A stretch of DNA of 64,000 bases from Clostridiales bacterium (lineage in GTDB: Bacteria > Bacillota > Clostridia > Christensenellales > CAG-314): NCBI GenBank assembly GCA_022508345.1, contig JAFLVK010000002.1, positions 325,649-389,648 of the forward strand. Direction: 5' to 3'. Of the stretch, positions 1 through 64,000 are shown in pieces. The notes under the pieces were generated by a model. It had not been told where the DNA came from, did not search any database, and saw nothing but the letters and a program-made list of their open reading frames with translations. Made by a program: the position numbers and the translations under genes. Every line of letters starts with the position of its first letter. Position 1 is the stretch's first letter.

Positions 1-2
1 AC

Positions 3-83
3 TTCGACAATGTTCCAACAGTATCCAACAATGACGACTCCTTTGTTGAATTTGCCCTATATGCTAAGTGGACAAAAAATTAA
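3..83 (+). CDS. C-terminal end of a surface protein with InlB/Listeria-Bacteroides-type repeat (partial)
   Basis: An open frame (frame 3) enters from the left edge and stops with TAA at 81-83; the ORF track reports a different frame here. The last residues read FVEFALYAKWTKN. The YAKWT ending is the hallmark of the InlB B-repeat (Listeria-Bacteroides repeat) of secreted Firmicute proteins, and the same signature (FYAKWTDN) occurs in the 683-aa lipoprotein at 25335. A strong terminator follows directly, which supports this as a true gene end. Only 26 residues are visible, so the rest of the protein and its function are unknown. Confidence 0.6.
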   Translation, partial: FDNVPTVSNNDDSFVEFALYAKWTKN

Positions 84-88
84 ATACA

Positions 89-126
89 AAAAGTGCAAGC
101 AATTTGAATTGCTTGCACTTTTTTCT
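89..126 (+). terminator. Rho-independent terminator
   Basis: A perfect stem AAGTGCAAGCAA / TTGCTTGCACTT with a 6-nt loop is followed by a T-run, 6 bases after the stop of the partial surface gene. It could also act for the minus-strand gene ending at 219. Confidence 0.85.
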
Positions 127-218
127 TATTTCGTTTTGCATTCCGAAACACCAGAGGCGAGGGTGTTCGAATTAGCCACATCTCGAAGAGCTAGGAGCTA
201 AGACGAATACCCGAGCAT

Positions 219-1865
219 CTACTCTTCCACTTCGGCAAAGCAGCTACCACCGATAAATTCGCGTAGGAGCGAGTTGCAGGGTACCCACCTGTCTTCCATT
301 TCCTTGAAGTACTTGAGGAACTTGATTAGGCGGTTTGCCGTGATGTAATGGGGGCTTTCCGGTTTTACTTCCTGCAAGGCGGGCAGCGCGTACTTCTTCA
401 ATACGCACAGCTCGTAGGTTAATGCCGAGTTGTAAACGTAGTTACAGCCCTCTTGGTAGGGGTATATCCACTTGAATTCACCACGTCTCACCGACGGCCA
501 CATGTCCAGGGTTCTTTCGGCGGAGGCACCGCGGTACTTCTTGTCGCGAACAATGCGGCGAAGCAGGCGGATATCCGTGTAGCTTATCGGGTTGTGGTAG
601 TCGATGTTAAGCTGGAATTGCGGCGCAATAAAAATCTTGAACTTTTGGTGCTTGGGTATTGCGTAGGACAGCTGGTCGTTGAGCGCGTGTATGCCTTCGA
701 TAATGATGGGCGTGTCCGGTCCTATCTTGGTCTTGATGCCCTTTGCGGCGCGCCCCTGCTCAAATTGATAATTGGGCAGCTCCACTTCTTCGCCGTCGAT
801 TAGCGCAGACATATGCTCGTTGAACAATTCTACGTCCAGCGCGTTGATGTGCTCGAAGTCCTTTTGTCCAAATTCGTCCAAGGGTATTTGATCCCTGTCC
901 TTGTAGTACATGTCCAGCGATATGCGCAAGGGCTTTATCCCCCTGGACATCAGCTCGATACGCAGGCGGTTGCTGAATGTAGTCTTGCCCGAACTGGACG
1001 GACCTGCAATGCATATGAGACGGATATTTTCAATATCGTCGGCAATCTTGGTGCCCAACTCGTGCAGCATGTCATTGTGCAAGGTTTCGTTCATGTTGAT
1101 GAAGTCAACGTAGGTATCCTCGGCAACGTGGTCGTTCATTTTGGAAATGATTTCCGCGTTGCATATTTTCGCCCACTTGTGCGCGCCCTTCAACACTCTG
1201 CTAAATGTCGGCTCGTCGTTGAATTCGGGAATTTCGCCGTTGGCTTCGTAACGGGGATATTGCGCAATGAAATGTCCGTCGTAGCAGAACAGCTTGTATT
1301 TGTTCAGATACCCGGTGGAGGGCACCATGTATCCGTACATGTAGTTGAGGTAATCGTTGCAACGGTAGAAATGGCACACCTTTTCGGGGCGATACTTCAA
1401 TGCGCCCGCCTTGTCCTGCTGACCGTGCTCCACAAAGTACTTGTACGCGTCCTCCTTTTCCATGACGGTGCGCGTAAAGGGAATGTCCGCCTGTACAAGA
1501 CGGTCAAGCTCGCCAAGCACAGCGCCAAGCATCTTTTTGTCCATTGCTACCTTGGGCTCTACTATCGACACAAGTAGCGAACGGGATATTGCGTAACTGA
1601 TTTTTATTTGGTAATCGGGGTACAGATTGTGGAAAGCCAATGCCAACAAATACCTAAAGCTGGTCTCGTACACCTTTACGCCGTCGCTGGTTTTCAAATC
1701 GAGCAGCTCTACATCTGCGTCGAAGCTTAGCTCGTAAGTAAGCTCGCGCAGGCGGTTGTTGACCTTTGCAACTACAAACTCCTTGGAGGAGTTGTCAATC
1801 AATTTCAAAATGGGAGTTTTTTCCTTAAGCTTGTGGCTTTTGCCGGCTATGTTTATTGTAAACAT
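219..1865 (-). CDS. TGS-domain nucleoside (uridine) kinase-like protein
   Basis: A 548-aa protein. The first ~60 residues look like a TGS domain (start MFTINIAGKSHKL), followed by a region resembling the second additional domain of threonyl-tRNA synthetase. The C-terminal half is a phosphoribulokinase/uridine-kinase fold with a P-loop GPSSSGKTT near residue 290 and an RISLDMYYKDR stretch typical of uridine kinases. This architecture is common in clostridia and usually annotated as nucleoside kinase; the physiological substrate is not settled. The start is supported by AAGGAG 8 bases upstream. A promoter TTGACT-16-TATAAT lies about 90 bp upstream, so the gene is probably monocistronic. Confidence 0.85.
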   Translation of the reverse strand: MFTINIAGKSHKLKEKTPILKLIDNSSKEFVVAKVNNRLRELTYELSFDADVELLDLKTSDGVKVYETSFRYLLALAFHNLYPDYQIKISYAISRSLLVSIVEPKVAMDKKMLGAVLGELDRLVQADIPFTRTVMEKEDAYKYFVEHGQQDKAGALKYRPEKVCHFYRCNDYLNYMYGYMVPSTGYLNKYKLFCYDGHFIAQYPRYEANGEIPEFNDEPTFSRVLKGAHKWAKICNAEIISKMNDHVAEDTYVDFINMNETLHNDMLHELGTKIADDIENIRLICIAGPSSSGKTTFSNRLRIELMSRGIKPLRISLDMYYKDRDQIPLDEFGQKDFEHINALDVELFNEHMSALIDGEEVELPNYQFEQGRAAKGIKTKIGPDTPIIIEGIHALNDQLSYAIPKHQKFKIFIAPQFQLNIDYHNPISYTDIRLLRRIVRDKKYRGASAERTLDMWPSVRRGEFKWIYPYQEGCNYVYNSALTYELCVLKKYALPALQEVKPESPHYITANRLIKFLKYFKEMEDRWVPCNSLLREFIGGSCFAEVEE

Positions 1866-1953
1866 TATTGTCTCCTTGTACTAAGTTGTAATAACTACTA
1901 CTATTTTATTGCCTAAAACGGGCAGTAAGCCCACCTTTTTTACGGCGTAATGT

Positions 1954-1981
1954 ATTATACATTATTTAAAAAAAAAGTCAA
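1954..1981 (-). promoter_or_regulatory. Promoter of the TGS/uridine-kinase-like gene
   Basis: Minus strand: TTGACT at 1981-1976, 16-bp spacer, TATAAT at 1959-1954. The predicted start gives a leader of about 80 nt. Confidence 0.6.
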
Positions 1982-2033
1982 TACCCAAATGAAAATTTAT
2001 CCGATCTAATAAGCTACACACAACGTCAAACAA

Positions 2034-2066
2034 AAAAAACTCTCCCCATATTGGAAGAGTTTTTTG
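2034..2066 (-). terminator. Terminator downstream of the cyclophilin gene
   Basis: A hairpin AAAACTCT-CC ... GG-AAGAGTTTTTT has A/T tails on both sides, so it could work in both directions. On the minus strand it lies 20 bases after the cyclophilin stop. Confidence 0.7.
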
Positions 2067-2087
2067 TTGCAAATTTTTATACTGCAA

Positions 2088-2606
2088 TTACATCTTTTCC
2101 GGGGCGGGAAATTGTTGCCCGAAAGTTTCAACGCGCACCGTTGCCATCACCTGCGGCTCGTAGGGCTTGTCGCGGAAGTCGGTGTACTCGTCTGCAATTT
2201 CGTCCACAACATCCATGCCGCTTGTAACCATACCGAATGCCGCATATGCTCCGTCAAGGTGTGGGGCATCGGCGTGCATTATGAAAAATTGACTGCCTGC
2301 ACTGTTGGGGTCCATTGCGCGCGCCATGCTGATTACACCGCGGGCGTGCTTCAGTCCGTTTTTAACCCCATTGCCCGAAAATTCCCCCTTTATGCTGTAT
2401 CCGGGGCCGCCTGTGCCTGTGCCCTGTGGACAACCGCCCTGTATCATAAAGCCGCGGATAACCCTGTGGAATATCAGTCCGTCGTAAAAGCCGCTGTTGG
2501 CAAGTGCGATAAAGTTATTTACTGTGTTGGGCGCAACCTCGGGGAACAGCTCCAACACTATTTGTTTGCCGTTTTTCATGTTTATTGTTGCGACAGGATT
2601 TTGCAT
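2088..2606 (-). CDS. Peptidyl-prolyl cis-trans isomerase, cyclophilin type
   Basis: 172 aa with a full single cyclophilin domain. Active-site signatures are visible: [13 protein letters not shown] (catalytic Arg, near residue 50), [26 protein letters not shown] and [14 protein letters not shown]. There is no signal peptide, so it should be cytoplasmic and assist folding by isomerising Xaa-Pro bonds. The start has AAGGAG upstream. Its promoter is back-to-back with that of the aminopeptidase at 2721, with overlapping -35 boxes. Confidence 0.95.
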
Positions 2607-2636
2607 TTTTCATACTCCTTATAATTGAATAAATAA

Positions 2637-2665
2637 ATTATATCACACCATTTGTCGTTTGACAA
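2637..2665 (-). promoter_or_regulatory. Cyclophilin promoter (minus)
   Basis: TTGTCA at 2665-2660, 17-bp spacer, perfect TATAAT at 2642-2637. The -35 overlaps that of the divergent promoter by five bases. Confidence 0.7.
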
Positions 2666-2687
2666 TATATTCACCTTTTAATATAAT
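2659..2687 (+). promoter_or_regulatory. Aminopeptidase promoter (plus)
   Basis: Consensus TTGACA at 2659-2664, 17-bp spacer, consensus TATAAT at 2682-2687. The leader is about 27 nt and carries the AAAGGAG ribosome-binding site. Confidence 0.8.
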
Positions 2688-2720
2688 AGTAACACAATAT
2701 CGCAAAGGAGCAAATAGTAA

Positions 2721-3956
2721 ATGTTAACAAACACTCAAATGGAAAAATTCGCCGAGTTGGCGGTTCTTGTGGGCGCAAATATGCAAAAAAATCAAGAGGT
2801 TGTTATCCGCACGGACGTGCAATGCAAGGATTTCGCCCACCTCATTGCCGAAAAGGCGTACAAGTTCGGTGCAAAGCGCGTGCACATTCAATGGCGTGAC
2901 GAGGTGTTGGACCGCCTCAACATGTTACATGCCGGCAAGGCTTCGCTTGTAAAAACCCCCGACATTGCATTACCCTCACAAAACAAATATTTCATTAAAA
3001 ACAAGGTGTGCCTCATTGCAATTTCTGCTGAGGATCCCAACAAATACAAGGGCTGCGACCCCGACAAGATTGCTGCAGCGCAATTGGCAAGGCTAAAGGT
3101 GGAAAAGAAGCGTATGGAAGCAACCATGTCCAACTACCTCAGGTGGACAATAGTGTCTATCCCCACTACGGCTTGGGCGAAGCAGGTGTTCCCCGATGTT
3201 GACCCACAAGTTGCCGTTGACAAGATGTGGGACGCTATCGGGCACATCATGCGCCTGGACACACCCGACCCAACTGCTGCATGGCGTAAGCATATTGCAA
3301 CGCTTCACCGCAGGGCAGATTTCTTGAACGCGCACAACTTCGAGTACATTCACATGAAAAACAGCCACGGCACCGACCTAATGGTTGGGCTTGCAACCGA
3401 CCACCAGTGGATTGCAGCTGAGGAGGAAGGTCAGGACGGCATACCCTTCACGGCTAACATGCCCACTGAGGAAATATTTACCGCACCCCACAACCGCAAG
3501 ATAAACGGTACCGTTGTTAACGCATTGCCCCTTGTAAACAACGGCAACGTAATTGACAACTTTTCAATCACATTTAAGGACGGCAAGGTTGTGGACTACA
3601 CAGCAGAAGTGGGCTACGATGCATTGAAGGGCATACTGACCTCCGACGAGGGCGTACTGTCCCTTGGCGAAATTGCGCTGATAGGCAAGCACTCCCCCAT
3701 TGCGGAAAGTGGCATACTCTTCTACAACACGCTGTTTGACGAAAACGCAAGCTGCCACCTGGCGTTTGGCGCAAGCTACCCCACCACTGTGAAAAACGGC
3801 AACAACTTGACGGCGGAGGAGCTTAGCGAACGCGGAATGAACAGCAGCATTCAACACGTTGACTTCATGGTGGGCACCAAGGACATAGACATCGACGGCA
3901 TCGACCACGACGGCAACGTCGTTCCCCTGTTCCGCGATGGAGAATGGGTAATTTAA
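2721..3956 (+). CDS. Aminopeptidase, M29 family (AmpS/PepS-like)
   Basis: 411 aa, the normal length for M29 dimetallic aminopeptidases. The metal-site region is recognisable in the C-terminal half (NMPTEEIFTAPH, SCHLAFGASYP, HVDFMVGTKDIDIDG), consistent with the family's Glu/Glu/His/Tyr/His/Asp ligand set. No signal peptide, so cytoplasmic removal of N-terminal amino acids from peptides is expected. Translation start ATG follows AAAGGAGCAAATAGTAA. It is transcribed alone from a consensus promoter and closed by a strong terminator. Confidence 0.93.
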   Translation: MLTNTQMEKFAELAVLVGANMQKNQEVVIRTDVQCKDFAHLIAEKAYKFGAKRVHIQWRDEVLDRLNMLHAGKASLVKTPDIALPSQNKYFIKNKVCLIAISAEDPNKYKGCDPDKIAAAQLARLKVEKKRMEATMSNYLRWTIVSIPTTAWAKQVFPDVDPQVAVDKMWDAIGHIMRLDTPDPTAAWRKHIATLHRRADFLNAHNFEYIHMKNSHGTDLMVGLATDHQWIAAEEEGQDGIPFTANMPTEEIFTAPHNRKINGTVVNALPLVNNGNVIDNFSITFKDGKVVDYTAEVGYDALKGILTSDEGVLSLGEIALIGKHSPIAESGILFYNTLFDENASCHLAFGASYPTTVKNGNNLTAEELSERGMNSSIQHVDFMVGTKDIDIDGIDHDGNVVPLFRDGEWVI

Positions 3957-4002
3957 GGCTCGGGAATTAGCTACCAAAACTAAAACCGATAATGAATTAA
4001 CA

Positions 4003-4036
4003 AAGACCGCAAGTTAATTGCGGTCTTAATTTTTTA
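4003..4036 (+). terminator. Terminator of the M29 aminopeptidase gene
   Basis: Perfect 10-bp stem AAGACCGCAA / TTGCGGTCTT with loop GTTAA, then AATTTTTT. It overlaps the last codon of the convergent 99-aa gene. Confidence 0.85.
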
Positions 4037-4325
4037 TCATATCTACATATTTTATAGCTAGCTCAATTTCAAATATAGTGGAAATTATATCCCATTCTTT
4101 GTTGTACGCTTCCATTATCTCAGCAACATGTTCAAAAACCGATATAGGGTCAGGGTGAGTTCGCACTAAAAATCTTATCAACCACATCAAAGCATCTTGC
4201 CCGTTTTCCATATATTTAAGCTTATCAATTGCCATTAAAACTTCGTCTACATTATCTTGATTATAATAAACTTCCCTAGCTATAAAACTGTTGTAGATTT
4301 CCTCTTTTGAAAAAATTTTTTCCAT
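4026..4325 (-). CDS. Hypothetical 99-aa helical protein, partner of the Xre gene
   Basis: Not recognised. The 99-aa product is predicted largely helical and rich in Glu, Ile and Asp, with no membrane segment or Cys motif. The gene is clearly more AT-rich than its neighbours, suggesting recent acquisition. It starts with ATG behind GGTGAATAA and is transcribed away from the Xre gene at 4441; the 115-bp gap contains three operator-like inverted repeats. The arrangement resembles a small phage-derived or toxin-antitoxin-like regulatory cassette, but nothing in the protein proves a toxin. An antirepressor or an unrelated cargo gene is equally possible. Confidence 0.6.
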   Translation of the reverse strand: MEKIFSKEEIYNSFIAREVYYNQDNVDEVLMAIDKLKYMENGQDALMWLIRFLVRTHPDPISVFEHVAEIMEAYNKEWDIISTIFEIELAIKYVDMIKN

Positions 4326-4351
4326 TTATTCACCATTATTCTTTTAAAATA

Positions 4352-4438
4352 TCTCAAAATACTGAGACGCATTACAACTATTATAATCTCGACATTTCGA
4401 GACGTCAAGTATTTTTAACCCGTCTCGGTATACTAAGA
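4352..4438. promoter_or_regulatory. Three-operator array between the divergent 99-aa gene and xre
   Basis: Three 16-bp sites of form TCTC-N8-GAGA: TCTCAAAATACTGAGA (4352-4367), TCTCGACATTTCGAGA (4387-4402) and the weaker TCTCGGTATACTAAGA (4423-4438). Centre-to-centre distances are 35 and 36 bp. Site 3 contains a TATACT -10 box immediately before the xre ATG; site 1 sits in the promoter region of the opposite gene. A TATAAT between sites 1 and 2 is readable on both strands. The layout looks like an autoregulatory repressor switch. Confidence 0.65.
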
Positions 4439-4440
4439 TT

Positions 4441-4653
4441 ATGATAGAATTTGGTGAAATATTAAGAGAATTAAGAACAGATAAAAAATTAACTCAACCA
4501 CAGTTAGCAGAAGCTATCGGCGTAAGTAAAAGTATGATTTCAGTTTGGGAGACAGGCTTGAGTGAACCAACTGCAAGTAATATTATTAAACTTGCAAAAT
4601 ACTTTGAAGTGTCTACTGATTATCTGTTAGGTTTGAAAGTTGACATTAAATAA
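4441..4653 (+). CDS. Xre-family helix-turn-helix transcriptional regulator
   Basis: A 70-aa single HTH_3 domain. The helix-turn-helix is plain (LTQPQLAEAIGVSKSMISVWE, about residues 18-38) and is followed by the usual SEPTASNIIKLAKYFEVSTDYLLG tail. No other domain is present, so it should be a small DNA-binding repressor. There is no ribosome-binding site: the ATG lies 6 bases after a TATACT -10 box, suggesting a leaderless transcript as in phage lambda cI expressed from PRM. It most likely binds the three inverted repeats upstream and controls itself and the 99-aa gene. AT-rich composition sets the pair apart from the flanking genes. Confidence 0.9.
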   Translation: MIEFGEILRELRTDKKLTQPQLAEAIGVSKSMISVWETGLSEPTASNIIKLAKYFEVSTDYLLGLKVDIK

Positions 4654-4677
4654 AAAATTTATAACGAGTAAAATATT

Positions 4678-4710
4678 GCACCCCGATTATTGTCTTGGGG
4701 TGCTTTTTTA
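4678..4710 (+). terminator. Terminator of the xre gene
   Basis: Stem GCACCCC / GGGGTGC followed by TTTTTTATT, 24 bases after the stop codon. Confidence 0.8.
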
Positions 4711-4723
4711 TTAAATTAGTTTA

Positions 4724-5077
4724 TTAAATTTCTTTTGTTGAATTGCGCGCGATGTGCGCCTGTTGAATAGCATCCACAAGCCACAGTATAAGCAGTATTG
4801 GCGACAGTGCCACTACCAACAATATTACTGTCAGTACCTCCAGCGATACAAGCCACTGCTCAAAGCCGTTGACATGGTTGTTGCCTTTTGACGTTGTTGC
4901 AATTGTTGCAACAAGCAACTGTACCAACACAAATGCCCCTGCCGCGCCAAACAAAACGTAGCTGACAAAGTCGCCGTAATTGCCAAGCAGGCATATGCCA
5001 GTCACAAGACTTGCAACTGTCAATATCATAAATATGTAAAATACAGCGCGGTATTTGATTGCAGATTTGCTGTTCAT
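4724..5077 (-). CDS. Small membrane protein, unknown function
   Basis: The track ORF begins at a TTG at 5110, but the ATG at 5077 (MNSKSAIKYRAV) is preceded by GGAG at a good distance, giving 117 aa. Three hydrophobic segments are visible: about residues 10-30, 36-58 and 75-105. The second and third are separated by a short polar loop (TTSKGNNHVNG). No family recognised. It lies downstream of truA on the same strand and is probably the last gene of the ecf-truA operon. A function linked to transport cannot be inferred from this alone. Confidence 0.7.
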   Translation of the reverse strand: MNSKSAIKYRAVFYIFMILTVASLVTGICLLGNYGDFVSYVLFGAAGAFVLVQLLVATIATTSKGNNHVNGFEQWLVSLEVLTVILLVVALSPILLILWLVDAIQQAHIARNSTKEI

Positions 5078-5119
5078 ATCTACTCCATTTGTTTCCAAAA
5101 TCAATCTCAAGTGATGTTT

Positions 5120-5851
5120 TTAATAGTAAACAGTTTCTAAAGTCAGTCCTTTGGCAGGCAATGTGCGGAATTTCAGTTTTGTTCCGTTGAGCATATTGTG
5201 GACGTCTTCAAGGTTGAATTTGCCCTTGCCCACTTCCACAAGCAGACCGCACATTATACGCACTTGATTGTACAAAAATGCGTTGCCGTTTACAGTGAAC
5301 TTTACCGTGCCGTTTTCCTCACTCACGTCAAAGCTGTTCACCGTGCGTACGGTACCTTTCAGGTTGCTACCCGTCTTTTGAAATGCAACAAAGTCATGCG
5401 TGCCTACAAGTAGCTTGGCAGCGTTGCGCATTGCTTCAATGTCTAGCGGTTTGTACACCTGGGTGTGGTTTACGTCCAGTGTGGGCTTCCTCGTTGGGGA
5501 AACGTACACGCGGTAACAGTAGGTTTTGGATACCGCGCTAAACCGCGCATCGAAGCTGTCCTCTACCACTTGCGCATTGGTCACCGCAACGGTATCGGGC
5601 AGGTTGAGGTTTACGCCCAAGCACAGCTTGTAGCAGTTGACGGCTTTGTCCGTAGTGAAGTGTGCAACTTGCCCCTTGGCATGCACGCCCACGTCCGTTC
5701 GTCCGGCAGCATATATACGCACGAAGTCGCAGTCGAAGTATTTGCCCAGTGCATGCTCCACTGCATCCTGTACGGAGTTGCCGTTTGTTTGGCTTTGCCA
5801 GCCGCAAAAGCTTGTGCCGACGTATTCAATTGTCAACTTAATCTTAGTCAT
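5120..5851 (-). CDS. truA: tRNA pseudouridine(38-40) synthase TruA
   Basis: 243 aa, full length. The catalytic motif GRTDVGVHAKGQVAHF with the nucleophile Asp lies near residue 52, and the C-terminal FLYNQVRIMCGLLVEVGKG block is typical. TruA isomerises U38-U40 in the anticodon arm of many tRNAs. It follows ecfT by 18 bases in the same orientation; the ecfA1-ecfA2-ecfT-truA order is the classical Firmicute arrangement. No clear ribosome-binding site precedes the ATG, so translation may depend on coupling. Confidence 0.96.
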   Translation of the reverse strand: MTKIKLTIEYVGTSFCGWQSQTNGNSVQDAVEHALGKYFDCDFVRIYAAGRTDVGVHAKGQVAHFTTDKAVNCYKLCLGVNLNLPDTVAVTNAQVVEDSFDARFSAVSKTYCYRVYVSPTRKPTLDVNHTQVYKPLDIEAMRNAAKLLVGTHDFVAFQKTGSNLKGTVRTVNSFDVSEENGTVKFTVNGNAFLYNQVRIMCGLLVEVGKGKFNLEDVHNMLNGTKLKFRTLPAKGLTLETVYY

Positions 5852-5869
5852 TTATTTTTGCGTTTTATT

Positions 5870-6715
5870 CTAAAAGTATAGCCAATTTAGCCAAGAAATC
5901 GCGCCCCAATTGCCTTGCATGCCATAAACAACAAATATTGTTGCAAAAAACAGCAGTACAAATATTGTGGCAACCGCATCTCGCCAACCAAGCTTCATCA
6001 CGCGCATTTGTGTGCGTTTGGTTGCGCCCTCGTAGCAACGGCTGTTCATTGCGTTTGCAAGCTCTTCCGCACGGCGGAAACCGCCCACAAGCAACGGTAT
6101 CAAGATGGGTACAAATGCCTTGGCACGCTTGATCAGTCCGCCTGTGTCGAAATCGGCACCGCGTGCTTTTTGCGCACGGATGATACGGTCCGTTTCCTCA
6201 ATGAGGCTGGGAATGAATGACAGCGTGAGGCTCATTATCAGCGCAAATTCGTGTACGGGGAACTTGATTATCCGCAGCGGCTTCAACAAGCTTTCCACGG
6301 CGTGGGTCAAGTCCACGGGCGTTGTGGTAAGTGTCAAAATACTCGACCCAATTACCAAATATGTTAACCGCAATAACATCTTGGCGGCGAAAATCAAGCC
6401 CTCTTGGTAGATTTCTATCTTCCACCACGACCACAGCAATGTGTCGCCCTTGTTGAAAAAGACGTTGAGCAATGCCGTCAAAAACAGCAGGAAGATTATC
6501 CCGCGAATGGACTTCAGCACCGACTTCAGCGGTACGCGTGACACCAGTATCACCGTGAGCAACAACACCGTGATAAAGGCAAACCCAACAAAGCTGACAA
6601 TGAAAAATATGCCCACCATGTACAGCAGCACCAGCACCAGCTTTACGCGCGCATCCATCTTGTGCACAAAGGAATTGGACGGGTAGTACTGACCGAAGGT
6701 TACGTCTCTAAGCAT
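5870..6715 (-). CDS. ecfT: Energy-coupling factor transporter transmembrane protein EcfT
   Basis: 281 aa, integral membrane. Several hydrophobic helices lie between residues 25 and 125 and one at the C terminus. The cytoplasmic coupling helices carry the family Ala-Arg-Gly signatures RAQKARGAD and NAMNSRCYEGA. EcfT links the two ATPases to interchangeable substrate-binding S components for vitamins or metals. It overlaps ecfA2 by 8 bases and has AAGGAGG before its ATG. No S component is encoded in this window, so it probably serves unlinked S proteins (group II ECF system). Confidence 0.95.
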   Translation of the reverse strand: MLRDVTFGQYYPSNSFVHKMDARVKLVLVLLYMVGIFFIVSFVGFAFITVLLLTVILVSRVPLKSVLKSIRGIIFLLFLTALLNVFFNKGDTLLWSWWKIEIYQEGLIFAAKMLLRLTYLVIGSSILTLTTTPVDLTHAVESLLKPLRIIKFPVHEFALIMSLTLSFIPSLIEETDRIIRAQKARGADFDTGGLIKRAKAFVPILIPLLVGGFRRAEELANAMNSRCYEGATKRTQMRVMKLGWRDAVATIFVLLFFATIFVVYGMQGNWGAISWLNWLYF

Positions 6716-7595
6716 GGCGCGCCTCCTTTAGTTTCAGTACGGCTTCGTACACTTCCTCTACCGTCTTGCAGTTGTCGGGGAGTGTGTAGCCCTGACGTTC
6801 CAGCTCGTTAGTAAACTGTGCCATTGCGGGAACTTCCAGGTTCATTGCCACAATCTCTTCCTCCAAGCGGAACAGCTCCCTTGGGGTTGTGTCGTGAACA
6901 ATTTGTCCGTCACGGAACACCACAACGCGGTTGGCGTTTTCGTACACCTCGTTCATGTCGTGGGAAACCATTATGACGGTTACACCTTGCGTTTTGTTGA
7001 TGTCCGAAACAAGCGACAGTATCTCACGCTTACCGCGCGGGTCCAGCCCTGCAGTGGGCTCGTCCATTACCAAGATTTTCGGCTTCATGGCAAGCACGCC
7101 TGCAAGAGCCACGCGACGCTTTTCTCCGCCCGAAAGGTCAAACGGAGATTTGTCCTTGATCTTGGCAAAGTTAAGCCCCACAAGCTCGATTGCTTCGCGC
7201 GCCATTTCCTCGCGTTGCTCCTTGCCTACGCCAAAGTTTTTCAGCCCAAAGCAAACGTCCTCTAGCACCGTGTCGGCAAACAGCTGATATTCGGGATATT
7301 GGAACACCATGCCCACTTCCTGCCGAAGTGCTTTCAAGTCGGGCTTTTTGACGGCAAGGTCACGCCCCAAAATGCGCAGCTGTCCGCTTTGCAAACGGAT
7401 AAGTGCGTTGAGGTGCTGTACAAAGGTTGTTTTGCCCGAACCCGTGTGACCAACTATCGCTACAAATTCGCCCTGTTCAATGTTGAGGTTGACGTCCACC
7501 AAAGCATGCTTGGCAAAGGGCGACTTGGCGTTGTAGGTGAAGTTGAGACCTTGAGCAGAAATTGCCGAGGCTACTTTTTGGTCAGTTGTTGACAT
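6708..7595 (-). CDS. ecfA2: Energy-coupling factor transporter ATP-binding protein EcfA2
   Basis: 295 aa ABC ATPase. Walker A GHTGSGKTT (near residue 48), Q-loop in FQYPEYQLF, signature LSGGEKRRVALAG, Walker B ILVMDEPTAGLD and an H-loop VSHDMNEV are all intact. The YPEYQLF Q-loop and extended C terminus are typical of EcfA2. It overlaps ecfA1 upstream by 25 bases and ecfT downstream by 8, so the three subunits are translationally coupled. GGGAGGTG precedes the start. Confidence 0.95.
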   Translation of the reverse strand: MSTTDQKVASAISAQGLNFTYNAKSPFAKHALVDVNLNIEQGEFVAIVGHTGSGKTTFVQHLNALIRLQSGQLRILGRDLAVKKPDLKALRQEVGMVFQYPEYQLFADTVLEDVCFGLKNFGVGKEQREEMAREAIELVGLNFAKIKDKSPFDLSGGEKRRVALAGVLAMKPKILVMDEPTAGLDPRGKREILSLVSDINKTQGVTVIMVSHDMNEVYENANRVVVFRDGQIVHDTTPRELFRLEEEIVAMNLEVPAMAQFTNELERQGYTLPDNCKTVEEVYEAVLKLKEARHA

Positions 7596-8422
7596 ACTTC
7601 ACCTCCCAATTTGTGCGCGTCCGAACAGTTGGCAGTAACAGCAAAGCCTGCGCCTGCAAGCTTTTTGGCAAGGGCTACTGCGCGGGGCGGCTTGAGCCCC
7701 ACTTCCTCCAGCAACCGTTCATCGTCGAATATTTCGTTTGGCGTACCTGTCTTTACAACGTGACCGCCGTTCATGACAACAACCTTGTCACAGTCCAGCA
7801 CTTCCTCCATGAAGTGGGTAATGAGTATCACAGTCATGCCGGCCTTGTTCAGCTTGTGCGCAACCTGCAGCACTTCACGTCTACCCAGCGGGTCCAGCAT
7901 TGCGGTGGATTCGTCCAGCACCAGCACCTGCGGACGTATCGCCAGCGCGCCGGCAATTGCAATTCGCTGTTTTTGTCCGCCGGACAGTCTGTGCGGCGAA
8001 CGCTTGGCGTATTCCGCCATGCCCACCTGCTCCAATGCGCCGTACACACGCTCCACAATTTCCGCTTGCGGAACACCCAAGTTTTCCGGTCCGAAAGCAA
8101 CGTCCTCTTCCACTATGCTTGCCACCATCTGATTGTCGGGGTTTTGAAACACCATGCCGACGGTTTTGCGAATTTCAAAGATGTTTTCTTTCACGGCGGT
8201 GTCCAGCCCGTTTACGCTGACCACGCCGTTTTGCGGTATCAGCAAGCCGTTGAGTAGCTTTGCAAGAGTAGATTTGCCACACCCGTTGTGTCCAACAAGC
8301 GCAACAAAGGAGCCCTGCTCAATTTCAAGGGATACGCCCTCTACACCCATGGCTTGTCCGACTGTTCCGTCGTCGTTGTACGCTTTGTAGTAATAACTTA
8401 CGTTGTCTAACTTGATTATCAT
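7571..8422 (-). CDS. ecfA1: Energy-coupling factor transporter ATP-binding protein EcfA1
   Basis: The track ORF extends to 8524, but homology begins at MIIKLDNVSYYY, so the ATG at 8422 is preferred (283 aa); the promoter also lies inside the longer ORF. Walker A GHNGCGKST, Q-loop FQNPDNQM, signature LSGGQKQRIAIAG and the H-loop THFMEEV are intact. The Walker B region reads VLVLDESTAMLD, the DES variant common in EcfA1. It pairs with EcfA2 to form the heterodimeric ATPase of the ECF transporter. Confidence 0.95.
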   Translation of the reverse strand: MIIKLDNVSYYYKAYNDDGTVGQAMGVEGVSLEIEQGSFVALVGHNGCGKSTLAKLLNGLLIPQNGVVSVNGLDTAVKENIFEIRKTVGMVFQNPDNQMVASIVEEDVAFGPENLGVPQAEIVERVYGALEQVGMAEYAKRSPHRLSGGQKQRIAIAGALAIRPQVLVLDESTAMLDPLGRREVLQVAHKLNKAGMTVILITHFMEEVLDCDKVVVMNGGHVVKTGTPNEIFDDERLLEEVGLKPPRAVALAKKLAGAGFAVTANCSDAHKLGGEVCQQLTKK

Positions 8423-8445
8423 AGCAATATTTTCCAATGTACAAT

Positions 8446-8474
8446 ATTTTACCAAAAATACAACTATTTTGCAA
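8446..8474 (-). promoter_or_regulatory. Promoter of the ecfA1-ecfA2-ecfT-truA operon
   Basis: TTGCAA at 8474-8469, 17-bp spacer, TAAAAT at 8451-8446, just upstream of the revised ecfA1 start. Confidence 0.6.
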
Positions 8475-8511
8475 CAAGATTGTACAACTAGGTTAACCAA
8501 AAAAGTATCCG

Positions 8512-8540
8512 TTGACAATATCACAAATATAACATATAAT
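8512..8540 (+). promoter_or_regulatory. Consensus sigma-A promoter of the TIR-FtsK-like gene
   Basis: TTGACA at 8512-8517, exactly 17 bp, then TATAAT at 8535-8540: a full match to consensus at both boxes. The predicted leader is about 45 nt and ends with AGGGTGA before the ATG at 8592. Confidence 0.85.
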
Positions 8541-8591
8541 TTTAGCGCAACAACACAATTTCACAACAAAGAAAGCACACAGGGTGAAAAA

Positions 8592-10049
8592 ATGCAAGAG
8601 ATTTTTATTTCCTATTCCAGCAAGGATCAACAATGCGCAGATGAAATCGTGGCTTATCTTGAAGAGCGCGGTTTTAGCTGTTTTATCGCGCACAGAGATA
8701 TAAAAGCAGGCGAATCGTACGATATGCGCCTCATTGATGCAATTGACCGTGCAAAGCTGCTAGTTTTGGTTTTTTCCGACAATTCGGATATGTCCAAGCA
8801 TGTAAAGTCGGAAATTGCCATGGCATTTGACAACGAAACCACCATCATTCCGTACAAAATCACCGGCAGCAAGCCCACACAGCTGAAGTATTACCTTCAA
8901 ACAGCGCACTGGCTGGACGCTACTGCTCCCACAACAAACCACCTGGAAGATTTGTGCAGCCGAATAGCTGAAATTATCCAACCGTCTGACAACAAGCAAA
9001 AAGTAGTAATGGCTGTATCTCAACTACTCACTGAGCAAGGCTTCCAGTTCGAAATCGCAGACGTAATAGATGCGCCATGCTACACCACGGTTACGGTTCA
9101 ATTGACCAACACGCAAATACATCAAGGCATACTACAACGCAAACTGATGATGTTGGAAAGAGATGCCCGTTACAAGTTAAATACTCCTGCACGTGTGTAT
9201 CGCGAAAATAACGGTATACTCGGCGATTTAGTTTATAAATATGTATTTGAAATTACACATGACAAAACTGTCAGTTTTGATATGCAACAAGCGCTAGCCA
9301 AAACGCCCGAGTTAAAGGATATGCAACTGCCCATTGTCGTAGGAATGGATTACGACGGAAGCGTTGTATGCAAAGATTTACACGACACCGCTACTGTTTC
9401 CGTTTGTGGAGGCGAAGGGTCGGGGAAACGAAACTTTATTTACAACATGATACACAGTATCATATCCGTACGCTCTCCGCAGGAAGTAAATTTTGCCATA
9501 TTCGGCGACAAAACGTGTTACCAATTCCTGGAAAATTCGCCATATTTAGCTTTTGAAATAAAGCCAAGCGAATATAGCATATTTGAAAAAATCGAACAAA
9601 TAGCTGTACGCAGACTTGCCAAAACGCAACAAAAACCGATTGACGCATATAACGCAAACGCCACAGAAAAAATACCTCACCTTGTGGTTATATGTGAAGA
9701 TGCGGAATTGAATTACGATATACTAAGAAGATTCTTCGACAACACAACAAACAAAATTTTGTGGCAAGCAAGCGGAATTCATATTGTTGTAAATAGCGAA
9801 CACAGAAACAGCTTGTCACCTTATACGTTTGACACAACAATATATCACGCTATTCCAAGCGAAAATTATATGTCTCACAATGCCTACATATTGAGCTATG
9901 CTACGGGAGATATAATTTACGAAGATGGTGATGGCAGAATACAGCGTAGACTATTGTCGCCGTACGTCAGTGAGCAGTACATGCAAGAAGTTTCTGCGCA
10001 AAAGCAAAATCTAGCGCGGTCAAGCCACAAAGACACCTTTGACGAATAA
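8592..10049 (+). CDS. TIR domain protein fused to a degenerate FtsK/SpoIIIE-like ATPase module
   Basis: The track ORF starts at 8403, but the promoter is inside it; the ATG at 8592 follows AGGGTGAAAAA, giving 485 aa. Residues 1-130 form a TIR_2-type domain (IFISYSSKD at the N terminus, SKHVKSEIAMAF with Glu74 at the position of the usual catalytic Glu, then IIPYKI). Residues ~135-235 resemble the FtsK alpha/linker region. Residues ~248-460 follow the FtsK core: VVGMDYDGSVVCKDL, P-loop GGEGSGKR (Arg replaces Ser/Thr), Walker-B-like VVICEDAEL, GIHIVV, and the late GDIIYEDGDGRIQRRLLSPYVS block. No membrane helices or gamma domain. It stands alone between ecfA1 and rnpB. Function unknown; a TIR-based immune sensor/effector is an inference. 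Confidence 0.8.
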   Translation: MQEIFISYSSKDQQCADEIVAYLEERGFSCFIAHRDIKAGESYDMRLIDAIDRAKLLVLVFSDNSDMSKHVKSEIAMAFDNETTIIPYKITGSKPTQLKYYLQTAHWLDATAPTTNHLEDLCSRIAEIIQPSDNKQKVVMAVSQLLTEQGFQFEIADVIDAPCYTTVTVQLTNTQIHQGILQRKLMMLERDARYKLNTPARVYRENNGILGDLVYKYVFEITHDKTVSFDMQQALAKTPELKDMQLPIVVGMDYDGSVVCKDLHDTATVSVCGGEGSGKRNFIYNMIHSIISVRSPQEVNFAIFGDKTCYQFLENSPYLAFEIKPSEYSIFEKIEQIAVRRLAKTQQKPIDAYNANATEKIPHLVVICEDAELNYDILRRFFDNTTNKILWQASGIHIVVNSEHRNSLSPYTFDTTIYHAIPSENYMSHNAYILSYATGDIIYEDGDGRIQRRLLSPYVSEQYMQEVSAQKQNLARSSHKDTFDE

Positions 10050-10066
10050 ACATATAAGCAAAGCAC

Positions 10067-10095
10067 AAGCCCCTTGGTAATTACCCAAGGGGCTT
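10067..10095 (-). terminator. Hairpin between the TIR-FtsK gene and rnpB
   Basis: AAGCCCCTTGG / CCAAGGGGCTT with a 6-7 nt loop. T-tracts are poor on both sides, but its position just past the rnpB 3' end on the minus strand fits transcription termination or 3'-end protection. Confidence 0.55.
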
Positions 10096-10104
10096 CACAA
10101 TTTA

Positions 10105-10467
10105 ATGTAAGAGTTCAGTCTGTAAGCCGAGTTCTGTATTGGACGGTTATCTGTCTAGCACTGCCGTTACCGACAGCGTCAAGCGAATATGTCGAGATGC
10201 CGAGCAGGCATTTGATCTCATTTCTTGCACCGAGTGGGGTTTACATGCACACGATGTCACCAGCGTGTGTGTAGGCTCTTACCCTGCATTTCCACCCTTA
10301 CAGTGCAGTCTTACGACATGACACTGCGGTATATTTCTGTTGCACTTTCCTTAAAGTCGCCTTCACAGGCCGTTAGCCTGCACTCTTGCTCTGTGGTGCT
10401 CGGACTTTCCTCGTGGCCTAGCCAAACTTGGCTACCATCCACGCAACCGTCTGGCTGTCTCTTACAT
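10105..10467 (-). ncRNA. rnpB: RNase P RNA (class A)
   Basis: Read on the minus strand, conserved RNase P elements appear in order: GAGGAAAGTCCGAGC, ACAGAAATATACCGC, GGTAAGAG, AGACAGATAACCG and ACAGAACTCGGCTTACAG. The outermost P1 stem pairs ATGTAAGAG at 10467-10459 with CTCTTACAT at 10113-10105, which sets both ends (363 nt). Motif order and the 5' end fit the ancestral class A fold rather than the Bacillus class B type. The RNA is the catalytic subunit that trims tRNA 5' leaders. Small ORFs drawn across it are spurious. Confidence 0.95.
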
Positions 10468-10471
10468 GGTT

Positions 10472-10500
10472 AGTATAAGTATTTTTCTGCAATTTGTCAA
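10472..10500 (-). promoter_or_regulatory. rnpB promoter
   Basis: TTGACA at 10500-10495, 17-bp spacer, TATACT at 10477-10472. The predicted start at about 10466 coincides with the P1 5' end, so boundary and promoter support each other. Confidence 0.85.
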
Positions 10501-10519
10501 CACATACTGCCAATTCTGC

Positions 10520-11143
10520 TTATAGCGACAACAAATATTTGTCGGCTGGGGTGTCGTTTACAAAAGCTTCAAGCTTTGTTATGCGGTAGTCGCCCGTGAG
10601 GTTGTGTGCGCGCATGAGGTGTGTTACAAGGCGGTCGGGGCGCAAGTTGTCGTTGCCGATTGCAAGCGTTACAAGCGCGGTGTTGCTGTCAACCTTTTTA
10701 GCAGTGAAGATGCGGCTAGACACCGTTTTCTCCACCCATTCGCCCTTTTCCTGATAGGAAATTGTGTACATGGGGTGCAAAATTTCCGATATTACGTCAC
10801 CAATGCCCTGCGCCGTCACTTGATAGGTTGCCCTGTTTAGCGTTGATGCAAGGTTAACTTCCGCATTAAAAAGTTTGCTAAATCGTATGCCGTTGGGGCA
10901 CACTGCGTTGAGCCTGTCAAGTAAATCCGTGCTGTAAGGAGTTTTCACAGAAACGTATTCCGCAACACTCTCCACACCGAGGGCTATCGGCGAAGAAAAG
11001 CCCAACTCCATGTGCGGGTTGAAGCCCTGCGAATACTCCGCTTGTAAATTTGCCCTGCGAAAAATATATGTAACTGCCCGTAGATTGTCCACGTGGGACA
11101 CCAACGCTGCCGTTCCCGTTTTTTCAAATTTTAGTACAACCAT
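10520..11143 (-). CDS. DUF2344 / radical-SAM-linked protein (TIGR03936-like)
   Basis: The track ORF is over-extended; the ATG at 11143 (MVVLKFEKTG) with GGGGAAATAAT upstream gives 207 aa and starts one base after the stop of the radical-SAM gene. Conserved stretches include LVSHVDNLRAV, YSQGFNPHMELGFSSPIALGVES and YRITKLEAFV. This family almost always accompanies or is fused to the TIGR03960 radical-SAM protein, as here. Its reaction is not established. In many clostridia the pair precedes RNase G and rplU; that continuation is absent here. Confidence 0.88.
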   Translation of the reverse strand: MVVLKFEKTGTAALVSHVDNLRAVTYIFRRANLQAEYSQGFNPHMELGFSSPIALGVESVAEYVSVKTPYSTDLLDRLNAVCPNGIRFSKLFNAEVNLASTLNRATYQVTAQGIGDVISEILHPMYTISYQEKGEWVEKTVSSRIFTAKKVDSNTALVTLAIGNDNLRPDRLVTHLMRAHNLTGDYRITKLEAFVNDTPADKYLLSL

Positions 11144-11144
11144 A

Positions 11145-12947
11145 TTATTTCCCCAACTTTCGGTTTCCCTCATATGTAGAGCAATATCCGTGTTTTTTAA
11201 GTCCGCAACCGTTGCACTGCTTGTTGCAGGACGGTGTTGTATCCGCAGACATTGCCTTGTTGTATTCATGCCTTAGGTATTGCTTTGTCACGCCAATATC
11301 CACGAAATCCCACGGCAGTGTTTCGTCAAGGTCGTAGGCTCTCACAATCTCACTAACGTCTACGCCACACTGCTCAAATGCCTTGCGGTAGTAGTCGAAA
11401 TTGTAGTGCTCACTCCAAGCGTCGAAACGTGCGCCGTTGAGATATGCTTGGTAAAGGCTGTCGGCAATGCTGCGTCCGCCACGCGCCAGCACCGCTTCGA
11501 GAACGGAGCTGTCGTAGTCGTTGTAGGCGAAGCTGATACCGCTCTTTTTGAATGCGTCACTTAAATATTTTTGCTTGGCGTCGATGTCTTCACGGGTTGC
11601 AAATGCACACCACTGAAATGGCGTAAACGGCTTGGGGATAAAGGTTGAGCAGGAAACGGACAGGCGCAAGCCCTTGCCTGACGTACGCGTGCGTTTGTAC
11701 AATGATTTGACCTTGCAGGCAAGCTCGTAAATGCCCTGCACGTCCTCCATTGTTTCCGTGGGAAGCCCCAGCATAAAATACAGCTTGACGGAAGAATATC
11801 CCTCTTGGAAAGCTTCGGTAAGTGTGCCGAAAATATTTTCTTCCGTGATGTTTTTGTTGATGACGTTGCGTAGCCTTTGCGTGCCTGCTTCGGGCGCAAA
11901 TGTCAGTGAGCTTTTGCGATTGCCCTCTACCATTTGCCCCTTGAAACTATCCAAACGCATGCTGGGCAAATTTAGTTGAACGTGATGTTCCTTGGCGTAG
12001 GGGTACAATTTTTCAAGCAGTGGCAACAGCTCGCTGTAATCGCTTGTTGACAGGCTGTTTAGCGACAGCTCGTCGTAGCCTGTGCTTTCCAGTAACGCCT
12101 TGCACAGCTCAAATGCATTATCCGCCGAACGCTCGCGCACGGGGCGGTAGATAAACCCTGCCTGGCAGAAACGGCAACCGTTAGCGCACCCGCGGAACAG
12201 CTCCGCTACTGCTCGGTCGTGAACAATCTCCATGCTGGGCACAAGCTGCGTTGTGGGCGTAAAAACTGTGTTCATATCCGCTTCGATATTCCGCCAAACT
12301 GTCGTATTGGGTAATGCTTGTAGCCTATCTCCACTGTACGTAGCCTCGTGCAAGCATGGGACGTAAATGCAACTGTATTTTTCGTCCACGTAGCGCAAAA
12401 AGTCGCTCTTTTTCACCCCAGGCATGGATTTGTAGTCTTCAATTATCTGTTTCCAGGGCGTTTCGCCCTCACCCACGAAGAAGAAGTCGAAGTACTTGTA
12501 CATGGGCTCGGGATTGACGGTACACGGTCCGCCTGCAACAATAAAGGGGTAGTCCTCACCACGTTCCGCAGTTGTTACCGGTATGCCTGCAAGATGCAGC
12601 ATGTGGAATACATTACTGTAGCACATCTCGTACTGCAAGGAGAACCCCACAAAGTCGAAATCCTTGAGCGGTGTTTGCGTTTCCAGGCTCGCTAGAAGAA
12701 GATTGTTTGCCTTGAGGTAATCTTCATAATCCTTGAAGGGTGTGTAGCAACGCTCGCACACCACCTTGTCTATTGAGTTGAACAGATAATACAAAATGCG
12801 AACGCCCAAGTTGGACATTCCCACTTCGTAGCTGTCGGCAACGCACATGCAAAAGCGTACGTCGCACTGCTTGTTCATATCGGGCGTGTTGTATTCCCCA
12901 CCGAAGTATCGGTAAGGCTTTTGCACGCTGTCAGTTAATTTAGTCAA
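11145..12947 (-). CDS. Radical SAM protein, TIGR03960-like, with N-terminal B12-binding-like region
   Basis: 600 aa. The N-terminal ~200 residues resemble a cobalamin-binding-type Rossmann domain (VADSYEVGMSNLGVRILYYL). The radical SAM cluster CANGCRFC (CX3CX2C) follows near residue 255, then LSTSDYSEL, LTFAPEAGTQRLR and MLGLPTET typical of the core. The C terminus has a second Cys-rich patch, CNKQCNGCGLKKHGYC. It is the first gene of a two-gene operon with the DUF2344 protein. Biochemical role unknown; the family is thought to act on RNA or protein but this is not visible from sequence. Confidence 0.9.
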   Translation of the reverse strand: MTKLTDSVQKPYRYFGGEYNTPDMNKQCDVRFCMCVADSYEVGMSNLGVRILYYLFNSIDKVVCERCYTPFKDYEDYLKANNLLLASLETQTPLKDFDFVGFSLQYEMCYSNVFHMLHLAGIPVTTAERGEDYPFIVAGGPCTVNPEPMYKYFDFFFVGEGETPWKQIIEDYKSMPGVKKSDFLRYVDEKYSCIYVPCLHEATYSGDRLQALPNTTVWRNIEADMNTVFTPTTQLVPSMEIVHDRAVAELFRGCANGCRFCQAGFIYRPVRERSADNAFELCKALLESTGYDELSLNSLSTSDYSELLPLLEKLYPYAKEHHVQLNLPSMRLDSFKGQMVEGNRKSSLTFAPEAGTQRLRNVINKNITEENIFGTLTEAFQEGYSSVKLYFMLGLPTETMEDVQGIYELACKVKSLYKRTRTSGKGLRLSVSCSTFIPKPFTPFQWCAFATREDIDAKQKYLSDAFKKSGISFAYNDYDSSVLEAVLARGGRSIADSLYQAYLNGARFDAWSEHYNFDYYRKAFEQCGVDVSEIVRAYDLDETLPWDFVDIGVTKQYLRHEYNKAMSADTTPSCNKQCNGCGLKKHGYCSTYEGNRKLGK

Positions 12948-13006
12948 ATTGAACTCCTATATTGTTAATCGGTCTGCAATTAAGAAATTTGTGTAATGTT
13001 CCGTAG

Positions 13007-13161
13007 GTGTGAGTGGGTAAAAGCAAGGTAGGCGAGGCGCGCGCGGAAAACTCGAAGGAGTGTACTAAGCGTACATACTACGTGGCGTTCGCTTCGCTCG
13101 GCTAAGGACTGAGAGTTGCCACAGCGCAACAAAGTATTGCGAAGCTTATAGCCGCTCACAA
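13007..13161 (-). repeat. Dispersed 3'-end element, copy A
   Basis: A ~155-bp element shared with 29527-29657 and 52417-52542. Shared blocks on the plus strand: AGCAAGGTAGGCGAGGC, GGAGTGTACTAAGCGTACAT and AACAAAGTATTGCGAAGCTT. The ends pair (TGTGAGTGG with CCGCTCACA, one G-U). It abuts and includes the TGA stop of the hexokinase gene. See the findings. Confidence 0.75.
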
Positions 13162-14400
13162 CGCCATGGTTGCCATAAGCGTTCCCACCAAGTTTAAATC
13201 TTCACCTTGCAAAATTTTATATTTGATACCGCGCTTGCCTAAAATCTCATTCAAATACATTTCAAAGAAATCACGGTAGTAAGGCAGCTTGTTGAATGTT
13301 GTGCCTTCCGCTACTATTGCTACGGGCAGGGTCTTGTCCTTGCAGGAAGCTATTGCCAATGCAGCGTTGACTAGCGCGCCCATCTTTGCCGCGCGACGAA
13401 TCAACCCAACGCACACTTCAAAAGCAAATGCCCTGTCCTGCTCCGCTTCGAACTCGCAACAGAACTTGTCCTCTGCCAAAAATACGGAAACGTCCTTTAG
13501 CGTGAAGGGAACAATGTGTGTTTTGCCAACAAAAACTTTATCCCTTTCAGCTACACAAAGCGCCTCGTAAATTACGTCGGAAAGATACTTGCCACTGGTC
13601 ATCTTTTCAAACAGCTGCTTGTCGGGTACTGCCGTGCGGGCAATAGTTGCCTTGTCGAAATCTCCCTGTACAAAACCGTCGAAGTTGCCGCACTCGGTGT
13701 TGACCAACATCTTACCGGCGGGCAAGCCCTTAACCTTGGTTATCTTTGACGTGTGTTCAATATAGCAAACATTTGTACCCGTGCCGTAAATGTAGCCGAG
13801 ATATGCCGAAAACGGCTCGTCGTTTAAAGCCAATCCGCCAAGCAGTGTTGCCACCGTGTCGTTTAGAATAACAATGGAACGCTGTTCGTCACTGTACTGT
13901 TTGCAAGCGGCAAGTGTTTCCTGCCCTACGCGCGTACCGATAACCTCGGGCGCCTTGACTTCCTTGCTGAACATCACCACTTTGCCGTCAAGATCCTTGT
14001 CCATGTCCACCTGATAGGAAAAACAAAAACCGATATCCTTGCCTTCGTGCAACAGCCTTTTTATGTTTGCTGCGATAGCGTTGTAAAACTCGGCTTTGCT
14101 CAGTTGGGTGTCGGAAGCGGGCATTGTTGTCTTTTTCAAATTGTCAATGACAACCTTGCCCTGTTCGTCGAAGTACCCCAGCGCGCTACGGAAATTGGTT
14201 CCGCCGGCATCGATAAGTATGCGCTTGCCATGCTTTATTTTTGAACGGTCGACATTCATGAGATACGTGGGAATCATGGGCATGCCGCCTTTCCCGTCCA
14301 GCCCCAACTGCATTTGACCCCAAAAGTTATCTAGTGAGGATTGAATATCAACATTGTCGGCGCTTTGGTTGTGAAGTTTCAAAAATTCCAATGCTATCAT
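13156..14400 (-). CDS. Hexokinase, eukaryotic-type (Hexokinase_1/2 family)
   Basis: 414 aa. Unlike the ROK or Glk kinases usual in bacteria, this carries eukaryotic-type hexokinase signatures in order: LIDAGGTNFRSALGYF (phosphate-1), GFCFSYQVDMD (sugar site), ILNDTVATLLGG, GYIYGTGTNVCYIE, VNTECGNFDGF and FEKMTSGKYLSDV, then AEGTTFNKL near the C terminus. Expected reaction is ATP-dependent phosphorylation of glucose or related hexoses. The start overlaps the upstream exonuclease stop (ATGA), so the two are translationally coupled. Copy A of the dispersed repeat supplies its stop codon. Confidence 0.9.
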   Translation of the reverse strand: MIALEFLKLHNQSADNVDIQSSLDNFWGQMQLGLDGKGGMPMIPTYLMNVDRSKIKHGKRILIDAGGTNFRSALGYFDEQGKVVIDNLKKTTMPASDTQLSKAEFYNAIAANIKRLLHEGKDIGFCFSYQVDMDKDLDGKVVMFSKEVKAPEVIGTRVGQETLAACKQYSDEQRSIVILNDTVATLLGGLALNDEPFSAYLGYIYGTGTNVCYIEHTSKITKVKGLPAGKMLVNTECGNFDGFVQGDFDKATIARTAVPDKQLFEKMTSGKYLSDVIYEALCVAERDKVFVGKTHIVPFTLKDVSVFLAEDKFCCEFEAEQDRAFAFEVCVGLIRRAAKMGALVNAALAIASCKDKTLPVAIVAEGTTFNKLPYYRDFFEMYLNEILGKRGIKYKILQGEDLNLVGTLMATMAL

Positions 14401-15341
14401 AATTTACCTTCCAAAATGTCCTGTATTGTTACGACCTCCAGGAGCCCCTGCTCCCTTAGTTCCTCCACACGCTTTTCGCGCATGACGTCCTGTTCAGTGG
14501 GGTTGTCCGCCTTTACGTACACGTTGCCCTTGAACAGCTTTGCCGTGTACCGTCCGCCCTTTTGAACGATTGTTTTGAGCACGTCGTACAGCTCACCGCT
14601 GTTGGACAGCTCCAGCGAACGCGCCAAGCAAAACGCCTTGTTGCGGTACTCGGAAGATGTCTTTTTTACCGCACCCACGTATTCTTTTATGCGTTCAATT
14701 GCAACCTGGGTGAGTTTTTTCTTGGATACCTGCCCTTCAAGCGACACGGGACGGTTCAACTCGAAATTGTTGTTTACGCCCTTGCGAACGTGATACTTTG
14801 CAAGCAGTTCTTCCACCGTCAGCCCGCTGTCTTCAACCAAATACTTTAGCGTCAACAGCGACACGTACGCATCCTCTTCCGAATTGTGTTGGTGAAATGT
14901 CACGCCCAGCTCGTCTGCAATCTTGTTGAGCCCCTTCACTTCCTTTTCGCCCTTGTACAGCCTATATAACAGCTGCGAACATATAAATTCGAAGTTGATA
15001 GATGGCAAATGATACCGCTCACATGCTTTGTTGAGCATGCGAACGTCACTGTCCACTGCGTGTCCCAACACAATGTACTGGGGGTCGGTTAAGAGAGCCG
15101 AAACCTTGCCGTACACCTCTCTGAAATCGGGCGACGCGTCCAACAACTTCTTGTCCAAATGCAAATCAATGCCTACGTTTGCGCGGGTGCCGTTCAGGTT
15201 GTACTTGGTCTTGGGGTTTATCCAGATGTTTTCGCGGCTGAGAATGTTGAAATGTTCGTCGGCAATGACCACACCGATACTGCATATGCTGCTTAGTAAA
15301 TAGCCGTTTGCCGCCTCTATGTCGAAAGCCAAATATTTCAT
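14397..15341 (-). CDS. DnaQ-like 3'-5' exonuclease (DEDDh) with C-terminal extension
   Basis: The track uses a TTG at 15377; the ATG at 15341 (MKYLAFDIEAANGY) fits the family start and gives 314 aa. Residues 1-180 are an exonuclease domain: FDIEAA (first Asp/Glu pair), GHAVDSDVRML and HNSEEDAYVSLL supply the acidic and His residues. Residues ~190-314 are a BRCT-like or otherwise unassigned extension (SLEGQVSKKKLTQ, FKGNVYVKADN). It has no ribosome-binding site, and its ATG lies 7 bases after a -10 box, so the mRNA may be leaderless. Overlaps the hexokinase gene by 4 bases. Confidence 0.85.
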   Translation of the reverse strand: MKYLAFDIEAANGYLLSSICSIGVVIADEHFNILSRENIWINPKTKYNLNGTRANVGIDLHLDKKLLDASPDFREVYGKVSALLTDPQYIVLGHAVDSDVRMLNKACERYHLPSINFEFICSQLLYRLYKGEKEVKGLNKIADELGVTFHQHNSEEDAYVSLLTLKYLVEDSGLTVEELLAKYHVRKGVNNNFELNRPVSLEGQVSKKKLTQVAIERIKEYVGAVKKTSSEYRNKAFCLARSLELSNSGELYDVLKTIVQKGGRYTAKLFKGNVYVKADNPTEQDVMREKRVEELREQGLLEVVTIQDILEGKL

Positions 15342-15348
15342 CAAATAT

Positions 15349-15377
15349 ACTGTACCAAATTTAACGCAAAGTGTCAA
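15349..15377 (-). promoter_or_regulatory. Promoter of exonuclease-hexokinase operon, probable leaderless start
   Basis: TTGACA at 15377-15372, 17-bp spacer, TACAGT at 15354-15349; the ATG at 15341 coincides with the expected +1. Confidence 0.6.
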
Positions 15378-15385
15378 TTCATTGT

Positions 15386-15425
15386 GAAGAGGAGCCTACT
15401 GCTCCGTGTCAGTAGACTCCTCTTC
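15386..15425 (-). other. Strong hairpin at the 3' end of the TauE/SafE half gene
   Basis: A 16-bp stem with one mismatch (GAAGAGGAGCCTACTG / CAGTAGACTCCTCTTC) covers the last codons and stop of the gene. No T-tract follows, so termination is uncertain; it may stabilise the 3' end. Confidence 0.4.
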
Positions 15426-15842
15426 GACAAACACTCCTGTATCGGCAGGGTTGCATTGATTTACGCTTTTCTTTTGCTTGACAATAAACTTGATGGCTAC
15501 AATCAACTGCCAAATACCCACCGCTATCAAAAATATTGCAAAGCAAAGCCTGAGCACCTTGTTATCCGCCCTGTCGGCAATTAGCGCACCCACAACGGCA
15601 AACACAATGGCAGGAACAATCAGCCACCACACGTGCTTGGTTTGTACAAGCTTGTTTTTGGCATGAAACACAAGCGCAACACAGCACATGGGCAAAAAGC
15701 TGATAAGGTTTATTGCCTGTATCGTCTTTTGCGACATGTCAAGAAATGACAACAACGGAACAAGCACCGTGCCGCCGCCCATTCCCATTCCGCCAACTAT
15801 CCCTGCAAGAAAGCCAAATAATATTAGAAGAAATACCGTCAT
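15396..15842 (-). CDS. TauE/SafE (TSUP) family half-transporter, second of a pair
   Basis: 148 aa with about four hydrophobic helices and an N-terminal GFLAGIVGGMGMGGGTVLVPLL motif, the conserved TSUP signature. Normal TauE/SafE permeases are ~250 aa with two such four-helix halves; here each half is a separate gene. The C-terminal tail is acidic (VEEESTDTEQ) and likely cytoplasmic. It follows its partner (15912-16277) with GGAG before the ATG. The pair probably assembles as a heteromer exporting or importing a sulfur or organic anion; the substrate cannot be read from sequence. Confidence 0.85.
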   Translation of the reverse strand: MTVFLLILFGFLAGIVGGMGMGGGTVLVPLLSFLDMSQKTIQAINLISFLPMCCVALVFHAKNKLVQTKHVWWLIVPAIVFAVVGALIADRADNKVLRLCFAIFLIAVGIWQLIVAIKFIVKQKKSVNQCNPADTGVFVEEESTDTEQ

Positions 15843-15911
15843 AGAAACTCCTTAAATTATTTACGTATTGTGTTTTTATTTGAGGGGTTTAGAAGTAAGC
15901 TTACAAGCCCC

Positions 15912-16277
15912 TCAAAAAAGCATTTTAATGCCACCGGCAATTAAAACGAGGGCGAATATGATTTTTGCTACGTTTCCCTTTATCTTGGACAGCAAAAGTG
16001 CGCCTACAATACCGCCCACAACCACCCCTAGCGTTGCCCACAGTGTGGGGGTCCAATCGACGTTGCCCTTAATTAGGTACACTGCCGCGCTAACCACGGT
16101 TAACGGCAAAATAATCAAAAGTGCCGTTGCCTGAGAGTGCTTTTGATGCAGCTTGACCACTGCCAGCAACAGCGCAACAATCAAAACTCCGCCACCGCCG
16201 CCTAAAAATCCGTTTATAAACCCCGCCAAAGCGGAAAAAATAACCAATATCCATTTGTTTTTTGCCGTAAGATTCAT
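15912..16277 (-). CDS. TauE/SafE (TSUP) family half-transporter, first of a pair
   Basis: 121 aa with four hydrophobic helices. It opens with ALAGFINGFLGGGGGVLIVALL, the glycine-rich TSUP signature, and ends cleanly after the fourth helix. It corresponds to one half of a full-length TauE/SafE protein. AAGGAA precedes the start. A hairpin with arms TTGAGGGG and CCCCTCAA spans the stop codon region between the two half genes. Divergent from the large surface protein at 16411. Confidence 0.85.
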   Translation of the reverse strand: MNLTAKNKWILVIFSALAGFINGFLGGGGGVLIVALLLAVVKLHQKHSQATALLIILPLTVVSAAVYLIKGNVDWTPTLWATLGVVVGGIVGALLLSKIKGNVAKIIFALVLIAGGIKMLF

Positions 16278-16315
16278 TTTTCTTTCCTTTATTTATTTTG
16301 ATTGCATTATTTTGA

Positions 16316-16344
16316 TTGACCTTTATTTTAGTTTGTATTAAAAT
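16316..16344 (+). promoter_or_regulatory. Promoter of the 936-aa surface protein gene
   Basis: TTGACC at 16316-16321, 17-bp spacer, TAAAAT at 16339-16344; leader about 60 nt. Confidence 0.65.
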
Positions 16345-16410
16345 AGTAGTACGTATGTATTTATATATATACTACTTTAGAAACTCTATAGAAAAGGTAT
16401 TGAAACAACT

Positions 16411-19221
16411 ATGAACAAGAACAAAACAGTACAACCACTATCAGAGAACACGCGCAAGGCAATTATTATTGCCGCTATCGTTGCGGTTGCAGTTATCATA
16501 CTGTCAATATCGTTGGCTCTGATTTTGAAACCGACAGCACTGTCACCCGATGACGAATCCAGCTCCAGCAGCGGATCCAGTTCGTTGTCCATCAGAAACG
16601 GCGACTTCGAGTACACCACATCGGAAAACACTGCTTTCCCCAAGACCGCTCAAAACTGGACGAGATACGGTTACAAGAAGGCAGAGGGTACCTTGCACGA
16701 ATTTGAATCGATAACAAGTAACGACAAGGCCGTAATGGGTATTGTTAACGTATCCGAAGACGAAGATGACGATGTAACCTGGGCGAAAAATGTTTTGCCC
16801 GACCTGGAAGCAGAGGGCTTGGATGTAAAAAACCCCGGGCTTCACAAGGATATTGAAGAGGGCGACGACGCGAACAAGAATGTTTACATGATTGCCACCA
16901 AGGAACCCACCGCTGCCAGCATTTTGTCCGACAGCGTGTCTGTATCAAGTGGCGCATCTGTAAAGATTACCATTCGCCTCAACACTCGCCAAATTACCAG
17001 TGGCAGCGCAGTAGTAATGATACAAAAGTCTACTGTATCCGCTTTGTCCAAGAACTGGTACTCTTACACATTTGATGTAAACGACGATGATTTCAAAGTT
17101 GACGATAACGGCTGGCAAACACTTGTGTTCCACATCTTCAACCGTGACGCAAGCACCAAGTACATCCGCGTAAGCATTGGTATCGGTAACGTATACAGCG
17201 GCGAAGAAGATTTGAAGCTTGCAGATGCAGCTACACCTATCCAAGGCGAAGGTGTACTCTTCATTGACGACATCACCTACGAAACTGTTACCGCAAACGA
17301 TTACCGTGAAGTAGTTGACGCAGACTTGGAAGCAAAAAGCACAATGTACAAGATTATCGAAAACGAAGACATCGTTGACGAATCGGTATATCTTGGTTTG
17401 GACACAGAAAACACTGAAGTAACCGATAACGGTCCTACCACATTGAAGACCTTTACCGAAGCTTCCGGTAGTGACAGTGCATTTGATAAAGATTCAACAT
17501 TCTCTCCCTTCACCAACCGCGACGACTTTTACAAAGACAACAAGGATGGGCAACATTCAGACCCAACAGGCTTTACTGTCTACAAGCTTTCGCACGACGG
17601 TTCAAAGAACCTTGGAACACCGCTTGCATTGAGACTGAATGCCAGTGCGCTTAACAGTGATGGCGACAAAAATATCAATGTCAAGTCCAGCCTGATACTC
17701 AAGGACCACCACCACATCAGCTTTTGGGTGAGAGTAAATCAACGCAACAAAGTAGCTTATGCTAATGTTTACGTTCAAAAGAAAGCATCTGACGGTAGCT
17801 GGAAAGACTTGAGCACCAGTAGCAGTTGGACGCTCGTTACTACCAGCCAGGACATCGAAGAAGATGCTAACTGCGGTTGGGTAAAATACGACATCTATCT
17901 CAAGCCCTCCACTGCTGATGAGGAAATCAGCATTCTGTTTGTACTGGGTAAAAATGATGACTACACCTCCGACGAACAAAAGCTTGGTCTCATTCCTAAC
18001 GGAGACATGTATGTTACCAGCCCTGCTTACGAAAAGATTTCTTACAGCGATTACAACACAGCATCAAGCGGTAGCAACGTAAAGAAGCTTGACCTTGTGG
18101 GGACATCCGATTCCACTGCTATTACAAACGGTAGCTTCTCAACACTCGACAGCACAGGACGTCAACCGTCAGGCTGGACACCCGCTTTCGGTGGAGACAA
18201 CTCCATTTTCAGAGACGGTAAGGCTGACCATTTCAAAGACGAAGAGAGACTTGCTGAATTTGTAAAAGACAGCGGAACAGTTCAAAACTTCGGAGAATAC
18301 ATCAAGCATAACGATGGAACAAGGCTTGACGACGCTCAAAAGAATGTTTTGAGGATAAACAACGAAGCAGCAACAAGCTTTGGCTACTACTCGTCAGATT
18401 TCACACTATCCGCAAGGACAGCATACGTAATCTCCGTAATGTTTAAGCCGGGCGAAAACAACGCTAACGCTCACCCCTACGTCTACCTGTTAGATACAGA
18501 TGCTTCAGCTTACACAGACAATGACAAGGCTACGGCAAGAGAGCAAAGAATTCTTGCATCTGTTACGGACAACAAACAATTTGACTCCGATATTAAAGCA
18601 AGTATATTCGGCTTTGACTACAACAACGGTGAGTTTGGCAACGGTTGGGCACGCTACTGCATGATTGTTGTTACAGGTGACGATTCCATCGGCGTACGTT
18701 TGGCACTGTTTAACGGTAGCATCGACGGCGAAGTAAAGGAACAAGGCACAGTTTACTACGACAAGGTAGAAATGCACACACTGGGCAACTACTCCTTCGT
18801 AGAGGCTGAAGATGACGACATCAATGATGACAATGCTGAGTACTACAAAACTCACTACAAAGTAAAATGGAGCAATCATCCCTACATCACCGCAACGACG
18901 GAAACCAAAAACCTGTACGGTGAAAACTTCAACGAATTGTTGACAAAGGAAAGTTCCGAAGAAGGTAAAACTTTGCTTGAAGCTTGGGGCATTGATGTAA
19001 ACACGCTTGGACTTGAAGATCTTGAAGAAAGATCCATCATACCCGAAGAAGAGGAAACTGATGATGGCTACACAGATACCGGCACAACTACCGAACCTAG
19101 TAAAGTTGACCTTGGCTTGCTGTTCTCGGTAATTTCCAGCGTTGCACTGGTTGCCGCACTACTTGTAGTATTTGTAGTTAAGCTTTACAGAAATAAAAGC
19201 AGACATCCCAAAGCTGCGTAA
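16411..19221 (+). CDS. Large cell-surface protein with N- and C-terminal membrane anchors
   Basis: 936 aa. Residues ~16-38 are a strongly hydrophobic segment after a basic N terminus, followed by a Ser-rich linker (ESSSSSGSSSL). The extracellular body is acidic and Thr/Ser/Asn-rich, with repeated beta-sandwich-like units that open with NGDFE or NGSFS and a Trp, as in carbohydrate-binding modules of the CBM4/9 type; at least three such regions (about 60-290, 330-540, 575-790) can be seen. A second hydrophobic helix (~903-925) ends in a basic tail RNKSRHPK. There is no LPXTG motif. Function is unrecognised; binding of a surface polymer or glycan is an inference. Monocistronic. Confidence 0.8.
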   Translation: MNKNKTVQPLSENTRKAIIIAAIVAVAVIILSISLALILKPTALSPDDESSSSSGSSSLSIRNGDFEYTTSENTAFPKTAQNWTRYGYKKAEGTLHEFESITSNDKAVMGIVNVSEDEDDDVTWAKNVLPDLEAEGLDVKNPGLHKDIEEGDDANKNVYMIATKEPTAASILSDSVSVSSGASVKITIRLNTRQITSGSAVVMIQKSTVSALSKNWYSYTFDVNDDDFKVDDNGWQTLVFHIFNRDASTKYIRVSIGIGNVYSGEEDLKLADAATPIQGEGVLFIDDITYETVTANDYREVVDADLEAKSTMYKIIENEDIVDESVYLGLDTENTEVTDNGPTTLKTFTEASGSDSAFDKDSTFSPFTNRDDFYKDNKDGQHSDPTGFTVYKLSHDGSKNLGTPLALRLNASALNSDGDKNINVKSSLILKDHHHISFWVRVNQRNKVAYANVYVQKKASDGSWKDLSTSSSWTLVTTSQDIEEDANCGWVKYDIYLKPSTADEEISILFVLGKNDDYTSDEQKLGLIPNGDMYVTSPAYEKISYSDYNTASSGSNVKKLDLVGTSDSTAITNGSFSTLDSTGRQPSGWTPAFGGDNSIFRDGKADHFKDEERLAEFVKDSGTVQNFGEYIKHNDGTRLDDAQKNVLRINNEAATSFGYYSSDFTLSARTAYVISVMFKPGENNANAHPYVYLLDTDASAYTDNDKATAREQRILASVTDNKQFDSDIKASIFGFDYNNGEFGNGWARYCMIVVTGDDSIGVRLALFNGSIDGEVKEQGTVYYDKVEMHTLGNYSFVEAEDDDINDDNAEYYKTHYKVKWSNHPYITATTETKNLYGENFNELLTKESSEEGKTLLEAWGIDVNTLGLEDLEERSIIPEEEETDDGYTDTGTTTEPSKVDLGLLFSVISSVALVAALLVVFVVKLYRNKSRHPKAA

Positions 19222-19242
19222 TAAACAATGTTCATAGTTAAT

Positions 19243-19279
19243 AAAAAACTTCGTAACGAAATGTTACGAAGTTTTTTTG
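19243..19279. terminator. Bidirectional terminator
   Basis: Perfect ACTTCGTAAC / GTTACGAAGT stem with A-run before and T-run after. It serves the surface protein on plus and aroK on minus. Confidence 0.9.
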
Positions 19280-19298
19280 TTGCCAATAATGCAATAAC

Positions 19299-19793
19299 TT
19301 ATCTGTTTAACCAATTGTATATTTGCTGTGCTAGCTGTTCGGGTGTTTTCCTATCGGTAGGAATGGTAACGTCAGCGTATTTGGCATACAGCGGGGCACG
19401 GCTTTGAATGTAGCTGTCCAATTGGCGCACTGTCAACCCGTCGAATAGCGGGCGCGCCACTCCACCAAGGCGCGAATGCACCGTTTCGGCAGATGCAGTA
19501 AGGCATATTACAATGCTGCCCTGCGCAAAAAGGGAAAAGCCCTGCGACAGCACAACCCCACCGCCACAGGCAACAACCGCGTTGTCCTGCGTTAGTGTGC
19601 GCAGCAGCTTGCTTTCCTCTTCACGAAAGAACGCTTCACCATGCGTTTCAAATATTTGTTGCACAGTCTTGTTACAAGCGCGTTCTATTTCCGCGTCCGT
19701 ATCTACAAAAGCGCAACTGAGCCTATCTGCCAGTAGCCTTCCCACTGTAGACTTGTAACAGGCGGCAAATCCTATCAAAACTATTTTTTTCAT
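19299..19793 (-). CDS. aroK: Shikimate kinase
   Basis: 164 aa, family length. Core motifs are present: the shikimate-binding Asp in VDTDAEIE, FREEESKLL, CGGGVV and the lid-region Arg GVARPLF. The P-loop is unusual: GFAACYKST, where the conserved Gly before Lys is Tyr. It is the last gene of the aro cluster and overlaps aroQ by ATGA. The reaction is ATP-dependent 3-phosphorylation of shikimate. Placement argues it works despite the P-loop change. Confidence 0.92.
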   Translation of the reverse strand: MKKIVLIGFAACYKSTVGRLLADRLSCAFVDTDAEIERACNKTVQQIFETHGEAFFREEESKLLRTLTQDNAVVACGGGVVLSQGFSLFAQGSIVICLTASAETVHSRLGGVARPLFDGLTVRQLDSYIQSRAPLYAKYADVTIPTDRKTPEQLAQQIYNWLNR

Positions 19794-20212
19794 ATTTTCT
19801 TCACAAAGTAATCTATTGCCTCAATATAACTGTCGATACCCTTGCCGTAGAAACGGGCAACACACACGTCCGCCAACACGTCGTTGTGGCGAAATTGTTC
19901 CCTTTCGTAGATGTTGGACATGTGCACTTCCGCTACAGGCACCGATATACACTCGATACAGTCGTAGAGGGCGTAGCTGTAATGACTGTACGCGCCGGCA
20001 TTGAACACCACCGCGTCGCAGTCCGTCTGTTGCAGGATATTGACCAGTTCGCCTTCGATATTGCTTTGCGCGCATGTAAGCGTTACGCCCAGTTCGGCTG
20101 CGTACTTGGTTAACTTTTCTTCCAGCTGTGCTAACGTGTCCGTGCCGTAGAAACGGCTGTCGCGCTTGCCTAGCATATTGAGATTTACTCCGTTAAGAAG
20201 TAGAATTTTCAT
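19790..20212 (-). CDS. aroQ: 3-dehydroquinate dehydratase, type II
   Basis: 140 aa, the usual type II size. Visible signatures: GVNLNMLGKRDSRFYG (with the catalytic Tyr), FNAGAYSHYSYALYDCI (active-site Asn/His) and VAEVHMSNIYEREQFRH. It dehydrates 3-dehydroquinate to 3-dehydroshikimate. Overlaps aroK by 4 bases and follows the aroA-aroE fusion by 12. Confidence 0.95.
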   Translation of the reverse strand: MKILLLNGVNLNMLGKRDSRFYGTDTLAQLEEKLTKYAAELGVTLTCAQSNIEGELVNILQQTDCDAVVFNAGAYSHYSYALYDCIECISVPVAEVHMSNIYEREQFRHNDVLADVCVARFYGKGIDSYIEAIDYFVKKI

Positions 20213-20224
20213 TTTTCCGTATCC

Positions 20225-22198
20225 TTATTTAATCTCTTTTAAAAATTGTGGATAATAATTTTGTACCGCAGTATTCGTCCACAGGGCGAAGCTTTTTGCC
20301 CCCTGGTGATACAGCATTTCCAGCCCGTCAATTACCGTTAAGCCGCGTTTTGTTGCCTGTTCGCGCAGGTTGCTGTGCCCCTTGTAATCGGCGACAAAAA
20401 CAAATTCAACACTGTCGGGGAAAGGCAAGCTTTGCTCAAAGGAGCATTGCGGAACAAAGCTCAATATTGCTACAGGGTTGGTTACCTCCACGGGAAGACT
20501 GTATTTATCAACCAGCCGCTTAGCATGAGATTTGGTACGGTTCAACACCTGCATTTTACATCCGTGTTGAACAAGCTCCCTCACACATGCCTCCGCCGCG
20601 CCACCTGCACCCACTATCCACAGGGGTTTATTTGTAATATCAATATTGTGTGAACGCAACGACTGAATTACACCGTAGCCGTCGGTAGACGTAGGTAAAA
20701 TGTTTTTCCCCACGGTATTGACTGACGGACAATCGGCATGTAGCAATGCTGCAACCCTGTTTTTGAAGGGCATGGTTACGTTCAAGCCGTCAAAGCTGCC
20801 TATTACCATGAGCAATTCGTCGTCGGAAATGTCTTTCGGCAGGTTGATTGTGTCGTAACTACAGCAAACACCCGCCTTGCCGGCTAGGTGAGCCATGAGC
20901 TCGGGAGATTTGCTATCCGACACACTTTCACCAATCAAGCCAAGCTTCAAGGGCGCAATGCCCAGCATACCGCAAAACTGCGGGAAAGATATGTCAAAGG
21001 GCGCATTGTCCACGCTACCGCCACCGACAATTATCGACAAAACCGTTTCGCACATGGCAATACGGTGGTCGTTGAAGCTACTGAAATGTTTGCCCTTGGG
21101 AAGCACTCCGTTAGATATTACTGTAAGGTCCTTGCCGTCAAAGCTTGCGATTTGATTGCATTTACTTGCAATATGCTCTATTGCCTGTATGCGGTTGCAC
21201 TCCTTGTACTGCAATTCGGCAACACTGCCAAATTTGTGCTCTCCCTTTACTGTCAACGCCAGTGTCGCAAGCAGCGGTACTTCGTCGATGCCGTCGCAAA
21301 CGTCCTGCTCAGTTGCAAACAAGGGCTTCAACACGCTCTTTTTAACCACGATATCCCCAACGCGCTCACCGAAAACTTCACGGATGTTGCAGTAGGTGAT
21401 ATTTGCCCCGCTACGCTGCAACACACGGTAAAATCCTAGCCGTGTGTCATTTAGCAACACATTGGTAAATGTGGCTTCTACACCCTTGGCAACCGCCAAC
21501 GCAACGCCAAACGCCACACTGGAGGGGTCGCTTGGAATGTCCACTTCAAATGGCGACAGAACGCTTTTGCTAACAGTGATAACATTGCCGTCAACTGAAA
21601 TATTGGCGCCGATGGACTTCAGCATCAATTCCGTATGGTTGCGCGTGTGGAGTTGCTCGACGTAGCGGGTTTCGCCCTCTGCAAACAGTCCTGCAAGTAG
21701 CACAGCGCTCTTTACCTGGGCGGAATTGACATTGGCGTTTATTGTCGCACCGTGGAGCTTTGCCGCGCGCAGCTCGAATAGGCAATTTTTACGCAAGACA
21801 AATTTCGCACCCATTGCCGTTAACGGTTCAATAACGCGTTGCATGGGGCGTTTTGTGAGCGAATGGTCACCGACAAATTTCGCATTTACACCCAGTCCTG
21901 CAACAACTCCTGCAAGCAATCGCGCAGTTGTGCCGCTATTGCCACAGTTGAGGGTGAGTCTCGGGTATTCGTGTTGCGGAATGCAACCTACTGTTACAGT
22001 TGTGCCTTTTACCTCAATTTTCGCGCCTAAACTGCGCAAACAATCTATCGTCGACAATATATCCGCCGATAGCGTTACGTTGCGAATTACGCTAGTGCCA
22101 GCTGCAAGCGCACCCAGTATCAATGCACGGTGAGTAATTGATTTATCGCCACAAACCACGTTGGTGTTGAGATTAAACTGTCCCGTCAAGTTAATCAT
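20225..22198 (-). CDS. aroA-aroE: Bifunctional EPSP synthase-shikimate dehydrogenase (AroA-AroE fusion)
   Basis: 657 aa in one uninterrupted frame. Residues 1-~413 are complete EPSP synthase: GDKSITHR (17-24), NCGNSGTTARLLAG, DHSLTKRP, DGIDEVPLL, KECNRIQAIEH and FNDHRIAMCE (375-384). From ~419 a shikimate dehydrogenase begins: LIGESVSDSKSPELM, GLNVTMPFK with catalytic Lys479, STDGYG with Asp506 (usual Asn-Thr-Asp reads Ser-Thr-Asp), NADP-binding GAGGAAEA at ~530 and NRTKSHAKRL, ending GLEMLYHQGAKSFALW. The two activities flank shikimate kinase in the pathway. It overlaps aroB by 8 bases. A sequencing join is unlikely because motifs on both sides are intact. Confidence 0.93.
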   Translation of the reverse strand: MINLTGQFNLNTNVVCGDKSITHRALILGALAAGTSVIRNVTLSADILSTIDCLRSLGAKIEVKGTTVTVGCIPQHEYPRLTLNCGNSGTTARLLAGVVAGLGVNAKFVGDHSLTKRPMQRVIEPLTAMGAKFVLRKNCLFELRAAKLHGATINANVNSAQVKSAVLLAGLFAEGETRYVEQLHTRNHTELMLKSIGANISVDGNVITVSKSVLSPFEVDIPSDPSSVAFGVALAVAKGVEATFTNVLLNDTRLGFYRVLQRSGANITYCNIREVFGERVGDIVVKKSVLKPLFATEQDVCDGIDEVPLLATLALTVKGEHKFGSVAELQYKECNRIQAIEHIASKCNQIASFDGKDLTVISNGVLPKGKHFSSFNDHRIAMCETVLSIIVGGGSVDNAPFDISFPQFCGMLGIAPLKLGLIGESVSDSKSPELMAHLAGKAGVCCSYDTINLPKDISDDELLMVIGSFDGLNVTMPFKNRVAALLHADCPSVNTVGKNILPTSTDGYGVIQSLRSHNIDITNKPLWIVGAGGAAEACVRELVQHGCKMQVLNRTKSHAKRLVDKYSLPVEVTNPVAILSFVPQCSFEQSLPFPDSVEFVFVADYKGHSNLREQATKRGLTVIDGLEMLYHQGAKSFALWTNTAVQNYYPQFLKEIK

Positions 22199-23114
22199 TG
22201 AGTAGCAGTTCCTTTACTTCGTCCATTGTCAAATGCACTTCATTAAACACTTCGGGCAGTACAAAGCACACCTTGCCGTACATGTTCTTTTTGTCGTTTG
22301 TCATTACTGACAGTATCTGTTCATTGAGCGGATATATGTGGAATTTACCGGAAACAACGCTCATCCACTTGCTTGCATATTCATGTGAACATATGTCCAG
22401 CTTAGCAGCTAGCATGGTTTCGTAGTAAATGCCGTTAGCCACAGCCACTCCGTGCGGAATGCCGTAGCTGAGCTCCAATGCGTGCCCCACTGTGTGCCCG
22501 AAATTGAGCATACTGCGAATATCCCTGCAAAACGGGTCGGTATCGCACACATATTGCTTGTAATGTACGCACGCCTTGATTACGTCCGTTAAGCTCCCTT
22601 TGCCGTCGTTGTAGGCTGCTTCAACATATTGACAAAGCATGCGATATTTCAACAGCTCCCCCTGCCCGCTAAGCAACTGCTGTTCGGGAAGGGTCGTCAA
22701 AAAGTCGACGTCGATTAGCGTATCTCCAAAGTGGTAGGTTCCAACGGCATTCTTGACACCGTCAAGGTCAATTGCCGTTTTTCCGCCGATGCTGCTGTCT
22801 ATTTGAGCAATAAGCGTTGTGGGCACGTGTAATATGTCTACACCGCGCTTGTAAATACTTGTAGCAAAGCCCACCGTGTCGCCAATGCTTCCGCCGCCCA
22901 CTGCCACCACTTTGTCGTTGGGGGCAAGCCCTCGGCTCAAAAACCAACTGCAAAGCGCCTGCACATGCTCGAAGCTTTTTGCCTGCTCGCCCTGCGGTAG
23001 CAGGTACACGTTGTCGCCGGATATGTTGTACAGCGAGGCAATCTTGCTGTCCGTAACAATGGGACAGTTGGCATATTTAGATAAAACGAATTTTTCAAAT
23101 GTTATATTACTCAT
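22191..23114 (-). CDS. aroB: 3-dehydroquinate synthase, compact form
   Basis: 307 aa, about 50 residues shorter than typical AroB. The NAD-binding VGGGSIGDTVGF, VPTTLIAQIDSSIGGKTAID, GELLKY and metal-site LNFGHTVGHALE and HGVAVANG blocks are all there, so the active site looks complete; the missing length is spread over the N-terminal region and C terminus. It converts DAHP to 3-dehydroquinate. Overlaps the aroA-aroE start by 8 bases. Confidence 0.93.
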   Translation of the reverse strand: MSNITFEKFVLSKYANCPIVTDSKIASLYNISGDNVYLLPQGEQAKSFEHVQALCSWFLSRGLAPNDKVVAVGGGSIGDTVGFATSIYKRGVDILHVPTTLIAQIDSSIGGKTAIDLDGVKNAVGTYHFGDTLIDVDFLTTLPEQQLLSGQGELLKYRMLCQYVEAAYNDGKGSLTDVIKACVHYKQYVCDTDPFCRDIRSMLNFGHTVGHALELSYGIPHGVAVANGIYYETMLAAKLDICSHEYASKWMSVVSGKFHIYPLNEQILSVMTNDKKNMYGKVCFVLPEVFNEVHLTMDEVKELLLND

Positions 23115-23117
23115 AAA

Positions 23118-24158
23118 CTATTTGTCTTGCTTAAGTATTTGGTTTGTAAGGACGTAGGCAAGGATATTGTCCGCAATAACACCCACGTTGGGCACAACGC
23201 ACACGTCAGCGCGTTCGTAATGCTGAACAGCAGCTTGCTTTGTAACGCTGTCCACAGTTTGGACGTTTTTGACAGTGGGTACAGGCTTTACTGTCAGGTG
23301 ACACAGTATGTCTGCACCTGTTGAAACGCCTGCTACAATGCCACCGCAGTTGTTGGTTGCGTAAACTATTTGTCCGTCCTGTAATGTCAATTTGTCATGA
23401 GCTTGTACACCGTTCATGTTGGCGTATTTGTCGCCTATGCCAAAGGTAATTCCCTTTACCGACGGTATGCCAACAAGGTTTGCCGCGATTACTGCATCCA
23501 GACGTTCGGTGTAAGGCAGGATTTCGCCCAAGCCCATGGGTACTCCCGTTGCTCCAACAGCAACTGTTCCGCCAAGACTGTTGCCCTCCACCCGCGCCTG
23601 TTCTATTGCCTGTGTCATGAGGTTGGTTGCGTAGCGGCACGGACAGTGTAACACTTCAAAATGCGGTTCCCTTTCCGACACACCAAAGCGGTAACGGTTG
23701 CGTGAGGCAATACCGCCAATCTTTTCCACATAGTGATAGGTGAAAATGTTGCGCCTAGCCAAAAACTGCTTGCAAATGGCGCCCAACACAACGTAGCACA
23801 CACTGTTGCGCGCTGACGTTATCTCGGCAATCTCGCGCACCGACATTTCGGGGTGTCGGGCTTGTCCAACCACGTCGCTGTGCCCGCTTCGCAAGGCGGT
23901 TATTTCGGGACGCTCCTCAACTGAACGGTTGGCAACGAAAAAGCGCAAGTCACCGTTAACAGTAACTTGCTTGTCAAAGCCCTCAAATACAACAGTATCG
24001 GGGTACACCTGCCGCGCGCTGCGTCCCAAGCCGTGCTTGCGCGCATAAAGCTCCTTGTTGACCTCCTCAACGTCGAATGTGAAGCCGTCAGGTAGTCCTG
24101 AAATCACCCCGCTGTATCCCTCGCCATGAGAAGTGCCGTGAAATTTAAAAGTAATCAT
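23118..24158 (-). CDS. aroC: Chorismate synthase (divergent)
   Basis: 346 aa. The N terminus FHGTSHGEGYSGVISGLPDG, then LRSGHSDVVGQARH, SARNSVCYVVLGAICK and the Gly-rich VPMGLGEILPYTERLDAVIAANL match chorismate synthase, but several family hallmarks are altered: the usual Arg-Pro-Gly-His-Ala-Asp reads RSGHSD, and the C-terminal Arg-His-Asp-Pro reads ERADVC. It should still catalyse FMN-dependent EPSP to chorismate. It starts 4 bases after the upstream metallo-beta-lactamase-fold gene, so the aro genes appear to be read from the same transcript. Confidence 0.9.
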   Translation of the reverse strand: MITFKFHGTSHGEGYSGVISGLPDGFTFDVEEVNKELYARKHGLGRSARQVYPDTVVFEGFDKQVTVNGDLRFFVANRSVEERPEITALRSGHSDVVGQARHPEMSVREIAEITSARNSVCYVVLGAICKQFLARRNIFTYHYVEKIGGIASRNRYRFGVSEREPHFEVLHCPCRYATNLMTQAIEQARVEGNSLGGTVAVGATGVPMGLGEILPYTERLDAVIAANLVGIPSVKGITFGIGDKYANMNGVQAHDKLTLQDGQIVYATNNCGGIVAGVSTGADILCHLTVKPVPTVKNVQTVDSVTKQAAVQHYERADVCVVPNVGVIADNILAYVLTNQILKQDK

Positions 24159-24162
24159 ATTG

Positions 24163-25326
24163 TCAGTTAGCCCACGCCGAAGGACAAGTTCTGTTATTCT
24201 TGAACCAGTCGGTGTCCTTTAGCTTGGTATCGTTGTTGGAAAAGTACATCGTAATTTTGCCATCGGTGCATGCGAAAACAATATTGCCGTTTAACGGTCC
24301 GTCGTCGATGTCCTTGTAGCTGCCGTTTTGTGTCTGTACCGTTGCCACGTCTGTTGCGTACACCTCGTCGGTGTAGGGTGCAATGCGGTTGATGAAATCC
24401 TGCGTTGGGAATGTGTTGGGCAGATTTTGAGTATATTCTACACTACCTGCAACACAGCAAATGCACACTATTTGCGGCTTGATTTTGCTTAGAAGCACTT
24501 CGTTAGCGGATGTTTTCGACCCGTGGTGTCCGCCCTTGTACAACACAGCCTGGGGCAAGTTGGGATTGCATTCAACAAGCGACTTCTCGCCTGCTTCTTC
24601 CAAATCGCCAAGCAACAGGTAATTGTTGGTTTTGGTTTCGCCGTCCTTTTGATAATCTTGTGTAATTAGCAAGCAAACGGAGTAATCGTTTTCGTTGGAG
24701 GTTTTTTGTTCGTAGAACTTTTGATACAGTATCTTCATTGTGATACCGTAGCTAAGCTCGTACTCGCGCTGTGCTCCGTTTGCATTGTTGTAGCACTCCA
24801 ATGCCGTGTAGACGTTGGCACCTCTAGCCTTTGCTGCGTCGCGCTTTGCACAAAAGTCTTTGTATATTTGCGTATTTTTGTTGGTGCGAGCAAACTGAAT
24901 GATAGTTTCGCACTCGTATCTGTCAAATATTCCCTTTGCAGCAGATGTTCCCACAAAGCCTGCAATGTGATCCTGGTCGGCATGGGTGGCAATGACGTAT
25001 TCCAGCTTGCCGTCGGTGCAGTATTGGTCAACGTAGTCGCCAATAGACTTGGCACTACCCTTTGCCGAGCCGGCATCAATCAAGATGTCAGTGTCGCCTG
25101 CCTTTATGTAAATGCTGTCGCCATTTGAACCGTTACCCAGCTCAATAAAGTGAATGGACAGCGTTTCATTTTTGATTGCGATAGCATCGTAGTTGGCGTT
25201 GGTTTTTTCAAGCAGCAAAGCGTCGAACCAGCCGTGAAAGTAGCCGTAAATGAGTGAGGCGACAATTGCAACAATTAGTACAACAAGCAACACCGTGTAC
25301 AGTGTCTTTTGCTTTTTGTGTGCCAT
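24163..25326 (-). CDS. Membrane-anchored metallo-beta-lactamase-fold hydrolase (ComEC C-terminal type)
   Basis: 387 aa. A single N-terminal helix (about residues 8-30) anchors an extracellular MBL domain. The metal motif is THADQDH, followed by GGHHGSKTS and a D-rich late region, as in the hydrolase domain of ComEC/Rec2 competence proteins; the channel part of ComEC is missing. It is a tandem paralogue of the C-terminal domain of the next gene (25335), sharing IYIKAGDTDILIDAGS and near-identical ends. Possible roles are extracellular nuclease or other phosphodiesterase; unknown. Sits between that gene and aroC with small gaps. Confidence 0.82.
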   Translation of the reverse strand: MAHKKQKTLYTVLLVVLIVAIVASLIYGYFHGWFDALLLEKTNANYDAIAIKNETLSIHFIELGNGSNGDSIYIKAGDTDILIDAGSAKGSAKSIGDYVDQYCTDGKLEYVIATHADQDHIAGFVGTSAAKGIFDRYECETIIQFARTNKNTQIYKDFCAKRDAAKARGANVYTALECYNNANGAQREYELSYGITMKILYQKFYEQKTSNENDYSVCLLITQDYQKDGETKTNNYLLLGDLEEAGEKSLVECNPNLPQAVLYKGGHHGSKTSANEVLLSKIKPQIVCICCVAGSVEYTQNLPNTFPTQDFINRIAPYTDEVYATDVATVQTQNGSYKDIDDGPLNGNIVFACTDGKITMYFSNNDTKLKDTDWFKNNRTCPSAWAN

Positions 25327-25334
25327 AAATTACC

Positions 25335-27386
25335 CTATTCTTGCCATGCCGCGGGACACGTGCGATATTCCTTGAACCAGTCGGTATCCTTGAGCTTGAT
25401 ATTGTTGTTGGAGAAATACATGGTTATTTGTCCATTTGTGCAAGCGAACACAATGTTACCGTTTGCCGGCTCAAAATTCCCCGAACTGTAATTAGTTCCG
25501 TTAGTCGTTACGTAAACCTTGTCTGTATAGGGTGCTATTCTGTCAATAAACTCTTGAGCAGGGAATTGATGTTTATTATCATTAGTATACTCCGAGCTTC
25601 CAATACAGGTACATATGCAAATGCACTTGGGTTGTATCTTGCTCATTAATTCGGTGCTTGCTGCAGTATATGAACCGTGATGACCGCCTTTGTACAGCTC
25701 CATTTCGGGCAAATCGGGATTACATTCCACCAAAGATTTTTCTCCTGCTTCCTCCAAGTCACCCGTAAATAAATAATGGTTGTCGCCTTGAGATATCATC
25801 AAGCAAACGGAGTTGTCATTTTCGTTAGAGGATGCCGAGTGGTAATACTTGTGCTCAAGGATTTCCATTGTAATACCGTCAGCCAACTCGTAAATTTTTT
25901 GCGCTCCGTTACTGTTGTTTATGCACTCCAATGCAGTGTAGTGATTGGCATTGTCACTACTAACCTCATTATTACGCTTGGTATAATAGTCCTTTAATAT
26001 CTGAGTTTCCTTGCTACCTTTGTATGATGTTTGAGCGAAATCAATTATTGTTTCGCACTTATACCTGTCAAAGATACCTTTATTGCTGTTCCCTACAAAG
26101 CCCGCGATATGATCTTGGTGAGCGTGTGTTACGATTACATATTCCAATATTCCGTCTGTACAGTACTGATCTATGTAATTAGATATTGCTGTTGCACTGT
26201 CCTTACGCGAGCCTGCATCAATTAGAATATCCGTGTCGCCTGCCTTGATGTAAACGCTATCGCCCGTATATCTGTTGCCTAACATCAAGAAATGTATGGA
26301 GAGGTTTTCATTTTTGATAATGTTGACATCGTAGTCCGCTTCCTGCGGTTCTTTAATTTCGGCAACAGTGATTTTTATTATTACAGATTTGGTTACACCA
26401 TTGTCGGTGTAGGAAATTTCCCAGTCCTTTTGCCCCTCAGTAGACGTGTCAATAGTAGCAGGCAGCGTGATGTTGGTCACCGTCTTGCTTGTGCCGTTGT
26501 TGTAGTAAGCAGTTACAACAAGTTTGTTTCTGTCCGGTTGTGTGCCGATCATAACCTTGCCACCTTTGTACACTGCTTCAATGCGCTCCAGCGTTGCGGC
26601 AATTACGTTTACACTGAATGTTGCCGTCTTTGTTACGCCGTTTTCAACGTAGGTAACAGTTACAGTTTGTTGACCGACGTCGTTAAACACCTTGTTAGAC
26701 AGTGTGTAGCCGTTAACATTCTTGTTGCTACCATCGCTGTAATATGCAGTTACGGTAATTGTCGTGTCGTCAAGATAAAGTCCAACTACAACGTCACCGC
26801 CCGTATACACCGCTTCAATACGCTCAAGACGTGCAATTACTGTTACCGTAATGTCGTCGGTTTTGGTAACTTCGTCTTCGGTGTAGCTAACTGTTACTGT
26901 TTTGTCGCCTACAGTTGAAGTGTCGCACTCGCCAACGGTAAATGCCGTAACGGCTTTGCTGCTGCCGTCGGAGTACGTTGCAGTAACGCTAATGTTGCCC
27001 TTTGCAAGTGTATCGCCGGTCAATAGCTTTGCACCGTTGTAGGTTGCCGAAATGCCTTGCAACACAACAGGGTCGGGGGCGGGAGTGTTGTCCGTCCATT
27101 TGGCGTAAAAGGTAATGCTGTTTACCACCTTGTATCCCGATTCCGCAATAGGTTGCGTGCAGTTGGCATCTTTGTACCAGCCTTCCAGTGTAAAACCTTC
27201 GCGTGTGAGACTGGGCGGCACAACAATCGTGCCCTGTGCAACCGTTTTCGTTTGCAGCTGTGCCCCGTCGTAATTGGGGTCGAATGTAACCTTCACCATC
27301 ATCGTTACACTGCATGCTGCCAGCATCGTTGCAAGCAGGATAAAACAGCACATTATTGCCAGCGTGTATTTCCATTGACGTTTCAT
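25335..27386 (-). CDS. Lipoprotein with InlB repeat, three Ig-like repeats and a C-terminal metallo-beta-lactamase domain
   Basis: 683 aa. A lipobox LAAC puts the acylated Cys at 25. Residues ~30-95 are an InlB-type repeat ending FYAKW. Three bacterial Ig-like repeats follow (about 108-190, 188-275, 273-352), each with AxYxGG and TVTYxxNGVTK-like phrases. The MBL domain (~365-680) has THAHQDH, GGHHGSYT and a C-terminal TNGQITMYFSNNNIKLKDT shared with its 387-aa neighbour. The HxHxDH form contrasts with HxDxDH in the paralogue, so the pair may differ in metal use. Extracellular hydrolase presented on a stalk; substrate unknown. Confidence 0.82.
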   Translation of the reverse strand: MKRQWKYTLAIMCCFILLATMLAACSVTMMVKVTFDPNYDGAQLQTKTVAQGTIVVPPSLTREGFTLEGWYKDANCTQPIAESGYKVVNSITFYAKWTDNTPAPDPVVLQGISATYNGAKLLTGDTLAKGNISVTATYSDGSSKAVTAFTVGECDTSTVGDKTVTVSYTEDEVTKTDDITVTVIARLERIEAVYTGGDVVVGLYLDDTTITVTAYYSDGSNKNVNGYTLSNKVFNDVGQQTVTVTYVENGVTKTATFSVNVIAATLERIEAVYKGGKVMIGTQPDRNKLVVTAYYNNGTSKTVTNITLPATIDTSTEGQKDWEISYTDNGVTKSVIIKITVAEIKEPQEADYDVNIIKNENLSIHFLMLGNRYTGDSVYIKAGDTDILIDAGSRKDSATAISNYIDQYCTDGILEYVIVTHAHQDHIAGFVGNSNKGIFDRYKCETIIDFAQTSYKGSKETQILKDYYTKRNNEVSSDNANHYTALECINNSNGAQKIYELADGITMEILEHKYYHSASSNENDNSVCLMISQGDNHYLFTGDLEEAGEKSLVECNPDLPEMELYKGGHHGSYTAASTELMSKIQPKCICICTCIGSSEYTNDNKHQFPAQEFIDRIAPYTDKVYVTTNGTNYSSGNFEPANGNIVFACTNGQITMYFSNNNIKLKDTDWFKEYRTCPAAWQE

Positions 27387-27404
27387 AGTTATCTCCTTAG
27401 TTTT

Positions 27405-28214
27405 CTACTTTATCTGTAACAGTTGTTTTATTTCTTCCATTTTTTCCTTGGCTGCGCGGTAGCCCTCTTCCACCATCTCGTCGATGTACGCAAGACTTGC
27501 GCGACCGAATTCCTTTAGCTCCGGTTCAATAACCACGTCGCTGTTGTGCAAACCCTTGTACATGGTGGATTTGGACACAATTTGCCAACAGGCAAGCAGC
27601 GTGTTGTGAAGCTTTTTCGATGTTGTGCCCTCTCCGCGGTGGTGATTGAGGTCCACACCGATAACAATCTCCGCACCCATGGTGCGACACACATCAGCTG
27701 GCATGTTGTTGAGCAGCCCGCCGTCTACAAGCACCATTCCGTCCAATTCCACAGGCTTGAACAGCGCCGGCACTGCGCACGATGCGGAAACGGCTTGCCC
27801 AACGCTACCGCTACTTAACACCACCTCATGCCCGTCTACCAAATCCACCGCCACCGCCGCAAAAGGCGTTGACAGTTCATCAAAGCTCTTGTTTTGTAGC
27901 AATCTGTTGGCGATATTGGCAATGTTTGCCGAGTTGGAATTGATCCAAAAGCGGTTGACAACATCTCGGCGTGTTACGCGCTTAGATTCCTCTATCATTT
28001 GCTCGACGCTGACGTTTGCGCAGTACATCGCACCGATAATACTGCCGGCAGATGTACCTGCAACGCAATCGAACCTGATACGCTCCTCCTCAAACGCTTT
28101 CAGTACGCCAATGTGCGCAAAACCGCGCGTTCCGCCACCCGACAGGGCAAGCCCCAGCTTGAACCTCAGCTTGCGTGCATTTTCACTTTTGTTAGAAACA
28201 AGAGATTTTTTCAT
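27405..28214 (-). CDS. Patatin-like phospholipase (RssA/NTE-type)
   Basis: 269 aa. Oxyanion loop SGGGTRGFAHIG (residues ~25-36), nucleophile elbow GTSAGS with Ser55 and the catalytic Asp in DGGLLNN (~164) make a complete Ser-Asp dyad. No signal peptide, so a cytoplasmic or peripheral lipid hydrolase is expected. It is the first gene of the minus-strand run leading through the two MBL proteins to the aro genes; the intergenic gap to the lipoprotein gene is 18 bases. Confidence 0.9.
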   Translation of the reverse strand: MKKSLVSNKSENARKLRFKLGLALSGGGTRGFAHIGVLKAFEEERIRFDCVAGTSAGSIIGAMYCANVSVEQMIEESKRVTRRDVVNRFWINSNSANIANIANRLLQNKSFDELSTPFAAVAVDLVDGHEVVLSSGSVGQAVSASCAVPALFKPVELDGMVLVDGGLLNNMPADVCRTMGAEIVIGVDLNHHRGEGTTSKKLHNTLLACWQIVSKSTMYKGLHNSDVVIEPELKEFGRASLAYIDEMVEEGYRAAKEKMEEIKQLLQIK

Positions 28215-28238
28215 AGTAATATATTATAAGTATATATT

Positions 28239-28267
28239 ATTATACTACATATCTCGGCGTGTTGCAA
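28239..28267 (-). promoter_or_regulatory. Promoter of the patatin-MBL-aro operon
   Basis: TTGCAA at 28267-28262, 17-bp spacer, TATAAT at 28244-28239, 25 bp before the patatin ATG. No other clear promoter was seen between here and aroK. Confidence 0.6.
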
Positions 28268-28317
28268 GTACCTTTTCGAACAAGCAGAAAAGCCCATTGC
28301 TTGCCGTCAGCGCTAAT

Positions 28318-28356
28318 AAAAAGCCTCTCCTGTGAAAGGAAAGGCTGATTTTTTTT
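28318..28356. terminator. Terminator downstream of rubrerythrin
   Basis: Imperfect stem AGCCTCTCCT / AGGAAAGGCT with T-runs on both sides; it lies 20 bases past the rubrerythrin stop on minus. Confidence 0.75.
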
Positions 28357-28375
28357 AAAATGAAGCGTCTCAGAC

Positions 28376-28918
28376 TTATTTTTTGAAGTAACGGTTGTAC
28401 AGTCCTTGGAAAGCCTTGCCGTGGCGGGCTTCGTCGCGAGCCATTTCGTGAACGGTGTCGTGAATAGCGTCCAAGCCCAGTTCCTTAGCGCGCTTAGCAA
28501 GTTGAGTCTTGCCCATGGTTGCGCCGTTTTCTGCTTCGATACGCATTTGAAGGTTCTTAGCGGTGCTGTCTGTTACAACTTCGCCAAGCAACTCAGCAAA
28601 CTTTGCTGCGTGCTCTGCTTCTTCGTAAGCAGCCTTTTCCCAATACAAGCCGATTTCGGGATAGCCCTCGCGGAAAGCAACGCGAGACATAGCAAGATAC
28701 ATGCCAACTTCACTGCATTCGCCGTTGAAGTTCATTCTGAGATCGTCAATAATGTCTTGAGGAACGCCTTGAGCTACACCCACAACGTGCTCTGCAGCCC
28801 AGCTCATTTCCTGTGCTTGAGCAACGAACTTGCTCTTGGGAGCCTTGCATTGAGGGCACTTTTCGGGTGCTTCTGACCCCTCGTGAACATATCCACATAC
28901 TGAACATACAAATTTCAT
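28376..28918 (-). CDS. Reverse rubrerythrin (rubredoxin domain first)
   Basis: 180 aa. Residues 1-34 hold a rubredoxin-type site ([10 protein letters not shown] ... CPQC), followed by a ferritin-like four-helix bundle with diiron ligands in [19 protein letters not shown] and [11 protein letters not shown]. The domain order is opposite to classical rubrerythrin and matches the clostridial reverse rubrerythrins that reduce hydrogen peroxide and oxygen. It is preceded by a tiny rubredoxin-like gene likely in the same transcript. Suits a strict anaerobe's oxidative-stress defence. Confidence 0.93.
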
Positions 28919-28950
28919 GATAATAATTCTCCTTTAATTTTTAATAACTG

Positions 28951-29064
28951 TTATTCCTCTGTTTCGGAAAAATCTTCTGCGCCTACGCCACAAAGGGGGC
29001 AAACTTCGGGTGCTTCGTCACCTTCATGAACATATCCGCATACATTGCAAACCCATTTTTTCAT
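28951..29064 (-). CDS. Rubredoxin-like mini-protein (37 aa), absent from the ORF track
   Basis: ATG at 29064 behind AAGGAGAAACAATT gives [15 protein letters not shown]... with a second pair CPLCG and an acidic end. The four Cys have rubredoxin spacing (CxxC ... CxxC), but the protein is shorter than the usual 52-54 aa and ends soon after the second knuckle. It is nearly identical in layout to the rubredoxin domain of the next gene. It probably carries a single Fe(Cys)4 and could donate electrons to the reverse rubrerythrin. Promoter TTTACA-17-TATCAT lies upstream. Confidence 0.85.
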
Positions 29065-29102
29065 AATTGTTTCTCCTTTTACTGTTTTCAGATGCTAAAC
29101 AT

Positions 29103-29131
29103 ATGATAACACTTTTCCGTTGGTTTGTAAA
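29103..29131 (-). promoter_or_regulatory. Promoter of rubredoxin-like/rubrerythrin operon
   Basis: TTTACA at 29131-29126, 17-bp spacer, TATCAT at 29108-29103. Confidence 0.55.
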
Positions 29132-29184
29132 GAAAGTAAAAGAAAATCATACGTCAAAACTTCGCTTTTGCAGTAGTTTTTTAG

Positions 29185-29214
29185 GCATAATTCGCGCTGT
29201 TTCGACATAACAGT
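29185..29214 (+). promoter_or_regulatory. Possible sigma-E-type promoter of spoIIID
   Basis: GCATAATT at 29185-29192 and CATAACAGT at 29206-29214, 13 bp apart, resemble sigma-E boxes (ATATT-like and CATACAAT-like). spoIIID is sigma-E-dependent in Bacillus; no sigma-A promoter is obvious here. Confidence 0.35.
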
Positions 29215-29232
29215 ATACTGTCGGAGTAGAGG

Positions 29233-29478
29233 ATGAAATCATACATTTGCGAGCGGGTATTGGAAATAGCCGACTACGTGATTGAACACAAATGCACCGT
29301 ACGGGAGGTTGCGCACATCTTTTGCGTGAGCAAGTCCACCGCACACAAGGACTTGAGCGAGCGACTGCCCGTTATTGACAAGCAAAGATACAGCCACATT
29401 GAACAAGTTTTGACAAACAACTGGGACGTGAGATACCTGCGCGGTGGCGAAGCAACCAAACGGAAATACAAAGGGTAG
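29233..29478 (+). CDS. spoIIID: Sporulation transcriptional regulator SpoIIID
   Basis: 81 aa, exact family length. The sequence follows SpoIIID throughout: RVLEIADYVIEHKCTVREVA, the HTH FCVSKSTAHKDLSERLP, and the basic C-terminal ATKRKYKG that contacts DNA. SpoIIID reshapes mother-cell transcription after engulfment. GGAGTAGAGG precedes the ATG. Its terminator hairpin begins within the last codons. Confidence 0.97.
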   Translation: MKSYICERVLEIADYVIEHKCTVREVAHIFCVSKSTAHKDLSERLPVIDKQRYSHIEQVLTNNWDVRYLRGGEATKRKYKG

Positions 29479-29506
29479 CGAATTTTCGCTACCCTTAATG
29501 TTTTTA
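29471..29506 (+). terminator. spoIIID terminator
   Basis: AAGGGTAGCGAA / TTCGCTACCCTT with almost no loop, then AATGTTTTT; the stem contains the stop codon. Confidence 0.75.
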
Positions 29507-29526
29507 CACCAGTTAAAAATTTCGAA

Positions 29527-29657
29527 GGTTTGAGGTGGCTAGAAGCAAGCAAGACAAGGCACCTGCGTATTGACTGACGGAAGCGTACTAGACGTACGTG
29601 ACCAAGGGCAAACGTAAAGGTAACACAGTATTGCGACGCTTATAGACGGCTCAAACT
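29527..29657 (-). repeat. Dispersed 3'-end element, copy B
   Basis: ~131 bp, same order of blocks as copies A and C: AGAAGCAAG, GAAGCGTACTAGACGTACGTGACC split by a few changes, and AACACAGTATTGCGACGCTTATA-like end. Outer stem GTTTGAG / CTCAAAC. It lies directly after the stop codon of the DUF2804 gene on minus. Confidence 0.75.
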
Positions 29658-30660
29658 ACCATTTGTTATCCGCGTGCTCACAAAATGCCACAAATGGCGG
29701 AATTTTGATTTTTTTTCCGTCGTCCAGCACAACGTGACCGCGCCACTTACCAAACACCTGATGACACTTGTTGTTTACCCACAGCGCTTGAGTCTTGGTG
29801 AAGTTATCATAAATTAGCTCCACGTCGAAAACAAACCGTTTTGCATTGTCCTCGTAATGGAAGTTGTTACCAACACGCGTTTCAGTAACTGTTCCCAGCT
29901 TGTACGCCTTGTTGTCGTAGAAAAACATATTTTCCGTAGCAGCCTCGGTATTGCCAAAGCCCCAACCGATATTGAAGCCGAAGTGCTTGCCGTTTACCAT
30001 TGTGCCGCCGTTACCCCACGTCCACACATGACGGTACGGCCACACGCCCCTGCCCCAATCAAGCAGCCCGAAGCCATCTTTTATGTCATAGCACATATCT
30101 TCAATACGGCATGTTCCGTTTACAACAAAACAGTTTTCCTTGTAATTCAGGTAAAACTGCCCCTTTTTGAAAAAGGGCGTGGCAATGACCATCTTTTCCT
30201 TGGCGTTGCTGATGTTTGTTAGAAGCAGGTTAATTTCCGCCTTGACACCGTGTATATCTGTCTGCGTAAAGGAAAGGCGACGGTATTTGTCCGTTACCAG
30301 GAACTCAACGTGCAGGTCTTTGGAAAAATACTGCAACGTGTGCGCTACTTCGGGGTTAGTGGGCATGTTCTTTTTAAACGACGGCTCTACCAACGCAAGC
30401 TTGCCTGTCGAGCGTTTTTCGCCCGTGGCTAAATCCATTACTGTTGCAGCAACCTGCATTGCGTAGGAAACGTGCCCCAGTGTCAGCTGCACAACATATC
30501 TGTCGTCGAAGTGTATTTGATAAAAGTCCCACTCCTTTAGACGCAGTTGCTTTTTCACTGCCTTTTTGTCGTAAATAAAATTCATATGCCTGGCGTATCC
30601 CGCCACAGCAAGGTTGCCCTTTTTGTCCAGTAGATGTTGAGCTTTTGTAATTTCGTTCAT
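29656..30660 (-). CDS. DUF2804 domain protein
   Basis: 334 aa, full-length match in feel to DUF2804: repeated aromatic-rich beta-strands, WDFYQIHFDDRYVVQLTLGH near the N terminus, and the DWGRGVWPYRHVWTWGNG segment with many Trp/Gly around residue 205. No signal peptide or catalytic triad is recognised. The family resembles hydroxyneurosporene-synthase/lipocalin-like folds and has no proven role. It follows the Bax-inhibitor-1 family gene by three bases and ends at copy B of the dispersed element. Confidence 0.88.
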   Translation of the reverse strand: MNEITKAQHLLDKKGNLAVAGYARHMNFIYDKKAVKKQLRLKEWDFYQIHFDDRYVVQLTLGHVSYAMQVAATVMDLATGEKRSTGKLALVEPSFKKNMPTNPEVAHTLQYFSKDLHVEFLVTDKYRRLSFTQTDIHGVKAEINLLLTNISNAKEKMVIATPFFKKGQFYLNYKENCFVVNGTCRIEDMCYDIKDGFGLLDWGRGVWPYRHVWTWGNGGTMVNGKHFGFNIGWGFGNTEAATENMFFYDNKAYKLGTVTETRVGNNFHYEDNAKRFVFDVELIYDNFTKTQALWVNNKCHQVFGKWRGHVVLDDGKKIKIPPFVAFCEHADNKW

Positions 30661-30663
30661 AAG

Positions 30664-31473
30664 TTATTTTCTCTTAGAGTTTGTGAAAAGCGCAAATATG
30701 CGAAGCAGTAGCTCCAAAATTTGCATGTAAAGGTAAATCAAGCTTGTTACCAGGCTGAACGCTACAGGCCACTCGTATTTTCTGTCTGCACCGCTCTCAA
30801 CAAGGTAATCGATGGTTTGCAAGTCCCAAATGATGGTCATGCTGGCAAAAACAATGCAAATAAATGTTGCTATTGTTTGTATCCAAATGAGCGCCGTGTA
30901 CATACCATCAGTGGGCGCAAACAGCATGATGGGAATAACGATAAGCTCAACCAGCACAAAGCACATCAAGGATATTGCCAATACGCGCACAAAGTTGCTC
31001 TTTATACGAACGCCAATCTTTTTGTACAGCAGTATGCACACAATAAACACTATCGCCGTACCCAGCATTGCAGCAAGGGTAACAAACGGCAGTATGATAT
31101 TGAGAAATGCCGCAACAAAGCCCAAAAACGCACCCTGAATCAACGCATATATGGGGCCGAAAACCTTGGCGGTTTTAGGAGCGACAGCAATACCGATTGC
31201 GCACACCAACATTAATATTACCGCTACACCCAAGCCTATAGCAAAGCCCATGACGGCAGCTTGGCTTATTGTAGCTTCCTGCATTGCAAACTGAAACATA
31301 CCGTACCACGTAGCCAGCATTGTAACAACAGCCGACAGAATTGTTAGCCCTATTAGCAGCACGGTTTTGCCAATTACACCGCGATAGGTTGCGCCTGCGT
31401 TTTCTATGGCTAGCGACCCTGTTTCGGACTTTTTCACCCAACGTCTGACGGACGGATTTCCGTATCTGAACAT
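30664..31473 (-). CDS. Bax inhibitor-1 / YccA-like membrane protein
   Basis: 269 aa with about seven hydrophobic helices after a soluble 35-residue N terminus (MFRYGNPSVRRWVKKSE). The C-terminal block DLQTIDYLVESGADRKYEWPVAFSL then LIYLYMQILELLLRI is diagnostic for the YccA-like branch. Bacterial members are thought to be pH-sensitive calcium leak channels, but this is not proven for this branch. It is co-transcribed with the DUF2804 gene; AAGGAGG precedes the start. Confidence 0.92.
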   Translation of the reverse strand: MFRYGNPSVRRWVKKSETGSLAIENAGATYRGVIGKTVLLIGLTILSAVVTMLATWYGMFQFAMQEATISQAAVMGFAIGLGVAVILMLVCAIGIAVAPKTAKVFGPIYALIQGAFLGFVAAFLNIILPFVTLAAMLGTAIVFIVCILLYKKIGVRIKSNFVRVLAISLMCFVLVELIVIPIMLFAPTDGMYTALIWIQTIATFICIVFASMTIIWDLQTIDYLVESGADRKYEWPVAFSLVTSLIYLYMQILELLLRIFALFTNSKRK

Positions 31474-31504
31474 AATGCGCCTCCTTTGATTTCAATTGTA
31501 AATA

Positions 31505-31533
31505 TTGTAGCACAAAATGCAAGCTTGTGCAAT
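31505..31533 (-). promoter_or_regulatory. Promoter of the BI-1/DUF2804 operon
   Basis: TTGCAC at 31533-31528, 17-bp spacer, extended -10 TGCTACAAT ending at 31505. Confidence 0.55.
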
Positions 31534-31601
31534 GATATTGTTAACAGCTACATAATATATAAACTACACACAAGCATTTTACGCAAGAATGTGGCAACTA
31601 C

Positions 31602-31630
31602 TTGACAAAATCGCGTCAAAATTTTAGAAT
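31602..31630 (+). promoter_or_regulatory. glyS promoter
   Basis: TTGACA at 31602-31607, 17-bp spacer, TAGAAT at 31625-31630. The short leader leaves no room for a T-box riboswitch. Confidence 0.7.
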
Positions 31631-31659
31631 GAAACTATATTTCAACAGGAGATATTATT

Positions 31660-33048
31660 ATGGCTGAATTAACAATGGACAAGCTGGTAAATTTGTGCAA
31701 AGGCCGCGGCTTTATCTACGCGGGAAGCGAAATTTACGGCGGACTTTCCAACTCGTGGGACTACGGTCCGCTGGGTGTGGAAATGAAAAACAACATCAAG
31801 CAGGTGTGGTACAGAAAGTTTGTCAAGGAAAACCCGCTAAACGTCGGCTTGGACACGGCAATACTTATGAACCCCAAAACATGGGAAGCAAGCGGACACT
31901 TGGGCGGCTTTAGCGACCCGCTGATGGACTGCAAGGGCTGCAAAACCAGATATCGCGCAGACAACCTTATTGAAGAGTACCAGGCAAAGCACAACCTGGC
32001 TAGTACCGTCGCATCGATGTCCGACGAACAGATGTCCGACTACATCAAGGAGCACGAAATACACTGCCCCGTGTGCGGAAAGTGCGATTTTACACCTATA
32101 CGCAAGTTCAACCTTATGTTCAAGACCTTTATCGGTGTTACGGAGAACTCCACGTCTACCGTGTATCTTCGCCCCGAAACAGCGCAAGGTATTTTCGTCA
32201 ATTTCAAAAATGTTTGCCGCACCACCAGGAGGAAATTGCCCTTCGGTATCGGTCAGATAGGTAAGTCATTCCGCAACGAGATTACACCGGGCAACTTCAT
32301 TTTCCGCATACGCGAATTTGAACAAATGGAATTGGAATTTTTCTGCAAGCCGGGCGAAGACCTCCAATGGTTCGACTACTGGAAGAACTTTTGCAAGCAG
32401 TGGCTGCTGGATTTGGGCATGAAGGAAGAAAATCTGCGCCTGCGCGACCACGACAAGGACGAGCTGTGCTTCTACAGCAAGGCAACCACCGACTTCGAGG
32501 TTAAGTTCCCGTTCGGTTGGGGTGAGCTGTGGGGAATTGCCGACCGCACCGACTACGACCTTACGCGCCATTCGGAAACAAGCGGCGAAACACTTGACTA
32601 CACCGACCCGCAAACAAACGAACGCTTTATCCCGTATGTAATCGAGCCCAGCCTTGGCGCGGACAGAGCATTCCTTGCGTTCCTTGCCAACGCGTACGAC
32701 GAGGAAGTTGTTGGAGAGGGCGACACACGCGTTGTGCTCCACCTCCACCCCGAGCTTGCACCTGTAAAGGCTTGCGTGTTGCCGCTGTCCAAAAAGCTGG
32801 CGGAACCTGCAACGGCGCTTTACAACGACTTGCTCAAGGAGTTTACCTGCGACTACGACGAAGCAGGCTCCATTGGTAAACGCTACCGCCGTCAGGACGA
32901 AATAGGAACACCATTCTGCATTACCGTTGACTTCGACACGGAAACAGACGGCTGCGTAACCGTTCGCGACCGCGACACCATGCAACAGGAACGCGTGGCA
33001 ATTGCCGAGTTAAAGGACTACTTGAAAAAGAGAATATTCATATATTAA
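31660..33048 (+). CDS. glyS: Glycyl-tRNA synthetase (alpha2, class II)
   Basis: 462 aa, the single-chain dimeric type used by Gram-positives. Motifs: [14 protein letters not shown] near the N terminus, a zinc-type insertion with [12 protein letters not shown] and CPVCGKCDF, motif 2 [25 protein letters not shown] and motif 3 [10 protein letters not shown]. It charges tRNA-Gly in the cytoplasm. CAGGAGATATT precedes the ATG. Single-gene unit closed by a terminator. Confidence 0.97.
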
Positions 33049-33075
33049 AACAACACCTCAGTCACTTAACATCAA

Positions 33076-33107
33076 CAGCTCCCCTTACACAGGGGAGCTT
33101 GTTTTTT
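33076..33107 (+). terminator. glyS terminator
   Basis: AGCTCCCCTTACACAGGGGAGCT hairpin then TGTTTTTT. The same hairpin type recurs at 52325. Confidence 0.8.
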
Positions 33108-33125
33108 GGGGAGGGAAAATGTAGA

Positions 33126-33161
33126 AAAAGGCTTGCGGTTCAAAACCGCAAGCCTTATTTT
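33126..33161. terminator. Terminator of the ribbon-repeat lipoprotein gene (bidirectional)
   Basis: Perfect AAGGCTTGCGGTT / AACCGCAAGCCTT stem with T-runs on either side, 14 bases past the stop. Confidence 0.85.
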
Positions 33162-33169
33162 TGTGTTAT

Positions 33170-36100
33170 TTAGTTGTTTCGGCTGTAGCCACAATCCTCG
33201 CAGATATCGCCATCGCCGAAACTGTGCTCTTCGTATACCCATTCTTCCTCAGTCTGGCAAAAGCCTTGATGTCTATCATCGTTAAACTCATTCCAAGATT
33301 CCACTTCGTGAATGTGACGCGGTGCCCCGCAATCGTCACAAACGTCAGGGTCTTCGTCAAACGAATGCTCTTGCCACTCGGTAAACTGACATACTGTACA
33401 TCTCTTTATATGACCGAAAAAATCCGTGTCTTCTACAACGTAGTTGTGCTCGTGTTCTTCGTACTCACACATCGTGCAAAAATGATCTTCGCCAAATTGG
33501 TGATCTTGCCAGTCGTACGTTCCACATCCCGGGCAATATACCGTGTGAGCGTATTGGTCGTAACTGTGTGTATATACCCAATGGTGATGATGTCTCTCAG
33601 CATGACAACGCTCACACGTTTCCAAATCGTCATCCTCACCGAAGTAATGCTCTTCCTCAATCATCACACCGCATTCGCAAACGGCAAAGTGCGTTGCGTA
33701 GTTATATGAGTTGTCAATGTAGTGATCCACGCTGTGCCCGTGATTTTGCGCCTGACAAACGGAACACAGTTCATCAGTTTCTTCAAAATCATGGTAATCA
33801 CTTTCTTCTTCACCGCAGTCGCAACGCCAATAATGACATTCAGCGTCTTGCTTGTAAAGTTGGAAATCGTGAACGTGCCTGATGTATCCGCACATGTCGC
33901 AAGTCACTTCGTCATCACCCCATTCGTGCTCCCCGTAAATGTCCTCTCCGCATTCGTGGCATTGACCGTAATGTGTGTAATCGTCGCCATCAAACCAGTA
34001 TATGTGATGCTCGTGAGCCTCGGCGTTGCAGTCTCTACAACGGCCGGTTTCTTCGTCAATATCATGTGGCTCTAGCAGGGCATCGTATATGTTGTCACCC
34101 TGCATCACACCGCATTCGCATGACCAGATGTGTCGATTGGGGTTGGAGGAGGGAGCCCATCTGTCATAGATGTGATCGTGATTGAGCGCATGACACACGT
34201 CACAAACGTCTCCCACAAATTTGTGCTCATCCCAAATGGAATCACCGCAAGACGTACAACTTATGCTGTGCTGTGTCTCGCTGATAAACCAAATTACCCA
34301 AGTGTGAACGTGACGCTCGTAACCGCAAACCTCGCAAATATTGTGCTCGTTGAAGGTGTGCTTTGCTCTAACGTAACCGAATTGTCCACACTCGCAGCCC
34401 ATTTCGTGATACTCGGTATTCCAGTCGTTGGGAATCCACTGATTGTACACGTGCTTGTGCTCCGGCTCGTTACAAACTACGCAAATACCGGCGCTGTTAA
34501 AGCGGTGTTCTTCCGTGTCACTGTAGCCACAGGTAGTGCAAACAATGTAGTGGAAGTAGTAATAATTGTTCTCGGGGTCAACTGTGAAGCTGTGTGTGTG
34601 ATATGCTCTACCGCAAACTATACAATAGGTGTTGCTCTCGTCCCACACGTGTTTTTCGTTTTGTATGAAATTACCGCATTCCTCACAGTAACCGAAGTGA
34701 CTTTCGCCGTCTTGGTCGCTATTATCTATACTATGGAAATGGCGGTCATATCCGCAAATTTCACATTTATTTTCTTCATTCCATTTGTGGTATCCGCCGG
34801 TGCCACTGTTACATATATGACACCACACGTCATGTTCAATTTCGTCGCAAAATGCAACATTATATTGGTGATAATGCCTTTCCTTGCCACATACAGAACA
34901 ATGGTCGGGGTCCGCGCCGTCAAATTCACACTCTACCGCGTGTCTCTCACCGCAATCGGAGCAATACAGTGTGTGATAGTTGAGTTCGCCAGAAACGGTA
35001 ACAGTCCACTGGTGAGTGTGCCTTGCTGCTCCGCAAGCTACACAGTGATCGGGGTCCGCCTCTGTGTAAATATGCTGACGGCTGCTGTCGCTACCGGTGC
35101 TCTGTACGCCACATTCCTCGCACACAAGGCTGTGCCATTCAATGTCGTTCCTTGAGGGAATCCATTTGTTAAAGTTGTGCTCGTGATTCATAGCTCCGCA
35201 AACGGTACAAACGCCGTCATTGTCGTAGTCGTGATCGCCACTTTCCCACATATAGCAAACCGGACATTCACGCGCGTGTTCGTCATCGTATATTATCCAC
35301 GACCAACTGTGCTCGTGAGGTGTTGCATTCGGTACGTCTATTACCGTTGAGCCAAGTTTGTTGAGAGTTACTGTAAATTTCTCTTCGTTGTTATCTATTT
35401 CGGTAATCTTAATTGAAACAACCTCTCCGTAATTGAAGACCAATTCGACTGTAGCATTGGTAAATTCTTTACCAATCAAGAAGTTATCCAACCTAAATTC
35501 CAAGCCTTCAGCAACGTACTTGTCTGTATTTAATGTAAAGTCGTCCCAGAAATCAGCCAAAACGTCAAATCCATAAAGGAAAAAGTCAACATAATTCAAA
35601 TATTCGGCAATTTCTTCGTATTCGCTTGCGTCCAGTTTCTCCCAAACACCGTCGGAAATTTCAATATATAGCCAGATAGCGCCGTCTTCATCAATCTCAA
35701 CTAGTTGGCTTGCGTATTCTGATACGATGAGCAACACGTTGCCAGCACGCTTGTACGCTTCCATTCCCTTGTCGCTTGTGCACGTCAAGGACCAATTGGA
35801 CAAATTTTTGAGTTCAAGTGCTTTGGCAAAGGTTTCTTCGTCCACTGTGGGGATGGAGGTATCGGGCTTGGAGTGTCCGCATACCGTACACTTGTTGTCC
35901 GTTCCCCAGGTGTGGGCTACTTTTACGTCAATTTCACCGTCGTGGCAGGTTGCTTCGTGCCAGTGGTAAACATTGTTGGAGCTCCACTCCGTTGAGAACT
36001 TGTGTTTGTGCAAGGGTTCAATTTCAAATGATGTGTTGCCCACCTTGTCCAGGGTGTATTCGTAGTAGTCGCCATCCTCGACAGAGCCCAGTGTAACGTG

Positions 36101-36991
36101 AGCATAGTACAAGCTGTTTCCCACAAAACGTACGGTAAACGTACCCCATCCGTTTTGATTGATTTCCCAAGTGTATTCGCCCGTTTCTTGGTTAAACGCA
36201 AACTCGCTGAAGCTGTCTGCAATCTGTAGCGAACCTATCACCGTTAAGCAATCCTCAAGACTGTTGTCTATGATAGCCTGTATTTCCAATTCCTCGTTGA
36301 ACCATGATGTCCATATACCACCCATCTTGTGATAGACAGTTGCGCCCACTTCATGGTAAATGACATACTGTTCCATGTCGTACCACTCATCATACAATAT
36401 AACATGCGCTTGATTGGATACGATTTCCGCAAATAACAGCTCTTCCATTTCGCCGTCACTGAACTTCTCTTTCCTGACGGTGAAATCGGTGATATCTGCC
36501 AGCGCACCAAATGCCGCTGCCCAGGTTGCTTCGTCTACTTGGCTGAACTCCAGCTTTCCTTGGTAGTCACACACAGTGCATCTATTTGCATTGTTAAGCT
36601 CGTGCTGAGCAGGCGTCGATGTTTCATCGCAGCCTTCGTTTTGACACACACGCCAGTGTCCGTTTTCATTCTTTTTCCATTCACCTGTGAAGTCATGGTC
36701 AAGCATGCCTACGGTTGTTTGTGCATTAAGTACCCTGTCGCAAACCGAGCACTTTTTACCCTCGGTAAGCCCCGTTTGAGTACAGCTTGCACCCACAGCA
36801 GGGACAACCTGTTCAGTGTGTGCTGCCACGTCGCTCTTTTCACCACAAGTGCACTCATGCCAGTGGTTGGTTCCGTCGCTGCTCCATTCAGCAGCGAACT
36901 TGTGAGTGTGCCCGTTATTGCAAGCCGAAAGCATGCCCACACAGCTGAGCGCAAGCACCAAGCACAACACTACCGTCAATACTCTTTTCAT
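33170..36991 (-). CDS. Giant lipoprotein of tandem Cys/His zinc-ribbon-like repeats
   Basis: The ATG at 36991 behind AAGGAGACAAAC replaces the track start, giving 1273 aa. The signal peptide ends in lipobox LSAC (Cys24). Three Cys/His ribbon units and two globular domains of ~150-200 aa alternate in the N-terminal half; the globular domains share a TWAAAFGAL/TFAKALELKN start and are probably duplicated. From about residue 620 to the end run 15 tandem units of 40-55 aa, each H-x-H, then H-x4-C-x2-C-G, H, and C-x2-C. The last unit has lost its first CxxC (CQTE). With ~70 Cys outside the cell, metal binding is likely but untested; the family is not recognised. Promoter TTGACA-17-TATACT. Confidence 0.85.
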   Translation of the reverse strand: MKRVLTVVLCLVLALSCVGMLSACNNGHTHKFAAEWSSDGTNHWHECTCGEKSDVAAHTEQVVPAVGASCTQTGLTEGKKCSVCDRVLNAQTTVGMLDHDFTGEWKKNENGHWRVCQNEGCDETSTPAQHELNNANRCTVCDYQGKLEFSQVDEATWAAAFGALADITDFTVRKEKFSDGEMEELLFAEIVSNQAHVILYDEWYDMEQYVIYHEVGATVYHKMGGIWTSWFNEELEIQAIIDNSLEDCLTVIGSLQIADSFSEFAFNQETGEYTWEINQNGWGTFTVRFVGNSLYYAHVTLGSVEDGDYYEYTLDKVGNTSFEIEPLHKHKFSTEWSSNNVYHWHEATCHDGEIDVKVAHTWGTDNKCTVCGHSKPDTSIPTVDEETFAKALELKNLSNWSLTCTSDKGMEAYKRAGNVLLIVSEYASQLVEIDEDGAIWLYIEISDGVWEKLDASEYEEIAEYLNYVDFFLYGFDVLADFWDDFTLNTDKYVAEGLEFRLDNFLIGKEFTNATVELVFNYGEVVSIKITEIDNNEEKFTVTLNKLGSTVIDVPNATPHEHSWSWIIYDDEHARECPVCYMWESGDHDYDNDGVCTVCGAMNHEHNFNKWIPSRNDIEWHSLVCEECGVQSTGSDSSRQHIYTEADPDHCVACGAARHTHQWTVTVSGELNYHTLYCSDCGERHAVECEFDGADPDHCSVCGKERHYHQYNVAFCDEIEHDVWCHICNSGTGGYHKWNEENKCEICGYDRHFHSIDNSDQDGESHFGYCEECGNFIQNEKHVWDESNTYCIVCGRAYHTHSFTVDPENNYYYFHYIVCTTCGYSDTEEHRFNSAGICVVCNEPEHKHVYNQWIPNDWNTEYHEMGCECGQFGYVRAKHTFNEHNICEVCGYERHVHTWVIWFISETQHSISCTSCGDSIWDEHKFVGDVCDVCHALNHDHIYDRWAPSSNPNRHIWSCECGVMQGDNIYDALLEPHDIDEETGRCRDCNAEAHEHHIYWFDGDDYTHYGQCHECGEDIYGEHEWGDDEVTCDMCGYIRHVHDFQLYKQDAECHYWRCDCGEEESDYHDFEETDELCSVCQAQNHGHSVDHYIDNSYNYATHFAVCECGVMIEEEHYFGEDDDLETCERCHAERHHHHWVYTHSYDQYAHTVYCPGCGTYDWQDHQFGEDHFCTMCEYEEHEHNYVVEDTDFFGHIKRCTVCQFTEWQEHSFDEDPDVCDDCGAPRHIHEVESWNEFNDDRHQGFCQTEEEWVYEEHSFGDGDICEDCGYSRNN

Positions 36992-37065
36992 GTTTGTCTC
37001 CTTTTTTATTTTTGTTTTCCACATTAAATGTATATTATATATACTATTTATGTTATCTATCTGCT

Positions 37066-37094
37066 AGTATACCCTCCCCCACCTATCTTGTCAA
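37066..37094 (-). promoter_or_regulatory. Promoter of the ribbon-repeat lipoprotein gene
   Basis: TTGACA at 37094-37089, 17-bp G-rich spacer, TATACT at 37071-37066; leader about 70 nt. Confidence 0.75.
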
Positions 37095-37260
37095 TTGTTT
37101 TGCATAAAAGTAAAAAATGAGACGTAATTTTTTCATTTATTATGCAAAGTTATCCACACCCAGCTGGCAAGAATCGCAGGTGCTTTTTTCGTTCAACCTG
37201 GGTATATTTGTGGCTTGTTTATTTGCAACAAAAATAAGGTTAATTTGCCTAATTTAGTAA

Positions 37261-37289
37261 TTGCAAAAAAATCAAAAATTAGGTATAAT
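37261..37289 (+). promoter_or_regulatory. tex promoter
   Basis: TTGCAA at 37261-37266, 17-bp spacer, TATAAT at 37284-37289. It occupies the first codons of the track ORF, so that start is wrong. The rest of the 37095-37260 gap is AT-rich with nothing else recognised. Confidence 0.7.
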
Positions 37290-37317
37290 AAAAAACAGCA
37301 ACTACAGGAGCAAAACT

Positions 37318-39462
37318 ATGGATATCATTCAAAAAATTACCGAAGAACTTGAAGTGTCAAAGTGGCAGGTAGAAGCTGCCGTCAATTTGATTGACGAGGG
37401 CAACACCATTCCCTTTATTTCCCGTTACCGCAAGGAAGCTACGGGGCAGCTAAACGACGAACAGCTGAGAAAGCTATTCGAACGCTTGACGTATCTGCGC
37501 AACCTTGAGGAAAAGAAGGCGCAGGTGCTGAAGAGCATTGAAGAGCAAGGCATGCTCACAGACGAGCTGCGCGATCAAATAATTGCCGCCGAAACACAGG
37601 TTGCAGTTGACGACTTGTACCGTCCTTACCGCCCCAAGCGCAGAACGCGCGCAATCATTGCAAAGGAAAAGGGCTTGGAGCCGCTTGCCAACATAATTTT
37701 GCTGCAAACAACAGACAAGCCTATTATTGAAACAGCAGCGGAATACGTCAACCCCGAAAAGGGCGTGGAAACGGCGGAAGAGGCTGTACAGGGCGCATTG
37801 GACATCATTGCGGAAATCATTTCCGATGACGCCACCTACCGCACTGCTATTCGCGACCTCACATTCCGCTTGGGCAAGATAACCTCCGTTGCCAAGAAGC
37901 CGGAAATCAAGACGGTGTACGACAACTACTACAGCTACGAGGAAGACATTGCAAAGATACAGGGTCACCGCGTGCTTGCGGTAAACCGCGGCGAAGCGGA
38001 AAAGGTGCTTACGGTAAAGATTGTTGCTCCGACGGAAATTATCAACGATTACTTAGTACGTCACGTTGTAACACGCAGCAACGTACACACCGAGGAATTG
38101 CTGAAAACCGCAATCAACGACAGCTACACTCGCCTGATTGAGCCCAGCATTGCAACGGAAATACGCAACATGCTCACGGAAAAGGCAGAAGAGGGCGCAA
38201 TTGCCGTATTTGGCAAAAACCTCGAACAGCTACTCATGCAACCGCCCATCGTCGGTCAGGTTGTGCTTGGCTGGGACCCCGCATTCCGTACAGGCTGCAA
38301 GCTTGCAGTAGTTGACGCAACGGGCAAGGTACTGGACACAACGGTAATTTACCCCACAGCGCCCACCACTCCCGAAAAGATTGCCAAGGCAAAGCTAACG
38401 CTTCAACAGCTTATAAAGAAATACAATATCACGCTAATATCTTTGGGTAACGGCACAGCTTCGCGCGAAAGTGAACAGATAATTGTTGAACTGCTGCACG
38501 AAACAGGACTGCCCGTACAGTACGTTATCGTCAACGAGGCGGGCGCATCCGTTTACTCGGCAAGCAAGCTAGCTACAGAGGAATTTCCCACATTTGACGT
38601 GGGTCAACGAAGCGCCGCAAGCATTGCCCGCAGGCTTCAGGACCCATTGAGCGAACTGGTAAAAATCGACCCCAAGTCCATAGGCGTAGGTCAATACCAA
38701 CACGACATGAACCAAAAGAAGCTGGGCGAAACGCTAAACGGCGTGGTTGAAGATTGCGTAAACAAGGTCGGCGTAGATTTGAACACGGCAAGCGCCCCAC
38801 TGCTTCAATATGTGTCTGGCGTAACCAGCTCCATAGCTAAAAATATCGTAGCCTACCGCGAAAAGCACGGACGCTTCCAAAACCGCGAACAGCTGTTAAA
38901 TGTTGACAAGCTGGGTGCAAAGGCATATCAGCAATGTGCGGGCTTCTTGCGTATCAGCGGTGGCGACAACTTCCTAGACGGAACAAGCGTACACCCGGAA
39001 AGCTACGAAGCAACACTGAAGCTAATGCACATATTGAACATTGCCCCCGAAAACATCGGCAACCTAGCAGGACTTAGCAAAACCAGCATCAACTACGGCA
39101 AGCTATCCAAGGACTTGGACATCGGCGAACTGACACTACGCGACATCGTGTCCGAACTGGAAAAGCCCGCGCGCGACCCAAGAGACGAAATGCCCAAGCC
39201 AATACTGAGAAACGACGTCCTGGAAATGAAAGACCTGAAAGAAGGCATGATACTGAAGGGAACCGTACGCAACGTAATAGACTTCGGCGTGTTCGTAGAC
39301 ATTGGCGTACATCAGGACGGACTTGTGCACATTTCGCAGCTGTCCTCCACCAAGTTTGTAAAGCACCCGCTTGAGGTTGTAAAGGTGGGCGACGTTGTAG
39401 ACGTCAAGGTGCTGTCGGTAGATTTGGACAAAAAGAGAATATCTTTGACAATGAAGCTGTAA
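37318..39462 (+). CDS. tex: Tex-family RNA-binding transcription accessory protein
   Basis: ATG at 37318 after CAGGAG gives 714 aa; the upstream TTG in the track lies in the promoter. Domains in order: Tex N-terminal helical region with IPFISRYRKEATG, YqgF/RNase-H-like fold (GWDPAFRTGCKLAVVD), helix-hairpin-helix (LNTASAPLLQYVSG...NREQLLNV), and a C-terminal S1 domain (ILKGTVRNVIDFGVFVDIG). Tex binds nucleic acid and is linked to transcription or rRNA maturation. Stands alone with its own terminator. Confidence 0.95.
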   Translation: MDIIQKITEELEVSKWQVEAAVNLIDEGNTIPFISRYRKEATGQLNDEQLRKLFERLTYLRNLEEKKAQVLKSIEEQGMLTDELRDQIIAAETQVAVDDLYRPYRPKRRTRAIIAKEKGLEPLANIILLQTTDKPIIETAAEYVNPEKGVETAEEAVQGALDIIAEIISDDATYRTAIRDLTFRLGKITSVAKKPEIKTVYDNYYSYEEDIAKIQGHRVLAVNRGEAEKVLTVKIVAPTEIINDYLVRHVVTRSNVHTEELLKTAINDSYTRLIEPSIATEIRNMLTEKAEEGAIAVFGKNLEQLLMQPPIVGQVVLGWDPAFRTGCKLAVVDATGKVLDTTVIYPTAPTTPEKIAKAKLTLQQLIKKYNITLISLGNGTASRESEQIIVELLHETGLPVQYVIVNEAGASVYSASKLATEEFPTFDVGQRSAASIARRLQDPLSELVKIDPKSIGVGQYQHDMNQKKLGETLNGVVEDCVNKVGVDLNTASAPLLQYVSGVTSSIAKNIVAYREKHGRFQNREQLLNVDKLGAKAYQQCAGFLRISGGDNFLDGTSVHPESYEATLKLMHILNIAPENIGNLAGLSKTSINYGKLSKDLDIGELTLRDIVSELEKPARDPRDEMPKPILRNDVLEMKDLKEGMILKGTVRNVIDFGVFVDIGVHQDGLVHISQLSSTKFVKHPLEVVKVGDVVDVKVLSVDLDKKRISLTMKL

Positions 39463-39476
39463 TATTTGATAACAAA

Positions 39477-39503
39477 AAACACCCCACTTGGGGTGTTTTT
39501 TTA
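39477..39503. terminator. tex terminator
   Basis: ACACCCCACTTGGGGTGT followed by TTTTTTT; A-run on the other side makes it usable by the convergent acyltransferase gene. Confidence 0.85.
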
Positions 39504-39516
39504 TTTTAATATCTTT

Positions 39517-40779
39517 TTACTTTTTCTTTATATGGCGGAATATTTCCTCTGTTGCAAGGCGTGCTTTCGCAACGGAAACGGAGCTGTCCTTTGGGAAACA
39601 ATAGTAAAGCATTGCGTTGTTACCTATGCAAATCACGTCGCCAATCTCATACCACAGATAATCGGCATACAAGCTGTAGGATACACTTGCCGGCTGGAAG
39701 TAATCTAGCTCACCCTCCGCTGCCGTTAAGTGGAAGCCCGTTACATCGTGTGTGAGATGCCCCGAACCTATGTTGTACACAGCCTTGGTGCCCTTCATCA
39801 CTATCACGTCTACGTCCGTATCCAGCCTGTATTGCCCTGCTTCAATTTCTTTGCGTACGCACTGCCTTTGCCAATTGTACCAGCTGGGGATGTGCGCTAT
39901 TTCCGTCTCACCGTTTACCGCACGCATAAAGCCGTGTTCGGTAAGCTCGTAAGTTTTGTTGCAGCTGTGGCAGGTAACGTGAATACCCTTGCCTTCCATT
40001 TGCCCTTCCGTGTTACAATGCGGACACTTGTACAGTACGCGCTGCAGGTGATCGGCGCGAAAGTCCTCGTCAATTACGATATCGTTGTCCTGTTGATAGC
40101 GGAAATTGTCAAAGGAGAAACGCTTGTGCACTTCTTCATTTATCTGCTCAACAGACATTTCTACAATTTGCTCGGGTGTGAGCATGTACTCCATTATTGC
40201 AGAAACCTCAACCTTGCGCTGTTGCAAGCCGTTGTACAATGGGTCGTACAAAAAATCGCCAAACGTAGTTACCATGACAACGGGCACCTTGAACATTTTG
40301 ATAAATTTGCCCAACCCGTAAGGCAACGTCGTTGCAGTGCCGTCAAACGAGTAGCTTGCTTCGGGAAACATCAATACGGAGGTGTGCAGCTTGTCAAAGC
40401 AGTGCTTCATGTGGCGCACCAGCGTTGTGTCGGTTACGAACTTTGTTGTGGGGATACATCCCAGTTGCGTCAGTAGCCACTTTTGACCGACAAATGCGTC
40501 GCTGGTACACACGATATTGAACCGTTGCGGAAATATCCTTTCGGCAATCTTGAGGTCCAAAAAGCTGGAGTGATTCATCAAATACAGGCAGGGCTGTTTT
40601 TTGTTGAAACGCTCCATGTTGACCTTTGTAAAGCGGAAATGCAGCCTTTTCAGCTCCCCTGCGCAGATAACATTTATCAGCGCGCGGAAAAACCTACTAG
40701 GCCGCTTGACCTTTACAGGCTTTTCGCCGGGTAATGCCAAAACCTCGCTGTACGTTAAGTTTTTAACCTTGATTTTCAC
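39517..40779 (-). CDS. PlsC-like acyltransferase with C-terminal zinc ribbon (paralogue 1)
   Basis: The track start at 40860 would overlap the upstream gene by ~100 bp; a GTG at 40779 (VKIKVKNLTYSEV) reduces this to 17 bp and gives ~420 aa, though the start is uncertain. The acyltransferase core has LMNHSSFLD (the HX4D site with His and Asp), a MFPEASYSFDG block and GLGKFIKMFKVPVV. After the core comes a zinc ribbon CPHCN...CHSCN and an aromatic tail (IPSWYNWQRQCVRKEIE). The same extended architecture recurs at 55203. Probably acylates a lysophospholipid-like acceptor at the membrane; the role of the ribbon is unknown. Confidence 0.82.
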   Translation of the reverse strand: MKIKVKNLTYSEVLALPGEKPVKVKRPSRFFRALINVICAGELKRLHFRFTKVNMERFNKKQPCLYLMNHSSFLDLKIAERIFPQRFNIVCTSDAFVGQKWLLTQLGCIPTTKFVTDTTLVRHMKHCFDKLHTSVLMFPEASYSFDGTATTLPYGLGKFIKMFKVPVVMVTTFGDFLYDPLYNGLQQRKVEVSAIMEYMLTPEQIVEMSVEQINEEVHKRFSFDNFRYQQDNDIVIDEDFRADHLQRVLYKCPHCNTEGQMEGKGIHVTCHSCNKTYELTEHGFMRAVNGETEIAHIPSWYNWQRQCVRKEIEAGQYRLDTDVDVIVMKGTKAVYNIGSGHLTHDVTGFHLTAAEGELDYFQPASVSYSLYADYLWYEIGDVICIGNNAMLYYCFPKDSSVSVAKARLATEEIFRHIKKK

Positions 40780-41236
40780 TTGTTTCTTCTGTTTTCTCTT
40801 CTTCAGTGTGTTCTTCTGACGTCTGTTCTTCAAGTAGCTTTTTGCGGCTGAACGAAACACACAAATATTCCGTCACAACCACTGCCACAACAAACAGAAC
40901 AGCAATAGCCAGTGGGATAACAAACAAAATGTCCGTGTCAATGCCTGCCCTGTAATACAACACAGGAACAATTGCCCATATGAGCAAGCTACACACATAT
41001 CCCACGATATGAAGCACAAACATCGGGATAATCACGCCGAAATTTTGGACGTTATCCGTGTCGGACTTGTTGCCTATACCTGCAAATAACGCACTGGCAG
41101 GAAACGGAACCTTTACGCGCTTGAAAAAGCGTGGCTCAACGCGCAGCCTGCGTTGTCTCAACGGCACAAGCAATGCCGTACACAGGGAACAAACCAAAGT
41201 TAAAAATACTGTTAAAAATATCAAAAATACATCCAT
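40763..41236 (-). CDS. Membrane protein with acidic tail, unknown
   Basis: 157 aa. One N-terminal helix (4-27), then a basic loop, two more helices (~70-93 and ~103-127) and a Glu/Thr-rich cytoplasmic tail (EEQTSEEHTEEEKTEET). No family recognised. It has promoter TTGACA-16-TAAAAT and overlaps the acyltransferase gene downstream, so the two are likely translated together and may act in the same membrane process. Confidence 0.75.
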   Translation of the reverse strand: MDVFLIFLTVFLTLVCSLCTALLVPLRQRRLRVEPRFFKRVKVPFPASALFAGIGNKSDTDNVQNFGVIIPMFVLHIVGYVCSLLIWAIVPVLYYRAGIDTDILFVIPLAIAVLFVVAVVVTEYLCVSFSRKKLLEEQTSEEHTEEEKTEETSENQG

Positions 41237-41252
41237 AATGTCACCTAGAAAT

Positions 41253-41280
41253 ATTTTACTACAAAGCGCTAAATTGTCAA
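41253..41280 (-). promoter_or_regulatory. Promoter of the membrane protein-acyltransferase operon
   Basis: TTGACA at 41280-41275, 16-bp spacer, TAAAAT at 41258-41253. Confidence 0.6.
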
Positions 41281-41324
41281 CGAAATAGGCTTATGTTGAA
41301 AACCATAGCCAACAATTTAGAACT

Positions 41325-42785
41325 TTACTCCTCCACTTGCTCAATGGGTAATACGTCTGCGTTGATTTCCGCAAGCTTGGCAGTACGGAATTTGGAATTT
41401 TCGCGATGCACGAAGTAGGTAGGGATAAACATCAACAGCGACACTACTGCCGCAAACAGGAACAGTTCAAACGGGTACACGTGATTGCCTGTTTCATATC
41501 CTACGCCGCCCGGGATAGCGAAGTAACCCGCAGCAGGTGCAGCCGCCGAAAAGATTCCCTCTTCGATTTCCACAAACTCGCCCACAATCGGTCCAAAGCC
41601 GTTGATGATAAGCGGGCAGAATATGCTTGCAATTATCATGGGTAGCGTTACGTAAATGATTATCCTCACGCCCTGGAAGCAGCCTGCTTTTTCCGCAGGG
41701 GTGTAGTCGCGAGCCGTTGCGTTGAACAGCCCCGCAGCAAGCAAGGAGGCACTTTCAACAAGCGTTCCGCCAACGATAAACATGATATATGTTGCAATCA
41801 TATTGTTGTTGACAAACTTGATAAGGTAAACAAGTATGCCGCCCACCACGCCAAATGCAGCTACCGGGTAGAAGAACTTGTCTTTGCCGAACTTGTCCAT
41901 GAGCTTGCCACCCACCACAGCCATTGCCGCCGACAGCAAAATTACCGCCGCAAGAGGCAATACAAAGCCATCGCCGAAGCCAAGGGTGTACTGAAGTATC
42001 ATTATCATGTAGGGTTGCCACAGCTGCATTGCAAGGCCGGACAGCATCATACCGATAAGACAGATGTAAATCATCTTGTGCTTTTTGATGTTTTTGGGAG
42101 TAAAGCCGTACACAACCTCCTGCATGTATTTGCCCGAACGGTCGGGTTGAAGCTTGGGGCTGTCCTTTAGCAGGAACAAGCCCAACACACCCGCAATTGC
42201 CGTCATACCACCCAAAATGATGAAAAACAGCTTCCATTGCGGATTGTCTCCCTCGACCATCCAACCAAAGCCAACAAATATTATCATTAGCGCAGCAACA
42301 GGCATGATGGACAGTATTACATCCACAAAGCCGCGGTTGGTGATGTCGGTGACGTCGGTAACCCATGAGGAGAATGCCGCGTCGTTGGAAAGCGAACCGA
42401 ACACCGTCATTACGCAGTCCATGATAACGAAAATAGTCACCACCCACACTACGTCGCTGGCGTCATAGTGCTCGTTTCCGAAAAATGCGAAGCTGGCAGT
42501 TACAAGCCCCCAAATGATGTATCCCCATGAGATAAACACCTTGCGCTTGCCAAGTCTGTCCGACAGCACTCCGCCGAAGATTGTTACCAATGCCGCAACC
42601 ACTGCGCTGGCTGCAACCGTTGCGCTTGTAGCCCAGCCGTTGGTTGTGATTTGCTTTTGAATATAGGTGGAGAAATACATGTTTTCCACCATCCAGGCAA
42701 GCTGTCCCATAAGACCGAATATTACAATAGACAGCCATATCTTTGCGCCCAGCTTGTTGGATTTTTTTACTACTAAGTCAGCCAT
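41325..42785 (-). CDS. MFS transporter
   Basis: 486 aa with about 12 hydrophobic helices. The loop GGVLSDRLGKRKVFISWG between helices 2 and 3 is the classic MFS signature, repeated more weakly as GGKLMDKFGKDKFF in the second half. An extended extracellular loop (IEEGIFSAAAPAAG) sits near the C terminus. The general look recalls the sugar-transporting SLC45/GPH-like MFS of clostridia, but the substrate is not readable. Own promoter TTGCAA-17-TAAAAT; GAGGAG precedes the ATG. Confidence 0.85.
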   Translation of the reverse strand: MADLVVKKSNKLGAKIWLSIVIFGLMGQLAWMVENMYFSTYIQKQITTNGWATSATVAASAVVAALVTIFGGVLSDRLGKRKVFISWGYIIWGLVTASFAFFGNEHYDASDVVWVVTIFVIMDCVMTVFGSLSNDAAFSSWVTDVTDITNRGFVDVILSIMPVAALMIIFVGFGWMVEGDNPQWKLFFIILGGMTAIAGVLGLFLLKDSPKLQPDRSGKYMQEVVYGFTPKNIKKHKMIYICLIGMMLSGLAMQLWQPYMIMILQYTLGFGDGFVLPLAAVILLSAAMAVVGGKLMDKFGKDKFFYPVAAFGVVGGILVYLIKFVNNNMIATYIMFIVGGTLVESASLLAAGLFNATARDYTPAEKAGCFQGVRIIIYVTLPMIIASIFCPLIINGFGPIVGEFVEIEEGIFSAAAPAAGYFAIPGGVGYETGNHVYPFELFLFAAVVSLLMFIPTYFVHRENSKFRTAKLAEINADVLPIEQVEE

Positions 42786-42814
42786 AAAAATAACTCCTCA
42801 ATACGGATAAGTTT

Positions 42815-42843
42815 ATTTTATCACATACAGCACCAAGTTGCAA
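42815..42843 (-). promoter_or_regulatory. MFS transporter promoter
   Basis: TTGCAA at 42843-42838, 17-bp spacer, TAAAAT at 42820-42815. Confidence 0.6.
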
Positions 42844-42854
42844 TACTTAAATAA

Positions 42855-42884
42855 AAGCCTCCCTTGTTCAAGGGGAGGCTTTCT
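42855..42884 (-). terminator. pepF terminator
   Basis: AAGCCTCCC hairpin with AAGGGGAGGCTT; T-rich tail on minus (TTTTATTT). Confidence 0.75.
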
Positions 42885-42904
42885 TTGTTGTTTTAATAAG
42901 CAAA

Positions 42905-44689
42905 TTATTTGCACAGCTCTTCCAATTCGGAGAGAGTGTCTTGGAAAGACTTGGTTACGATATCGAACGGCTCTTGTGTGGTGAGGTCGACACCGGCAAC
43001 CTTAAGCTCGGATACGGGATCCATCGAACCGCCTAAAGACAGGAACTTCTTGTAGTTGTCCACTGCGGTAGCGCCATCTTTGAGTATCTTTTCGGCAATG
43101 CACACTGCGGATATGATACCCGTTGCGTACTTGTAAACGTAGAATGCGCGATAGAAATGAGGAATACGTGCCCATTCGTACTTGATTTCGTCGTTGTGAG
43201 TAACTGCGGGTCCGTAGTACATCTTGTTGAGCTCAAGGTACTTAGCGCACATCACGTCAGCTGTCAATGGTTGTCCGCTTTCCACAAGCGCGTGGGAAAT
43301 TTGCTCAAACTCAGCAAACATAGCCTGACGGTACATGGTTGTGCGCAGCATATCCAAGTAATATTGCAACAGATATTTCTTTACGTTTACGTCCTTTTCC
43401 GTAGCAAGCAGATACTTTAACAGCAGCACTTCGTTACATGTGGAAGCAACCTCGGCAACGAAAATCTTGTAGCCCTCCTTGGAGTACGGTTGCGTCTTGC
43501 AGCTGTAGTAGGTGTGCATGGAGTGACCCATTTCGTGCGCGATTGTGAAGATGTCGTGGGTTGTCTTTTGATAGTTCAACAGCATATAGGGGTGCACGCC
43601 CGTTACGCCACTGGAGTAAGCACCGCTGCGTTTTGTGGGAGTTTCGTGTACGTCAATCCAACGGTTATCGAAGGCTTCCTTTACAACCTTGAGGTAGTCC
43701 TCTCCCAGTGGAGCCAAACCCTTTAAAACAAGCTTGCACGCGTCTTCGTATTCGCAGGAGATGTCCGCGTCTTCGAATATTGCAACGTACAGGTCGTACA
43801 TGTTGAGCGTTTTGACACCCATCAGCTTTTTGCGCAAAGCAATGTATCTGTGCAGTGGCTCAAAGCTGTTGTGCATGCAGTTGATGAGGTTGTCGTAAAC
43901 TGCCTTGTCTACCTGCTCGTAGAACAACGCTCTTTCCATTGCACTGTTGAAGTTGCGCGCTTTAGCGGAGAAGCAATCACTCCTTACACTACCCTCGTAA
44001 AGTCCTGCCAGGGTGTTGATTTTTTCGATGTAGGACTTGTAGTAGGTTTTGAAAGCCTTTCTGCGCACCTTTTGGTCCTTGTGTTGCAAGCACATGGAAT
44101 AGGTGCCGTGTCCAAGCTGAACGCGTTTGCCGTCAACGGTGATTTTCGGGAACTTGATGTCGCCGTTGTCCAAACGGTTAAATACTTCGTGGAACTGTCC
44201 GCTGAAGCCGCCAACACCGGCAAGCAGCTTTTCCTCCCTTTCGGACAGAATGTGCGCCTTGCCCTTCAACAGGTTGGCAAGCATCACGTCGTAGTCGGAA
44301 AAATCGGGATTGTTGATGAGGGACTGGAGATGTTCATCGGGCAAAGCGGAAAGCTCGGGCGATACAAATGCCATAGCCTCGCTGTATTTGGTGAACAAGC
44401 CGTATATCCTTGCATAGCGCGCTTGACGTTCGGCATCCTGCACGTCAGTGTCGTAGTCCATGTGCGCGTAGCCGTACAGTCTTTCCAACTTCATTTCGAT
44501 TTCGTCGGACTTTCTCAAAAATTCCAACAATGTAGCAGAGTCTGCAAGCTTGCCTTGATATGCCGTGAGCACCTTGTACTCTTCGGAAATCTCAGCAAAT
44601 GCCTTTTCCCAATCCTCGGGGGTAGCAAATATGTCACCCAGGTTCCATTTATACTTTTCGGGGATTTCACTGCGTTTTGTGTAAGTCAT
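42905..44689 (-). CDS. pepF: Oligoendopeptidase F (M3B family)
   Basis: 594 aa, family length. The zinc site IAHEMGHSMHTYYS is near residue 383, with the third ligand Glu in the following FVAEVASTCNEVLL. No signal peptide, so cytoplasmic oligopeptide degradation. It follows galU by 12 bases in the same orientation and is likely expressed from the galU promoter. Confidence 0.95.
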   Translation of the reverse strand: MTYTKRSEIPEKYKWNLGDIFATPEDWEKAFAEISEEYKVLTAYQGKLADSATLLEFLRKSDEIEMKLERLYGYAHMDYDTDVQDAERQARYARIYGLFTKYSEAMAFVSPELSALPDEHLQSLINNPDFSDYDVMLANLLKGKAHILSEREEKLLAGVGGFSGQFHEVFNRLDNGDIKFPKITVDGKRVQLGHGTYSMCLQHKDQKVRRKAFKTYYKSYIEKINTLAGLYEGSVRSDCFSAKARNFNSAMERALFYEQVDKAVYDNLINCMHNSFEPLHRYIALRKKLMGVKTLNMYDLYVAIFEDADISCEYEDACKLVLKGLAPLGEDYLKVVKEAFDNRWIDVHETPTKRSGAYSSGVTGVHPYMLLNYQKTTHDIFTIAHEMGHSMHTYYSCKTQPYSKEGYKIFVAEVASTCNEVLLLKYLLATEKDVNVKKYLLQYYLDMLRTTMYRQAMFAEFEQISHALVESGQPLTADVMCAKYLELNKMYYGPAVTHNDEIKYEWARIPHFYRAFYVYKYATGIISAVCIAEKILKDGATAVDNYKKFLSLGGSMDPVSELKVAGVDLTTQEPFDIVTKSFQDTLSELEELCK

Positions 44690-44701
44690 ACTGTTTCTCC
44701 T

Positions 44702-45568
44702 TTATTTGTTCAATAAGTTTTGCAAAAATTGTTTGTACTGCTCGCCGTATTCGGCACTGTTCAACGCGTACGCGGTAAAGCCCTTGATGTACCCAAGCTT
44801 GTCACCGAAGTCGTAGCGCGTACCCTTGAAATCATAAGCATATACTTTGTGGGTTTTAGTGAGGCTGCGTATTGCATCAGTGAGGTAAACTTCGCCGTTG
44901 CGCGTTGGTGCCTTGTCAATCTCGTCGAAAATTTCCGACGTAAACAGGTACCTACCCAGCGGCGCAAGCAAGGAGTAAATCTCCGCATCCGTTTGCGGTT
45001 TTTCTATTATGTCCTGCAGCCTGTACAGCCTGCTATCCACTTGCTCCACCTTGCATGATGCGTATGAAGATATCGACTGCCTGTCAACGGGTTGCACACC
45101 CACAACGGAACCGCCGGTTTTGCAGTACGCTTCAACAAGCTGACGGGTAACAGGCTCATCTCCCAGCATTACGTCGTCGCCGTTTAGCACCACGAACGGT
45201 TCACCTTGTGTAAACTCTTTGGCAAGCTGCACTGCCTTTCCCGTTCCGTTTGGCACAGGCTGATAAACAAACGTAATGTTTGCAAGATTGTTCAGTTCCT
45301 CCACTGCCCTGGCTTCCTTTGTCTTGCCCTTGTGAGCAAGCTCCTGTGCCAATGCTACGTCCTTGTCGAAGTAACGCTTGATGTCTTGCTTTTCGGGGGA
45401 AATAACAATGAGAATATCCGTTATGCCCGAAGCAACAACCTCTTCAACAATCAATTGCAGGCTAGGTCTGTCAATTACTGCCAGCATTTCCTTGGGGTGC
45501 GCCTTAGTGTAAGGCAAAAACCGCGTGCCCTTGCCCGCTGCCAGTATTACCGCTTTGTTAACTTTCAT
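44702..45568 (-). CDS. galU: UTP-glucose-1-phosphate uridylyltransferase
   Basis: 288 aa. The nucleotide-binding AAGKGTRFLPYTKAHPKEML, catalytic-site LNGDDVMLG, VGVQPV and GRYLFTSEIFD blocks fit GalU. It makes UDP-glucose for surface glycans and lipid glycosylation. First gene of a two-gene operon with pepF, from a TTGACG-17-TATAAT promoter. Confidence 0.95.
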   Translation of the reverse strand: MKVNKAVILAAGKGTRFLPYTKAHPKEMLAVIDRPSLQLIVEEVVASGITDILIVISPEKQDIKRYFDKDVALAQELAHKGKTKEARAVEELNNLANITFVYQPVPNGTGKAVQLAKEFTQGEPFVVLNGDDVMLGDEPVTRQLVEAYCKTGGSVVGVQPVDRQSISSYASCKVEQVDSRLYRLQDIIEKPQTDAEIYSLLAPLGRYLFTSEIFDEIDKAPTRNGEVYLTDAIRSLTKTHKVYAYDFKGTRYDFGDKLGYIKGFTAYALNSAEYGEQYKQFLQNLLNK

Positions 45569-45605
45569 ATACTTTCCTTTTTTTTATGCAAATTTTCCTA
45601 TATAC

Positions 45606-45634
45606 ATTATATAAAACTTTTGTAAACCCGTCAA
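45606..45634 (-). promoter_or_regulatory. galU-pepF promoter
   Basis: TTGACG at 45634-45629, 17-bp spacer, TATAAT at 45611-45606. Confidence 0.7.
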
Positions 45635-45793
45635 CACGAAATATGACGAAACATTTGCGAATTTGAGCAAGCGAAATGACGCGGAGCAAGGACTTGAGCG
45701 GAGATAGCGAAAATTTGCGTAACTCTCGGGCGTGTACCGAGAGTTACACCTTGCGGGGGATGCTGGGGCATGCGACTCCCCAGCAAAAGTATA
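45635..45793. other. Non-coding stretch with two strong hairpins
   Basis: Between the ypeB terminator and the galU promoter there is no plausible ORF. Two stems stand out: GTAACTCTCGG / CCGAGAGTTAC (45719-45747, 11 bp perfect) and TGCTGGGG / CCCCAGCA (45761-45785). The flanking sequence is purine-rich with repeated GCGAAA and GCGGAG words. No known RNA family recognised. Confidence 0.45.
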
Positions 45794-45823
45794 AAAAAGA
45801 AGGATGCGGGAGCATCCTTCCTT
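45794..45823 (-). terminator. sleB-ypeB operon terminator
   Basis: Minus strand: AAGGATGC-tccc-GCATCCTT followed by CTTTTTTAT. Confidence 0.8.
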
Positions 45824-45829
45824 ATTAGT

Positions 45830-45912
45830 CCGACCGCGTGGGTGCATAGCACACAAAGTGCAAGGTTGCGCAACACAGTTGCAGTCAACCAAGCCCACGC
45901 GCGTGTGGTCGG
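45830..45912 (-). ncRNA. Structured 3'-UTR candidate after ypeB (three-way-junction-like)
   Basis: Directly after the ypeB stop. On minus, CCGACC and GCGTGGG pair with CCCACGCGGTCGG to close a long stem with a 6-nt bulge; inside, GGTTG...CAACC encloses GCAAC...GTTGC, and GCAC...GTGC forms a third arm. A terminator follows 6 bases later. Structure is read by eye; no family recognised. Confidence 0.45.
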
Positions 45913-47256
45913 TTACATTACTGTATAGCCTTCAGTATTCTCAATAACCTTGAACAATTCCACCTCTTGTCCTGTCTTACTGTCAACGTACACGTAGTAC
46001 TGACGATCACCCATCATGCATTGGAATTCGTAGCAAGCGTAGTATTCGTTGTTCTTTTCAATTAACGCCTTTGCAACATTGGTAACCTTCAATGCACCGT
46101 TAATTGTTTGCTGTGCGTCATCCTGCGAAACTTCACCGAAGCTAACATCCCAATCGCGGTGATTCATAAGGTATGCCTTAGCCTCCAAGCCTACCACTTC
46201 ACCTGTTGTGTTGTCAATTGCTACCTTGATAAGGTCGGGGTACACAATTACATCGTCCACAACCGTTGTGCAGTTAACGTAGGTCAAAAAGTCTTGAGTT
46301 TTTGACACCCACACGCCCTTGACGTTGTAACCAAGCTTTTGGCAGAATTCCTCCGCAGTCTTGATGCATCCGTCTGCATCCACCTTGGTTTCGCCTTGTG
46401 CTTCGCTGTAGGTTTCGTACTGCACTACCTTGCCACCGGCAGTTAACATAACTCTGCCGTTTTCCAGTTCATACACATACATTACGCCCTTGCTGTTGAT
46501 TTCGTCCACAAACTTGCCCTCACCAAACAATTCGGACACAATTTTTGCACCCATGTCGTGAGAAATCTTGTGGTCGCATTTCAACACCTTTTCCTGAACA
46601 CTCTCAGAGAACGGTCCGTCGTAAATTAGCTTTTCGTAGCTGAAAGCGTTTTGTTCAACCTTGTTGAGGCTTTCGGAAAGTGCACCAACATTGTTCATGC
46701 CGTTGCCGTTGGTGATGAACAGTCCACTGTCACTTTCGGCGTATTCCTGTAAAAAGTCGTACAGACGTGTTGCTACGTTGTCCAAGTTGTCTAGCGCAAT
46801 GCGCTCGTCAGCAGTAAGCTTTTCCCCTTTGCTAAGCTTGCCCAGCAGATACGTTGCGTAGTCCTGCGTTTGGTTAACGAAGGTCTGAACAGCCATGAGG
46901 TTGTTGCTGTCTTCAATGGGCAGGTGGGACAAGTTTTGGTTGACTGCGTTAGCGTGAATGATAACGTAGGTTAGCATTTGCGTTTGATGCGCCACATCGT
47001 TACTGATTGTCAGCTTGCCGAGGTTGGCATCAAGGTTTTTCATGCTGTCGCAAGCAAGATACAGCGAACGCTTGTATTCGTTTTCCTGCGAAAGCTTGTA
47101 GTAGTTTTCGTCGGTAATTTGCGACATGCGCATGTTACTTATTTTGCTAGATAGCACCACTCCGATGATAACCGCCGTTGCAATTGCAAGAGCCGCAAGC
47201 ACACCGAAGAAAATCATCCAGAAATTTTTGATTACTTTGTTTTGTCTTACCATCAT
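45913..47256 (-). CDS. ypeB: Germination protein YpeB
   Basis: 447 aa. One N-terminal membrane helix (~10-32), a long helical region, and C-terminal PepSY-type domains (VKGVWVSKTQDFLTYVNC, LIKVAIDNTTGEVVGLEAKAYLMNH). YpeB is needed for stable incorporation of SleB into the spore. It lies 5 bases downstream of sleB, the conserved sleB-ypeB order. Confidence 0.95.
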   Translation of the reverse strand: MMVRQNKVIKNFWMIFFGVLAALAIATAVIIGVVLSSKISNMRMSQITDENYYKLSQENEYKRSLYLACDSMKNLDANLGKLTISNDVAHQTQMLTYVIIHANAVNQNLSHLPIEDSNNLMAVQTFVNQTQDYATYLLGKLSKGEKLTADERIALDNLDNVATRLYDFLQEYAESDSGLFITNGNGMNNVGALSESLNKVEQNAFSYEKLIYDGPFSESVQEKVLKCDHKISHDMGAKIVSELFGEGKFVDEINSKGVMYVYELENGRVMLTAGGKVVQYETYSEAQGETKVDADGCIKTAEEFCQKLGYNVKGVWVSKTQDFLTYVNCTTVVDDVIVYPDLIKVAIDNTTGEVVGLEAKAYLMNHRDWDVSFGEVSQDDAQQTINGALKVTNVAKALIEKNNEYYACYEFQCMMGDRQYYVYVDSKTGQEVELFKVIENTEGYTVM

Positions 47257-47261
47257 TCACC

Positions 47262-47963
47262 TCACGAACAGAAGATATGCTTGCCGATAGTTACAAGCTG
47301 CGGACGAGACCATATCCATTTGCTGGTTGCCGTTGCGGGATTGAAATAGTAAATTGCGCCACCGGTGGGATCCCAGCCGTTCAAGGCGTCCTGAGCGGCA
47401 CGCGTGCACTCGTCGTTGGTACCCATGTTGATTTGTCCGTCGGAAACACAGGTGAATGCGCCTGCCTGGTAAATTACGCCGGAAATGCTGTTGGGGAAAG
47501 CGCTGCTCTTCACTCTGTTGAGAATGACAGCGGCTACCGCAACCTTACCTGTGTAGCTTTCACCGCGCGCTTCACCGTAGATACAGCAGGAAAGCAAATA
47601 CAAGTCGCTGTTGCTTAGCGAACCTGCTGTTGTGGTTCCGCTTGAGCTTGCTGTTCCTGACAGCGTGATTCCCATTGCCTTTGCCGTGGCAGAACCTACA
47701 ATGCCGTCGGCGGTTAGTCCGTTTTTACGTTGAAAGTACTGCACTGCCGATTTTGTTTTGGCACCGAAGATGCCGTCTACACTACCCGTGTAGTAACCCC
47801 AACGCTTCAGTTTGGTTTGAATTGTCTTGACTGTTGCGCCTGTTGAGCCCTGCTTGATAACTGCTGCGTCCGCCGTCGGTGCGGTAAACACAACCAGCAA
47901 TGTTACAAGCGTGAGTAACGCCAACACCATTGCAACTATCTTGACCGTTTTTGTTTGCGTCAA
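47262..47963 (-). CDS. sleB: Spore cortex-lytic enzyme SleB
   Basis: The track start (48020) falls on the T-run of an upstream terminator; a TTG at 47963 (LTQTKTVKIVAMVLAL), 8 bases after AAGGAGG, is the likely start, giving 233 aa. A signal peptide ending near PTADAA, a peptidoglycan-binding domain (IKQGSTGATVKTIQTKLKRWG) and a C-terminal lytic transglycosylase domain (CIYGEARGESYTGKVAVAAV with the catalytic Glu) follow. SleB cleaves muramic-delta-lactam cortex during germination. A sigma-G-like promoter precedes it. Confidence 0.95.
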   Translation of the reverse strand: MTQTKTVKIVAMVLALLTLVTLLVVFTAPTADAAVIKQGSTGATVKTIQTKLKRWGYYTGSVDGIFGAKTKSAVQYFQRKNGLTADGIVGSATAKAMGITLSGTASSSGTTTAGSLSNSDLYLLSCCIYGEARGESYTGKVAVAAVILNRVKSSAFPNSISGVIYQAGAFTCVSDGQINMGTNDECTRAAQDALNGWDPTGGAIYYFNPATATSKWIWSRPQLVTIGKHIFCS

Positions 47964-47989
47964 AATATATCCTCCTTGATTTTTTTGTT

Positions 47990-48018
47990 TAGTATGAGAA
48001 TTTGACGCGTAAATATTC
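47990..48018 (-). promoter_or_regulatory. Sigma-G-type promoter of sleB-ypeB
   Basis: GAATA at 48018-48014, 17-bp spacer, CATACTA at 47996-47990, matching the Bacillus sigma-G consensus (GHATR and CATWMTA) exactly. In Bacillus sleB is a sigma-G gene. Confidence 0.7.
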
Positions 48019-48047
48019 AAAAAAAAGCCCGACTTGATGTCGGACTT
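48018..48047 (-). terminator. Terminator between the 247-aa membrane protein gene and sleB
   Basis: GTCCGAC-atcaa-GTCGGGC then eight T on minus; isolates sleB from the upstream operon. Confidence 0.85.
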
Positions 48048-48089
48048 GTAAATATGTACGTATGCGCAATTATTGCATAACTACACCTG

Positions 48090-48833
48090 CTACCACCTTT
48101 TGTCGTTAAAAGGCGGTTTTGTGTAATTGGGTTCGTGGTTTTCCGCCGTTTGCTCGTCTTCCGCAGTCGGTTCTTGCCATTCTTCATCCGTTGCCTGTCT
48201 AAGCGCAACGCCGTCAGCCTGATTTATCTTTACTATCTTTTGTATATCTTCATTCAAGGCAAGAATATCGTTTAGCAAGGGATATTTGTCAAACATTTGC
48301 TCCGTCAACTTGTCATTCTCACCCAGTTCGGATTTGTCCACCACCGTGTCGAACAGTTCGATGTAATCGTAGCTCATCTCACCGTCATTGCGAGCTATTG
48401 CTATCACGTATTGAACAATACATTTCTCATTGGACATATTGTACGGCAACACTTCTATACGTCCGCTTGCCACCCTGCTGAAAGGCACAACGTATCGGTA
48501 AATCTGATTGCTGGCAAATTGCTTGGTTTTGAAATCTATCATTACAACAACCTTGTTTTGCGCTGTTAAGTGATGTCCAATGTAAGATTTTTGTCCGCTA
48601 AAGCCTGAGCGATACATTTTGGTTTCAATGGTCTCACCCTTGTGTGTTTCCATGTAGTTACCCAGCAAAGCAAGGCAAAATACAGCCGCGGTAAATCCCA
48701 GTGGAACAAACACAAAAAATACCCAACTTAAATGCTCGCCCGAATTTGCCTTGTAGACAAAGGAGCCTATTGTAACTGCCACTATGCTTACGATACAGCA
48801 CAGTAATACCCATATCAAATATTTCTTTTTCAT
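48090..48833 (-). CDS. Two-helix membrane protein, tandem paralogue 2
   Basis: 247 aa: two N-terminal hydrophobic helices (~5-28 and ~40-62), then a soluble domain ending FDKYPLLNDILALNEDIQKIVKINQADGV. That phrase is shared with the upstream 211-aa protein (VDKYPELSDMLALQDDLNKILEINAANGI), showing an ancient tandem duplication. It has an extra acidic/Pro tail (EEWQEPTAEDEQTAEN). Family and role unknown; cytoplasmic C-terminal domain inferred. Confidence 0.75.
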   Translation of the reverse strand: MKKKYLIWVLLCCIVSIVAVTIGSFVYKANSGEHLSWVFFVFVPLGFTAAVFCLALLGNYMETHKGETIETKMYRSGFSGQKSYIGHHLTAQNKVVVMIDFKTKQFASNQIYRYVVPFSRVASGRIEVLPYNMSNEKCIVQYVIAIARNDGEMSYDYIELFDTVVDKSELGENDKLTEQMFDKYPLLNDILALNEDIQKIVKINQADGVALRQATDEEWQEPTAEDEQTAENHEPNYTKPPFNDKRW

Positions 48834-48848
48834 AACCGTACGAATTTA

Positions 48849-49484
48849 TTAGTTGTATTGAATGTTGGAGCGAATACCGTTAGCAGCGTTGATTTCCAGT
48901 ATCTTGTTTAGGTCGTCCTGTAGCGCAAGCATGTCGGACAACTCAGGGTATTTATCTACCAATTGTGGAGATATCTGCTTGACGTCCTCGATGTCCGCGC
49001 TTTCCACCTTTACTTCAAATACAGGCAGGTACTGATACTCGTATTCAAAGCCCTCCTTTCTGAAAGATATTACAAGGCTTACAAAGCTTTGTTCGTCACT
49101 CAGTTCAACATCTTCACCCGTGCGATAGGTTTCCAAGCGAAAGCCTGCCACGTCCGCGAACTGTATTATTTCCCTGGTGGACAGGTAGTTGTTTGCAAGA
49201 CGACTGCTTGCAAAGTCCACATACAACAGATAGTTGCCCCACTTGTACTGCCTGTCCGTTACGATACCTTCGCTGAGCAGTAGGGATTCGAATCGCTTGG
49301 ATGAGCGTTGGGAAAGTATAATTACCAGGTAAACTATCAATGCGAAAATTACAAGTGCAGCAATAAAAGCCCACCAAGGCAAGTCAACACCTGTATAAGC
49401 CTTGAAAGTAACGGCAAATATTGTCAAAAACATCGCCGCGCACACTAAAATGATAATTAAAACAATCCATTTGTTTTTGGTCAT
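48849..49484 (-). CDS. Two-helix membrane protein, tandem paralogue 1
   Basis: 211 aa with two N-terminal helices (~6-28, ~36-58) and a soluble domain homologous in layout to the 247-aa neighbour downstream (15-bp gap). It lacks the acidic tail. Promoter TTGCAT-17-TATAAT. Unrecognised family; the two products may form a heteromer. Confidence 0.75.
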   Translation of the reverse strand: MTKNKWIVLIIILVCAAMFLTIFAVTFKAYTGVDLPWWAFIAALVIFALIVYLVIILSQRSSKRFESLLLSEGIVTDRQYKWGNYLLYVDFASSRLANNYLSTREIIQFADVAGFRLETYRTGEDVELSDEQSFVSLVISFRKEGFEYEYQYLPVFEVKVESADIEDVKQISPQLVDKYPELSDMLALQDDLNKILEINAANGIRSNIQYN

Positions 49485-49514
49485 AAATTTGTGCTCCGTA
49501 ATTGTGTTTGCTTA

Positions 49515-49543
49515 ATTATAACACACATCGATGTAAAATGCAA
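49515..49543 (-). promoter_or_regulatory. Promoter of the paired membrane proteins
   Basis: TTGCAT at 49543-49538, 17-bp spacer, TATAAT at 49520-49515. Confidence 0.6.
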
Positions 49544-49567
49544 AGATATGCTTGTTTGTGAATTGTA

Positions 49568-49596
49568 TTAAAAAAGGCCCTTGAAGTAAGGGCCCG
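49568..49596 (-). terminator. spoIIR terminator
   Basis: GGGCCCTT-acttc-AAGGGCC then TTTTTTT on minus. Confidence 0.85.
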
Positions 49597-49612
49597 TAAA
49601 ATGACTGTGCTG

Positions 49613-50143
49613 TTAATGTGCTGACTTCCATTTGTTTATGATTTCCATCAGCTTGGATTTGTAAATTATCTGATTTGTTCCGTTGCTTTCACCACCGACA
49701 AAGCACAACGGCGGATACACTACACACCACCAGTTGTTGCCGGCACCGCTTCCCAGTTCGATAATAAGCGCATCGTACACGCCTGCAGCAAGCGTAACGT
49801 CGCCGTAGCTTCTGTCAGGGAACTGCTCCTCCGTGAGCTTGGCATGGCTCTTGTATGCAAAGCCGTTTTGTTGAAGCACATTGTCGCACACGGCTTCGAT
49901 ATCGCGCAAATGCGATTTAACAATGCTCATTGCCTTTTGTTTGCTAGTTGCGTTGGCTAGGTATGGGGTGAGATAATCTACAACTGCGCTCTTGACCTCG
50001 TACTTTACGTTTTGATCGGCAGTGTCGTTGCTGTCCGCGCGGATATGTATCCTCAAAAAATCTGCATTTGTTTTGCTGGGGACTGCAGCTATCACTGCCA
50101 CCAATACTACAAGCGCTACCACTGCTACAACTATCTTTTTCAT
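49613..50143 (-). CDS. spoIIR: Stage II sporulation protein R
   Basis: 176 aa. N-terminal secretion/anchor helix (~3-21), then FLRIHIRADSNDTADQNVKYEVKSAVVDYL and the diagnostic GAGNNWWCVVYPPLCFV near the C terminus. SpoIIR is the forespore-made signal that triggers SpoIIGA processing of pro-sigma-E in the mother cell. GAGGTG precedes the ATG; a convincing sigma-F promoter could not be placed. Confidence 0.95.
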   Translation of the reverse strand: MKKIVVAVVALVVLVAVIAAVPSKTNADFLRIHIRADSNDTADQNVKYEVKSAVVDYLTPYLANATSKQKAMSIVKSHLRDIEAVCDNVLQQNGFAYKSHAKLTEEQFPDRSYGDVTLAAGVYDALIIELGSGAGNNWWCVVYPPLCFVGGESNGTNQIIYKSKLMEIINKWKSAH

Positions 50144-50433
50144 ATCGCACCTCGCAAATACTGTTTACACTTTTGTTATTGACGGTTTTGCGACAGTACA
50201 AAAGAAAAAGCCACGCAAATTCGGCAGAATTTACGCAACTTTCAAGCTGTTTTGTCGAAAGGAGGTTCGGGTATTTCGCCCAAAACGGCTTCGCTTCGCA
50301 CACGCATACTTTTAGTAACTTGAACGAAATATAATTGTATGCGTGTACTCGTTGCAGATTGTTTTGTAGCGTAACACCCTCACCTCTGCTGATGCGGTAT
50401 GCGATATGCGATACAATATGAATTTAGTTATTA
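50144..50433. other. Non-coding interval with nested inverted repeats (spoIIR-ispE)
   Basis: No gene. Two structures: AAGCTGTTTTG (50244-50254) pairs with CAAAACGGCTT (50281-50291), enclosing CGGG...CCC; and ACACGCATAC (50300-50309) pairs perfectly with GTATGCGTGT (50337-50346) around an AT-rich loop. No T-run follows, so neither is a plain terminator. Confidence 0.4.
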
Positions 50434-51300
50434 TTATATCTCTATTATTCCATTTGGTACGGACTTGCAGACATCAGTTGTAAAACCGTGGGCGTTGAGT
50501 AGTTCCGCTACCTGCCACGCCTGTTCAGCCGTTTGACAGGCTACATAGTAGGCACTGCCACTTCCCGTCATGTTACAGCACATATTGTGAGCTTGAATAA
50601 AGTCCAAGTAGTCATTGGCGTAACTGCTAACGCTCAATGTCGCTTGCTGTAAATCATTGTTCAACAAGGTGATTGCCTCACCGTTTGCGCCCTGCTGTAG
50701 CAAGCTCAACACCCTCTCGGTGTTATTTACCTGCACCGCATTCAAGGTGTCGAAAGCGGAATAAATTACACCGCTGTTCATGCTGATGTCAAAGGTTGTC
50801 AATGCAAAATACAACGGTTGGGACTGCTTGCAGTAGGTTACGTCGTCCCCCTTGCCCGTTAGTCTACCCAGTCCGCCAAACAGCATAAAATTGATGTCGC
50901 TACCCAGTGCCGCGCATAGCTCGTGCACTTTAGGTGAGTGAATATCCACGTTAAAAAGCTTGCACATGCAGTACACAACCGCTGCCGCGTCAGCAGACGA
51001 ACCGCCCAGCCCACCGCCGAACGGAATGCCTTTCTGTATACAGATGTCCACCCCCGGTATTGCTGTTGATTTACCTGCAAATGCCTGCCTAAACGCCACT
51101 GCTGCCTTGTAGGCGGTGTTACGCTCCTGTTCGATTGTGTCAACACCGCTTACCTTTACAAGCGAATCGGCGCGTTTGACGACCTCTACAACGTCACTAA
51201 TATCCACAGACGTTGCCGCGCTGTCAATGGGGTGAAATTCCCCTTGCTTAGCACCGACACTCAACGTAAGATTAAGTTTTGCAAAAACCTTTACTTTCAC
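50434..51300 (-). CDS. ispE: 4-diphosphocytidyl-2-C-methyl-D-erythritol kinase
   Basis: 288 aa GHMP kinase. VFAKLNLTLSV at the start, GGGLGGSSADAAAVVY (ATP loop, ~95) and MTGSGSAYY (C-terminal motif) are intact. It performs the ATP-dependent step of the MEP isoprenoid pathway. The start is GTG at 51300, fixed by homology, with no ribosome-binding site and only 6 bases from a TACAAT box, suggesting a leaderless mRNA. Confidence 0.95.
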   Translation of the reverse strand: MKVKVFAKLNLTLSVGAKQGEFHPIDSAATSVDISDVVEVVKRADSLVKVSGVDTIEQERNTAYKAAVAFRQAFAGKSTAIPGVDICIQKGIPFGGGLGGSSADAAAVVYCMCKLFNVDIHSPKVHELCAALGSDINFMLFGGLGRLTGKGDDVTYCKQSQPLYFALTTFDISMNSGVIYSAFDTLNAVQVNNTERVLSLLQQGANGEAITLLNNDLQQATLSVSSYANDYLDFIQAHNMCCNMTGSGSAYYVACQTAEQAWQVAELLNAHGFTTDVCKSVPNGIIEI

Positions 51301-51306
51301 ATCAAT

Positions 51307-51335
51307 ATTGTATCACAAATATAAGAAAAAAACAA
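51307..51335 (-). promoter_or_regulatory. ispE promoter, probable leaderless start
   Basis: TTGTTT at 51335-51330, 17-bp spacer, TACAAT at 51312-51307; the GTG begins at the expected +1. Confidence 0.55.
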
Positions 51336-51356
51336 CCAAAGCATTTATATCTATGT

Positions 51357-51385
51357 TTGACAATATGTTATAATTATGCTATAAT
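51357..51385 (+). promoter_or_regulatory. Consensus promoter of the 307-aa membrane protein
   Basis: TTGACA at 51357-51362, 17-bp spacer, TATAAT at 51380-51385, both exact. Confidence 0.85.
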
Positions 51386-51415
51386 AAATACACAAAGATA
51401 CAGGAGGGAAATACA

Positions 51416-52339
51416 ATGGCAAAGGTCAAAAGAAAGTACAAATTTAACTTCAGAGAATACATTTTCCCCGCCCTGTACGTTGTGGAATTTCTAGGTGCGG
51501 CACTGATTGGATTTTTCGGCAAGTCCTTTTTTGCATACGAAGCATTCAATACCCTGTGGGCAAATATCTTTTATATACTGTTTATCTCAGCGCTGTATAT
51601 AACTGCATTTGTACAAGAGGTGCTCGCGTCACGCGCTACTTGCGACGTGTTGACCAACGGCGCAGTATTTGTTGGTGGCATGATTACATGTGTACTGATG
51701 TACATTTTCGCAAATATATTTACCTTTGTCGCACTTGCATTTTCTGCAATTATGACAGCGGTGATAGCCATTAGATATGCGCTGTTGCTGCGCAAAGATA
51801 CAACGCTTGAACCCGATGTCAAGCGGATACTGGCTGTAGTCATGCTGCTACTGTTTGCAATGGTACAACAATTGGGTGTTGAATATGTCAACAACGAAAT
51901 TTGGGCACGGTCGTTGATACCTGCAGCAATACTATTTGTAGTGGCTAGTGTGGTAGCTGTGTTGTTAGTAGGAAAAATCTGGACCGACATTTATTACACT
52001 ACCGCTGGGCGCATTGGCAATGCCATTTGTGCAGTGCTGATACTGTTCTTCTTGGTGTATATGTATTGCGTTACTGCAATAGGCGTGGCAAATTGCTCAT
52101 TCGACGGCGAACCCCAAAAAATCGAATGCACCGTATTGGAAAAGCATATTCAAACGGGAGGCACACACGGCGTTACTCAATTTAAAATCAAAATTGAAAT
52201 TGATTCAAACGAGAAATGGCTCAACTTGCCCGTCACGGAATACCACAAACTATCGGAAGGCGACACGGTAACAATCGATTACTATTCGGGTGCATTTAAC
52301 CTACCCTACTACACCTACGGCGAAAAGAGCTCCCCCTAG
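51416..52339 (+). CDS. Polytopic membrane protein, unknown
   Basis: 307 aa with about seven hydrophobic helices up to residue ~225, then a soluble C-terminal domain of beta character (PQKIECTVLEKHIQTGGTHG ... EGDTVTIDYYSGAFNLPYY) that probably faces outside after CSFDGE. No family recognised. CAGGAGGG precedes the ATG. It is AT-richer than many neighbours and transcribed alone; the terminator hairpin contains its stop. Confidence 0.75.
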   Translation: MAKVKRKYKFNFREYIFPALYVVEFLGAALIGFFGKSFFAYEAFNTLWANIFYILFISALYITAFVQEVLASRATCDVLTNGAVFVGGMITCVLMYIFANIFTFVALAFSAIMTAVIAIRYALLLRKDTTLEPDVKRILAVVMLLLFAMVQQLGVEYVNNEIWARSLIPAAILFVVASVVAVLLVGKIWTDIYYTTAGRIGNAICAVLILFFLVYMYCVTAIGVANCSFDGEPQKIECTVLEKHIQTGGTHGVTQFKIKIEIDSNEKWLNLPVTEYHKLSEGDTVTIDYYSGAFNLPYYTYGEKSSP

Positions 52340-52358
52340 CACAGGGGAGCTCTTTCAT
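52325..52358 (+). terminator. Terminator of the 307-aa membrane protein gene
   Basis: AAGAGCTCCCC / GGGGAGCTCTTT hairpin then CATTATCC; T-tail short. Confidence 0.6.
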
Positions 52359-52416
52359 TATCCATTCTTTTTTTTTCATTTATTTTATCTTCATTTATTT
52401 AACATTTCATTCGTCA

Positions 52417-52542
52417 GTTTGAGACGGCAGAAGCAAGGTAGGCGAGGCAAGCGAGCATTTACAAGGGGAGTGTACTGAGCGTACATGACCCGCAGGAAAG
52501 CGGAGCTTAACAAAGCATACCGACGCTTATAACGTCTCAAAC
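52417..52542 (-). repeat. Dispersed 3'-end element, copy C
   Basis: ~126 bp with perfect 10-bp outer stem GTTTGAGACG / CGTCTCAAAC. Internal blocks AGCAAGGTAGGCGAGGC and GGAGTGTACTGAGCGTACAT are shared with copy A. Its right arm contains the TGA stop of the DUF3794-LysM gene on minus. Confidence 0.8.
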
Positions 52543-54015
52543 CTTGTTGAAGACAACAATGCGCGCATCCTGCTCCAACGGGTTGGAAATTTCCGGATTG
52601 ATTGCCAGCAAGTCCTCTTCCGACATGTGAAGCCCCTTGGCAAGCTGCCACAGCGTTTCGCCCTTGTGAGCAAGGCAAACTTCAATTGCCGGCAACTGTG
52701 TTTTGTCAAACGGTTGTTCCGTTGCTGATACAATCACTGCAAACGTCACGTCGCGTTCGCTCTCGATGGAGATACACAGCTCCATTTCCGCTTGCAAGCC
52801 GCCGTTGTCTCTTACTGCAAAATCCATAACGGTAACACTTGCAAAAGACTGACATTGCGGCATGAGGTAATCGACGTCCACTGTCTCGGAGAAGGGCAAT
52901 TCCAACTGAGCGCTTTCCGTGCCTGCTTCTGTCGAATACAGCAGCGTTGCATACACCACGCCCTCCACAAGCGCCCTGCGTTCCATCGACTGACAGTTGG
53001 TAACCACTGCGCCAACATTAACAGCTGTGAGCACTGTTTTGCCTGCTTCCAAGGGCAAGTTCGCCGTTGTACGCTTGCGCTCTGTTGTGCTACCGCATGG
53101 CAAGGTTGTTGTGATGCTCTTGCGTTCAAACAAGAAATCACAGCTTGAACCGTAAGCATCATTTACCACGTCCACAACGCCTATTGTTGTAGCTTCAACA
53201 CGCGCGTTTGCCGCAATCTCCACTGTGAACACGGTGTTGACTTCGTTTTCCGAAATATCCAGGCGAACCTTGGTGTTTTTGGGTGTAAGCGACAGCTTTA
53301 TCTGGCTGTCGGCGTCAATTCCCGTTGCGTCCAGTTCTCTTTCAAAGTTAAAGGGAAGTGTATCCGTTACAATGCTGCCCTCCGACACATATGTAAGCCG
53401 CACTGTTGCTTCGCCCGCAATGCGCAGCACGCCGTTGATGACTGTGTAGTCGCCCACGCACAAATTGCTTTCCGCAATCAATACAGTTGTGATGTTGCGG
53501 GTGGCATTCAACTCCTCGTCGATAACAAGCGGCAAGTTGACAATGTTGCACGACTGCAAAATTTCCATGCTGTCGGTTTTACAAAATACGTCTTCGCCAC
53601 TGGACATATAGGGTACAGCTTCGGAAACGTAAGCGTAGGCTGTTACTTCCAAAAGAATGGTCAGCGTTGCGGTGTTGGCGTTGGTGTCCACCTTGCTGTC
53701 TACCGTCACCACGTCGAAGGTAAGCTTGCTGTCGGTATCCAACAATTCGCTTGTCATGCTAGCAGTGAAGTCAGCACTGTAGCCGGAGCTTAGTACCGTT
53801 GTGCCGTCGGAGTACAGGAACTTGATGTTTGTTTTGCCGTAGAAGGATACTTCTCCGTGACTTGCTTCGTAGCTGTTGACAACGGAGTCCACTCCCACCG
53901 ACAGCACCTGCGCAATATCCGTTTTAACAGAAATGCGCACGCTTTCCGCTGTCTGAATTTTGCCTATAAATTTACGGGAAAGACAGGACAAATTTTGAAA
54001 TTGTACGTTTGACAT
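52537..54015 (-). CDS. DUF3794 and LysM domain protein (spore coat/cortex associated)
   Basis: The ATG at 54015 (MSNVQFQNLS) behind GTGGGGG replaces the track start, giving 492 aa. Two to three DUF3794 beta-rich modules span residues ~25-430; a LysM closes the protein (HKGETLWQLAKGLHMSEEDLLAINP). Such proteins in clostridia lie next to veg and ispE, as here, and resemble SpoVID/SafA-type spore-envelope morphogens. Peptidoglycan or cortex binding through LysM is expected. Confidence 0.88.
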   Translation of the reverse strand: MSNVQFQNLSCLSRKFIGKIQTAESVRISVKTDIAQVLSVGVDSVVNSYEASHGEVSFYGKTNIKFLYSDGTTVLSSGYSADFTASMTSELLDTDSKLTFDVVTVDSKVDTNANTATLTILLEVTAYAYVSEAVPYMSSGEDVFCKTDSMEILQSCNIVNLPLVIDEELNATRNITTVLIAESNLCVGDYTVINGVLRIAGEATVRLTYVSEGSIVTDTLPFNFERELDATGIDADSQIKLSLTPKNTKVRLDISENEVNTVFTVEIAANARVEATTIGVVDVVNDAYGSSCDFLFERKSITTTLPCGSTTERKRTTANLPLEAGKTVLTAVNVGAVVTNCQSMERRALVEGVVYATLLYSTEAGTESAQLELPFSETVDVDYLMPQCQSFASVTVMDFAVRDNGGLQAEMELCISIESERDVTFAVIVSATEQPFDKTQLPAIEVCLAHKGETLWQLAKGLHMSEEDLLAINPEISNPLEQDARIVVFNKV

Positions 54016-54176
54016 AAAAACCCCCACTAGTTTTTTAATTGATTTCAATGTAATATACGGGCTTTCGTGTCGTGATAGACCAAACAAATTATTTTTAATT
54101 GATAACAGCTTTTGAAATTATATGTCAATAAAACAGGAAATATAGTATATGGGATAAAATTTTTGCAACACGCCCC

Positions 54177-54425
54177 TTACACTATCGGTGAGGCGTGCTC
54201 CTTCAATGATATTTCACCGCACACAAGGTCGATGTAGCTGCAGCTTATTCTGTCGAAAATATCGTCGGTAAGCTTTATTATAAATACGTTGGAATGCGCT
54301 TCGGAAATAACACCCTTGTAGTGTTTGATTTTGTTACGTCCGCGGTTTAGCTTGACGTCCACGTTGCGCCCTAACATATCAAATATAAACTGTTTTGCTC
54401 CGTCCACATCTATTGTTTTTTTCAT
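54177..54425 (-). CDS. veg: Veg family protein
   Basis: 82 aa. The core GRNKIKHYKGVISEAHSNVFIIKL...DRISCSYIDLVCGEISL matches Veg. In Bacillus it is strongly expressed and linked to biofilm control and spore germination. It precedes the DUF3794-LysM gene and ispE, the conserved clostridial neighbourhood. Confidence 0.88.
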   Translation of the reverse strand: MKKTIDVDGAKQFIFDMLGRNVDVKLNRGRNKIKHYKGVISEAHSNVFIIKLTDDIFDRISCSYIDLVCGEISLKEHASPIV

Positions 54426-54481
54426 TTTACACTCCGCGTTACGTTTACATTATTGACAACTGAAACGAGATTTATTCGGCA

Positions 54482-54514
54482 ACAAAAAAGACTTGGTTTG
54501 TTACGCCAAGTCTT
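54482..54514 (-). terminator. Terminator of the acidic zinc-ribbon gene
   Basis: AAGACTTGG / CCAAGTCTT stem then TTTTTTGTTG on minus. Confidence 0.8.
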
Positions 54515-54526
54515 GTAGTGTTTAAA

Positions 54527-55021
54527 TTAAAAGTCGTCGTCTTCGTCCTCTTCTTCATCATCGTCGTCGAAGTCGTCGTCGAAATCTACATCGTCGAAGT
54601 CGTCCGTGAGGTCGTCAGGATAGTCGTCCAGTTCGATATCCATGTTTTCTTCGTCCTCGAAATCGTCATCGAAGTCGGCATCTTCCTCCATTTCTTCAAG
54701 GGGAATAACGTCCTCTTCTTCGGTATCTTTGGTGTCCTCGTCGTCAAGATAGGTACGCCAGTCTTCGTTGTCCTCGTCCATTTCGCCGCTTTCTTGGCGC
54801 TTGTAGTTAGCAAGACAGTTTTCGCACATGTCCTCGTCCATGCCGATGTAGGACGTTTTGCAAACAGGACACAGCTTGAGTGGTTCGTCGTCGTCAATGA
54901 TGTCGTCCAACAGTACAATACGGCTGTCCAAGCCAAGCTCGGCTTTGCAGATATCGCACATTTCCTCTTCCTGCAAAATATAGTTCAGTTCGCAACGCGG
55001 ACATTTCTTGTATTTTCCCAT
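54527..55021 (-). CDS. Double zinc-ribbon protein with highly acidic tail
   Basis: 164 aa. Two CxxC...CxxC knuckle pairs (CPRC...CDIC, ~7-24; CPVC...CENC, ~51-69) are followed by ~95 residues that are mostly Asp and Glu, ending EEEDEDDDF. No signal peptide. The tail should be disordered and strongly negative. Possible roles are a nucleic-acid mimic or a basic-protein chaperone, but nothing specific is recognised. GGTGAT precedes the ATG. Confidence 0.78.
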   Translation of the reverse strand: MGKYKKCPRCELNYILQEEEMCDICKAELGLDSRIVLLDDIIDDDEPLKLCPVCKTSYIGMDEDMCENCLANYKRQESGEMDEDNEDWRTYLDDEDTKDTEEEDVIPLEEMEEDADFDDDFEDEENMDIELDDYPDDLTDDFDDVDFDDDFDDDDEEEDEDDDF

Positions 55022-55167
55022 GTTATCACCGTTAGATTGTAGTTTGAATGTGTTTAGTAAAATGATATGCTAAGGTATTGTATCCAACTAGCGCAACTAA
55101 TTTACCATTATTCGGTAAAATTGTAAACTGTTTTAAGGTAAAAATAAAAATTTCCAATAAGAAAAAT

Positions 55168-55195
55168 AAGGCGGGAACATTCCCGCCTTATTTTT
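55168..55195. terminator. Terminator of PlsC-like paralogue 2 (bidirectional)
   Basis: AAGGCGGGAA / TTCCCGCCTT with T-runs on each side. Confidence 0.85.
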
Positions 55196-55202
55196 GCTGT
55201 AA

Positions 55203-56366
55203 TTATTTGTTTTGTTCAAGTAAAATTGTTTGCTGCTCTATTGCCAGATTAAGTTTGGTTGTGCACCCCACGTTAGTTAAGCGCTTGAAACGGTACACCG
55301 CTTCATTTGTGGGCAAGTAGATGTATTCGTTGTTGAAGGACAGCGTATAGAATACACCTGCCTTGTAGTGAATGTTTTGGTCGGCAAAGGTTGCAGTGAT
55401 ACCCTCCTTGTCGTGCACCACCACGGCGTCGCCCATGTCTACGTATTTTTTGCCGACAAGCTTTTCCGCGCGGAAGAAGCCTTCGAAACGGTAATTGTCA
55501 TCGGCTACTTCTTGGCGAACACATTCCGTTTGCCATTGGTACCAATCTGTAACCTTGTCAAACTTTCCTCCGACAAGCTGTCCAAGCTTGTTTTGCGTGA
55601 CGGTGTGTCCGCACTTGGAGCAGGTGAGTTCGTGTCCGTGACCCGTCATTGCAAATTCCTGTCCGCACTCGGGGCATTTGTAAAGAATGTTCTCCAGACC
55701 TTCCACCAAATCGGGGACGTCTATTTCGATGTTATTTTCCAGCTGGTAAGCGTAATCGTCGTACGCCAGGTTTTGTACAATTCGGTTGTGAATTTCCTGC
55801 GGCGTGATGGTATCTACTTCTTCAGGAGTAACCGCGACCTTTACGTCCAGCCGCACAGGCACCTTGCGCTTGGTCTTTGTCCAACGCGGCTTGTGCAAAT
55901 ACGTCCCGTTGAAGCACACCGTTACAAGTGGCACCTTTAGCATCTTGACAAGCTTGGCAATTGCCGGCTTGATGATGTTGGGCGTGCCCACCACGGACAG
56001 CTTCGCCTCGGGGTAAATGACTACGGGGCGTTTCTTGGACAACACGTACTTGATGTCGCGAATGAGGGAGGTATCAACGGTAAATTGCTTTTTCGGCAAC
56101 ACGCCCATGCTCTTGATAAGCGACGGCCACTGCACCAGCTGCGTAACGGATATAACGAAGTTTGCGCAGTTGGGGTACATGGATATGATAAGTCCCCCCA
56201 CGTCCACAAAGCTGGCATGGTTTGCCACAACCACAAATGGCGGCTTGAGCCTTTTGAGCGTTCCGTCGGTTATCAGCTTGACGTGTTTTTTAAACGCGGT
56301 TTTGCCGTAGAGGTTGACTCCCGCTCCTATCAAAAATTTATTGGCGAGCTTAACTTTTTTTGCCAT
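55203..56366 (-). CDS. PlsC-like acyltransferase with C-terminal zinc ribbon (paralogue 2)
   Basis: 387 aa. VVANHASFVDVGG supplies the HX4D catalytic site; VIYPEAKLS and KMLKVPLVTVCFNG follow. The zinc ribbon CPECGQEF...CSKCGH and DWYQWQTECVRQE tail parallel those of the 39517 protein, so the two are paralogues of an unusual PlsC variant. The differences at the N terminus and after the ribbon suggest different acceptors. Likely cytoplasmic face of the membrane. Confidence 0.87.
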   Translation of the reverse strand: MAKKVKLANKFLIGAGVNLYGKTAFKKHVKLITDGTLKRLKPPFVVVANHASFVDVGGLIISMYPNCANFVISVTQLVQWPSLIKSMGVLPKKQFTVDTSLIRDIKYVLSKKRPVVIYPEAKLSVVGTPNIIKPAIAKLVKMLKVPLVTVCFNGTYLHKPRWTKTKRKVPVRLDVKVAVTPEEVDTITPQEIHNRIVQNLAYDDYAYQLENNIEIDVPDLVEGLENILYKCPECGQEFAMTGHGHELTCSKCGHTVTQNKLGQLVGGKFDKVTDWYQWQTECVRQEVADDNYRFEGFFRAEKLVGKKYVDMGDAVVVHDKEGITATFADQNIHYKAGVFYTLSFNNEYIYLPTNEAVYRFKRLTNVGCTTKLNLAIEQQTILLEQNK

Positions 56367-56440
56367 ATTATCTCCCGTATAACTGATTGTTGACTACATT
56401 TGACGTCAGTACACTACCCTAGCTGCAAATAACGCAAAAA

Positions 56441-56484
56441 GGAAAAAGAAAATCTCCCACCAGCCACACAAGCCGTGAGAGATT
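56441..56484 (-). terminator. yabP-yabQ-divIC terminator
   Basis: AATCTCTCAC / GTGGGAGATT with a 14-nt loop, then TTCTTTTTCC on minus. Confidence 0.65.
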
Positions 56485-56490
56485 GCCTGT

Positions 56491-56784
56491 TTAATTTTGC
56501 GATAATTTCTTCTCTACCCAACTGATGTCATCTTCACTGATGCGTTCGTGAGCTTCTGCCCATTTTCTTACGTAATCGTTTGTTTGCATGTATTCTAGGA
56601 GCTCTTGCAGTTTGGTTTCGTCGTTGCGCGCTTCTTGAATGAGTTCTGCCATTTCTTTTGCGCGAGCGTTTAGTGACGACATCTGCGTCAGCGTTACCAG
56701 TAGCATGCAAAGAAGCAATACCAGTATCAGTATCGCCGCTACGAATATTGCTGCTGTTGACTTCCTGTAAAATATGCGTTCCAT
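56491..56784 (-). CDS. divIC: Septum formation initiator, DivIC/FtsB family
   Basis: The ATG at 56784 (MERIFYRKSTAA) behind GGTGG gives 97 aa. One membrane helix (~11-33) is followed by a coiled coil (SSLNARAKEMAELIQEARNDETKLQELLEYM) and a short C terminus, the DivIC/FtsB plan. It stabilises the FtsL/DivIB division complex and in clostridia follows yabP-yabQ. The gene is overlapped out of frame by the yabQ ORF. Confidence 0.82.
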   Translation of the reverse strand: MERIFYRKSTAAIFVAAILILVLLLCMLLVTLTQMSSLNARAKEMAELIQEARNDETKLQELLEYMQTNDYVRKWAEAHERISEDDISWVEKKLSQN

Positions 56785-57106
56785 CGTTATCCACCAATTT
56801 AGTAGTGAACAGATTATACAGCATTGCAGACAGTTTGTCAAGCGTACTTTTGCAAGTAACAAAAGTAATTACGCATCCGAAAATAAGCGCAACGAACAGA
56901 AACGCGCGACACTCCCCATTGTTGAGTTCAAGGTTAACCTTCCAAATGACGTACGTTGCTACTGCGCCTAGTATCGAGTCGAATATGATTGCCGCAATTT
57001 TCGGCTTGGTCAACCCCACGCCGAATATGTATATGGCGGAAAACCCCGCCCCAAGCACGAAAAAAACGGCAAAAACGCACAGCTGCTCTATCCCTTTACC
57101 AAGCAT
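56534..57106 (-). CDS. yabQ: Spore cortex biosynthesis protein YabQ, with 3' end overlapping divIC
   Basis: 190 aa as read. Residues 1-~100 are YabQ: four hydrophobic helices beginning LGKGIEQLCVFAVFFVLGAG and ending KLSAMLYNLF. The remaining ~85 residues are a basic, Ser/Arg-rich tail (KRSRKRNGRTHSRSAQRR) encoded out of frame across ~251 bp of divIC. Either the tail is a by-product of stop-codon loss or a frameshift near 56790 truncates YabQ. The ATG overlaps the yabP stop by one base (TAATG). Confidence 0.8.
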   Translation of the reverse strand: MLGKGIEQLCVFAVFFVLGAGFSAIYIFGVGLTKPKIAAIIFDSILGAVATYVIWKVNLELNNGECRAFLFVALIFGCVITFVTCKSTLDKLSAMLYNLFTTKLVDNDGTHILQEVNSSNIRSGDTDTGIASLHATGNADADVVTKRSRKRNGRTHSRSAQRRNQTARAPRIHANKRLRKKMGRSSRTHQ

Positions 57107-57360
57107 TAACGGAACAGTCCTTTCAGATTGACACCGCTTTGGCGTAGTGACAGGCTTGATAGCGCCGCAACCTCCAACACTACTACACCCTGTTCCTTGT
57201 CCAGCTTTGTTACGTTTATTCCGCTACCCTTTACTGTCAAGGTGTTGCCATCAAGCTTAAATATTGCTTGCCTGTCGCTGATTTCCATTACCTGCTGAAC
57301 ACCCTTTACGGTGAGCACACTGTTGTCGAAATTAAATGAATACTGCTTTTCGTTTGGCAT
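57106..57360 (-). CDS. yabP: Sporulation protein YabP
   Basis: 84 aa. YSFNFDNSVLTVKGVQQVMEIS and KLDGNTLTVKGSGINVTKLDKEQGVV are the YabP pattern of repeated beta-strands. It works with YabQ in cortex formation. Its ribosome-binding site (AAGGGG) lies in the 3' arm of a strong hairpin, and there is no room for a dedicated promoter in the 46-bp gap to cysS. Confidence 0.92.
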   Translation of the reverse strand: MPNEKQYSFNFDNSVLTVKGVQQVMEISDRQAIFKLDGNTLTVKGSGINVTKLDKEQGVVVLEVAALSSLSLRQSGVNLKGLFR

Positions 57361-57366
57361 AAAATT

Positions 57367-57392
57367 CCCCTTGCACTAACATATGCAAGGGG
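57367..57392 (-). promoter_or_regulatory. Hairpin covering the yabP ribosome-binding site
   Basis: CCCCTTGCA and TGCAAGGGG pair perfectly around an 8-nt loop; the AAGGGG arm lies 6 bases before the yabP ATG. With the following AATTTT it could also act as a weak cysS terminator. Confidence 0.6.
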
Positions 57393-57406
57393 AGTTAATA
57401 TTACAA

Positions 57407-58798
57407 CTATTTTAAAGATAATTCATATCCGTCCGCGGTATCCTTGACTGCGTATCCGCGTTCGGCAAGCTCGTTGCGCAGGCGGTCACTTTCTGCCCAG
57501 TTCTTGGCTTTGCGGGCTGCAAAGCGCGCCTCGGCAAGCTCGCGGATGTCAGCAGGAACGTCCAGCGCAGGCTTGGTTTCTTCCTTAACCTTGTCGAAAT
57601 CCAGCGCAAACACCTTGTCGAACTGCAATGCAAGCTTGTATATATCCTTGGACTTGGGCTGCTTCAGCATTGTCCAAAGCACGCCTATTGCAAGGGGGAT
57701 ATTCAAGTCGTCGTTGATAGCCTCCTCAAATTTTTGTTTAAAGTCGGCTAACACTTCACTGCTAGTTGTGGCGTTGCTGTTTTTGTGCGCTACCAGCTGA
57801 GCACACAGCTTTTCGTACGCTGTCTTTGCCGCAGCAAGCGCCTCCCAAGTGAAGTTTATCTTTTGACGGTACTGCACGTTCAAGCAGAAATATCTGAACA
57901 CCACCGGCGCGAACCCTTTTGCAACAAGGTCGCTTACCATGTAGGTGTTGCCTAAAGACTTGCTCATTTTGCCGCCGTCCACAAGCAAAAACTCGTTGTG
58001 CATCCAGTAGTTGACAATTTGGTGTCCCAGCCAACATTCGCCCTGCGCAATTTCGTTTTCGTGGTGAATGGGTATGTGATCGATACCGCCCGTGTGGATA
58101 TCAAACCTTTCGCCAAGATACTTTACGCCCATGGCGGTACACTCTATGTGCCAACCGGGGAAGCTACGTCCCCAAGGGCTATCCCACTGTTGCAGGTGAT
58201 TGGGTTGAGCCTTTTTCCACAGTGCAAAGTCGATTGGGTGACGCTTGAAGCTGTTAACTTCGACGCGCGCGCCGTGGCGCTGTTCTTCAAGATTGATACC
58301 GGAAAGCTTGCCGTAGCTGGGGAACTTCTCCACCGAAAAATATATGCCGTCCTCCGTTTCGTAGGCGTAGCCCTTGTCCAGCAGGCTTTGCACTATCTCA
58401 ATCATTTCGGGGATGTTGTCCGTAGCCTTGGGGCAAACCGTGGGACGCTTGATGTTCAACGCGTCAATGTCCTTCATAAATTGCTCGGTATAGAAAGCGG
58501 CAATTTCGAGGGGCGTTTTGCCCGTTTCGTGGGCGGACTTTTCCATCTTGTCCTCGCCGTCGTCGCCGTCGGATACAAGGTGCCCCACGTCGGTGATGTT
58601 CATGACGGACTTGACCTTCATTCCGTCGTATTCCAGCACGCGGCGTAGTTCGTCCATGAAAACATATGCGCGCAAGTTGCCGATTGTTGCGTACTTGTAC
58701 ACGGTGGGACCGCATGTATACATTGATATCTGTCCCGGCTTTATGGGGACAAGCTCTTCCTTTTTGCGAGTGAGAGTGTTATATACTCTAAGTTGCAT
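57407..58798 (-). CDS. cysS: Cysteinyl-tRNA synthetase
   Basis: 463 aa, full length. [15 protein letters not shown] carries the HIGH-equivalent in its ATIGN variant; the zinc site Cys/His ([22 protein letters not shown]) and [10 protein letters not shown] complete the active site. Promoter TTGTTT-17-TACAAT. The gene immediately precedes yabP; co-transcription with the sporulation operon is possible. Confidence 0.97.
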
Positions 58799-58830
58799 GA
58801 ATGTACCTCATGTAATATCAAATATGTACT

Positions 58831-58859
58831 ATTGTAGCACAAATGCACCAACCAAACAA
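58831..58859 (-). promoter_or_regulatory. cysS promoter
   Basis: TTGTTT at 58859-58854, 17-bp spacer, extended -10 TGCTACAAT ending at 58831. No T-box in the leader. Confidence 0.55.
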
Positions 58860-58933
58860 GTGTTAGACGGTTACTTTGTAAAACAATAGTCAAGTTATTA
58901 TTGTATTATACACAACTATTGACAAAAATGTAA

Positions 58934-58962
58934 TTGCAAATATTAAGGCGGTGTGCTACAAT
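58934..58962 (+). promoter_or_regulatory. serS promoter
   Basis: TTGCAA at 58934-58939, 17-bp spacer, extended -10 TGCTACAAT ending at 58962. Confidence 0.6.
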
Positions 58963-58997
58963 ATGCTGTGGATAAACGCAACAAAGGAGTAACAAAC

Positions 58998-60287
58998 ATG
59001 ATTGACGTTAATCTTATCAGACAGGATGCCGAAGCTGTACGTCAAAGATATTTGAAGCGCGGCAAGGATATTGATTTCAGCGAATTTTTAACGCTGGACG
59101 AACAGCGCAAAGCCCTCATTGCAAGCACTGAAGCAATGAAAGCGGAACGCAACAAGGTTTCGGGGGAAATTCCCAAGCTCAAAAAGGCAGGCAAGGACGT
59201 ATCTGCCACCATTGCGGAAATGAAAGCGCTGGGCGACAAAATTGCCGAACAGGATGCTGAACTAGATACAGTAAACGAAAAAATACGCGACTTTTTGCTG
59301 AGATTACCCAACCTTCCCGACGAAGATTTGCTCGCAGGAGGCAAGGAAAACAACAAGCCCATCAAAACATTCGGTACAAAGCCGTCCTTTAGCTTTGAAC
59401 CGAAAAACCACGTTGATTTGGCTAAGTCACTTGGTCTAATCGACTACGAGCGTGGGGCTAAACTGGCAGGCAACGGCAGCTGGATTTACACAGGCATGGG
59501 CGCACGCCTGGAATGGGCACTATTGAACTACTTCATTGATAGCCACATTGCAAAGGGTTACACATTCATGTTGCCTCCCTACATGCTGACGTATGAATGC
59601 GGGCTGACAGCAGGACAGTTCCCCAAGTTCGAAGACGACGTGTATCAACTGGCAAATGCCGAGGGCAAGAAGTTCATGCTCCCCACAGCGGAAACGGCGC
59701 TTGTCAATTTGTACCGCGACGAGATTTTGTCGGAAAGCGAACTTCCCAAGAAGTTCTTCGGTTACTCGGCATGCTTCCGCAGAGAAGCAGGCAGCTATCG
59801 CGCAGAGGAACGCGGCATGATTCGCGGACACCAATTCAACAAGGTGGAGCTGTTCCAGTACACCACGGCAGACAAGTCGGACGAAGCATTTGAAGAAATG
59901 GTAAATATGGCATGCGGGCTTGTTGAGGGCTTGGGACTGCACTATCAACTGAGCAAGCTTGCTGCAGGCGACTGCTCGGACAGCATGGCGCGCACCTACG
60001 ACATCGAGATATACATTCCCTCAATGAACATCTACAAGGAAGTAAGCTCTGCATCCAACGCGCGCGACTACCAGGCACGCAGGGGCAACATGCGTTACCG
60101 CAAGGACGCCGACAAGAAGTTGGAATTTATGCACACGTTGAACGCCAGCGGACTGGCTACAAGCCGCGTATTCCCTGCACTACTTGAGCAAAACCAAAAT
60201 GCCGACGGCTCTGTTACTATCCCCGAAGTACTGCGCAAGTACATGGGTGGCATTGAAAAGCTGGTGCCCATCAAAAACATTAAATAA
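58998..60287 (+). CDS. serS: Seryl-tRNA synthetase
   Basis: ATG at 58998 after AAAGGAGTAACAAAC gives 429 aa (track start is too early). Residues ~27-105 form the long antiparallel coiled-coil arm that grips tRNA-Ser. Motif 2 CFRREAGSYRAEERGMIRGHQF and the DYQARRGNMRYR and TLNASGLATSRVFPALLEQNQ motif-3 blocks are intact. A terminator lies just after the gene, before the acetyltransferase. A tRNA-Ser gene is 0.9 kb downstream. Confidence 0.96.
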   Translation: MIDVNLIRQDAEAVRQRYLKRGKDIDFSEFLTLDEQRKALIASTEAMKAERNKVSGEIPKLKKAGKDVSATIAEMKALGDKIAEQDAELDTVNEKIRDFLLRLPNLPDEDLLAGGKENNKPIKTFGTKPSFSFEPKNHVDLAKSLGLIDYERGAKLAGNGSWIYTGMGARLEWALLNYFIDSHIAKGYTFMLPPYMLTYECGLTAGQFPKFEDDVYQLANAEGKKFMLPTAETALVNLYRDEILSESELPKKFFGYSACFRREAGSYRAEERGMIRGHQFNKVELFQYTTADKSDEAFEEMVNMACGLVEGLGLHYQLSKLAAGDCSDSMARTYDIEIYIPSMNIYKEVSSASNARDYQARRGNMRYRKDADKKLEFMHTLNASGLATSRVFPALLEQNQNADGSVTIPEVLRKYMGGIEKLVPIKNIK

Positions 60288-60297
60288 CAAAACAATA

Positions 60298-60331
60298 AAT
60301 CTGCAAACATCCGTTTGCAGATTTTTTCCAA
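60298..60331 (+). terminator. Terminator/attenuator between serS and the acetyltransferase
   Basis: AATCTGCAAAC-atcc-GTTTGCAGATTTTTT. The next gene's AGGAG starts 4 bases later and has no clear promoter of its own, so it may rely on read-through. Confidence 0.75.
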
Positions 60332-60341
60332 GGAGAGCAAC

Positions 60342-60956
60342 ATGACTGAAAAAGAGAAAATGCTTGCAGGAATGATTTACGATCCTTCCGATGCCGAACT
60401 TCAACATATGCGCACATCAGCACACAAGCTGTGCAACGCCTACAACAAGCTGGACGAAGACTCTAAACGACGTCAGGCAATTTTGGCTAAGCTTCTACCG
60501 CACGGCAACGGCGCATATCTGCAAGGTCCAATTTATTTCGACTACGGGCACTTCACCACCTTTGGGAACAATTGCTACGCCAATTTCAACCTGACGGTAT
60601 TGGACTGCTGCCCCGTTACAGTTGGCGACAATGTGTTTATGGGCACGGGCGTGAGCCTGGTTACTCCTGTGCACCCACTACTTTATGCCGAGCGCAACAT
60701 GTATGTAAATGAAAAGGGCGTACTAACGGACAAGGAATACGCCAAGCCCATAGTTATAGGCTCAAACTGCTGGATAGCTTCCAACGTCACTGTGTGTGGC
60801 GGAGTAACCATTGGCGACGGTTGCGTTATCGGTGCAGGCTCGGTTGTTACGCGCGACATTCCCGCGGGCAGCTTTGCCGCAGGCAACCCCTGCCGAGTTA
60901 TCCGCAAGCTCACCGAAGCGGACAGCATTCACCTAAAGAAAACGCTTTGGGAGTAA
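60342..60956 (+). CDS. Sugar O-acetyltransferase (maltose acetyltransferase family)
   Basis: ATG at 60342 behind AAGGAGAG gives 204 aa. An N-terminal helical cap (EKEKMLAGMIYDPSDAEL) leads into a left-handed parallel beta-helix of hexapeptide repeats; IGSNCWIASNVTVCGGVTIGDGCVIGAGSVV is the acetyl-CoA site and the catalytic His is in TPVHPLL. It transfers acetyl groups to sugars such as maltose or glucose; the natural acceptor is unclear. Confidence 0.93.
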   Translation: MTEKEKMLAGMIYDPSDAELQHMRTSAHKLCNAYNKLDEDSKRRQAILAKLLPHGNGAYLQGPIYFDYGHFTTFGNNCYANFNLTVLDCCPVTVGDNVFMGTGVSLVTPVHPLLYAERNMYVNEKGVLTDKEYAKPIVIGSNCWIASNVTVCGGVTIGDGCVIGAGSVVTRDIPAGSFAAGNPCRVIRKLTEADSIHLKKTLWE

Positions 60957-60984
60957 ATATATTTATAAAATGCAAAAAAATAAA

Positions 60985-61014
60985 GCCTAAGTCCATTTCG
61001 ACTTAGGTTTTATT
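60985..61014 (+). terminator. Acetyltransferase gene terminator
   Basis: CCTAAGTC-cattt-c-GACTTAGG then TTTTATTT. Confidence 0.8.
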
Positions 61015-61035
61015 TGGCGGAGAAAGAGGGATTTG
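61015..61035. repeat. 21-bp direct repeat of the tRNA-Ser 3' end (att-like)
   Basis: Exact copy, same orientation, of the last 21 nt of the tRNA gene including CCA (61203-61223); 188 bp separates the copies. No other tRNA sequence is present. Typical of an integration scar at a tRNA 3' end. Confidence 0.6.
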
Positions 61036-61136
61036 CAAGGAGCGTAGCGACGGAATAGGGATTGCTACGAAGTCAATCCCGTCACATTATTTCACTGCCC
61101 CCACTTTTGTAACGTAAAGGCGACAAGCATACAGAA
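61036..61136. other. Non-coding stretch between the att-like repeat and the tRNA terminator
   Basis: No plausible ORF. A short inverted repeat GGGATTG ... CAATCCC (61057-61079) is present. Nothing else recognised; no integrase fragment. Confidence 0.4.
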
Positions 61137-61177
61137 GCAATAGAAAAAGGAAGCCGTCTGCTTCCTTTTTCTGTTGC
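61137..61177. terminator. tRNA-Ser terminator (bidirectional hairpin)
   Basis: 18-bp stem with one mismatch, GCAATAGAAAAAGGAAGC / GCTTCCTTTTTCTGTTGC, 26 bases past the tRNA on minus. Confidence 0.75.
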
Positions 61178-61202
61178 GACCAATAGCGCTGTCGCCGTAC
61201 TA

Positions 61203-61294
61203 TGGCGGAGAAAGAGGGATTTGAACCCTCGCTACGCTAACCACGTACTACACCCTTAGCAGGGGCGCCCCTTCGGCCACTTGGGTATTTCTCC
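61203..61294 (-). tRNA. tRNA-Ser (anticodon GCU)
   Basis: 92 nt with the long variable arm of class II tRNA-Ser. Acceptor GGAGAAA pairs with TTTCTCC, discriminator G and encoded CCA follow. The anticodon stem CGCCC/GGGTG holds loop CTGCTAA, giving GCU, which reads AGC/AGU. T arm GAGGGTTCAAATCCCTC is intact. Confidence 0.97.
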
Positions 61295-61442
61295 AAATTC
61301 CGGTTCAAGCAACTATTTTGTTTGCTTGATTATTTTAACACAAAGTTGCCTTGAAGTAAAGTTTTTTTGACATATTCGTTGCAATTTTGTTCAGCAAGCC
61401 ACAACTACTACTATTTAATTGTTTTTACCAAATGTTCATAAC

Positions 61443-61474
61443 AAAAAAGGAAGCAAATGTTGCTTCCTTTTTCT
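61443..61474 (-). terminator. hypA terminator
   Basis: AAAAAGGAAGCAA-catt-TGCTTCCTTTTTT on minus, 31 bases past the hypA stop; almost the same stem sequence as the tRNA terminator. The 61295-61442 gap holds nothing else recognised. Confidence 0.75.
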
Positions 61475-61504
61475 GTATTTACCACTTTTGTTTATCGCAC
61501 AATA

Positions 61505-61858
61505 TTACCGGTTGTCGATGGCTTCGATTTCCTTTATGTAAATTTCGTTGCCTTTGAGCAAATAGGTATTTTCACTGCCGCAGTGCGGGCAAATCTTGCC
61601 GTGCGCAACTGTCGGATAATCTTGCAGGCACGCTTCGCAGTGCGTAACTGCAGGGATAACCTCGATATTCAACTTGCTGTCGGCAAGCAAATCTTCCTTT
61701 TTTATCGCCCAGTTCCAGCAATCTTCGAAGTAGTACGGAATTACCGTTGACACTTCGCCTATTTCAATGGTCACCGAGTTGATTTTTGTTACGTTGTTTT
61801 CCTGTGCGATATCCTTTATCTGCTTGATGCAGTGAAATACAACACCCAGCTCGTGCAT
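61505..61858 (-). CDS. hypA: Hydrogenase maturation nickel metallochaperone HypA
   Basis: 117 aa. The N-terminal MHE (His2, Glu3) is the nickel site; the zinc site is HCEAC...CPHC near residues 73-95. HypA hands nickel to HypB for [NiFe] hydrogenase assembly, though in clostridia with only [FeFe] enzymes HypA-like genes also accompany electron-bifurcating complexes. Its ATG overlaps the stop of the upstream oxidoreductase (TAATG), so they are co-translated. Confidence 0.93.
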   Translation of the reverse strand: MHELGVVFHCIKQIKDIAQENNVTKINSVTIEIGEVSTVIPYYFEDCWNWAIKKEDLLADSKLNIEVIPAVTHCEACLQDYPTVAHGKICPHCGSENTYLLKGNEIYIKEIEAIDNR

Positions 61859-64000
61859 TAGTCCTTTTTCTCCTTAAAAGCCTTCTTTCTAGCCTTTACA
61901 AATTCCTTGTCTGCTTTGTCTTTCTTGGCGAAGGCAATTTTTACAGCGCGTTTAGCCATGTAGGGCAAGATGTGCTTGAACTTGTCTTCCGAAACGACCA
62001 TTTTGCTTGCTTCGGGGTGATCGCGATGCAATGTGATGGCGTCGAACTTGCACTTGGTTGTACAAATACCGCAACCGATACATCTGTTTTCGTCCACTAC
62101 TGTTGTACCGCAACCAAGGCAGCGTGCCGTTTCAATCTTTACTTGTTCTTCCGTCAAGGTCTTGTGAGCGTCGGCAAAGGACTTGTCGCCAATGCTTTCG
62201 TCCATGCCAGCTTCCTGACGTGAAGAATTGTCATAGCTTTCCACTCTTATGTCGCCTGTGTTGAACTGAACAAACTCTCTGCGGTTTCTGCCGATGGTCA
62301 TGTGTCCGTGTTGTACGTAACGGTGCAACGACTCTGCAGCTTCGTGTCCTTGAGCGATTGCGTCAATTGCAAATTTCGGTCCGGTGTAGACGTCACCGCC
62401 CACGAAGATATCCTCTTCCGCTGTTTGGTAAGTAAGGCTATCTGCAACAGGACCGTTACCCCTGCCCAGTTCCACCTTGCTACCGCTGAGCAAATCTCCC
62501 CAAACAATAGCCTGGCCAATTGCAAAGATAACTCTGTCAGCGGGGACGGTAATTGTGTTGTCGGCATAGATTGGGTCGAACTTGCCGTTTTCGTCGTAAA
62601 CGCTTAGGCATTTTTGGAACACTACGCTCACTGCCTTGCCGTTTTTGGTAAGCACTTCTTTGGGTCCCCAACCGCAGTTGATTTCCACTCCGTCAGCTCT
62701 TGCTTCGGCAATTTCCTCCTTGCTTGCAGGCATAGCCTCTTCCTGCTCTAGGCACAGCATGGTAACTTTCTTTGCTCCACTGCGTGCCGATACGCGTGCA
62801 GCGTCAATAGCTACGTTACCGCCACCTACCACTACTACTTCGCCGTCGAACTTGGTTTTGCCCGTGTTGGCAACCTTTAAGTAATCTACTGCTGTGGTTA
62901 CACCGTCAGCATCTACGCCAACGATTGTGGGCAACCTGCCACCTTGGCAACCGATTGCTATGTAAAATGCTTTGTAGCCCTGCGCGCGCAGTTCGTCTAT
63001 GGTAACGTCCTTTCCCACTTCTACGCCTAAACGAATGTCAACGCCCATTTCCTTCATGATGTCAATTTCCGCGTCGATAACATCCTTTTCCAGCTTGTAG
63101 GAGGGAATACCGTACGTCAGCATACCGCCGGCTTTTTCGTTCTTTTCAAATACTGTGGGGTAGTATCCCATTTGCGCAAGATAATATGCGCAGCTCAGTC
63201 CTGCCGGGCCGCCACCGATGATGGCAATCTTTTCCTGCCAACGTCCGCGGTTAGATGCAACCACGATATCGGGCACATACCTGTGTTCAGCGTGTAGATC
63301 CTGTTCGGCAATGAACTTCTTTACTGCGTCGATGGACACTGCCTTATCTATTGTGCCGCGCGTACAAGCGTCCTCGCAGCGACGGTTGCACACTCTGCCG
63401 CAAACAGCGGGGAACGGGTTTTCCTTTTTGATGATGGCAAGCGCCTCTCTGTAGTTGCCCTCTGCTGCCTTTTTGAGATAGCCCTGTACGGCAATGTGCG
63501 CAGGACATGCAGTTTTGCAGGGAGCAGTACCCGTGTCGTGACAGTTGATACGGTTTTTGTCGCGGTAATCTTCGTCCCACATGTGCTTGCCCCATGCCAG
63601 CTTGTCGGGCAACGGTTGCTTGGGATACTTTACTTCACTGCCGTCGACTTTGCACAGCTTTTGACCAAGCTTCAATGCGCCGGCCGGGCAGTACTCTACA
63701 CAAGCACCGCATGCAACGCACTTTTGCCTGTCAACATGCGCGCGGTAAGCGGATGCGGACATATTGGGTGTGTTGAACAGCTGCGACGTGCGCAACGCGT
63801 TACAAATCTTGACGTTGCAGTTGCAGATAGCAAATATCTTGTTTTCGCCGTCGATGTTGGTAATCTGGTGAACAAAGCCGTTGTCCTCGGCGCGCTTCAA
63901 GATTTCCATTGCCTGTTCGTAGGTAACGTCGTAGCCTCTGCCCGTTTCGCGACAGTAATCTGCCATGTCGCCAACGCCAATGCACCACCCCTCGTAGTCG
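61858..64000 (-). CDS. FAD/NAD(P)-binding iron-sulphur oxidoreductase, GltD-like (5' partial)
   Basis: The frame stays open past the track's ATG at 63966 to the window edge (DYEGWCIGVGD precedes it), so the N terminus is missing. In order: ferredoxin-type CVACGACVEYCPAG; a GltD-type N-terminal Cys-rich region (CKTACPAHIAVQGYL, CGRVCNRRCEDACTRG); FAD-binding IIGGGPAGLSCAYYL; NAD(P)-binding VVVGGGNVAIDAA; GGDVYTGPKFAIDAIAQGHEAAESL; and C-terminal 4Fe-4S clusters CLGCG and CIGCGICTTKC. It likely moves electrons between NAD(P)H and ferredoxin-like partners of a hydrogenase or dehydrogenase complex; hypA is directly downstream. Confidence 0.9.
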   Translation of the reverse strand, partial: DYEGWCIGVGDMADYCRETGRGYDVTYEQAMEILKRAEDNGFVHQITNIDGENKIFAICNCNVKICNALRTSQLFNTPNMSASAYRAHVDRQKCVACGACVEYCPAGALKLGQKLCKVDGSEVKYPKQPLPDKLAWGKHMWDEDYRDKNRINCHDTGTAPCKTACPAHIAVQGYLKKAAEGNYREALAIIKKENPFPAVCGRVCNRRCEDACTRGTIDKAVSIDAVKKFIAEQDLHAEHRYVPDIVVASNRGRWQEKIAIIGGGPAGLSCAYYLAQMGYYPTVFEKNEKAGGMLTYGIPSYKLEKDVIDAEIDIMKEMGVDIRLGVEVGKDVTIDELRAQGYKAFYIAIGCQGGRLPTIVGVDADGVTTAVDYLKVANTGKTKFDGEVVVVGGGNVAIDAARVSARSGAKKVTMLCLEQEEAMPASKEEIAEARADGVEINCGWGPKEVLTKNGKAVSVVFQKCLSVYDENGKFDPIYADNTITVPADRVIFAIGQAIVWGDLLSGSKVELGRGNGPVADSLTYQTAEEDIFVGGDVYTGPKFAIDAIAQGHEAAESLHRYVQHGHMTIGRNRREFVQFNTGDIRVESYDNSSRQEAGMDESIGDKSFADAHKTLTEEQVKIETARCLGCGTTVVDENRCIGCGICTTKCKFDAITLHRDHPEASKMVVSEDKFKHILPYMAKRAVKIAFAKKDKADKEFVKARKKAFKEKKD

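Follow-up and report, generated by a model that had tools for sequence, protein, structure and literature searches.

A lipoprotein of the Clostridiales carrying a long tandem array of Cys/His units, possibly a zinc-folded surface rod

The window analysed here, the whole stretch of 64,000 nucleotides from the genome of an uncultured gut bacterium of the Clostridiales, carries on its minus strand a gene for a 1273-residue lipoprotein that lies between glyQS (31660-33048, plus strand) and tex (37261-39462, plus strand). As both neighbours are on the opposite strand, the gene is probably transcribed alone. Its features are as follows.

33170..36991, minus strand: whole gene of the 1273-residue lipoprotein (open frame, Shine-Dalgarno, promoter-like site, orthologues)
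37066..37094, minus strand: promoter-like site of the sigma-70 type, TTGACA-17-TATACT, with 11 of 12 consensus matches (a consensus reading only)
36998..37003, minus strand: Shine-Dalgarno AAGGAG, read in the sequence six bases 5' of the ATG at 36991
36923..36991, minus strand: signal peptide, residues 1-23, MKRVLTVVLCLVLALSCVGMLSA, ahead of the lipobox Cys
36920..36922, minus strand: lipobox Cys24 (LSAC), the lipidation site predicted from the sequence
36728..36910, minus strand: N-terminal unit 1, residues 28-88, in the long form of the IgA protease (IgAse) ZBD modules (phmmer to 9qa6_A, whole-sequence E 1.4e-13)
36569..36697, minus strand: N-terminal unit 2, residues 99-141 (A6 profile match, E 1.4e-20)
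36011..36568, minus strand: globular domain A, residues 142-327 (homology to domain B, HMM built from both)
35867..36010, minus strand: unit 3, between domains A and B, residues 328-375 (A6 profile match, E 3.0e-21)
35318..35866, minus strand: globular domain B, residues 376-558, predicted LolA/LprG/LppX fold (AF2 and VIA structure matches)
33173..35317, minus strand: array of 15 units, residues 559-1273 (unit count and AF2 of units 10-14)

The initial annotation had the coordinates, strand, LSAC lipobox and order of parts all correct when checked against the sequence, and its description of three units interleaved with two paralogous domains and followed by 15 tandem units was borne out by the HMM common to domains A and B and by a unit-by-unit count. 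Scans of the full protein against Pfam and NCBIfam gave no family match. The array units are 44-55 residues long and start at residues 559, 603, 658, 706, 751, 798, 845, 894, 938, 993, 1039, 1084, 1134, 1180 and 1226; the array has a net charge of -117 and holds 62 of the 79 Cys and 73 of the 92 His of the protein. Elsewhere in the window, reading by eye picks out two adjoining paralogous secreted proteins of the metallo-beta-lactamase fold (24163-25326 and 25335-27386, both minus strand; HADQDH and HAHQDH motifs), the second of which is a lipoprotein and has repeat-like domains ahead of the metallo-beta-lactamase-fold part. It also picks out two PlsC-like acyltransferases (39517-40860 and 55203-56366, both minus strand), each with a C-terminal zinc-ribbon-like insertion, CPHC...CHSC and CPEC...CSKC, respectively. 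A small protein at 54527-55021 (minus strand) combines CxxC pairs with a very acidic Asp/Glu tail.

The unit itself leads to a single relative of known structure. Searched against PDB sequences with phmmer, the protein gave one strong match, the IgA protease of Thomasclavelia ramosa (9qa6_A, residues 906-973 and 1068-1132), and 9qa6 was likewise the sole match of profile A6, built from the N-terminal units (E 8.4e-11). Profile A2, built from the compact array units, did not list 9qa6; hhalign joins the compact-unit profile to A6 with a probability of 98.1% (E 7e-14). On these sequence comparisons the N-terminal units are the ZBD1/ZBD2 module of the IgAse, and the array, through the hhalign link, a divergent compact form of it. 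ZBD1 and ZBD2 are zinc-binding modules by prediction, with zinc sites placed at subdomain interfaces and CCHH or C3H ligands, and the ZBD1 model spans about 110 A with 129 residues (PMC12237041). Ligand sets of these same CCHH and C3H types can be read in the array units. An AF2 model of units 10-14 (11 sequences, pLDDT 84) repeats three strands per unit, a statement about secondary structure only, and at a pTM of 0.45 the model does not fix the relative orientation of the units. Foldseek and VIA returned nothing convincing for this five-unit model (best E 0.02; best Z 2.9), which is no proof of a new fold. The zinc-ribbon families that came up in single-unit Pfam scans were rejected, the matches being weak and inconsistent, as for any sequence with Cys pairs.

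Within the array the ligand pattern is nearly constant. With the 15 units taken in order and no selection by ligands, the expected residue is present at 118 of 120 positions, the two departures being a His replaced by Cys in unit 3 and one Cys lost in unit 15. H1, H2, H3 and the second Cys pair are retained in 15 of 15 units and the first Cys pair in 14, as is H4, which is Cys in the remaining one. Scanned with a strict unit pattern, the array yields 14 matches, as against a mean of 0.02 and a maximum of 1 over 2000 shuffles of the array. The motif first proposed, HxH...H-x4-C-x2-C-G...H...C-x2-C, needs some correction: ten units have CxxC as their first pair and four have CxC, 'CG' at this place is frequent but not universal, and the last unit lacks the second Cys. 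Once Cys and His are left out the units are mutually only 15% identical, so they are old copies rather than the product of a recent expansion. Among 245 unique unit sequences, the residue in place of His is Cys in 8 of about ten departures at H4 and in four of about ten at H1, the first His of HxH, the H1 column being thinly covered as many matches stop before it. Exchange of His for Cys at these two positions is the behaviour expected of metal ligands and would fit metal ligation.

Two readings that dispense with such a metal site can be judged on this pattern. An electron conduit resembling a multihaem cytochrome might be suspected from the recurring CxxC and numerous His of a protein that an anaerobe exports, but only two of the 28 CxxC motifs are CxxCH; the sequence contradicts a multihaem cytochrome c, and we give this idea practically no weight. 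A disulphide-rich stalk, its Cys pairs oxidised outside the cell and its His incidental, is favoured by the export of a protein with 62 Cys in its array. Yet His is kept along with Cys and the two replace each other at ligand positions, while the genome (about 95% complete) yielded neither DsbA nor VKOR, the two enzymes searched, an absence that fits metal in place of disulphides. The related IgAse, too, has no disulphides in its experimental structures or models despite 24 Cys (PMC12237041). The disulphide reading was rejected on the ligand pattern and on these two enzymes not being found, and is very improbable.

The two globular domains are homologous to one another. Domain B was modelled by AF2 from fifteen sequences with a pLDDT of 91.8 and a pTM of 0.87, and VIA matched the model to mycobacterial LprG (Z 9.9; 4.2 A over 163 residues), LprF (9.8), the LolA-type structure 4mxt (7.1) and LppX (6.9), with Foldseek adding a LolA at 1.9e-4. 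A Z near 10 across nearly the whole domain and a match list drawn from one superfamily support a LolA/LprG/LppX fold for the model of domain B. Domains A and B are predicted to be of a lipid- or hydrophobe-binding type. A Pfam scan of 15 members of the domain family found no convincing family.

The unit is by no means confined to this protein. At E 1e-6 its compact form occurs in 20 of 25 genomes of the genus and 55 of 297 of the order; at the stricter 1e-8 it was found in six of 391 genomes of a class sample, and the N-terminal form at 1e-6 in four of 398 of a phylum sample, the own genome being counted in both. Those relatives that carry names are uncultured Clostridia from metagenomes, several of them from isolates labelled Lapin. 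Most unit-bearing proteins have one to five units. Besides the present protein, long arrays are found in G024 (11 units), in two proteins of G011 (12 and 6-7 units) and in G009 (6), G022 (7) and G021 (6); the unit number of these arrays varies from 6 to 15. The view of the initial annotation that so Cys-rich an exported protein is extraordinary needs qualifying in this light: the unit is present in about a fifth of the sampled genomes of the order, and it is arrays of at least 10 units that were seen in few. A 1033-residue secreted protein of genome G183 (L143:2441-5539, plus strand), without a lipobox, carries about eleven WH-type units amid Thr/Pro-rich stretches, a long array that apparently arose independently in another family of the order. 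A 7474-residue open frame with many Cys/His units of the same type, a giant surface protein, lies on contig C50 of G023. Plasmids and phages searched with the array yielded no match, so nothing points to a gene of a phage or mobile element.

A lipobox is present in at least 48 of the 77 unit-bearing proteins that were fetched with their start intact, and the first unit lies a median of 9 residues behind it, in a sample that is non-random in that loci were fetched with these units as query. The domains that follow are varied and include BspA-type LRR (LRR_5), SBP_bac_5, pectinesterase, phosphatase and starch-binding domains, and in one relative (L025) a Big2-like Ig region, read by eye, occupies the place of the N-terminal units. 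Taken together, the proximity to the lipobox, the variety of the domains behind and the Ig replacement suggest that the unit usually acts as a spacer just behind the lipid anchor. These same two observations, its place behind the lipobox and the Ig region in its stead, along with the IgAse relation, fit the 'zinc-rigidified stalk' that had been put forward as one of two functions.

The other function put forward was a metal sponge. A zinc store or scavenger after the manner of the streptococcal Pht proteins would hold about 30-36 exchangeable zinc ions per molecule and pass them to a transporter; the large number of ligands and the acidity of the array speak for it, as does the precedent of PhtD, which hands zinc to AdcAII (PMC3842936). 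Several observations disfavour it nonetheless. The HxxHxH motif is absent from the protein; the genome (about 95% complete) gave no match to a ZnuA/AdcA-type receptor (PF01297) and no Fur/Zur-family regulator, absences that argue against a scavenger of the Pht type; and the gene has its own promoter-like site with no zinc transport gene adjoining it at the locus. CCHH sites are typically tight and structural, as these sets look to be, and in many unrelated lipoproteins one such unit stands alone as a spacer. We regard a scavenger as unlikely.

Comparison between relatives adds a further trait. Five genomes of the genus (G000, G024, G022, G021 and G011) carry a unit gene between glyQS and tex. 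Ten others (G020, G012, G002, G014, G010, G005, G003, G023, G018 and G004) have none there, tex coming close behind glyQS and starting no more than about 0.8 kb from the fetched start. In the G024 orthologue (L021:1819-4992, minus strand) bases near the start that could not be called make the N-terminal unit unreadable, and the frame continues beyond. The genes at this slot in G021 and G011 (G011b) consist of units only, matching one to one between the two, and have no globular domain; the tail is thus not simply a spacer for the LprG-like domains. Among these genomes tex and glyQS are 82-95% identical but the array protein only 32-53%, and at nonsynonymous sites it is about 5-10 times as distant as tex; dS is saturated, which makes codon-based dN/dS unusable and leaves adaptive change inseparable from weak or relaxed constraint. 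Between relatives Cys is 86-100% and His 69-92% identical, as against 20-44% for other residues, figures taken from full-length pairwise alignments since the column entropies of A2 are biased by the picking of units on their ligand pattern. The ligands are conserved and everything else changes fast, a pattern that supports the selection on metal binding that had been proposed.

Our preferred reading, to which we assign a probability of roughly 0.58, is that of a membrane-anchored surface lipoprotein forming a stiff, disulphide-free rod folded by metal, most likely zinc, with its ligands fixed and its surface changing. Metal would take the place of disulphide bonds in each Cys/His unit, and the simplest division of the eight ligands per unit gives two CCHH sites: H2-H3-C1-C2 within the unit, and H4-C3-C4 completed by H1 of the next. 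The shared HxH would thereby couple neighbouring units into a continuous rod. In this arrangement the N-terminal units would raise the two LolA/LprG-like domains off the membrane and the 15-unit tail would reach further out, through or beyond the wall; scaled by the length of the IgAse ZBD1, the 715 residues of the array would stretch over about 60 nm, sufficient to span a Gram-positive wall. The analysis shows the architecture, the homology with the IgAse ZBD module, the conserved ligands, a predicted domain fold, the position as a spacer and the fast evolution; that the metal is zinc, how the sites pair, that the whole is a rod and what the tail does are things that we infer. Against the rod as a stalk stands the tail, which has no recognisable tip domain, and a stalk of this kind would display only itself.

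That same lack of a tip domain favours the strongest rival, in which the protein is a zinc-dependent homophilic adhesin comparable to staphylococcal Aap, the arrays of neighbouring cells pairing with one another. A long, acidic and fast-evolving array whose unit number varies would suit such a role, and adhesion between Aap molecules is indeed zinc-dependent (PMC9802226), but the Aap repeats are G5-E domains, for which Pfam scans of the present protein gave no G5 match, and the ligand sets here look internal to the fold. An adhesin seems to us rather unlikely, if somewhat less so than the scavenger.

The module as such is already known, as a prediction, from one paper of 2025. New, as far as our searches reach, are its spread among the gut Clostridia of this order, its position behind lipoboxes, the compact array form, the LprG-like partner domains and the combination of fixed ligands with a fast surface. 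It is tempting to propose, with distinctly less confidence than for the rod itself, that the gut Clostridia of this group use an uncatalogued zinc-folded repeat as a general disulphide-free building block of their surface proteins, polymerised here into a hypervariable zinc-stiffened rod in which the shared HxH couples the metal sites and species vary unit number and surface with the ligands fixed. The stiffening of exported proteins in strict anaerobes by means other than disulphides is poorly described, and a module with no Pfam or NCBIfam entry that occurs this widely in the order, often directly behind the lipid anchor, would give many 'hypothetical' lipoproteins an annotation. In the long arrays there is a natural system for testing whether zinc can cross-link an extracellular rod, and their constant ligands and variable surface suggest a structural scaffold whose partner changes, be it host, phage or neighbouring cell.

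Set against known systems, the protein resembles several in part. With LprG, LprF, LppX and LolA it shares the predicted fold of domain B and the lipobox anchor; it differs in having no Pfam match, in the two copies of the domain with a Cys/His unit between them, and in the array that follows. In the B-repeats of Aap and SasG zinc acts between molecules and not inside each unit. They too are long surface repeat proteins with zinc-dependent interactions (PMC9802226), zinc being a prediction for the present protein, but their G5-E domains belong to another fold family. The streptococcal polyhistidine triad proteins are surface repeats of three-stranded units with zinc ligands (PMC3842936), and PhtD is alike in all three respects, the ligands being predicted here; the Pht system differs in its HxxHxH motifs and zinc receptor gene, neither of which was found in the present protein or genome. 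Closest is the IgAse of T. ramosa, whose ZBD modules have a related sequence, the same ligand order (HxH...HWH...C...H...CxxC) and three-stranded sheets, and serve like the present units as spacers of a surface-anchored protein. In the IgAse the subdomains are few, the loop that precedes their second Cys pair is longer, and they belong to a protease anchored in the sortase manner, whereas the present protein has 3+15 mostly compact units, a lipobox anchor, two LprG-like domains and no enzyme.
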